Source: a virus. From it: DNA of 23,037 bases. The notes under the pieces are model-generated. The model saw only the letters and a list, made by a program, of their open reading frames with translations. It had not been told where the DNA came from and did not search any database. Within the stretch, counting starts at the first letter, position 1, and every line of letters begins with the position of its first letter. The stretch spans positions 1 to 23,037 of IMG/VR virus record IMGVR_UViG_3300021185_001486; one strand, 5' to 3'. This document shows, in pieces, positions 1 through 23,037 of the stretch. The translations under genes and the position numbers were made by a program.

Positions 1-2
1 TG

Positions 3-536
3 GTCTATAGCTGGGTAACTGAGGCAGCGGTAGAAAGGCGCCAAGGTAAAACGGGTGCCGACTATAATAAATTTATAGGTAAAGGCGAGCTAACGGTAAC
101 ACCGGGTAACGTAACGGACTATAAATATATTAGCGAGGCTATTTACGAAGCTGCGGAGATGTTCAATATAAAGGCGATCGCTTACGATAGATGGAACTCT
201 AGCAGTTTAATAGCGGAGCTTGCAGAGGAGGGCCTACCGGTAGAGCCATACGGCCAAGGCTTCGCTAGTATGAGCCCAGCGGTTAAGCAGTTAGAGATAT
301 GGATAAGGAGCAACCAAATAGCCCACACGGGTAGCAACCTGCTAAGGTGGTGCGTAAGTAACGTGCAAGCTAAAACGGATCCGGCAGGAAATTTAAAGTT
401 TGATAAAAGCAAAAGCTCCGATAAGATCGACGTCGCGCAAGCTTGGGCCATTGCGGTAGGTATATGGCTTACGAAGCATAGGAGCGACGATAACGACGGC
501 AGTATATACGAAGACCGCGACCTTATTATACTGTAA
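3..536 (+). CDS. terL: Phage terminase large subunit, C-terminal part (5' truncated by window edge)
   Basis: This is the end of the packaging motor protein that translocates DNA into the capsid and cuts the concatemer. The reading frame is open from base 3, upstream of the first internal ATG at 159, so the gene begins outside the window and the ATPase half is not visible. What remains is the RNase H-like nuclease half. It has the pattern of the HK97-type terminase family (Terminase_1): 'AYDRW', a 'QGFASMSPAVKQLE' block, 'AHTGSNLLRW', and near the end 'KIDVAQAWAIAVG', whose Asp is the usual last metal-binding residue. The stop codon overlaps the ATG of the next small ORF by one base. The position just upstream of head genes fits standard late gene order. 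Confidence 0.9.
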   Translation, partial: VYSWVTEAAVERRQGKTGADYNKFIGKGELTVTPGNVTDYKYISEAIYEAAEMFNIKAIAYDRWNSSSLIAELAEEGLPVEPYGQGFASMSPAVKQLEIWIRSNQIAHTGSNLLRWCVSNVQAKTDPAGNLKFDKSKSSDKIDVAQAWAIAVGIWLTKHRSDDNDGSIYEDRDLIIL

Positions 537-709
537 TGACTGTAGAAGAAGCTAAAAAGCTAACTTTTTTTTTAATAGATAAAAATATTCACGCTTGGCC
601 CCAGCTCACTAGGGGCGGGGCCTGCGTAAATATTTTAGTAGAAGGTGAATGCTACCAGCTAAATAAAAATGAAAGTTTTTACGGGAAAGTTTGCATAAAT
701 AGAAAATAG
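536..709 (+). CDS. Small hypothetical protein (57 aa)
   Basis: A 57-residue ORF starts at the ATG that overlaps the terminase stop by one base (TAATG), a junction used repeatedly in this phage, so it is probably translated by coupling to the terminase. The sequence begins MTVEEAKKLT and ends KVCINRK. I see no signal peptide, membrane segment or known motif. It has two cysteines in the first two thirds (at about residues 30 and 39) and one near the end. Its 3' end overlaps the -33 element of the promoter that drives the next gene, so it closes the terminase transcript before the accessory island. The function is unknown. The one-base overlap and uninterrupted frame are the only support. Confidence 0.6.
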   Translation: MTVEEAKKLTFFLIDKNIHAWPQLTRGGACVNILVEGECYQLNKNESFYGKVCINRK

Positions 710-720
710 CCGTATATTTG
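690..720 (+). promoter_or_regulatory. Bacteroidota-type promoter (TTTG-N19-TATATTTG)
   Basis: TTTG at 690-693 and TATATTTG at 713-720 are separated by exactly 19 bases. This matches the -33 / -7 consensus described for the Bacteroidota primary sigma factor. The element is followed by a 37-base A-rich leader with a CAACAACAAC stretch and no Shine-Dalgarno, then the ATG at 758. The -33 half lies inside the end of the preceding ORF. Confidence 0.8.
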
Positions 721-757
721 AAGTGTCAAACAACAACAACTAAAAAACACTACAAAG

Positions 758-1135
758 ATGAGCACTAAAGTAAACTTCACTTCTTACGGCGTACAATTTA
801 AGAACATCGAAATTAACGGCGATACTTACGAGAAAGGCGTAAGCTACTACACAACTGGCCGCGGTCGTAATTCATTAGTAAAGCAATATGTAAAAGCTTT
901 ATACGGTGTTAAGTGTAGCGTAAATACAAACAGCTTCCGCAGTATAAATATAGATATTAAAGCAGAAGATATACCGGCAGACCTTCACGCCACAGCTAAA
1001 GCAGATCTTAAAAAAGTATTTTCTAGCGGTACTTATAACGCTATGGAAGATTACCACGACTACAAAGCTGTAGAGATTGAAAAGGAGCACGGTATAGACT
1101 GCTCAGTAAACTTTTTAAAAGTAAGCTTCGTATAA
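758..1135 (+). CDS. Hypothetical protein resembling LPD29-type polyvalent-protein domain (125 aa)
   Basis: A 125-residue soluble protein with its own promoter upstream and a strong terminator directly downstream, so it is an independent transcription unit. From memory of the family pattern, the stretch at residues 38-60 ('VKQYVKALYGVKCSVNTNSF') followed by 'INIDI', and later 'YNAMEDYHDYK', resembles large polyvalent protein-associated domain 29 (pattern roughly: helix, PGVKFSVRSS, strand, then FDGMxD). That domain occurs in phage and mobile-element proteins, and its function is unknown. No signal peptide or membrane segment is visible. The start is the first ATG after the promoter. It could instead be an unrelated small alpha/beta protein, because the match is by eye only. 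Confidence 0.75.
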   Translation: MSTKVNFTSYGVQFKNIEINGDTYEKGVSYYTTGRGRNSLVKQYVKALYGVKCSVNTNSFRSINIDIKAEDIPADLHATAKADLKKVFSSGTYNAMEDYHDYKAVEIEKEHGIDCSVNFLKVSFV

Positions 1136-1142
1136 ATAAGAG

Positions 1143-1163
1143 AGCCCCGGAAGGGGCTTTTTT
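1143..1163 (+). terminator. Rho-independent terminator
   Basis: A perfect 6-bp stem AGCCCC (1143-1148) / GGGGCT (1153-1158) with a GGAA tetraloop is followed by a run of T's ending at 1163. It sits 8 bases after the stop of the 758-1135 gene. It is nearly identical to the terminator at 1511-1532. Confidence 0.9.
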
Positions 1164-1202
1164 ATTACCCCTAAAAAATAAATGAAAATAAATACGTGTT
1201 TA

Positions 1203-1233
1203 TTTGCATAGATATAAAATAGCTGTATCTTTA
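1203..1233 (+). promoter_or_regulatory. Bacteroidota-type promoter (TTTG-N19-TATCTTTA)
   Basis: TTTG at 1203-1206 and TATCTTTA at 1226-1233 have a 19-base spacer, identical to the promoter at 690-720. The final G of the -7 element is replaced by A. A 31-base A-rich leader follows, and the ATG is at 1265. Confidence 0.75.
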
Positions 1234-1252
1234 CACCAGTAATAACAACAAA
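1230..1252 (+). repeat. Leader repeat, copy 1 (second copy at 1598-1620)
   Basis: Bases 1230-1252 are identical over 23 positions to bases 1598-1620. The repeat covers the end of the -7 element and the start of the 5' leader and contains CCAGTAATAACAACAAA. Shorter versions with the same CAACAACAA core occur in the leaders at 721-757 and 22652-22682. The conservation of leader and promoter together implies that the cassettes arose by duplication or share a regulatory need. Confidence 0.85.
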
Positions 1253-1264
1253 CACTACTACCAA

Positions 1265-1501
1265 ATGGAAATGCAAATAATACTAAATACAAAGGTTAGC
1301 CTAAAAGCAAACGGAGAGTACCACTACGAAGATGTTATATATACTTTTCACCAAGCTGGTAAATTTAGAAACTGGTACTGTATGTATAAAAGCCCTAAAA
1401 CCCACGATACAGTAGTAAGAGAATACAAAAGCGAAGCATCGGCTAAGGCAGCACAAAAAAGAATGCTTAAGCAGGGCGGCGTAGTAAGAGATCAGTACTA
1501 A
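1265..1501 (+). CDS. Small hypothetical protein in its own cassette (78 aa)
   Basis: A 78-residue basic protein, transcribed from its own promoter and closed by its own terminator. It begins MEMQIILNTK and has an N-terminal beta-rich part with 'GEYHYEDVIYTF' and 'WYCMYKS', then a lysine- and alanine-rich helix ('EASAKAAQKRMLKQ'). The layout (GEY, strands, W-x-x-Y, then a short helix) loosely recalls the GxY...GxxW..Y small proteins at 1631 and 22683. The identity is too low to claim common descent by eye. No catalytic motif, signal peptide or membrane segment is seen. The function is unknown; its position as an autonomous unit in the terminase-portal gap suggests an accessory role rather than a structural one. 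Confidence 0.75.
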   Translation: MEMQIILNTKVSLKANGEYHYEDVIYTFHQAGKFRNWYCMYKSPKTHDTVVREYKSEASAKAAQKRMLKQGGVVRDQY

Positions 1502-1510
1502 GAATAAGAG

Positions 1511-1532
1511 AGCCCCAGCCGGGGCTTTTTTT
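1511..1532 (+). terminator. Rho-independent terminator
   Basis: A stem AGCCCC (1511-1516) / GGGGCT (1521-1526) with loop AGCC is followed by seven T's. The preceding bases (AATAAGAGAGCCCC) are the same as those before the terminator at 1143, so the two terminators are near copies. Confidence 0.9.
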
Positions 1533-1570
1533 ATGCCCTAAAAATAAATATGAAAAAAAACCGCATTTTA

Positions 1571-1601
1571 TTTGCAGGGGAAAGAAAAGGCCGTATATTT
1601 A
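1571..1601 (+). promoter_or_regulatory. Bacteroidota-type promoter (TTTG-N19-TATATTTA)
   Basis: TTTG at 1571-1574 and TATATTTA at 1594-1601 again have a 19-base spacer. This is the third promoter of the same form within 900 bases. It is followed by the second copy of the 23-base leader repeat (1598-1620) and the ATG at 1631. Because the promoter lies inside the longest open frame from 1550, it argues against the 1550 start. Confidence 0.75.
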
Positions 1602-1630
1602 CACCAGTAATAACAACAAAGGCAAACAAG

Positions 1631-1810
1631 ATGACTACTACTAAACTAAGAAAAGGCGAATACACAGCGACGGTAAACGGTAAAACCTATAAAATCGAGC
1701 ACGATAACTTTGAAGGAGATAACGGCTGGAACCTTTATAACGAGGACTACGAATGGTGCGGCAGCGCTGACACTAAAAAGAAACTAGTACAAGCGTTAAA
1801 AAATTTATAA
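1631..1810 (+). CDS. Small hypothetical protein, MTTT family copy A (59 aa)
   Basis: A 59-residue protein starting MTTTKLRKGEY, with 'YKIEHDNFEGDNGWNLY' in the middle and a C-terminal lysine-rich helix. I chose the ATG at 1631 instead of the in-frame ATG at 1550 for two reasons. The promoter and conserved leader lie between them, and the start then aligns with the paralogue at 22683-22913 (MTTTRICRGVY, EGDCVWQIY). Shared features are MTTT, a Gly-x-Tyr, a central 'I..., EGD, W, Y' block and a helical tail, which suggests a compact beta-sheet plus helix fold. The function is unknown. The stop overlaps the next ATG by one base, and no terminator follows, so this promoter probably drives the following chain of small genes and perhaps the portal. 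Confidence 0.75.
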   Translation: MTTTKLRKGEYTATVNGKTYKIEHDNFEGDNGWNLYNEDYEWCGSADTKKKLVQALKNL

Positions 1811-2013
1811 TGCAAGACTGGCAAAAGCAGATACTATATAAAGAGCGCTTTATGAAAATTAAAAGAGTAATACAATACGCCGGCGCTGAGATCTTAGAGA
1901 CCCAGCCCGGCTTATTTACCGCCCTCCCGAATACCCCGAGCTTCTACGGAAGCCGCAAGTTTAACAGCTTAGAAAAAGCTAAATTTTATTTAAAGCAATG
2001 GCAAAGAAAGTAA
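1810..2013 (+). CDS. Small hypothetical protein (67 aa)
   Basis: This basic protein of 67 residues starts at the ATG overlapping the previous stop by one base. An alternative in-frame start at 1852 would give MKIKRVIQYAGAEI and 53 residues, which looks like a cleaner domain start. The body has 'GSRKFNSLEKAKFYLKQWQRK' spread over the last third, a pattern of short strands followed by an amphipathic basic helix. No membrane segment or known motif is visible. It is the second gene in a run of five tiny overlapping ORFs expressed from the promoter at 1571. Confidence 0.6.
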   Translation: MQDWQKQILYKERFMKIKRVIQYAGAEILETQPGLFTALPNTPSFYGSRKFNSLEKAKFYLKQWQRK

Positions 2014-2147
2014 TGACCCCCGAAGATAGAGAGCACCGTAATATAGCTTTAGCGCTTGGCGCTGGCTTGTTAGGCTTTCCAGTATTAACCTTAGTATTTA
2101 AGCTGTTTGCTTTTGTACAGTTTATAGCTTTTGGTTATGTTAGCTAA
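2013..2147 (+). CDS. Small membrane protein (44 aa)
   Basis: Begins at an ATG overlapping the previous stop by one base (MTPEDREHRN) and is then almost entirely hydrophobic from about residue 10 to the end, enough for one or two short membrane helices. An alternative start at 1998 adds five residues (MAKKV). There is no recognised motif. A small inner-membrane protein in a terminase-portal accessory island could act in host takeover or superinfection exclusion, but this is only inferred from size and location. It overlaps the next ORF by 11 bases. Confidence 0.55.
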   Translation: MTPEDREHRNIALALGAGLLGFPVLTLVFKLFAFVQFIAFGYVS

Positions 2148-2280
2148 TGATATAGAGTACTATTGCCAAAGCTGCGGAACGTATACCGCCAGCTTAAGTA
2201 ATATAACTGCGCTGCAAATTTGCGACCCCTGCGCCGCAGGATCCGAACAAGAACAAGAAGAGACCATTTTATTTATATGA
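2137..2280 (+). CDS. Zinc-ribbon-like microprotein (47 aa)
   Basis: A 47-residue ORF with two CxxC pairs: 'YCQSCGTY' near residue 10 and 'ICDPCAAG' near residue 29, about 18 residues apart. This is the classic layout of a four-cysteine zinc ribbon. The tail is acidic (EQEQEE) and ends TILFI. It starts within the end of the membrane-protein gene (11-base overlap), and its TGA overlaps the next ATG as ATGA. Small phage zinc ribbons usually bind host transcription or DNA-modifying proteins or nucleic acid; which one applies here cannot be read from sequence. The paired cysteines and the ATGA junction make it a plausible real gene despite its size. Confidence 0.65.
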   Translation: MLANDIEYYCQSCGTYTASLSNITALQICDPCAAGSEQEQEETILFI

Positions 2281-2453
2281 GAATTATTTTAGTAGAGCAT
2301 AAGAGCTCTAGAAAGGTAGAAGGGTATAGAACCCTTACCAAAGCCTGCAAGGCCTTAGACATCAACTACAGTACTATTACTAAGATTATAAACGGTAACT
2401 GCAACTACTACGAAAACGAAAAGCTAAAGCTTACGCGCCTACCTATACAATAA
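2277..2453 (+). CDS. Small HTH / NUMOD1-like DNA-binding protein (58 aa)
   Basis: The ORF is open upstream to 2220, but the ATG at 2277, which overlaps the preceding TGA, is the likely start and gives MRIILVEHKS. Residues about 15-45 read 'RTLTKACKALDINYSTITKIINGN', the pattern of a short helix-turn-helix seen in NUMOD1-type repeats: (T/S)-L-x-K-A-x-K-x-L-[GD]-[IL]-x-x-x-T-[IV]-x-x-[IA]-[IL]-x-G. Such modules bind DNA, either as regulators or as parts of homing endonucleases; here it stands alone with no nuclease domain. It is the last gene before the portal and could regulate the island or the late promoter. The assignment is by motif reading only. Confidence 0.7.
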   Translation: MRIILVEHKSSRKVEGYRTLTKACKALDINYSTITKIINGNCNYYENEKLKLTRLPIQ

Positions 2454-2490
2454 AAAAGCTAAGTAAGCAAGGAAATAAAAAAGTTTTTTG

Positions 2491-2498
2491 TATATTTG
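2491..2498 (+). promoter_or_regulatory. Possible promoter -7 element before the portal gene
   Basis: TATATTTG matches the -7 consensus exactly and lies 22 bases before the portal start. No TTTG is found at the expected 19-base spacing upstream; a T-rich run ending TTTTTTG is immediately adjacent instead. If active, the leader would be very short. It could allow head genes to be expressed separately from the island. Confidence 0.4.
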
Positions 2499-2520
2499 CC
2501 TAAAGTATATACTCTAGGCT

Positions 2521-3741
2521 TTGGCAGAAAATAACAATAGCGGGCTATTTGCTCGCCTTTTTAGAAGCTCCCCCGAAAACCCCAGTACGAGTTTAAGTAA
2601 CCCGGCTGCGTGGCTTACGGGGCTTTTTGGTACTAGTAAGACGGGAGTACAAGTAAGCGAAGATAACGCGCTTACTTTTAGCGCTGTTTATGCAGCCGTA
2701 AGGATCATTAGCGAAACTATAGCTAGTATACCTTTAAACGTCTACCAAGCGGACGGGGAAACCCGCGTAAAAGCTGTAGGCCATCCAGTACAAGACTTAC
2801 TAGCGAAAGCACCTAATAGCGTAAGCTCTACCTTTACCTTCCGCGAGGCTATGGCCTCTAATTTGGTTTTGCACGGTAACGCCTACGCTAAGATAGAGAT
2901 GAACGCAGCAGGACGTCCTACGGCGCTTATACCTTTGAACCCTATGAAGGTCGAGGTAAAAGTAGTAGACGGCGAGAAGGTCTACGTATTCGATGAAAAG
3001 CACACGTACCTAGATTATGAGATGCTCCACTTTGTAGGGCTAAGCTTTAACGGTTTAGTAGGAAAGAGCCCGCTTTCAATGGCACGCGAAGCCGTAGCTA
3101 TTGGCCTAGCGGCCCAAGAGTACGGCGCGCGTTTCTATTCTAACGGTGCGAACGCCGGCGGAGTTATTACAGCTCCTGGCCGATTAAATACTGAAGTAGT
3201 TAAAAGGCTACGCGAAAGCTGGAACCGTGCCCAATCGGGTTTAAGCTCTAGCCACTCTACGGCGATACTCGAGGAGGGTATGAAGTACGAGAAAATCGGA
3301 CTAGATCCGGAGGCGGCCCAGTTCTTACAGTCTCGTAAATTCCAAGTAAACGAAATAGCTAGAATCTTTAGAATACCTCCGAGCTACTTAGCAGACCTAG
3401 AGAATAGCTCTACGCGTGCTAATACGGAACAGCAGGCTATACAGTTCGTTAGGGACTGTATAACGCCTTACGTCCGCCGTATGGAGGTAGAGCTAAACCG
3501 TAAGCTATTTAGAGAAGACGAGCCCAACCTTTACGCTTACTTCACTATGGAGGGGCTAATGAGGGGAGACCAAAAGGCTAGATATGAAGCTTACGCCGTG
3601 GCGCGTAACTGGGGCTGGCTTTCGGTAAACGATATTAGAGACCTAGAGAACCTTAACCCGGTAGAGGGTGGGGACATTTACCTACAGCCTCTTAATATGC
3701 AGAGAGCAGGCGAAGACGACACTAACGTAGACGTCGACTAA
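2521..3741 (+). CDS. Portal protein, HK97 family
   Basis: The dodecameric portal forms the vertex ring through which DNA enters the head and to which the tail attaches. The protein has 406 residues, a normal length. It shows the family pattern: 'LFARLF' at the N terminus, 'ALTFSAVYAAVRIISETIASIPLNVY', then 'VLHGNAYAKIEMN', 'PLNPMKVEV', 'GKSPLSMAREAV', 'IFRIPPSYLADL', and 'TEQQAIQFVRDCITPYVRRME' near residue 300. An in-frame TAG at 2515-2517 directly precedes the TTG at 2521, and there is no usable ATG near the conserved N terminus, so a TTG start is the best choice. The stop shares one base with the ATG of the protease. Ile is encoded by ATA in 9 of 17 cases, the typical habit of this phage. 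Confidence 0.95.
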   Translation: MAENNNSGLFARLFRSSPENPSTSLSNPAAWLTGLFGTSKTGVQVSEDNALTFSAVYAAVRIISETIASIPLNVYQADGETRVKAVGHPVQDLLAKAPNSVSSTFTFREAMASNLVLHGNAYAKIEMNAAGRPTALIPLNPMKVEVKVVDGEKVYVFDEKHTYLDYEMLHFVGLSFNGLVGKSPLSMAREAVAIGLAAQEYGARFYSNGANAGGVITAPGRLNTEVVKRLRESWNRAQSGLSSSHSTAILEEGMKYEKIGLDPEAAQFLQSRKFQVNEIARIFRIPPSYLADLENSSTRANTEQQAIQFVRDCITPYVRRMEVELNRKLFREDEPNLYAYFTMEGLMRGDQKARYEAYAVARNWGWLSVNDIRDLENLNPVEGGDIYLQPLNMQRAGEDDTNVDVD

Positions 3742-5030
3742 TGCCCTGGACTGACTACCCACAAGCTGCAACGGATCACGCTAAGCGAGCGTTAAAGATT
3801 CGCGAGGAAGAAGGTACCGACTGCGGCACGCCGGTAGGCTGGGAATCCGCTAGGATCTTAGCCAATAAAGAGGCAGTAACTGAGCAGCGCCTACCCCGTA
3901 TTTATAGCTTCCTAAGTAGAGCTAAGACTTACGACCAGGGCAGCTTTAAAGACGAGGACGGTAAGCAGATCTGCGGAAGTATAATGTACGCGGCCTGGGG
4001 TGGTGATGAAATGCACCGCTGGGCGGAAAGAACCTTAGAGAATATGGAAGAAGAAAAAAGCCTGCGCCACATTAAAAGCGTAGAAGAAACAGCTACCGAG
4101 ATAATTATAACCTACGGCAAAGCTGAGGAAGTAGAAGAGGCTGGCTACGATAAAGAAGACGACCGCGCAGCGGCAGGATCTTTAAGCGTAGGGGACTTCG
4201 TGAGCTGGGACAGCTCCGGCGGTAGAAGCCAAGGCGTAGTAAAAGAGATTACTACGGACGGCCAAATAGAAGCAGACAGCGGCTTTAAAGTAAACGGCAC
4301 GGCAGAAGATCCAGCGGCCCTTATTAGCGTTTACGATTACGATAGCGAAGAGGGCGCTTTTATGGAGCGTAAACCGCCTTTAAGAGTAGCGCACTTATTC
4401 AGCACCTTAACAAAGGTAAACGGTGCAGAGGTACGCAGCCTTAACGAAATAGTAGAGCAGAGAGCTTACGACGGGGAAATAAAAGCAGCTGAAGAAAGCC
4501 GCACCGTAGAAGGCTACGCTAGCGTCTTTAATTCAATGAGTGAAGACCTAGGCTTTAGAGAGGTTATACTACCCGGAGCTTTTAGGGACGTGTTAGATAA
4601 CGACGTAAGAGCATTATATAACCACGATAGTAACTATTTACTAGCGCGCACAACTTCGGGAACCCTAGAGCTTAAGGAAGACGACAAAGGACTTTATTAC
4701 CGTTTCGAGATGCCTAACACCTCTTACGGTAACGATATGCTAGAGCTATTTAGACGCGGCGACTTAACGCAGTCTAGCTTTGGCTTTACAGTAGAGAAGG
4801 ATAACTGGCGTATGGAAGACGGCCAGCAAGTAAGATACATAGAGAGGGTAGGCTCTTTATTCGATGTAAGCCCGGTAGTTTACCCGGCGTACAGTCAAGC
4901 CTCTAGCGGACTACGCAGCGCAGAGCCGAAAGGCGAAAGCGAAGCGGAGGAAGCAAGAGAGACCCCTACCGAGGAATTAAATTATAATTTACACAACGCT
5001 TTAATTAAACTAGCTAAAGATGAATGCTAA
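3741..5030 (+). CDS. Prohead protease fusion: N-terminal phage-head domain, Tudor-like domain, HK97 U35 protease
   Basis: A 429-residue three-part protein. Residues 1-105 match a conserved domain of unknown function found on phage head and polyvalent proteins ('AKRALKIREEEG...CGTPVGWESARILA...YAAWGGDEMHRWAER'). Residues 145-200 resemble the Hva1/DUF2945 Tudor-like fold ('VGDFVSWDSSGGRSQGVVKEI...EDPAALISVY'). Residues 250-395 are the HK97-type prohead protease (peptidase family U35): 'EGYASVF', 'VILPGAF', 'LYNHD' (probable catalytic His295), 'QSSFGF' (probable catalytic Ser345 or 346) and 'SPVVYPAY'. The protease cleaves the scaffolding delta domain of the capsid protein during maturation. Typical stand-alone proteases are about 200 residues, so the first 240 residues are extra. 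It overlaps the portal by 1 base and the capsid gene by 11. Confidence 0.92.
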   Translation: MPWTDYPQAATDHAKRALKIREEEGTDCGTPVGWESARILANKEAVTEQRLPRIYSFLSRAKTYDQGSFKDEDGKQICGSIMYAAWGGDEMHRWAERTLENMEEEKSLRHIKSVEETATEIIITYGKAEEVEEAGYDKEDDRAAAGSLSVGDFVSWDSSGGRSQGVVKEITTDGQIEADSGFKVNGTAEDPAALISVYDYDSEEGAFMERKPPLRVAHLFSTLTKVNGAEVRSLNEIVEQRAYDGEIKAAEESRTVEGYASVFNSMSEDLGFREVILPGAFRDVLDNDVRALYNHDSNYLLARTTSGTLELKEDDKGLYYRFEMPNTSYGNDMLELFRRGDLTQSSFGFTVEKDNWRMEDGQQVRYIERVGSLFDVSPVVYPAYSQASSGLRSAEPKGESEAEEARETPTEELNYNLHNALIKLAKDEC

Positions 5031-6225
5031 ACAAATGCGCGAAAAGCGCGGCGCTCTAGTAGAGCAAATGCAGGGAATGGTAGCAGCTGCAAAAGCTGAA
5101 GACCGTAACCTATCTAACGAGGAAAACGAAAAATTTGATGCAATCTCTAACGAAGTAGACGAGCTCCGCTCTGCTGCTGCTCGTATCGAGCGCTCGGAAG
5201 AATTGAAGAAAGAAATGGCTGCTAAAGCTGAGGTACGCGACAACGCACCTGCTGCTAAAGTAGAAGCTCGCGACGCGTTTAACGCTTACTTACGTAAGGG
5301 TATGAACGGTATTAATTCAGCAGAGGCTCGCGCACTCGCTGAGTTACGCGGATCCGATACGCAAATCACCACAAACGACGGGCTCGGGGGCTTCCTTGTA
5401 CCGGAAAACTGGAGCGACTTCGTAAGCGCTACTGAGTTATTTAAGTCGGACATCGAGCAAGTAGCTACAGTTATTCGCACGGCTAACGGTCAGCACTTCA
5501 ATTTACCTGCCAACGATGACACGGCCGTAGTCGCCGCTATCTTAGGGGAGGGCACAGCTGAGAGCGTTTCGGATATGACCTTTACTAACGTGAAGTTCGA
5601 GCCGTTTACTTACTCTTCTAAAATTGTAAAAGTATCTAACCAATTGATTAGCGATAACGCTTTTGATTTGGGCAGCTTCGTAGGTGGCCAATTAGCTAAC
5701 CGTTTGAAGCGTGGTATTAACGCGCACCTAACTACTGGTGATGCTTCTAGCAAGCCGCAGGGTATTGTAACGGGTTCTACTGCTGGTAAAACTGCTGCTT
5801 CTGCTACAGCTGTAACAGTTAGCGAAGTAATGGACTTATTCTACTCAGTAGATGCTTCTTACCGTAACGCTCCTGGCGCTGCGTTTATGATGAATTCTGC
5901 AACCGCCAAAGCTGTGAGAGTCCTAGGTTTCGGGAGCTCAAACGATTTTCCCGCCTATGTGCCAGGGATGACCGTAGGAGAGCCGGATATGTTATTCGGT
6001 AAGCCGGTATACATTAACGAAGATATGGACGGTATCGCTACTGGTAACAAGTCTATTATCTTTGGTGATCTTAAGCAGTACTACGTTCACGAAGCGGGCG
6101 GCGTACAGTTACTACGTCTTTCTGAGCGTTTCGCAGATGCCCTCTCGACGGGCTACATCGCCTATCGCCGTGTAGACGGTAACGTACTACAAGGCTCAGC
6201 GATTAAGCACTTAGTACAAGCGTAA
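5020..6225 (+). CDS. Major capsid protein, HK97 fold
   Basis: This is the main shell protein, 401 residues long. Residues 1-75 form a charged, alanine-rich coiled coil (MREKRGALVEQM, ...ELKKEMAAKAE), the scaffolding delta domain expected to be removed by the adjacent protease. The mature part starts near 'DAFNAYLRKG' (about residue 85) and carries the Phage_capsid pattern: 'GGFLVPENWSDFV', 'VSNQLISDNAFDLGSFV', 'FMMNSATAKAVRVL', 'LFGKPVYINEDM', 'IIFGDLKQYYV', 'TGYIAYRRVDGNVL'. Codon use is clearly optimised: none of its 17 Ile codons is ATA, compared with 9 of 17 in the portal. That fits a gene needed in very high amounts. Translation is probably coupled to the protease through the 11-base overlap. 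Confidence 0.96.
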   Translation: MNAKQMREKRGALVEQMQGMVAAAKAEDRNLSNEENEKFDAISNEVDELRSAAARIERSEELKKEMAAKAEVRDNAPAAKVEARDAFNAYLRKGMNGINSAEARALAELRGSDTQITTNDGLGGFLVPENWSDFVSATELFKSDIEQVATVIRTANGQHFNLPANDDTAVVAAILGEGTAESVSDMTFTNVKFEPFTYSSKIVKVSNQLISDNAFDLGSFVGGQLANRLKRGINAHLTTGDASSKPQGIVTGSTAGKTAASATAVTVSEVMDLFYSVDASYRNAPGAAFMMNSATAKAVRVLGFGSSNDFPAYVPGMTVGEPDMLFGKPVYINEDMDGIATGNKSIIFGDLKQYYVHEAGGVQLLRLSERFADALSTGYIAYRRVDGNVLQGSAIKHLVQA

Positions 6226-6238
6226 GCTTGAGCAGCTA

Positions 6239-6439
6239 ATGAAGGTTATATTTAACCAAGCTATAGCAGGGGCAGACTTCTACTACACCTCCGGGCAAGT
6301 AGTAGAGCTGCCCTCTGCGGCTGCTGCTGAGTTTTTAAATGCTGGCTTCTGCGAAGTAGTAGAGGAGAAGAAAGCAGAGAAAGTAGAGAGAGCAGTAAGC
6401 AAGAAGAGCACTAAAAGAACAACCCGAAAAGCTAAGTAA
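6239..6439 (+). CDS. Small head-region protein (66 aa)
   Basis: A 66-residue protein with a short N-terminal beta part (MKVIFNQAIAGADFYY, 'GQVVELPSAAAAEFLNAGFCEVV') and a very basic tail (KKSTKRTTRKAK). The pattern 'strand, G-x-x-V-x-L, helix, G' is shared with the ORF at 8321-8497, which has 'VDKGLTLEVVNEYGLELIEAGKAVE'. Small proteins of this kind are common next to capsid genes in phages. The lysine-rich tail could contact packaged DNA or the capsid interior, but that is inference. It follows the capsid gene by 13 bases and overlaps the next gene by one base. Confidence 0.7.
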   Translation: MKVIFNQAIAGADFYYTSGQVVELPSAAAAEFLNAGFCEVVEEKKAEKVERAVSKKSTKRTTRKAK

Positions 6440-7029
6440 TGAGCTACAGTATAATTACCCCAGCAACTTTAAAAGCTTTGACCGTACAAGAGGTTAAAGA
6501 TTATTTGCGCGTAGATAGCGACGCAGAGGACACCCTGCTAGGGGTACTTATAGACGCTTCTACACAAATGGCCGAGAGCTATTTAGGGAGGTTTCTTTTA
6601 ACGACCGTTATAGAGGAGTTCTACGATTTTTTCCCCGTATATAAAACGGGCGTAGATCCTTTCCACGGCGACCGAAATATAATTTATTTAAGCCGCGGCC
6701 CAGTGCAAGCGGTAGCTAGCGTTAAGTATATAGACGGCAACGGCAACGAGCAGACCGTAACAGCTAGCGACTACCGCACGGATTTAGTAAGCGAGCCCTC
6801 GCGCATTATGCCAAACGAAGGCTGGCTAGGTACTAAGGACACGGTAAACGCTGTTATAATTCGCTATACCTGCGGCTATACTCAAGCCTCGGACGTACCG
6901 GCAAATATAAAAATGGCTATGCTTTTAATGATTGGCGAAATGTACGAGAAGAGAGTAGACAGCGTACACCGCTTACCTACAGCTTCCGAGTACTTGCTTA
7001 ACCCTTATAGAGTTTTCCGCTTTGATTGA
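6439..7029 (+). CDS. Head-tail connector protein (gp6-like)
   Basis: A 196-residue adaptor, likely forming the ring under the portal. The N terminus has the characteristic 'LTVQEVKDYLRVDSDAEDTLLGVLIDASTQMAESYLGRFL', which matches the HK97 gp6 / Phage_gp6 family (L-x-x-V-K-x-[FY]-L-R-[IV], acidic spacer, then helices with 'A...[VA]E.Y.G'). The middle part contains 'LSRGPVQAVASVKYIDGNG' and the end 'NIKMAMLLMIGEMYEKR', also family-typical. It starts at TAATG with the previous gene and ends overlapping the next ORF by 8 bases. Confidence 0.88.
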   Translation: MSYSIITPATLKALTVQEVKDYLRVDSDAEDTLLGVLIDASTQMAESYLGRFLLTTVIEEFYDFFPVYKTGVDPFHGDRNIIYLSRGPVQAVASVKYIDGNGNEQTVTASDYRTDLVSEPSRIMPNEGWLGTKDTVNAVIIRYTCGYTQASDVPANIKMAMLLMIGEMYEKRVDSVHRLPTASEYLLNPYRVFRFD

Positions 7030-7342
7030 TCCGGGTAAACTAGATAGAAGGATTACCTTACAAAGTGCGAGCGTAAGTACGGACGGCTTCGGCCAGGCTG
7101 TACGCACGTATAGCACCTTAGCGCAGGTATGGGCTAAAGTAGATTACCGAGGAACCCCTAAAGAGGGGGAAGATACCGAGAAGCTAACGAGCTTAAATAA
7201 GGTACGCTTTACGGTACGCTACCGCAGCGACGTAGACGCCACAGTAAAGATAAGCTGGGGCGGTAAGACTTACGAAATCGAAGGCGTAAGCTTAGAGGGT
7301 AGAGAGCGCTACCTTATTATAGATACTGTACTAAGGGACTAA
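7022..7342 (+). CDS. Head-tail joining / stopper protein (Phage_H_T_join-like)
   Basis: A 106-residue protein with the signature of the SPP1 gp16-like head-completion family: 'DPGKLDRRITLQSASVSTDGFGQAV' at the start, 'VWAKVDY' in the middle and 'VRFTVRYRSDV' followed by 'ISWGGKTYEIEGVS' at the end. It closes the portal channel and forms the surface for tail attachment. The start is a TTG at 7022 that overlaps the preceding stop region; the conserved block begins within four residues of it, so no later start would preserve the domain. It ends in a TAATG overlap with the next gene. Confidence 0.88.
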   Translation: MIDPGKLDRRITLQSASVSTDGFGQAVRTYSTLAQVWAKVDYRGTPKEGEDTEKLTSLNKVRFTVRYRSDVDATVKISWGGKTYEIEGVSLEGRERYLIIDTVLRD

Positions 7343-7935
7343 TGGCTGTAACGGGTACTAAAAGCGGAGGCTTTTTAAACGCTAAAAAAGAGGGTATTTA
7401 CTTTGAAGTAGACGGCCTAGAAAAAGCGCTAAAGAAACTAGAGAAGCTTAAAGAGATAGACCGTAAGAAAGCTAGACAGTTTAAGGCGGGTATAAAAAGA
7501 GCTGCTAGGCCTTTAGTAAAAAGTGTTAAAGCTAGTATAAAAGACAGTAACCGAAACGACGAAGGTAAAAAGGTGCGTAAGGGTTATAACGATACTGGCG
7601 AAATAACAACAAAGAAGAAGGTAAAAGAAGTTAATTATAAACCGGGTAACCTTCGCAGGTCTATAGGTTTTGTACCTTCAAGAATGAAGGGAGCGCTAGT
7701 AGGTTACGTAGGTGCTCGCTTTGGTAGTAAAGCAGGTAAGACCTTCGACGGGTATTACGCAGCTATAGTAAACTACGGACTAAAAAGAGGTCGCGCTAAG
7801 GCACCTACAAAAAACACGCGTAACGTGGACTACGCGCTAAAAGGACACCAAAAAGCAAAAGCGGTAACGCAGCAGCTTTTATATAAAGAAGTACAAAACA
7901 TTATAAATAAGAGCTTATACGAGCTCAGTAGATAA
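7342..7935 (+). CDS. Tail completion / HK97 gp10-like protein
   Basis: A basic protein of 197 residues. The pattern 'LEKALKKLEKLKEIDRKKARQFKAGIKRAARPLVKSVK' (residues about 28-65), then 'GNLRRSIGFVPSR', 'VGYVGARFG', and 'YYAAIVNYG' near residue 145 fits the HK97 gp10-like family, which in siphoviruses sits at the head-tail interface. It is slightly longer than typical (about 130-150 residues) owing to a lysine-rich insert near residues 70-95 ('DEGKKVRKGYNDTGE'). The gene has one-base overlaps on both sides. Confidence 0.85.
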   Translation: MAVTGTKSGGFLNAKKEGIYFEVDGLEKALKKLEKLKEIDRKKARQFKAGIKRAARPLVKSVKASIKDSNRNDEGKKVRKGYNDTGEITTKKKVKEVNYKPGNLRRSIGFVPSRMKGALVGYVGARFGSKAGKTFDGYYAAIVNYGLKRGRAKAPTKNTRNVDYALKGHQKAKAVTQQLLYKEVQNIINKSLYELSR

Positions 7936-8324
7936 TGAACGAAGGAAAAGCTATTTACTCTATACTTACCAGCGACAGCGACGTAAACGCTATCGTAGGT
8001 ACTCGCGTTTATCCGCAAATAGCAGCCCAAGAGGCCGCCTTTCCTTTTGTTGTATATGTATTACAAAATGTAGACCCTAGCGACACTAAGAGCGGGGTAA
8101 GTACTTTAGACGAGGTACGCTACGACATTATAGTAGCTAGCGAAAACTACGCAGAGGCTAGCGATTTAACGGGTAAAATACGAACCGCTTTAGATCGTTA
8201 CAGCGGAACCGTAGCGGGTGTAGTTATTGATTCTATACAGTTTATAGACTTAGACGTAAATAACGACCCAGGAACGGAAACCTACCTAACGAATACAGAG
8301 TATATAATAAGAGTTAAGCGATGA
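7935..8324 (+). CDS. Tail terminator / completion protein, DUF3168-like
   Basis: A 129-residue protein matching the DUF3168 family (lambda gpU / SPP1 gp17-type tail-completion fold). Visible features are 'AIYSILTSDSDVNAIVGTRVYPQIA' at the N terminus, 'FPFVVYVLQN', 'VRYDIIVASENYAEASDLTGKIRTALD' and the terminal 'TEYIIRVKR'. It is expected to cap the tail tube at the head end. The stop codon is within an ATGA overlap with the next small ORF, so the genes are likely translated together. Confidence 0.87.
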   Translation: MNEGKAIYSILTSDSDVNAIVGTRVYPQIAAQEAAFPFVVYVLQNVDPSDTKSGVSTLDEVRYDIIVASENYAEASDLTGKIRTALDRYSGTVAGVVIDSIQFIDLDVNNDPGTETYLTNTEYIIRVKR

Positions 8325-8497
8325 AAATAACACTAACAAAAAAAGTAACACTACCCCACGGAAAAAAGGTAGACAAAGGTCTAACTTTAGAGGTAGTAAA
8401 TGAATACGGCCTAGAGCTTATAGAAGCTGGTAAGGCTGTAGAATTTGGGGCCGAGGCTCCCGTAATAATTGAAGAACAAATAAATAATCTAGATTAA
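8321..8497 (+). CDS. Small connector-region protein (58 aa)
   Basis: A 58-residue ORF beginning at the ATG of an ATGA overlap with the DUF3168 gene: MKITLTKKVTLPHGKKVDKG, then 'LTLEVVNEYGLELIEAGKAVEFG' and an acidic, Ile-rich end. The sequence pattern parallels the protein at 6239-6439 (N-terminal MK-I/V strand, G-x-x-[VL]-x-[LV], helix, G-[KF]-[AC]-x-[EV]-[FV]), so the two may be distant paralogues. The tight overlaps and position between two structural genes support it as real. The function is unknown; it could be a minor head-tail or tail protein. Confidence 0.7.
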   Translation: MKITLTKKVTLPHGKKVDKGLTLEVVNEYGLELIEAGKAVEFGAEAPVIIEEQINNLD

Positions 8498-8499
8498 AA

Positions 8500-8907
8500 A
8501 TGGCAACTACCGGAATTATGAACGGAACCCTCTTAGGGGTATACGTAGGAAGCACTCTAATAGCTCACGCTACTGAGGGCTCTATCTCTTTATCAATGGA
8601 CACGCGCGACGCGACCAGTAAAAGCTCTAGCGGTACTCGCGACTTATTAGAGGCTACAAAGTCGGGTACTATCTCAGTATCTGCGCTTTACGCTGAAGAT
8701 GCAGCTTACGGCGTCGATGACCTTATGACATCTTGGGCGGCACGTACAGCGATCGTAGTTAAATTCTCTACCGAGGTAACGGGCGACCATTTTTGGTCTG
8801 CTTCTGCCTATATAACTTCGTTAGAGGTTAGCGCAGGTATGGAAGATAACGTAACGTACTCTGCTACATTCGAGCTTACGGGCGCGATTACTTACAGCAA
8901 TAACTAA
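8500..8907 (+). CDS. Major tail tube protein
   Basis: A 135-residue protein with the pattern of the TP901-1 / Phage_tail_2 major tail family: 'GTLLGVYVGSTLIAHATEGSISLSMDTRDATSKSSSGTRDLLEATKSGTISVSALY', then 'YSATFELTGAI' at the end. Stacked hexamers form the tail tube. The composition is Ser/Thr/Ala rich and beta-strand rich. Codon use leans to ATT/ATC for Ile (2 ATA in 7), closer to the capsid gene than to the connector genes, consistent with high expression. The position immediately before the tail-assembly chaperones is standard. Confidence 0.92.
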   Translation: MATTGIMNGTLLGVYVGSTLIAHATEGSISLSMDTRDATSKSSSGTRDLLEATKSGTISVSALYAEDAAYGVDDLMTSWAARTAIVVKFSTEVTGDHFWSASAYITSLEVSAGMEDNVTYSATFELTGAITYSNN

Positions 8908-8933
8908 TAGTACAACACAAACACTTAAAGCAA

Positions 8934-9245
8934 ATGGTTAAACACGTAGAAATAGGAGGAGTAAGCAGGCCGGTTAAATTCGGTTTCGCTGCCCTTATGG
9001 AATTTACCGAAGAGAACGGCTATACTATGGCTGACCTAGATAAATTAGGCGAGAATATGAAACTTAAGGACGCGCTCTTTTTAGTGTGGTGTGGATTGAA
9101 GCACGGCGCTAGAGTAGAAAAGCAACCTTATAAACATACGATCGAAGATATAGCAGACTGGCTAGACGAAAAGCCCGAAGCTATGGAGCAGGTACTAAAC
9201 GTGTTTAGCTCTAGCTTTAATTCCTCGGAAGAGGAAAAAAAGTAA
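8934..9245 (+). CDS. Tail assembly chaperone, short form (gpG-like)
   Basis: A 103-residue protein beginning MVKHVEIGGVSRPVKFGFAA, with 'LMEFTEENGYTMADLD', 'DALFLVWCGLKHGARVE', 'IEDIADWLDEKPEAMEQVLNVF'. This is the pattern of siphovirus tail-assembly chaperones (lambda gpG analogue, TAC_11-type), which bind the tape measure while the tube polymerises. It ends EEEKK followed by TAA, and the last codons GAA AAA AAG are a slippery sequence that feeds the longer gpGT-like product (see 9236-9276). Confidence 0.88.
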   Translation: MVKHVEIGGVSRPVKFGFAALMEFTEENGYTMADLDKLGENMKLKDALFLVWCGLKHGARVEKQPYKHTIEDIADWLDEKPEAMEQVLNVFSSSFNSSEEEKK

Positions 9246-9276
9246 ACGGGGCGCCGGGTGAAGGCCCGGCAGCCCC
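9236..9276 (+). promoter_or_regulatory. Programmed -1 ribosomal frameshift signal (A AAA AAG plus hairpin)
   Basis: The heptamer A AAA AAG (9236-9242) is in the correct phase relative to the chaperone frame (GAA AAA AAG). After a 5-base spacer a strong hairpin follows: GGGGC (9248-9252) pairs with GCCCC (9272-9276), and GCCGGG (9253-9258) pairs with CCCGGC (9265-9270), with one bulged A and a 6-base loop. This 11-bp GC-rich stem is the strongest hairpin I see in the window. A -1 shift bypasses the TAA at 9243 and enters an ATG-less frame that is open for 116 codons. Confidence 0.92.
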
Positions 9277-9592
9277 TTTAACTTTTGACTATTACCAGGA
9301 GCTAGCTTTAGGGCAGCTTAGCTGGACGCCGGCGACCTTCTACGAAGCGACGCCTAGAGAGTTAGAGAACGCCCTTAAGGGCTTCTTTAATTTATACGAA
9401 GTAGGCCAGCAGCAAAGCTGGGAGCGTGAGAGGTGGAGTACTACGGTACTGGTAAACCTACAGCTACCAAAAAACAAAAAAGTAAAAGCTACGGATTTAG
9501 TCCGCTTCCCTTGGGAAAATAAACACAAAGGCCCAAAGCTAACAAAACAAGAAGCTAAAGCAATACTAGCAAAATGGCAAAAAGGACAATAG
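9242..9592 (+). CDS. Tail assembly chaperone, frameshift extension (gpT-like part of gpGT)
   Basis: This frame has no ATG and is reached by the -1 shift at 9236-9242. It encodes 116 residues, so the fusion product is about 219 residues. It starts VNGAPGEGPAAP (a Gly/Pro/Ala-rich linker encoded by the hairpin), then 'LTFDYYQELALGQLSW', 'TPATFYEATPRELENALKGF' and a basic tail with 'LTKQEAKAILAKWQKGQ'. 'W-x-P-x-x-F-[YW]-x-x-T-[PL]-x-E-L' is the usual signature of the second tail-chaperone ORF in siphoviruses. In lambda the fused gpGT recruits the tape measure and gpG coats it. It overlaps the tape measure gene by 19 bases. Confidence 0.88.
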   Translation, partial: VNGAPGEGPAAPLTFDYYQELALGQLSWTPATFYEATPRELENALKGFFNLYEVGQQQSWERERWSTTVLVNLQLPKNKKVKATDLVRFPWENKHKGPKLTKQEAKAILAKWQKGQ

Positions 9593-11943
9593 CGAGTACT
9601 AACATTAGCATAGGTGCAAACCTTAGCGGCCTCCAGCGAGGCCTTAAGATAGCACAGCGCAGCCTCCGTAAGTTCGGAGGGCAGGCTAAGCGTATAGGTA
9701 GTAATATTACGAGTAGTGTTACCCTACCCTTTGCCGCTGCGGGTGCTGCTGGCGTTAAGATGGCTACCGACCTAGAGAGCAGTTTTAGCAAGATAGAGAA
9801 CCTCGTAGGTATTACGGGTAAGGCTCTAGACGATTTTAAGACCTCGGTAAGAAACGTAAGTAGCGAAACTGGTAAGAGCCAGCAGGAGCTAAGCGAGGCA
9901 CTCTTTACGGTTAGCTCCGCAGGTTTACGCGGCGCTGAAGCTACGGAAGTTTTAGAGAGATCCGCGAAAGCCTCAGCTATTGGCTTAGGAGATACGCAGC
10001 AAATAGCGCAAGCCCTTACCGGGGTTATGCAGGCTTACGGCAAATCGGGAATGACGGCAGCGCAAGCGACCGACACTTTAACCGCTATCGTAAGAGAAGG
10101 TAACCTAGAGGCGGAAGCTTTAGCCCCTACCCTTGGTAGGGTAGTAGGTATAGCTTCACAGCTTGGCGTAAGCTTTGAAGAGGTAGGCGCTAATATCGCA
10201 ACCTTTACCCGTTTAGGTGTACCAGCCGAGGAGGCCGTAGTAGGTTTACGCGGTATTATGGCTAGCTTCTTAAAGCCTACAGCTGACGCTAAAAACGCTC
10301 TAGCTACTTTAGGAATGACTGCGGAAGACCTCCGTAACCAAGTAAGCGAGGAAGGTTTACAAGCTACCCTAGCTAATTTAATGACCGCCTTTGAAGGTAA
10401 CGACGAGGCACTTACTAGCGTCTTCGGGAACGTCCGCGCGCTATCTGCTGTACTCGGTACAGCTGGAGCGCAGGGCGAGACCTACGCCGCTGTACTAGAT
10501 AATATCAGTAATAGTACTGGTATAGTAGATGAGGGCTTCGAGAATGTAAGCCAAACGTCGGGCTTTAAATTCCAGCAAACCTTAAACAGTTTACGTAACG
10601 CAGGTATAGAGCTAGGAAACGCTTTACTTCCTTTGGTTACTAAAATAGCCACTTTTGTAACTACAGCTATAAACAGCTTTAGAGATCTCAGCACCGAAAC
10701 AAAAACCGCTATACTAACCCTTACCGCTATAGTAGCGGCAAGCGGCCCTATTATGAGCGGTATAGGTTTTATAGCTACAGCTATAGGCGCACTACTTAGC
10801 CCGGTAGGATTAATTATAGTAGGTATAGCTGCCGCTGGTTTTGCAATGTATAAATTTTGGGATCAAGTTAGGCCCGTTCTTGTAGGTACTATAAACTATT
10901 TTATAGACCTCTATAACGAGAGCTCCTTATTTAGGTTAGTTATTCAACTAATTATAGCAAGCTTTAAAAACCTATGGACAGTAGGAAAGGCTTTATTTGA
11001 TGGATTCGGCCAAAACCTAAAAGGTATAGGCCAGCTATTTTTAGGAGCCTTTACTTTTGATCTAGACAAGATTAAAGAGGGCTTAAATAATATTAAAGAC
11101 GCCGCAGTAGATACCGTTACCGATATTATAGGAGGCATAAGCGATAATTACAGCGAAGCTATAGAAAACGCTTTCGCACCTAAAGACAAGATAGAGCTAG
11201 TAACCGAGGACGGACTACAGCAGGGTATAGACAATATGCTAGATCCTATTAAAAAAGGCTGGGGTAGTCTTAAGGAAATGTTTAGCTTTAAAGGCGGAGC
11301 AGGTACTAGCGGAGCAGGTGCTTCTAGTAGTCCAGCAGCCGTTATAGAGGATGCCGGAGACGCGGCAGAAGAAGCAGAGCCTAAAATAAATAAGCTTCAA
11401 GCCGCGTTTACTAGCTTAAAAAATAATGTAGACGTAGTAGGCTTAATGGTTAACGAGCTAGGTAACGCCTTCCAAACGATCTTTACCCATCAAATAAACG
11501 CAGCTTTAGGAGATACGGAGCAGAGCTTTAAAGAGATGACCAGTAGCGTTATATCGGATTTAAAGCAGCTAGTAATAAAACTCATAGCGGCAGCCGTAGC
11601 AGCGGCAGCGCTAGTAGCTTTATTAGCTATGGCAGGAATAGGAGGCTTTAGTATAAAGACCGCTTCCGATTTTGCTACTGGATTTAAAGGAGTATTCGCA
11701 GGAATGAGCGGCATAAAACTAGCTAAAGGTGGGTTAGCATTTGGTGAGACTCTCGCTGTGGTCGGCGACAACCCTAACGCTAGAATGGATCCGGAAGTAA
11801 TAGCCCCACTATCTAAGCTTAAGAATATGATAGGCGGAGCTGGTGGCGGTACCGTAACGGTAGTAGGTAAGCTATCCGGCCAGGACATCTTACTAAGCAG
11901 CGAAAAAGCAGGAAGAACACGAAGCAGATATAGAGGGTTTTAA
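9574..11943 (+). CDS. Tape measure protein (TP901 family)
   Basis: A 789-residue protein that sets tail length; at about 0.15 nm per residue this predicts a tail near 120 nm. The N-terminal 350 residues match the TP901/PhageMin_Tail family: 'ANLSGLQRGLKIAQRSLRKFG', 'MATDLESSFSKIENLVGITG', 'SQQELSEALFTVSSAGLRG', 'LGVSFEEVGANIATFTRLGVPAEEA'. A long hydrophobic block at about residues 375-430 and another at about 665-690 are expected to contact or cross the host membrane during DNA injection. The C terminus is basic (RTRSRYRGF). I see no muralytic domain. Ile is again mostly ATA. Synthesis is probably coupled to the chaperone fusion through the 19-base overlap. Confidence 0.94.
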   Translation: MAKRTIASTNISIGANLSGLQRGLKIAQRSLRKFGGQAKRIGSNITSSVTLPFAAAGAAGVKMATDLESSFSKIENLVGITGKALDDFKTSVRNVSSETGKSQQELSEALFTVSSAGLRGAEATEVLERSAKASAIGLGDTQQIAQALTGVMQAYGKSGMTAAQATDTLTAIVREGNLEAEALAPTLGRVVGIASQLGVSFEEVGANIATFTRLGVPAEEAVVGLRGIMASFLKPTADAKNALATLGMTAEDLRNQVSEEGLQATLANLMTAFEGNDEALTSVFGNVRALSAVLGTAGAQGETYAAVLDNISNSTGIVDEGFENVSQTSGFKFQQTLNSLRNAGIELGNALLPLVTKIATFVTTAINSFRDLSTETKTAILTLTAIVAASGPIMSGIGFIATAIGALLSPVGLIIVGIAAAGFAMYKFWDQVRPVLVGTINYFIDLYNESSLFRLVIQLIIASFKNLWTVGKALFDGFGQNLKGIGQLFLGAFTFDLDKIKEGLNNIKDAAVDTVTDIIGGISDNYSEAIENAFAPKDKIELVTEDGLQQGIDNMLDPIKKGWGSLKEMFSFKGGAGTSGAGASSSPAAVIEDAGDAAEEAEPKINKLQAAFTSLKNNVDVVGLMVNELGNAFQTIFTHQINAALGDTEQSFKEMTSSVISDLKQLVIKLIAAAVAAAALVALLAMAGIGGFSIKTASDFATGFKGVFAGMSGIKLAKGGLAFGETLAVVGDNPNARMDPEVIAPLSKLKNMIGGAGGGTVTVVGKLSGQDILLSSEKAGRTRSRYRGF

Positions 11944-11945
11944 AT

Positions 11946-14375
11946 ATGGGGTTAAGGTTATATAGTGAATTTCACAGCTCAACGGATAAGCTTTTTAAAG
12001 TAGAGATCCACGACAGCAGCTTTAGCGGAACCGCTGAGGCTTTCACTGTTGCGGGCGATGGGTTTACCTTAAACTACAGCGGAGAGACCGACGACATAGT
12101 AAGCCCTATTATAGGCTCTAACTGTACTATAAGCGCGTACAATAATAGCGACGCCTTCGACACGTTTATAAACCTGCTTAACAACTACCAAGAGGAGCGC
12201 TTTACAGTTCGTATATACGGGGAAGCGGATAGTATAGAAGACGGTCTAGTAATGAGCTATTACGATACCGAGCTGCCGCCGGATAACGGGTTAGTACTTT
12301 ACTGGTGTGGTCTTATTATGCAGGATCTAATAACTATAGAAGATACGCATAAGCCCTACGTCTTTAGCATTACAGCTGTAGACGGTATAGGACACCTAGC
12401 TAACAAACAGTTTACGAGTATAAGCAACGTAACGCTAGAAAGTTTTATAGAGAGTGCAGCGGACGCTATAGGAATAGATAGCTTATATGCAGACGACGAC
12501 CTACTGTACGCCACTAGCGTTAATATTTGGGACACTCAGCAAACCTATAGCACCTCTAACGACGTAACCACTTTAACGCGCTTTAGCGCCTTAGTATTTG
12601 CAGATAAAGAAGAAGACGGTAGCTATGTATACTCTAGCTATTTAGATGTATTAAAAGAGCTTTGTATAGCCTTTGGCGCTAGGTTCTACCAACGCGAGGG
12701 GGTTTACTACTTCGAGCAATACTTAGAGCGTACCGTAACTACTAGAACGGTAAGCGCTTACCATAAGGACGGTACTAAAGCTTTTACTTCTACTGTTAGC
12801 GACGACGTAACCCTCGACGGTACAACCGGAGGAGGGGCACGTCTAGCGGGTAACAGCTTTAACTTCTTACCGGCACTAAAAAAAGTACAAGTAAGCTACA
12901 ACCAGGAGCGCAGTAATAACCTACTAGCTAATAGATTGACCTACACCGGTGCAACGGGTAGGCAGGATTTAGGCTTCGTAGTAGATGACAATAGCGGACA
13001 AATCCAAGTAACGGGGCAGCTTATATACCAGCTTACCCATAACGGTAATGCGGGTGCGATAGCCTTAGATTTTTGGCGCCCGGTATGGCGGGTAGAGCTT
13101 CGTGTAGAAGACGCGGCAAACCCGGGAACCTTCCACTACCTTAAGAGAAACTTTAACCCTAGTGGGGGACAGCTTTACGGAGCTACAAGCTGGACAACTA
13201 CACCTAGCTTTTACCACGTAGACGCGGGTACAACAAGAAACGAGGCTAGCGGCGCTTACATAAGTAACACCTTTAGCCTAGTTACTCCGCCTCTACCGGT
13301 AGACGGGGACGCGCAGCTAGACGTAAACTACTACCGCGTATACGACGGTTTCAATAACACCGTAAAAGCGGTGCCTACTTACTTTACGGAGACTAACCAA
13401 GTAAAGGAAGTTACAGCTACCTACTTTAATGGTAACGGAGGCGTAAGCGATGTTACGGTATTTAGTGCTACGAATACGGACACTAATATAAATAGTAACC
13501 TTATTCTAGATTTAGGCGAGTTAAGGGTAAGCGATTCTTTAGGCTTGCAGGGTAGCTTTTACGTATACAACGGCAGCGCCTGGGTACCTTCTACGCAATG
13601 GCGCCGAGGGAATAGCGGTAGCTATACGAGCTTACTAAAGCTTTTAACTAATGAAGTACTAGCGCTACATAAGAAACCTATAGAAAGGTACAGCGGCACG
13701 ATTGTAGGGCCTTACCCGTTCGGGGTAAGGTACAGCTTCGAGAGTGCTTTTTGGCTTCCTATGAGCGGAAGCTATAACGCTAATATGGACGAATGGTCTA
13801 GCGAATGGTTTAAGGTTCAAAAGGACTTAAGTAATATTACTATAGACAGTCCAGTAGGTAGCGGCGGCGGTGCTGACTTCGTAGCAAGGGTAAGCGGTCA
13901 GCAGGGAACGGACGAGGTAATAAACGGCGTAGACATTACAGTAACTACGAGCGACGTAACCGGTAACCAAACCATAGGCGGTACGCTAGGGGTTACGGGT
14001 AACAGTACGTTAGCTGCTACGAGCGTAGGGGAGTTTACTACTACCTCTAGAGTGAACGTAACTATAAACGATATTACCGCAACAGGCGGCGGATCAGAAA
14101 ATTTATCCGCAAACAAAAACTTTAGCTTCCTTACTTATTCCGGTGAAAACGGAACCTATACTATAACACTACCCGAAGCTGAAGACGGCGTTATACTGCG
14201 ATTTAAAACGGACGACACTATAGCCGCAAACAAAACAGTAACGATAGCGCCGCAAGCGGGCGGGCGTATTGATGAAGAGGCTAACTATGTATTAAACCGT
14301 CCGCTAGATGGCGTTTCATTATTAGGCCGTTCCGGATCTAACAAATGGTATGTAATACAAAAGAAAGAAAAATAA
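11946..14375 (+). CDS. Large tail-tip / baseplate hub protein with C-terminal fibre-like segment
   Basis: An 809-residue protein directly after the tape measure, where distal-tail and hub proteins are found. The N-terminal 160 residues contain 'HDSSFSGTAEAFTVAGDGFTLNYSGETDDIVSPIIGS' and 'LYWCGLIMQDL...PYVFSITAVDGIGHLANKQF'. I associate this layout (W-x-G-x-[IL]-x-x-D-L, then P-Y-x-[FV]-x-x-x-A-x-D-G-[LI]-G) with hub proteins of Bacteroidota siphoviruses. The C-terminal 150 residues switch to a fibre style: a Gly-rich linker (VGSGGGADFVARVSG), 'GTLGVTGNSTL'-type repeats, then a compact end with 'GSNKWYVIQKK'. Such ends often trimerise or hold attached fibres. No peptidase or glycosidase motif is recognised. 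The exact role within the tail tip is inferred from position. Confidence 0.78.
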   Translation: MGLRLYSEFHSSTDKLFKVEIHDSSFSGTAEAFTVAGDGFTLNYSGETDDIVSPIIGSNCTISAYNNSDAFDTFINLLNNYQEERFTVRIYGEADSIEDGLVMSYYDTELPPDNGLVLYWCGLIMQDLITIEDTHKPYVFSITAVDGIGHLANKQFTSISNVTLESFIESAADAIGIDSLYADDDLLYATSVNIWDTQQTYSTSNDVTTLTRFSALVFADKEEDGSYVYSSYLDVLKELCIAFGARFYQREGVYYFEQYLERTVTTRTVSAYHKDGTKAFTSTVSDDVTLDGTTGGGARLAGNSFNFLPALKKVQVSYNQERSNNLLANRLTYTGATGRQDLGFVVDDNSGQIQVTGQLIYQLTHNGNAGAIALDFWRPVWRVELRVEDAANPGTFHYLKRNFNPSGGQLYGATSWTTTPSFYHVDAGTTRNEASGAYISNTFSLVTPPLPVDGDAQLDVNYYRVYDGFNNTVKAVPTYFTETNQVKEVTATYFNGNGGVSDVTVFSATNTDTNINSNLILDLGELRVSDSLGLQGSFYVYNGSAWVPSTQWRRGNSGSYTSLLKLLTNEVLALHKKPIERYSGTIVGPYPFGVRYSFESAFWLPMSGSYNANMDEWSSEWFKVQKDLSNITIDSPVGSGGGADFVARVSGQQGTDEVINGVDITVTTSDVTGNQTIGGTLGVTGNSTLAATSVGEFTTTSRVNVTINDITATGGGSENLSANKNFSFLTYSGENGTYTITLPEAEDGVILRFKTDDTIAANKTVTIAPQAGGRIDEEANYVLNRPLDGVSLLGRSGSNKWYVIQKKEK

Positions 14376-14415
14376 ATAAGTACTAAGTTTATACTATATT
14401 AAATACTACTAATGA

Positions 14416-15240
14416 ATGAGAAAGGCTCAATTTTTTTACCTGCTACGCAGAGGCCTACTAAGCGGAGGCTTAAACTTAATAAAGGAGGGGTTAGTTATGG
14501 CCAGTAAGTTTACTACCCAGGGGCTATCCTTTCCCGTACAAGGCTCAGCCCTATTCAACGGGACGAGTGATTATATAGAGGCTCCACTTTTAAACGATTA
14601 TAGCGGTTATAATGGCTTAACCTTTTCCGCTTGGATGTATTCGGGTGATTTGACCAACAATAAAACCATCGCGTCAAACTGGGGCGATAATGCAAACTTA
14701 AATTTTGGTTGGTTAATTTTTACTGGTCAGTTTGTAGATTACCGCGTTTCTTGGTTGGTATCAGATGACGGAACAAACTACAACCGATTAGATAACGGAA
14801 CCAACCTAAACGAAAATCAATGGTATTACATTACGTGCGTTTGGGAAGCGGGTGTGGCGAAGATTTACATTGACGGCAGTTTAGATGGAAGCGATTCAAC
14901 TGGTGTACCTTCATCAATTTACGCAACTGATTTTCCTACAATCATTGGGGCTGATTTTGACGGCCCTAGCGAAACTCCATTCAGAACATTCAACGGCAAC
15001 CTTGCAAACGTCGCAATATGGAACCGCGCACTTTCAAGCGATGAAATAAACTCTGTGATGTGGAAGCCTTACCAAGCGTTAAACGCTACGGAATCAAACG
15101 GACTGCAAGCGTGGTACTCTTTAGACGATATAGCAAGCCCTACGGCATCGCTCGCGACAATGGAGCAACTCGCAACGGATAAAGACGCAACAATCGAAAA
15201 CAAGGCGGCCATCACGGCGGCCATAAATGCACTAAGCTAA
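14416..15240 (+). CDS. LamG-domain tail fibre / receptor-binding protein (274 aa)
   Basis: Residues about 40-230 form a concanavalin/LamG fold: 'ALFNGTSDYIEAP', 'LTFSAWMYSGD', 'QWYYITCVWEAGVAKIYIDGSLDG', ending with 'LANVAIWNRALSSDEINSVMW'. LamG modules on phage tails usually bind cell-surface glycans. The C terminus (SLATMEQLATDKDATIENKAAITAAINALS) is helical and may interact with the next protein. Two starts are possible: ATG 14416 (used here) or ATG 14497 (MASKFTTQGL), which has an AGGAGG 8 bases upstream. Codon choice changes inside the gene: the first 60 codons look like the phage backbone, whereas after about 14600 the gene uses GCG, ATT/ATC and TTG more freely. This may mark a recombination joint. 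Confidence 0.85.
   Translation: MRKAQFFYLLRRGLLSGGLNLIKEGLVMASKFTTQGLSFPVQGSALFNGTSDYIEAPLLNDYSGYNGLTFSAWMYSGDLTNNKTIASNWGDNANLNFGWLIFTGQFVDYRVSWLVSDDGTNYNRLDNGTNLNENQWYYITCVWEAGVAKIYIDGSLDGSDSTGVPSSIYATDFPTIIGADFDGPSETPFRTFNGNLANVAIWNRALSSDEINSVMWKPYQALNATESNGLQAWYSLDDIASPTASLATMEQLATDKDATIENKAAITAAINALS
14483..14488 (+). promoter_or_regulatory. Shine-Dalgarno-like AGGAGG before Met28 of the LamG gene
   Basis: AGGAGG lies 8 bases upstream of the in-frame ATG at 14497. Strong Shine-Dalgarno sites are otherwise not obvious before genes in this window, and Bacteroidota rely on them little. It could therefore mark the true start of a 247-residue protein, or be a coincidence of coding for KEGL. 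Confidence 0.4.
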
Positions 15241-17024
15241 TGGCACTAATTGACAAAGCGAGCCTTTTAATGGTGCCAAGCACCTACGAGGCGGGGAAAT
15301 TATACAACGTACTACCAAGCGGAAACCGCGCACCGGATAGCACCGACCAAAATAGTGGGTACGACCAAACGCGGGCCGATTTTGATTTTGACCGCGGGAG
15401 CAATGCGGCGGCCAGTAGAATCAATAGTTTCGGATTGATAGAAAAATATCGGGAAAACTTATTGGTGCAGAGCAACCAGTTTGATACGACTTGGGGGAAA
15501 GTAAATATTTCAACAACAAACGGCCAAGAAGGTTACGATGGAACGAACAATGCTTGGAAAATTGAAGGCACTGGAAGCGCGGCATTTTCTTATTTATTAC
15601 AAAGCGAAAGCAATAATATAGTAAAGACGCGTAGTGTTTACGCAAAGGCTGGTAGTGTATCTTATTTAGGTATTTGGGGAAGTGGTTCAAATTTCGGTTA
15701 CTTTGATTTATCAAATGGTACCTTGGACAACATCAGCGGTTCAAGCGCAATAACGCATTCTATTACCGATGTAGGAAACGGATGGTATAGATGTGAATTC
15801 ACTACAACTGGGAGCACCTCATCTTTTTATATAGTTGCATCGGCAAATGCAAACGGAACAAGTTTGAGCACTGGCGATTACATCTACATCCAATCAGCAC
15901 AACTGGAAAGCGGCCTCGTAGCTACCGAAGTTTTGACCAGCGGAGCGACCACCGGCAAGGCGGGCGTACTCGTCGATTTGCCGCGGATAAATTACGACGC
16001 GAACGGGGAAAACGGGTCGCTTCTTTTGGAGCCGAGTCGTCAGCAGTTGTTTAATTATTCCGAATACTTTGGCGATTGGGGCGTTTCTGCTGGAACGCTT
16101 ACCGCTAATTCCGCAACAAGTCCGGAAGGCGTGAAAAACGCTTATTTATTTACTGAAGATACAACAACGGGTTACCATAGATTCGCTAAAAATTCGGGTG
16201 GTTCAAATTCAACCAAGACCTTTAGCGTGTTTGCTAAATGGGCTGGCGGTAGTGGTCGCAAATGGCTGACGATGGACAACGGCCCTATCTGCTATTTTGA
16301 TTTAGAAAACGGCGTTAAAGGAAACGTTGGCGCAAATTGCACCGCAGATATTGAAGACTATGGAAACGGCTGGTATCGTTGTTATTTTACACATACCAAT
16401 AGTATAACTGGAACGCTTTACATAGGAAGTTCAAACACAAACGGCGGAGCCGGCAACCATTTAGGAAATGGCGAAAACGCTTTTTATTTGTACGGGGCTC
16501 AAGCAGAGGACGGCGCAACCTACGCGAGTTCGTACATCCCGAACCATTCGGGGACGGGCGGAGTTACCCGCGCGGCGGATTCTTGTTCAGTTACGGGCGC
16601 GAGTGATGTGATTGGGCAGACGGAGGGGACTTTGTATGCGGAGTTTGAAATAGGAGAAGATAACGCACATTTCTTCTTGTACACAAACACAAGTAATGCT
16701 ATCTACATTCAAACAAGAATAGGCGATATGTGGAGGGCTTATGTAATAAACGGAGGCGTGTATCAAGTTACAATAACAACGGGGTCAGTTCCTACAAGCG
16801 GATTTGTAAAAATGGCTTTTGCATATAAGGAAAATGATTTTGCGTTGTATGCAAATGGAAGTTTGATTGGCTCGGATACATCGGGGAGCGTACCCGCTTG
16901 TGATTCATACGACCTTGGACTCGGCCCTTATGGAGCCGGATTTAGTGCAAAGCAAACAAAACAAACCGCCCTATTCAACGAACGATTAAGCAACGCGGAA
17001 CTTGCAACCCTTACAACTTTATAA
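15240..17024 (+). CDS. Modular tail fibre protein with tandem carbohydrate-binding-like and LamG-like modules (594 aa)
   Basis: Starts at the TAATG overlap with the preceding LamG gene. After a conserved-looking head (MALIDKASLLMVPSTYEAGK, 'FDFDRGSNAAASRIN'), it has two tandem jelly-roll-like modules: residues about 72-230 ('NLLVQSNQFDTTW...VGNGWYRCEF...YIQSAQLESG') and about 268-440 ('LFNYSEYFGDWG...YGNGWYRCYF...YLYGAQAEDGA'). The shared order is N-L-x-x-x-S-x-x-F, then G-N-G-W-Y-R-C, then A-Q-x-E. A third, LamG-like module (about 455-590) ends 'TALFNERLSNAELATL'. It probably binds surface glycans as part of the receptor-binding apparatus. Base and codon use differ from the tail-tip gene. 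The duplicated modules indicate growth by internal duplication or shuffling. Confidence 0.85.
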   Translation: MALIDKASLLMVPSTYEAGKLYNVLPSGNRAPDSTDQNSGYDQTRADFDFDRGSNAAASRINSFGLIEKYRENLLVQSNQFDTTWGKVNISTTNGQEGYDGTNNAWKIEGTGSAAFSYLLQSESNNIVKTRSVYAKAGSVSYLGIWGSGSNFGYFDLSNGTLDNISGSSAITHSITDVGNGWYRCEFTTTGSTSSFYIVASANANGTSLSTGDYIYIQSAQLESGLVATEVLTSGATTGKAGVLVDLPRINYDANGENGSLLLEPSRQQLFNYSEYFGDWGVSAGTLTANSATSPEGVKNAYLFTEDTTTGYHRFAKNSGGSNSTKTFSVFAKWAGGSGRKWLTMDNGPICYFDLENGVKGNVGANCTADIEDYGNGWYRCYFTHTNSITGTLYIGSSNTNGGAGNHLGNGENAFYLYGAQAEDGATYASSYIPNHSGTGGVTRAADSCSVTGASDVIGQTEGTLYAEFEIGEDNAHFFLYTNTSNAIYIQTRIGDMWRAYVINGGVYQVTITTGSVPTSGFVKMAFAYKENDFALYANGSLIGSDTSGSVPACDSYDLGLGPYGAGFSAKQTKQTALFNERLSNAELATLTTL

Positions 17025-17027
17025 GCT

Positions 17028-17408
17028 ATGAAGTACACATTTAGAAAATACGAGTTTACCGACGCGGCGAGCGCACAAAGCGCAATCGACGCGCTCGGCG
17101 TTGATGAAGAAAATGGCACACCAACGCACCGCCATACAATCGCAACGCTGGGGCATATCGTAACCACGGCGGCAACCTATGACAAAGAGGGGAAACAATT
17201 GAAAGCGGCGGTACTGGCTAAAAAATACTCCGTCGACGTGCTTTGGCGTGATGGCGTGGTAAGTGATTGGAAAGCGAACATCGTTTGGCCCGACCCCGTT
17301 GGCGTCCATAGCTTTGGCAATAGCGAGGCAAACGCGGAATACACCGCGACGCTTTACGCACTATTTCCCGACCGCGTGCCGGTTATTGATAACGATTTAA
17401 ACGACTAA
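17028..17408 (+). CDS. Hypothetical protein between tail fibre genes (126 aa)
   Basis: A soluble 126-residue protein beginning MKYTFRKYEFTDAASAQSAI, with 'HRHTIATLGHIVTTAATYD', 'YSVDVLWRDGVVSDWKANIVWPDPVGVHSFGN'. It has no signal peptide, membrane segment or known catalytic motif. It starts 3 bases after the large fibre gene and ends 4 bases before the next fibre gene. The position and size are compatible with a fibre-assembly chaperone or a small cap protein. A second protein of similar length, 19264-19629, follows the next fibre gene in the same way, so the two may serve one fibre each; this is inference. Composition resembles the flanking fibre genes rather than the phage backbone. Confidence 0.75.
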   Translation: MKYTFRKYEFTDAASAQSAIDALGVDEENGTPTHRHTIATLGHIVTTAATYDKEGKQLKAAVLAKKYSVDVLWRDGVVSDWKANIVWPDPVGVHSFGNSEANAEYTATLYALFPDRVPVIDNDLND

Positions 17409-17412
17409 AAAA

Positions 17413-19251
17413 ATGGGCGTAACTACAACTTTAATAAATAAGCCGTTTTCACCCCGCGGCAATGACCAAAGCCCGAAGGGGTACAATAGGGCTTCCCTCT
17501 TTAGTGGTAAGGCCTTGGATTTTGACGGGGTGAATGACCGATTAGATGGCGGCAGTATTGATGCTTTAGGTACTGGTGATTTTAGTTATTCGGTGTATTT
17601 CAACCCCGATGGATTTTCTTCATATCACGGCCTTTTTGCTATTGGCACAATATATAACTTTGGGTTATTAACACATCAAACAACGGGGCAAGTTTATGCT
17701 TATTCAACTACAACTGGAGATATTAATTCGGGTTATTTTTTAAAGGATGGCGAATGGCAACACATCACATTTGTAAAAAGCGGAACAAGCCATAAATTTT
17801 ATATTAATGGCAAATTGTTTTCGGATATTACCGATACCGAATTTTCAGTATCTGCCGGAAACTATAAGATTGGGCAAATCACATCTTATTTTGCAAATGG
17901 GCAGTATTCAAACGCTCGCCTATTCAACACCGCATTAACCGCTGAACAAGTGGCCGACCTATACAACAACCCGGAGAAGGTCGTACCTACTGGAGTAGAT
18001 AACACCGCTTTAAAGTTATGGCTTCCAATGATGGAAGGCGCGGGAACGACGGCGTACGATGGTAGCGGCAACGGCAACCACGGGACTATCAGTGGTGCCA
18101 CATACGTTAACGGAATCGGCGCACCAAGTCCGCAGTCGGCGGTGATGGATTGGAATAAGGGGGTTAATGAAACGGCGTATTCCGAAGAGTTTAATTCTTG
18201 GACAACAAAAAACGATATTACTATTGTTGACAATGACGCAACCGCGCCCGATGGACAAGAAACCGCGGCAACAATAACCTTTGCCGCAAGTCAAGCGAAT
18301 GCAAGGGTTCAAGATTTTAAATCGGGTTCTTTTGGATTAGAAAACCAAATTGTTAGCGTATGGGCAAGAGCGACAAGCGGTACCGCTCCATTTCGTTTTA
18401 AGTGTTCGCACGGCGGAGTTACCGATTATTTTTCAAATGACCTCACGGCCACAACTGAATGGCAACGCTTTTCATTTAGCCAAACATTTGGCTCAAGTGC
18501 TGGAACGGGTGTGTTCTACGGACTATACAACGGCACAGATTTAGCGGCGCGTTCGTTAGAATTTTGGGGCTTTCAATTACAAACGGATGCGTCGGCTTTA
18601 ACGCCATACGTTCGCACGGGCGCAACCGCCCAAACCTCGGAAGTATTACTCCCGCAAGGCTTAACAACGGGCCGCGATATTACGGGCGTGAATCTATTTG
18701 AAAACGTGCGGAAACAAGGCGCGCTCAATCTTGACGGGAATTCGTGGGCAGAGGTTCACGATAATGAAAGCCTTGATATTACGAGTGCGATTACTTTGGA
18801 AGCGTGGTACTACAATGATGGAGTAAATGCTACAAAAATTATTCAAGGTAGGTGGTCAAATCAAGTTGATATGTCTTATTTAATGTATCTAAATAATTCA
18901 AATCTAATATTTGTAGGACATTCTGGAAGCGGAACATTTGGAGGCAACGCATCCACCACTTCTTTAGCTTCTAATCAATATAGCCACGTTGCAATAACTT
19001 ACGATAAAAGTTATTTAAAATATTATATAAATGGTTCTTTAGTGGATACATTTACTTTTACCGTATCGTTAAATCCAAACGCAACCGTTGTTTTAGATAT
19101 TGGCAGAAACGACGGAAGGAGTGGCGTTTATACTGGTTCAAATTACAATGATACACCAATCGCCCAACCGCGCATCTACAACCGCGCTCTTACGGCGGAA
19201 GAGGTGCAGCGATCTTATGACAGTAATAAAAATATCTACACAAACAGCTAA
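17413..19251 (+). CDS. Modular LamG tail fibre / adhesin (612 aa)
   Basis: Three modules are visible. LamG 1 at residues about 30-190: 'ALDFDGVNDRLDGGSI', 'GEWQHITFVKSGTSHKFYINGKLF', ending 'NARLFNTALTAEQVADLYNNPE'. A carbohydrate-binding-like jelly roll at about 245-400: 'EFNSWTTKNDITIVD', 'TEWQRFSFSQTF', 'LEFWGFQLQTD'. LamG 2 at about 435-605: 'ALNLDGNSWAEVHDNESLDITSAITLEAWYYND', 'YSHVAITYDKSYLKYYINGSLVD', ending 'QPRIYNRALTAEEVQRSYDSN'. The linker 'LKLWLPMMEGAGTTAYDGSGNGNHGTISGATY' is typical of LamG adhesins. The role is likely host-surface recognition. Only 6 of about 28 Ile codons are ATA (hand count), unlike the phage core, so it was probably acquired. Confidence 0.87.
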   Translation: MGVTTTLINKPFSPRGNDQSPKGYNRASLFSGKALDFDGVNDRLDGGSIDALGTGDFSYSVYFNPDGFSSYHGLFAIGTIYNFGLLTHQTTGQVYAYSTTTGDINSGYFLKDGEWQHITFVKSGTSHKFYINGKLFSDITDTEFSVSAGNYKIGQITSYFANGQYSNARLFNTALTAEQVADLYNNPEKVVPTGVDNTALKLWLPMMEGAGTTAYDGSGNGNHGTISGATYVNGIGAPSPQSAVMDWNKGVNETAYSEEFNSWTTKNDITIVDNDATAPDGQETAATITFAASQANARVQDFKSGSFGLENQIVSVWARATSGTAPFRFKCSHGGVTDYFSNDLTATTEWQRFSFSQTFGSSAGTGVFYGLYNGTDLAARSLEFWGFQLQTDASALTPYVRTGATAQTSEVLLPQGLTTGRDITGVNLFENVRKQGALNLDGNSWAEVHDNESLDITSAITLEAWYYNDGVNATKIIQGRWSNQVDMSYLMYLNNSNLIFVGHSGSGTFGGNASTTSLASNQYSHVAITYDKSYLKYYINGSLVDTFTFTVSLNPNATVVLDIGRNDGRSGVYTGSNYNDTPIAQPRIYNRALTAEEVQRSYDSNKNIYTNS

Positions 19252-19263
19252 AAAATTAATACA

Positions 19264-19629
19264 ATGAGAGGCAATTTATATATATCAGTACCAGCAGGAG
19301 ACAGCGCTAAAGCGCTTCCTGCTTCTATTACTCGCTACGATTGGGTAGAGAATACCTATAACGAGGAAGGCGAAGTAGAAAGCTCTAACACAGTACACCC
19401 TAGCTGGGAAGCTTACGGCGAGAAGTACGCGCCGCAATACGGCGCCCCGGTAAGCGTTACTGTAGGTAAAGCAGAGTATATAGTATACGAGCTTACAGCG
19501 AGCTGGAAGGACAGCGAAGTAAGCGCTTTACTAGCGTTAGGAAAGGGAAAGGCGGAGCCTAAGTATACGGTATTTACTGCCGAGGAAGCTAGAGCTTTTA
19601 TAATTGCTAACACTGAAAGCCAGCTATAA
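19264..19629 (+). CDS. Hypothetical protein after the fibre genes (121 aa)
   Basis: A 121-residue protein starting MRGNLYISVPAGDSAKALPA, with 'YDWVENTYNEEGEVESSNTVHPSWEAYG' and a C-terminal part 'YTVFTAEEARAFIIAN'. It has no signal peptide or membrane segment. Codon choice returns to phage style here (ATA, GTA, AGC, TTA), so this gene marks the end of the compositionally different fibre block. It may be a fibre-tip or assembly protein that the fibre module must match, but no motif proves it. The ATG at 19264 is preceded by an A-rich stretch (AAAAAATTAATACA). Confidence 0.75.
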   Translation: MRGNLYISVPAGDSAKALPASITRYDWVENTYNEEGEVESSNTVHPSWEAYGEKYAPQYGAPVSVTVGKAEYIVYELTASWKDSEVSALLALGKGKAEPKYTVFTAEEARAFIIANTESQL

Positions 19630-19630
19630 A

Positions 19631-19906
19631 ATGCCTAACGAAATATCCCAGGAAACGGTAGTAGGGTTATCGCTTAAAAGCATAGGGGGTATAGCTGCCG
19701 CCGCAGGTACGCTAGCTATAGGCTGGTTTACTTTGCAGGCAGATATAGCAGAGGCTAAAGAATTGCCCGCTCCAGTTATTAGCCGTACGGAGTACGACTT
19801 AAAAGACGAGCTTATACGCGAAACTATTATGAATACGCAAAGCGACGTAGAAGACATTAAAAGCCAGCTCGATAAAATAGAGGAGCGTTTATTTGAAATG
19901 AAATGA
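19631..19906 (+). CDS. Membrane-anchored coiled-coil protein (91 aa)
   Basis: The ATG at 19631 lies one base after the preceding stop and is preferred over the longer frame from 19604, which would overlap the previous gene. It gives MPNEISQETVVGLSLKSIGG, then one membrane segment at about residues 18-38 ('IGGIAAAAGTLAIGWFTLQA'), then a charged segment and a heptad-like coiled coil near the C terminus ('DVEDIKSQLDKIEERLFEMK'). One-TM coiled-coil proteins next to lysis genes include holin- or XhlA-like accessory proteins, but here the TM precedes the coil, so the match is not exact. It overlaps the thioredoxin-like gene by 4 bases (ATGA). Confidence 0.75.
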   Translation: MPNEISQETVVGLSLKSIGGIAAAAGTLAIGWFTLQADIAEAKELPAPVISRTEYDLKDELIRETIMNTQSDVEDIKSQLDKIEERLFEMK

Positions 19907-20259
19907 AAACCTTTGTACTAAGTATTTTTTTACTGTATACCTCAACCTTTAGCGACACCCGCTTAAAGGATAGCTGGTCTAAAGGCATAGCTGTAGTGCA
20001 GTATAACGCGGAGTTTAATAGATCTAACAGCGTGCCTAACCTTTCTAGGGTTTCGGATGCTAGAATTTTCAACGCTTGGATAGATCAAAAGCCGGAGCTT
20101 AAGGAGCTAGGGCGTATAAAATCCGTACCTACTTTAGTATTATATAAAGACGGTATCGAGGTGCGTAGGTGGGAGGCTGGTATTTCTATGAAGCTAGACA
20201 TAAGCTATAGAGAGGTGCAGCAATACGTAGACGAATTAACCGGAGCCAATAAATTTTAA
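19903..20259 (+). CDS. Exported thioredoxin-fold protein lacking the CxxC active site (118 aa)
   Basis: Residues 1-17 (MKTFVLSIFLLYTSTFS) look like a signal peptide or membrane anchor. The rest follows the thioredoxin plan: 'GIAVVQYNAEFNRSN' aligns with the strand and active-site segment (usually VVDFWAEWCGPC), 'ELGRIKSVPTLVLYKDGIEVRRWEAG' carries the cis-proline (about P76) and the K-x-G turn, and a final helix follows. Both active-site cysteines are replaced (N39-R-S-N42), so redox chemistry is not expected and a binding or scaffold role is more likely. It is linked by ATGA to the membrane coiled-coil gene and is one base from the outer-membrane protein gene. The fold call is by motif reading; function is unknown. 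Confidence 0.75.
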   Translation: MKTFVLSIFLLYTSTFSDTRLKDSWSKGIAVVQYNAEFNRSNSVPNLSRVSDARIFNAWIDQKPELKELGRIKSVPTLVLYKDGIEVRRWEAGISMKLDISYREVQQYVDELTGANKF

Positions 20260-20260
20260 G

Positions 20261-21343
20261 ATGAGAAAAACCTACCTAATAACTTTCTTTTTATTTGTTA
20301 ATACTGTAATAGCTCAAACGGCAGTAAAAGACTTCTTTAAGTATTCCACGGTTTATACGAGCGCTTATGCGAGTAACCCTATGTACGCGGAGGAGGTTTA
20401 TTATACTACCCAGGCCGGCGACTTATTTAACTATACCGAGGACTTCGCCTTCGATTACACCGCGACGCTAGGAATACGTAAGGTAGCTAGGTATAAGTAC
20501 GAGAATAGACAAAGCAGGTTCTACGATGGGCAGCGAGAAAGTACGACAGCTTTAAGCGCAACGGTAGGAGCTGTTAAGGGGTTCGAGTACTTAGCACAGT
20601 ACGACCGAGGGAGACAGCAAGGCAGGGACTATAATAACCAGCGCTACTTCTTACGTTACTTAACGAAGTACTTTATATTTAAAGGGGAGTACCAGCACCA
20701 AGGCCTAGCACGCTTAGACTATACCCAGGTCGAGACACGCTTACGCCTTCATATTGGGGAGCTGGACTTTTCGGCGGGTATAGCCGGAAGGCTTCACGAG
20801 CCGTACGGCTATAACCCTATAGCCGACTTCTTAGCGCATAATCCGTGGTGGGATTTAGTGCGTAATATGGGTTACGAAGATGTTTACTACGGTATCGACT
20901 ACGATAACGACGACGAAGTAGAGAACTTCGATTGGTACTGGCTCGATCCTAACGGAGAAAAAGTAGCGGACACTGACGAAGACTTTAGACGTTATATTTA
21001 CCCCGGTATAGTAAACGAGTTTAACCGCCTTAGCATTGATAGCGTCGGGGTTATGAAGTCTATATCTGCTGTACTAGGTGTAGACTATTACCACTACGTA
21101 GATAATTTTTGGCTTCATAGCTGGTTTAACTTACTGCCTTACCATATTCACATAGGAGAAAAAGAGGAATTTTCTTATCAAAATTACGTAGACGGTAACC
21201 AATGGATAGACCATAGCGGCGGGTTAGTTTTAGGCTGGAAGCTTGGCGCTAGCTGGGGCATATTTTTAGAGAGTGAATATATGCGCTATTGGGATAAAAA
21301 TATATATAACTTAAGGCTAGGCCTTAACTATCAATTTAGATAA
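20261..21343 (+). CDS. Putative phage-encoded outer-membrane beta-barrel protein (360 aa)
   Basis: A signal peptide is clear: MRKTYLITFFLFVNTVIAQ, with cleavage probably around IAQ/T. The mature protein is rich in Tyr, Trp, Phe and Asp and shows alternating polar/aromatic strands, for example 'FAFDYTATLGIRKVARYKYENRQS', 'ATVGAVKGFEYLAQYDRG', 'YFIFKGEYQHQG', 'ETRLRLHIGELDFSAGIAGR' and, at the end, 'GIFLESEYMRY...YNLRLGLNYQFR'. The last strand with aromatic residues next to the C terminus resembles an OMP insertion signal. An acidic, probably extracellular segment lies near residues 210-235 (DYDNDDEVENFDW). A barrel encoded among late phage genes could alter the surface or block superinfection. 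A virion role cannot be excluded. It sits one base after the thioredoxin-like gene. Confidence 0.78.
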   Translation: MRKTYLITFFLFVNTVIAQTAVKDFFKYSTVYTSAYASNPMYAEEVYYTTQAGDLFNYTEDFAFDYTATLGIRKVARYKYENRQSRFYDGQRESTTALSATVGAVKGFEYLAQYDRGRQQGRDYNNQRYFLRYLTKYFIFKGEYQHQGLARLDYTQVETRLRLHIGELDFSAGIAGRLHEPYGYNPIADFLAHNPWWDLVRNMGYEDVYYGIDYDNDDEVENFDWYWLDPNGEKVADTDEDFRRYIYPGIVNEFNRLSIDSVGVMKSISAVLGVDYYHYVDNFWLHSWFNLLPYHIHIGEKEEFSYQNYVDGNQWIDHSGGLVLGWKLGASWGIFLESEYMRYWDKNIYNLRLGLNYQFR

Positions 21344-21359
21344 ATACTAACTTAGGTAA

Positions 21360-21473
21360 ATGGGTAATAACTGGGAAGACAGCTTTAACGATTTTATTAA
21401 AGAAATGGAAGAAGCGGAGCAGCCGGAAGCGTGCACTATTGATAACCCCGACTGCGACAGCTGCGGGAGCTAA
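21360..21473 (+). CDS. Small cysteine-ended acidic protein (37 aa)
   Basis: A 37-residue ORF, MGNNWEDSFNDFIKEMEEAE followed by a C-rich end with three cysteines (C25, C32, C35) in 'CTIDNPDCDSCGS'. It starts 16 bases after the barrel gene and fills the gap before the holin-like gene. The CxxC plus a third Cys could bind a metal or form a disulfide. No homologue is recognised. The evidence is limited to an ATG, tight spacing and an ordered cysteine pattern, so it may be a chance ORF. Confidence 0.5.
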   Translation: MGNNWEDSFNDFIKEMEEAEQPEACTIDNPDCDSCGS

Positions 21474-21495
21474 AAACTTAAAAAAAATAAACGAT

Positions 21496-21666
21496 ATGTT
21501 TAGTAGAATATTTGACAACTGGAAGACTAGCGTACTGGGCGCAGTGCTTATGTGCGCTAGCTTTGCTTTTGTGTTATGGGAGAAGGCTACACTAACGGAG
21601 GCGGGAGCCTTTCTAGGTGTAGCTTTCGCCCTATTCTTTACGAAGGATCCTAAGCCTAAAGCGTAA
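21496..21666 (+). CDS. Small holin-like membrane protein (56 aa)
   Basis: I use the ATG at 21496 (MFSRIFDNWKTSVLGAVLMC) because the upstream TTG at 21439 would overlap the preceding ORF and adds residues without conserved character. The pattern 'NWKTSVLGAVL' followed by a hydrophobic helix, a short polar turn (EKATLTEAG) and a second hydrophobic helix (AFLGVAFALFF), with a basic tail (TKDPKPKA), is common for small two-TM phage holins. It would permeabilise the inner membrane at lysis. The neighbouring spanin-like gene supports a lysis role. The stop overlaps the next ATG by one base. Confidence 0.65.
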   Translation: MFSRIFDNWKTSVLGAVLMCASFAFVLWEKATLTEAGAFLGVAFALFFTKDPKPKA

Positions 21667-21869
21667 TGCAAGTAGAGGCCGGGGTACTTCATTTAGAGCA
21701 TAACGGTATAGAGGTCGAGGCCTCAGTAGTTTGGGACTTAGAGCAGGGCGGCCCTATCTATGCTATGAAGGACGGTAAAATATTTATGAGCCTCACAACC
21801 GAAGAGCTAAAGGCCCTCTATGTACTCTACCGAGACATCGAGCTAAAGGGAACTGTAGAAGATGCTTAA
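21666..21869 (+). CDS. Small acidic hypothetical protein (67 aa)
   Basis: A 67-residue acidic protein starting at the TAATG overlap: MQVEAGVLHLEHNGIEVEAS, then 'VVWDLEQGGPIYAMKDGKIFMSLTTEELKALYVLYRDIEL'. The plan is a short beta-sheet followed by a helix, with no signal peptide or membrane segment. It overlaps the spanin-like gene by 8 bases and lies between the two lysis candidates. The function is unknown. Confidence 0.65.
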   Translation: MQVEAGVLHLEHNGIEVEASVVWDLEQGGPIYAMKDGKIFMSLTTEELKALYVLYRDIELKGTVEDA

Positions 21870-22275
21870 ATTAAATACAGCCCATTTAAAGGCTTTTCTC
21901 TTAGCGTTCTATATGTTACCCTTACTGACGGGGTGTAACGTCATTAGAAACGCTCTAACACCCCTTAAAACGGAAGTAACACTTATAGACACGGTACTAG
22001 TAGAAGCTGTTAAGGTCGACACTATTACCGTAACCTTACCGGTAGATACCCTAATTATCGAGACCGAGCGCGTTAGCGCGAGGGTTATTAGATCTTACGA
22101 CACCATTACTCTAGACGTGGAATGTAAAGCAGACACGGTAGTAGTAACCAATACGGTAGAGCTGCCTACGAAGACCAGGACAGTAACTAGGGTGCCGTGG
22201 TGGTTTAAGCCAGCTCTAGTTATTGGGGGGCTCATATTCGCGCTGGCTGTTAGCCGCGCTTTATTTCGCCCTTAA
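21862..22275 (+). CDS. Putative unimolecular spanin (lipoprotein with C-terminal TM)
   Basis: A 137-residue protein with a lipoprotein signal peptide: a hydrophobic stretch ending 'MLPLLTGC' (lipobox Leu-Thr-Gly-Cys, Cys at about residue 25). This predicts an N-terminal lipid anchor in the outer membrane. The middle is strand-rich with repeating V/T-D-T segments ('VTLIDTVLVEAVKVDTITVTLPVDTLII'). The end has a single hydrophobic helix, 'WWFKPALVIGGLIFALAVS', followed by a short basic tail (RALFRP), giving an inner-membrane anchor. One protein spanning the periplasm with both anchors is the definition of a u-spanin (phage T1 gp11 type), which fuses the two membranes at lysis. It is the last gene of the late operon. 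The assignment is based on topology, not sequence similarity. Confidence 0.72.
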   Translation: MLKLNTAHLKAFLLAFYMLPLLTGCNVIRNALTPLKTEVTLIDTVLVEAVKVDTITVTLPVDTLIIETERVSARVIRSYDTITLDVECKADTVVVTNTVELPTKTRTVTRVPWWFKPALVIGGLIFALAVSRALFRP

Positions 22276-22285
22276 CCTTTACCCC

Positions 22286-22320
22286 TTTCTTTTTTTCTTT
22301 GCTAGTTTCTTTTTTTCTTT
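22286..22320. repeat. Tandem polypyrimidine repeat after the late operon
   Basis: The 15-mer TTTCTTTTTTTCTTT occurs twice, at 22286-22300 and 22306-22320, with a 20-base period. It follows the last late gene by 11 bases. T runs suggest transcript ending, but no GC-rich stem precedes them, so this is not a standard terminator. Confidence 0.75.
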
Positions 22321-22341
22321 AGCTGAGTTAACTAACTAACT

Positions 22342-22437
22342 TAACTAGGGTAGTAGTGGAGCTACCGTAGCTTTAGCTAAAGGTAGCTACGCTACTACTA
22401 ACTAGTACTAGTATTAATACTAATACTAACTAGGGTA
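22342..22437. repeat. Palindrome-rich block: hairpin flanked by 11-bp direct repeats
   Basis: The 11-mer TAACTAGGGTA occurs at 22342-22352 and again at 22427-22437. Between them is a hairpin: GTAGTAG (22350-22356) with CTACTAC (22392-22398), and AGCTACC (22360-22366) with GGTAGCT (22382-22388), separated by a 3x3 internal loop. Then come the 12-bp palindrome ACTAGTACTAGT (22401-22412) and the 14-bp palindrome TAGTATTAATACTA (22409-22422). TAAC is repeated in tandem just upstream (22329-22340). The function is not known; candidates are a late-operon terminator, a protein-binding array, or a replication, packaging or attachment site. Confidence 0.8.
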
Positions 22438-22643
22438 AAAAGCAACAAAGGGATTTATTGTGCAATAGGTTTAAATACTTAATTTAACTTCTCTAGAGCT
22501 TTTTTGGTTGGGGTGTATATTCGGGGGCAGAGCTTAAAATAAATGTAAGCGGGAAGCCCTATGTTTACTAGGGCCGGGGCGCGTGAGCGAAAATAAATGC
22601 ACTTTTTTTACTATACCATTAGGATATATGAAAAGAAAGCCCT
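22438..22643. other. Intergenic region without a convincing gene
   Basis: About 200 bases with no ORF worth calling on either strand. It holds a 6-bp hairpin GCCCTA (22556-22561) / TAGGGC (22569-22574) with a 7-base loop. There are also AAAATAAATG stretches near 22537 and 22591 that resemble the bases preceding the promoters at 1203 and 1571. The 3' part leads into the promoter-like site at 22644. Confidence 0.6.
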
Positions 22644-22651
22644 TATATTTG
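22644..22651 (+). promoter_or_regulatory. Promoter -7 element TATATTTG of the fourth cassette
   Basis: An exact TATATTTG, followed by a 31-base leader containing CAACAAACAACAACAAAA and then the ATG at 22683. The leader type and spacing match the cassettes at 690, 1203 and 1571. The bases 19 upstream are not TTTG, so the -33 element is poor; expression may be weaker or need a phage factor. Confidence 0.55.
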
Positions 22652-22682
22652 TCTCAACAAACAACAACAAAACATAACTACT

Positions 22683-22913
22683 ATGACAACTACTAGAATT
22701 TGCAGAGGTGTATACCAATTAGAGTACAAGGGCCACATTATTCAAATAAGCAATGAGGCGGAATGGCTAGAGGGAGATTGTGTATGGCAAATTTACTCGA
22801 ACACTTTAGACGTAGACTATAACGAGGGTAAGTGGGACACGCTATACAAAACAAAGGGAGAAGCTTTAGAAAGACTTCCGGAGATATTAGAAACTTCAAA
22901 GCCTTTTAATTAA
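22683..22913 (+). CDS. Small hypothetical protein, MTTT family copy B (76 aa)
   Basis: A 76-residue acidic protein starting MTTTRICRGVYQLEYKG. It shares with the protein at 1631-1810 the MTTT[KR] start, G-x-Y at the same position, an Ile block, 'EGD..W.[IL]Y' in the centre and a helical tail (KTKGEALERLPEIL). Copy B has about 12 additional residues after the W-x-x-Y block (NTLDVDYNEGKWDT). Both genes follow the same promoter and leader type. A fold of antiparallel strands plus a helix is likely. The function is unknown. It lies beyond the lysis genes, probably near the next early or regulatory region of the phage. Confidence 0.78.
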   Translation: MTTTRICRGVYQLEYKGHIIQISNEAEWLEGDCVWQIYSNTLDVDYNEGKWDTLYKTKGEALERLPEILETSKPFN

Positions 22914-22937
22914 ATACAAATAGCTTACACTCAACAC

Positions 22938-23000
22938 CCCCCGCCTTAAGCAGTTAGGTTCTTTTGGTTTGGTTTTTAAACGCTGGGGCGGGGGTTTCTT
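22938..23000 (+). terminator. Possible terminator with a long loop
   Basis: CCCCCGCC (22938-22945) can pair with GGCGGGGG (22987-22994), followed by TTTCTTTT. The 41-base loop is longer than usual, so the stem may instead close a structured element. Its place after the MTTT copy B gene mirrors the terminators that end the cassettes at 1143 and 1511. Confidence 0.5.
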
Positions 23001-23037
23001 TTAGAACTGTTTAACTTAATATATAACAAAATGCAAA

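Follow-up and report, generated by a model that had tools for sequence, protein, structure and literature searches.

A probable docking site for single accessory genes between the terminase and portal genes of phages with Bacteroidota-type promoters

The gap between the genes of the terminase large subunit (terL) and the portal protein in a group of tailed phages with Bacteroidota-type promoters is probably an exchange or docking site for single accessory genes, which would be read by the host RNA polymerase and refilled by recombination within constant parts. The DNA analysed, 23,037 bases long and referred to here as the window, is a virus record in IMG/VR; it starts inside the terL gene and continues with the portal gene and a long block of genes on the same strand (Table 1). 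In these phages the parts of the site are constant, the small cargo genes vary, the junctions are sharp and one pair of phages differs by one whole unit.

The three promoters of the pattern TTTG-N19-TA(T)NTTT(G/A) described in a first-pass annotation of the window were recovered, with a spacing of exactly 19 bases in each, and so were the two near-identical AGCCCC/GGGGCT terminators after genes A and B and, by reading, the 23-nt identity of leaders 2 and 3, TTTACACCAGTAATAACAACAAA. Pfam matches (PF20441, PF04860) bear out the two neighbours it had named, TerL and portal. In the gap (536-2521) the promoter pattern is found three times, against a mean of 0.011 and a maximum of 1 in 2,000 dinucleotide shuffles, and the terminator pattern twice, against 0 in 2,000 shuffles; neither pattern was found on either strand in the rest of the window, and an Rfam search of positions 500-2600 gave no match. 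The repeat is larger than first described and consists of 118 nt of terminator, promoter and leader, with 76% identity between the copies. Leader 1 (type G) is of another class, TATATTTG-AAGTGTCAAACAACAACAAC, than leaders 2 and 3 (type A). For terminators 1 and 2 the folding energies are -18.8 and -16.0 kcal/mol (z -6.0 and -4.5 against shuffles); a simple terminator scan placed both hairpins on the - strand only, and folding of the + strand settled the orientation. The leaders of the window are unstructured upon folding. Type G leaders (window 721-757 and 12 relatives) share an inverted repeat whose loop varies, AGTGT(C)...(G)ACACT, and which may be an operator or a remnant; a leader hairpin formed by AGTGT...ACACT was considered and rejected, the window leader being unstructured from its predicted start.

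Table 1. Features of the window in the terL-portal gap, its flanks and the second site.
Feature	Position	Strand	Support
TerL, C-terminal part, left constant flank	3..536	+	PF20441 E 3.2e-27; PHROG terminase large subunit
F4, conserved 57-aa ORF, 3' end overlapping promoter 1	536..709	+	29/33 gaps
Promoter 1, TTTG-N19-TATATTTG	690..720	+	core identical in first slots of 4 relatives
Leader 1, type G (AAGTGTCAAACAACAACAAC...)	721..757	+	type G confined to first slots of multi-cassette gaps, 13/16
Gene A, cargo family K1, 125 aa	758..1135	+	11 gaps, 28-98% identity
Repeat block copy 1, terminator-promoter-leader	1135..1252	+	76% identity with 1503-1620 over 118 nt
Terminator 1, AGCCCC-GGAA-GGGGCT then T6	1143..1158	+	pattern, shuffles, folding
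Promoter 2, TTTG-N19-TATCTTTA	1203..1233	+	pattern match, shuffles
Leader 2, type A (CACCAGTAATAACAACAAA...)	1234..1264	+	leader class
Gene B, cargo family K6, 78 aa	1265..1501	+	also sole cargo of L056; missing from L002
Repeat block copy 2, terminator-promoter-leader	1503..1620	+	near-identical block after gene A in L002
Terminator 2, AGCCCC-AGCC-GGGGCT then T7	1511..1526	+	pattern, shuffles, folding
Promoter 3, TTTGCAGGGGAAAGAAAAGGCCGTATATTTA	1571..1601	+	identical in six phages ahead of five cargo families
Leader 3, type A	1602..1630	+	leader class
Gene C, cargo family K2 (phrog_2287), 59 aa, last slot	1631..1810	+	driven by promoter 3 (predicted); no terminator
F1, constant gene, start codon at right edge of exchanged region	1810..2013	+	33/33 gaps
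F2, constant gene	1998..2147	+	33/33 gaps
F5, small gene, CxxC...CxxC pattern (by reading)	2137..2280	+	21/33 gaps
F3, constant gene, NUMOD/HTH-like motif	2277..2453	+	33/33 gaps; PF22083 E 1.1e-4, under family cut-off
TATATTTG ahead of portal, without -33 TTTG	2491..2498	+	same element upstream of portal in G002
Portal, right constant flank	2521..3741	+	PF04860 E 9.9e-107
Second site, TATATTTG and leader	22644..22682	+	constant in 4 distinct phages ahead of three different ORFs
Second site, cargo of 76 aa, phrog_2287 like gene C	22683..22913	+	family match
Second site, constant GC-rich inverted repeat CCCCCGCC...GGCGGGGG with T-rich tail	22937..22998	+	same place in L096, L173, L174

In order to compare the site among relatives, IMG/VR was scanned with the portal protein (78 loci), and the terL-portal gaps of relatives with TerL and portal identities of about 81% or more were searched with a profile of promoter and leader. 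After removal of duplicates, and with the inclusion of shorter contigs reaching F1, the set comprises 38 distinct TerL-F1 gaps. Every relative was assembled from metagenomes, where contigs can be wrongly joined at short repeats. The frame terL-F4-(cassettes)-F1-F2-(F5)-F3-portal is constant apart from the cassettes, and the occurrence of its genes in the 33 complete gaps is given in Table 1. In the distant relatives L069, L072, L074, L075 and L077 TerL and portal are spaced by -21 to +41 nt, and in L076 by 1,087 nt; the cassettes are inserted between genes which are adjacent in most of the distant relatives with a measured gap. In the invariant neighbour F3 there is a NUMOD/I-HmuI-like motif for DNA binding, but no nuclease domain. 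The TATATTTG element ahead of the portal gene suggests that this gene may have a separate promoter.

The 38 gaps contain 58 cassettes, each with its promoter: one in 22 gaps, two in 13, three in 2 and four in 1. Their cargo falls into 23 families (phmmer E < 1e-3, with weak links between some), genes A, B and C being assigned to separate ones. One identical 31-nt promoter core stands ahead of five unrelated cargo families in six phages, and another ahead of five families in five phages. In pairs of last slots with different cargo the cargo is 51.5% identical, against a shuffled baseline of 48.9%, the corresponding values for terL, promoter and leader being 84, 72 and 83%. The relatives thus do not carry the same genes in the same order, and the earlier proposal of a site where small accessory genes lie behind constant promoter and leader parts is supported by the 38 gaps. 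In the complete relative (G002) the promoter/leader profile matches only in the terL-portal gap. A 25-nt promoter/leader motif, GTATNTTTACANCAGTAATAACAAC, also lies ahead of a gene of 85-87 aa in another phage group (L086, L087, L102, L107, L111, L121), so that the leader is common beyond the lineage of the window. In L038 and L091, K5 and its hairpin are followed by a second gene without recognisable promoter, possibly a cassette which has lost it.

The consensus of the Bacteroidota primary sigma factor has TAHHTTTG at -7 and TTTG at -33 (PMC6847099; also PMC7366714). Promoters of the window type fit these elements: TTTG-N19-TATNTTT is found in 50 of the 58, the spacing is N20 in one and an element is changed (degenerate) in seven, and the -7 element of type A ends in A, departing from TAHHTTTG. 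As the elements match this consensus, the host RNA polymerase is the likely reader. If the -7 element is taken to end at -5, according to the convention for F. johnsoniae (PMC6847099), transcription starts are predicted at 725, 1238 and 1606, at most two bases from the 727, 1240 and 1608 proposed earlier. The host polymerase would start at about these positions and make short transcripts, whose unstructured, A-rich leaders would suit initiation without a Shine-Dalgarno sequence; the hairpins would end the first two transcripts, insulating each internal cassette, and the last transcript would continue into F1-F2-F5-F3.

The terminator follows the slot and not the gene. All 20 internal cassettes end in a hairpin (19 perfect, one with a G-U pair), and 35 of the 38 last cassettes have none, the cargo stop there usually overlapping or nearly touching the start of F1, as the stop of gene C does (1810). 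Eight cargo families are found in slots of different kinds, and since the same family is found with and without terminator, the terminator belongs to the slot boundary. To judge from these gaps, what stays constant is the unit terminator-promoter-leader, and what varies is the ORF; the constant unit is the spacer repeated between slots, each slot holding one small ORF. The last cassette would be read through into F1-F2-F5-F3 and is not an autonomous moron. At the level of sequence, genes A and B have a promoter and a terminator of their own and gene C, which has no terminator, does not; the independent transcription proposed in the first-pass annotation has support at this level.

Of the two leader classes, type G precedes four cargo families and type A is found everywhere else. 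The family of gene A is found under both leader classes and in first slots only, so that exchange is not free. Promoters of the same slot are more alike (0.864) than those of different slots within one genome (0.747). Concerted evolution of the promoters within one genome was considered and discarded, as spacers are no closer within than between genomes, and there is therefore no sign of frequent recombination between the slots of one genome. The same comparison bears on another possible origin, in which one ancestral cassette was duplicated in tandem and the genes then diverged; this is already disfavoured, and we consider it very improbable. The 76% identity of the blocks 1135-1252 and 1503-1620 and the identical cores of slots 2 and 3 in L003 would agree with such an origin, but genes A, B and C belong to separate families, the promoters within a genome are not closer than between genomes, and the same slot in relatives holds different genes between near-identical flanks.

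The edges of the exchanged region are well defined. At the left junction, in 121 pairs with different first cargo and TerL identity of at least 90%, identity is 0.78-0.97 up to the start codon and 0.54, 0.38 and then 0.28, the level of chance, past it; at the right junction (98 pairs) it rises from 0.38 to 0.97 at the inner ATG of F1. Both junctions being sharp, exchange occurs ORF for ORF. The nearest relative with a different array, L002, has a terL which is 100% identical at the protein level, and carries gene A followed directly by a near-copy of terminator 2 and promoter 3 of the window. The switch between blocks lies inside AATAAGAGAGCCCC, common to both window terminators, and the two phages are one whole repeat unit apart, gene B included; their last cargo is also different. 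Recombination between co-infecting phages would fit these junctions as the route of refilling. Slots would be gained, lost and refilled by homologous recombination, either between the repeated spacers or between leader and F1; the constant parts give homology on both sides of the cargo, so that a slot could be refilled with its expression undisturbed.

Sharp junctions at gene edges are also known from phage mosaicism, where they result from illegitimate recombination plus selection, and the junctions described could have arisen in this way. The signals would then be ordinary late-operon promoters, the last one belonging to the F1-F2-F5-F3 operon; the small genes would have entered by rare illegitimate recombination and the repeats would reflect selection for the same strong promoter. 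The 22 gaps with a single promoter and a transcript into F1, and the greater likeness of same-slot promoters, agree with this explanation, which we nevertheless regard as unlikely: the leader is identical up to the ATG of unrelated genes, well past the needs of a promoter, the window and L002 differ by a whole unit with the switch inside the repeat, and type G leaders are shared by four cargo families as both leader classes are by the family of gene A. A docking site refilled through its constant parts remains our preferred reading. The relative G002 (L136/L137, 30,878 bp) is complete, with a 141-nt direct terminal repeat that is probably an assembly overlap, and carries genes for a C5 methyltransferase, a prim-pol/AAA protein, an HNH protein and an M15 peptidase. 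It encodes a PD-(D/E)XK nuclease of the DUF3799 family and an ORF which by eye we take to resemble a single-strand-binding protein, although it has no Pfam match; together the two could supply phage recombination.

The cargo proteins are short, with a median of 77 aa and a range of 32-160, and in Pfam, PHROGs and PADLOC they matched only families of unknown function. Isolated Pfam matches (DUF6329, malic enzyme N-terminus and others; E 1e-4 to 0.05) were judged chance or uninformative. Thirty cargo proteins gave no known defence family in PADLOC, a library of defence and not of counter-defence models. Gene A has no relative in Pfam, PHROG, PADLOC or PDB, and its weak structure model (pLDDT 71) is without structural match; the family of gene C is modelled at pLDDT 90 with five strands and one helix (best PDB match E 0.8). 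Three further families match PHROGs: K3 (phrog_6004), which occurs in mycobacteriophages, an E. coli phage and Methylophilales phages, K18 (phrog_7799) in cyanophages and Methylophilales phages, and K9 (phrog_21303), which is related to proteins of Bacillus phage SPR and Pseudomonas phage ZRG1. In other viral contigs K3 often lies behind its own TTTG/TANNTTTR promoter with another leader, which fits a pool of small phage accessory genes adopting local expression signals, and the sharing of cargo families with mycobacteriophages and T4-like cyanophages suggests a gene pool crossing phage groups. By analogy, a role in host takeover or counter-defence, by which the cargo would counter or redirect the host, is the most likely class of function.

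Expression in the lysogen, as proposed in the first-pass annotation, was not supported. Cassettes with their own promoter and terminator outside the late programme correspond to the original layout of morons (PMC6316719), and transcription during lysogeny is common for the accessory loci of prophages (PMC7067206); both points would speak for classical morons of temperate phages, expressed from the prophage and changing the host. Against this, the phage-integrase domain PF00589 is absent from 14 relative records, no integrase is apparent in the complete relative of about 30.7 kb, and a close-relative search of 84,980 bacterial and archaeal species genomes found no prophage relative beyond 47% portal identity. 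We therefore give lysogen morons very little credence, and a virulent lifestyle is more likely. The same genome collection yielded only portal relatives of 41-47% identity, all in Firmicutes, so it is the promoter type which points to the host, and the phages probably infect Bacteroidota.

Another site of this kind is found at 22620-22998 of the window, where the constant promoter/leader set differs from that of the terL-portal gap and where relatives carry unrelated ORFs of 66 and 79 aa between the same flanks. The pattern being the same, the logic of the docking site is not confined to the terL-portal gap. It is conceivable, and we put it forward tentatively, that each genome has at least two docking sites with different sets of constant signals, that the signals double as recombination arms, and that a shared pool of small counter-defence or host-takeover genes circulates through them ORF by ORF. 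If so, phages of Bacteroidota would possess a plug-in system, of natural origin, for genes of host interaction.

The discovery of accessory genes in phages is mostly a matter of chance. In these phages they are marked by their position and by a fixed 31-nt promoter with its leader, so that one pattern search lists the candidates (23 families in 38 gaps); nearly all of these families are without known relative and constitute a ready list of likely host-interaction genes. The site is also a clean natural experiment on how single genes can be swapped between phages with regulation intact.

In the open-licence articles searched, no description of the present docking site was found, and several known systems resemble it in part. 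In the PeSL elements of T4-type phages (Arbiol 2010), a promoter and a stem-loop terminator are repeated between small variable genes, and gene shuffling with expression kept is proposed (PMC4503421). A composite of stem-loop terminator and promoter is likewise found at the 20 of 20 internal boundaries of the present site. PeSLs belong to T4-type myoviruses with T4 early promoters; the present phages are small (the complete relative mentioned above), with an HK97-type TerL/portal/capsid set, TTTG/TANNTTTR promoters, fixed docking sites and ORF-for-ORF junctions. As phage type and promoter class differ, the element is not a PeSL in the strict sense, and shuffling by recombination in the repeats, as proposed for PeSLs, would fit the one whole-unit difference with its switch in the repeat and the junctions at ORF edges. 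The idea of shuffling by promoter and stem-loop, conceived for T4-type phages, is thereby carried over to small ones whose promoters are of the Bacteroidota type.

Like the morons of lambdoid and SPP1-like phages, the cassettes are extra transcription units between conserved late genes, and the lytic phage SPP1 has its moron ORFs 3-5 between terminase and portal (PMC6316719). The variable presence among relatives which is typical of morons was found here (23 families in 38 gaps), but in the present site one set of signals is shared by all the serial slots, the last of which is not autonomous, and lysogeny is not indicated. In actinobacteriophages, conserved repeats (SAS/ESAS in cluster K, and those of Microbacterium cluster EC) stand just upstream of the starts of variable small genes, with four copies between terminase and portal in cluster EC, and have no established role (PMC3203893, PMC7302621). 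Their position is alike; here the repeat can be read as a terminator with promoter and leader, and it is unrelated to theirs in sequence (the 13-bp GGGATAGGAGCCC is not a motif of this site). The haloarchaeal virus HGTV-1 has, in one half of its genome, a TATA-like box and an inverted repeat ahead of most ORFs, a motif which its authors compare with PeSLs (PMC3950731); that motif belongs to an archaeal virus and is spread over half a genome, whereas the present one is limited to the slots. Integron gene cassettes are likewise serial, of single genes and mostly of unknown function, but here no integrase was found (PF00589, 14 records), no attC-like element was seen and each cassette has its promoter. 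By analogy, the site would work like the PeSL spacers of T4-type phages or like serial morons.
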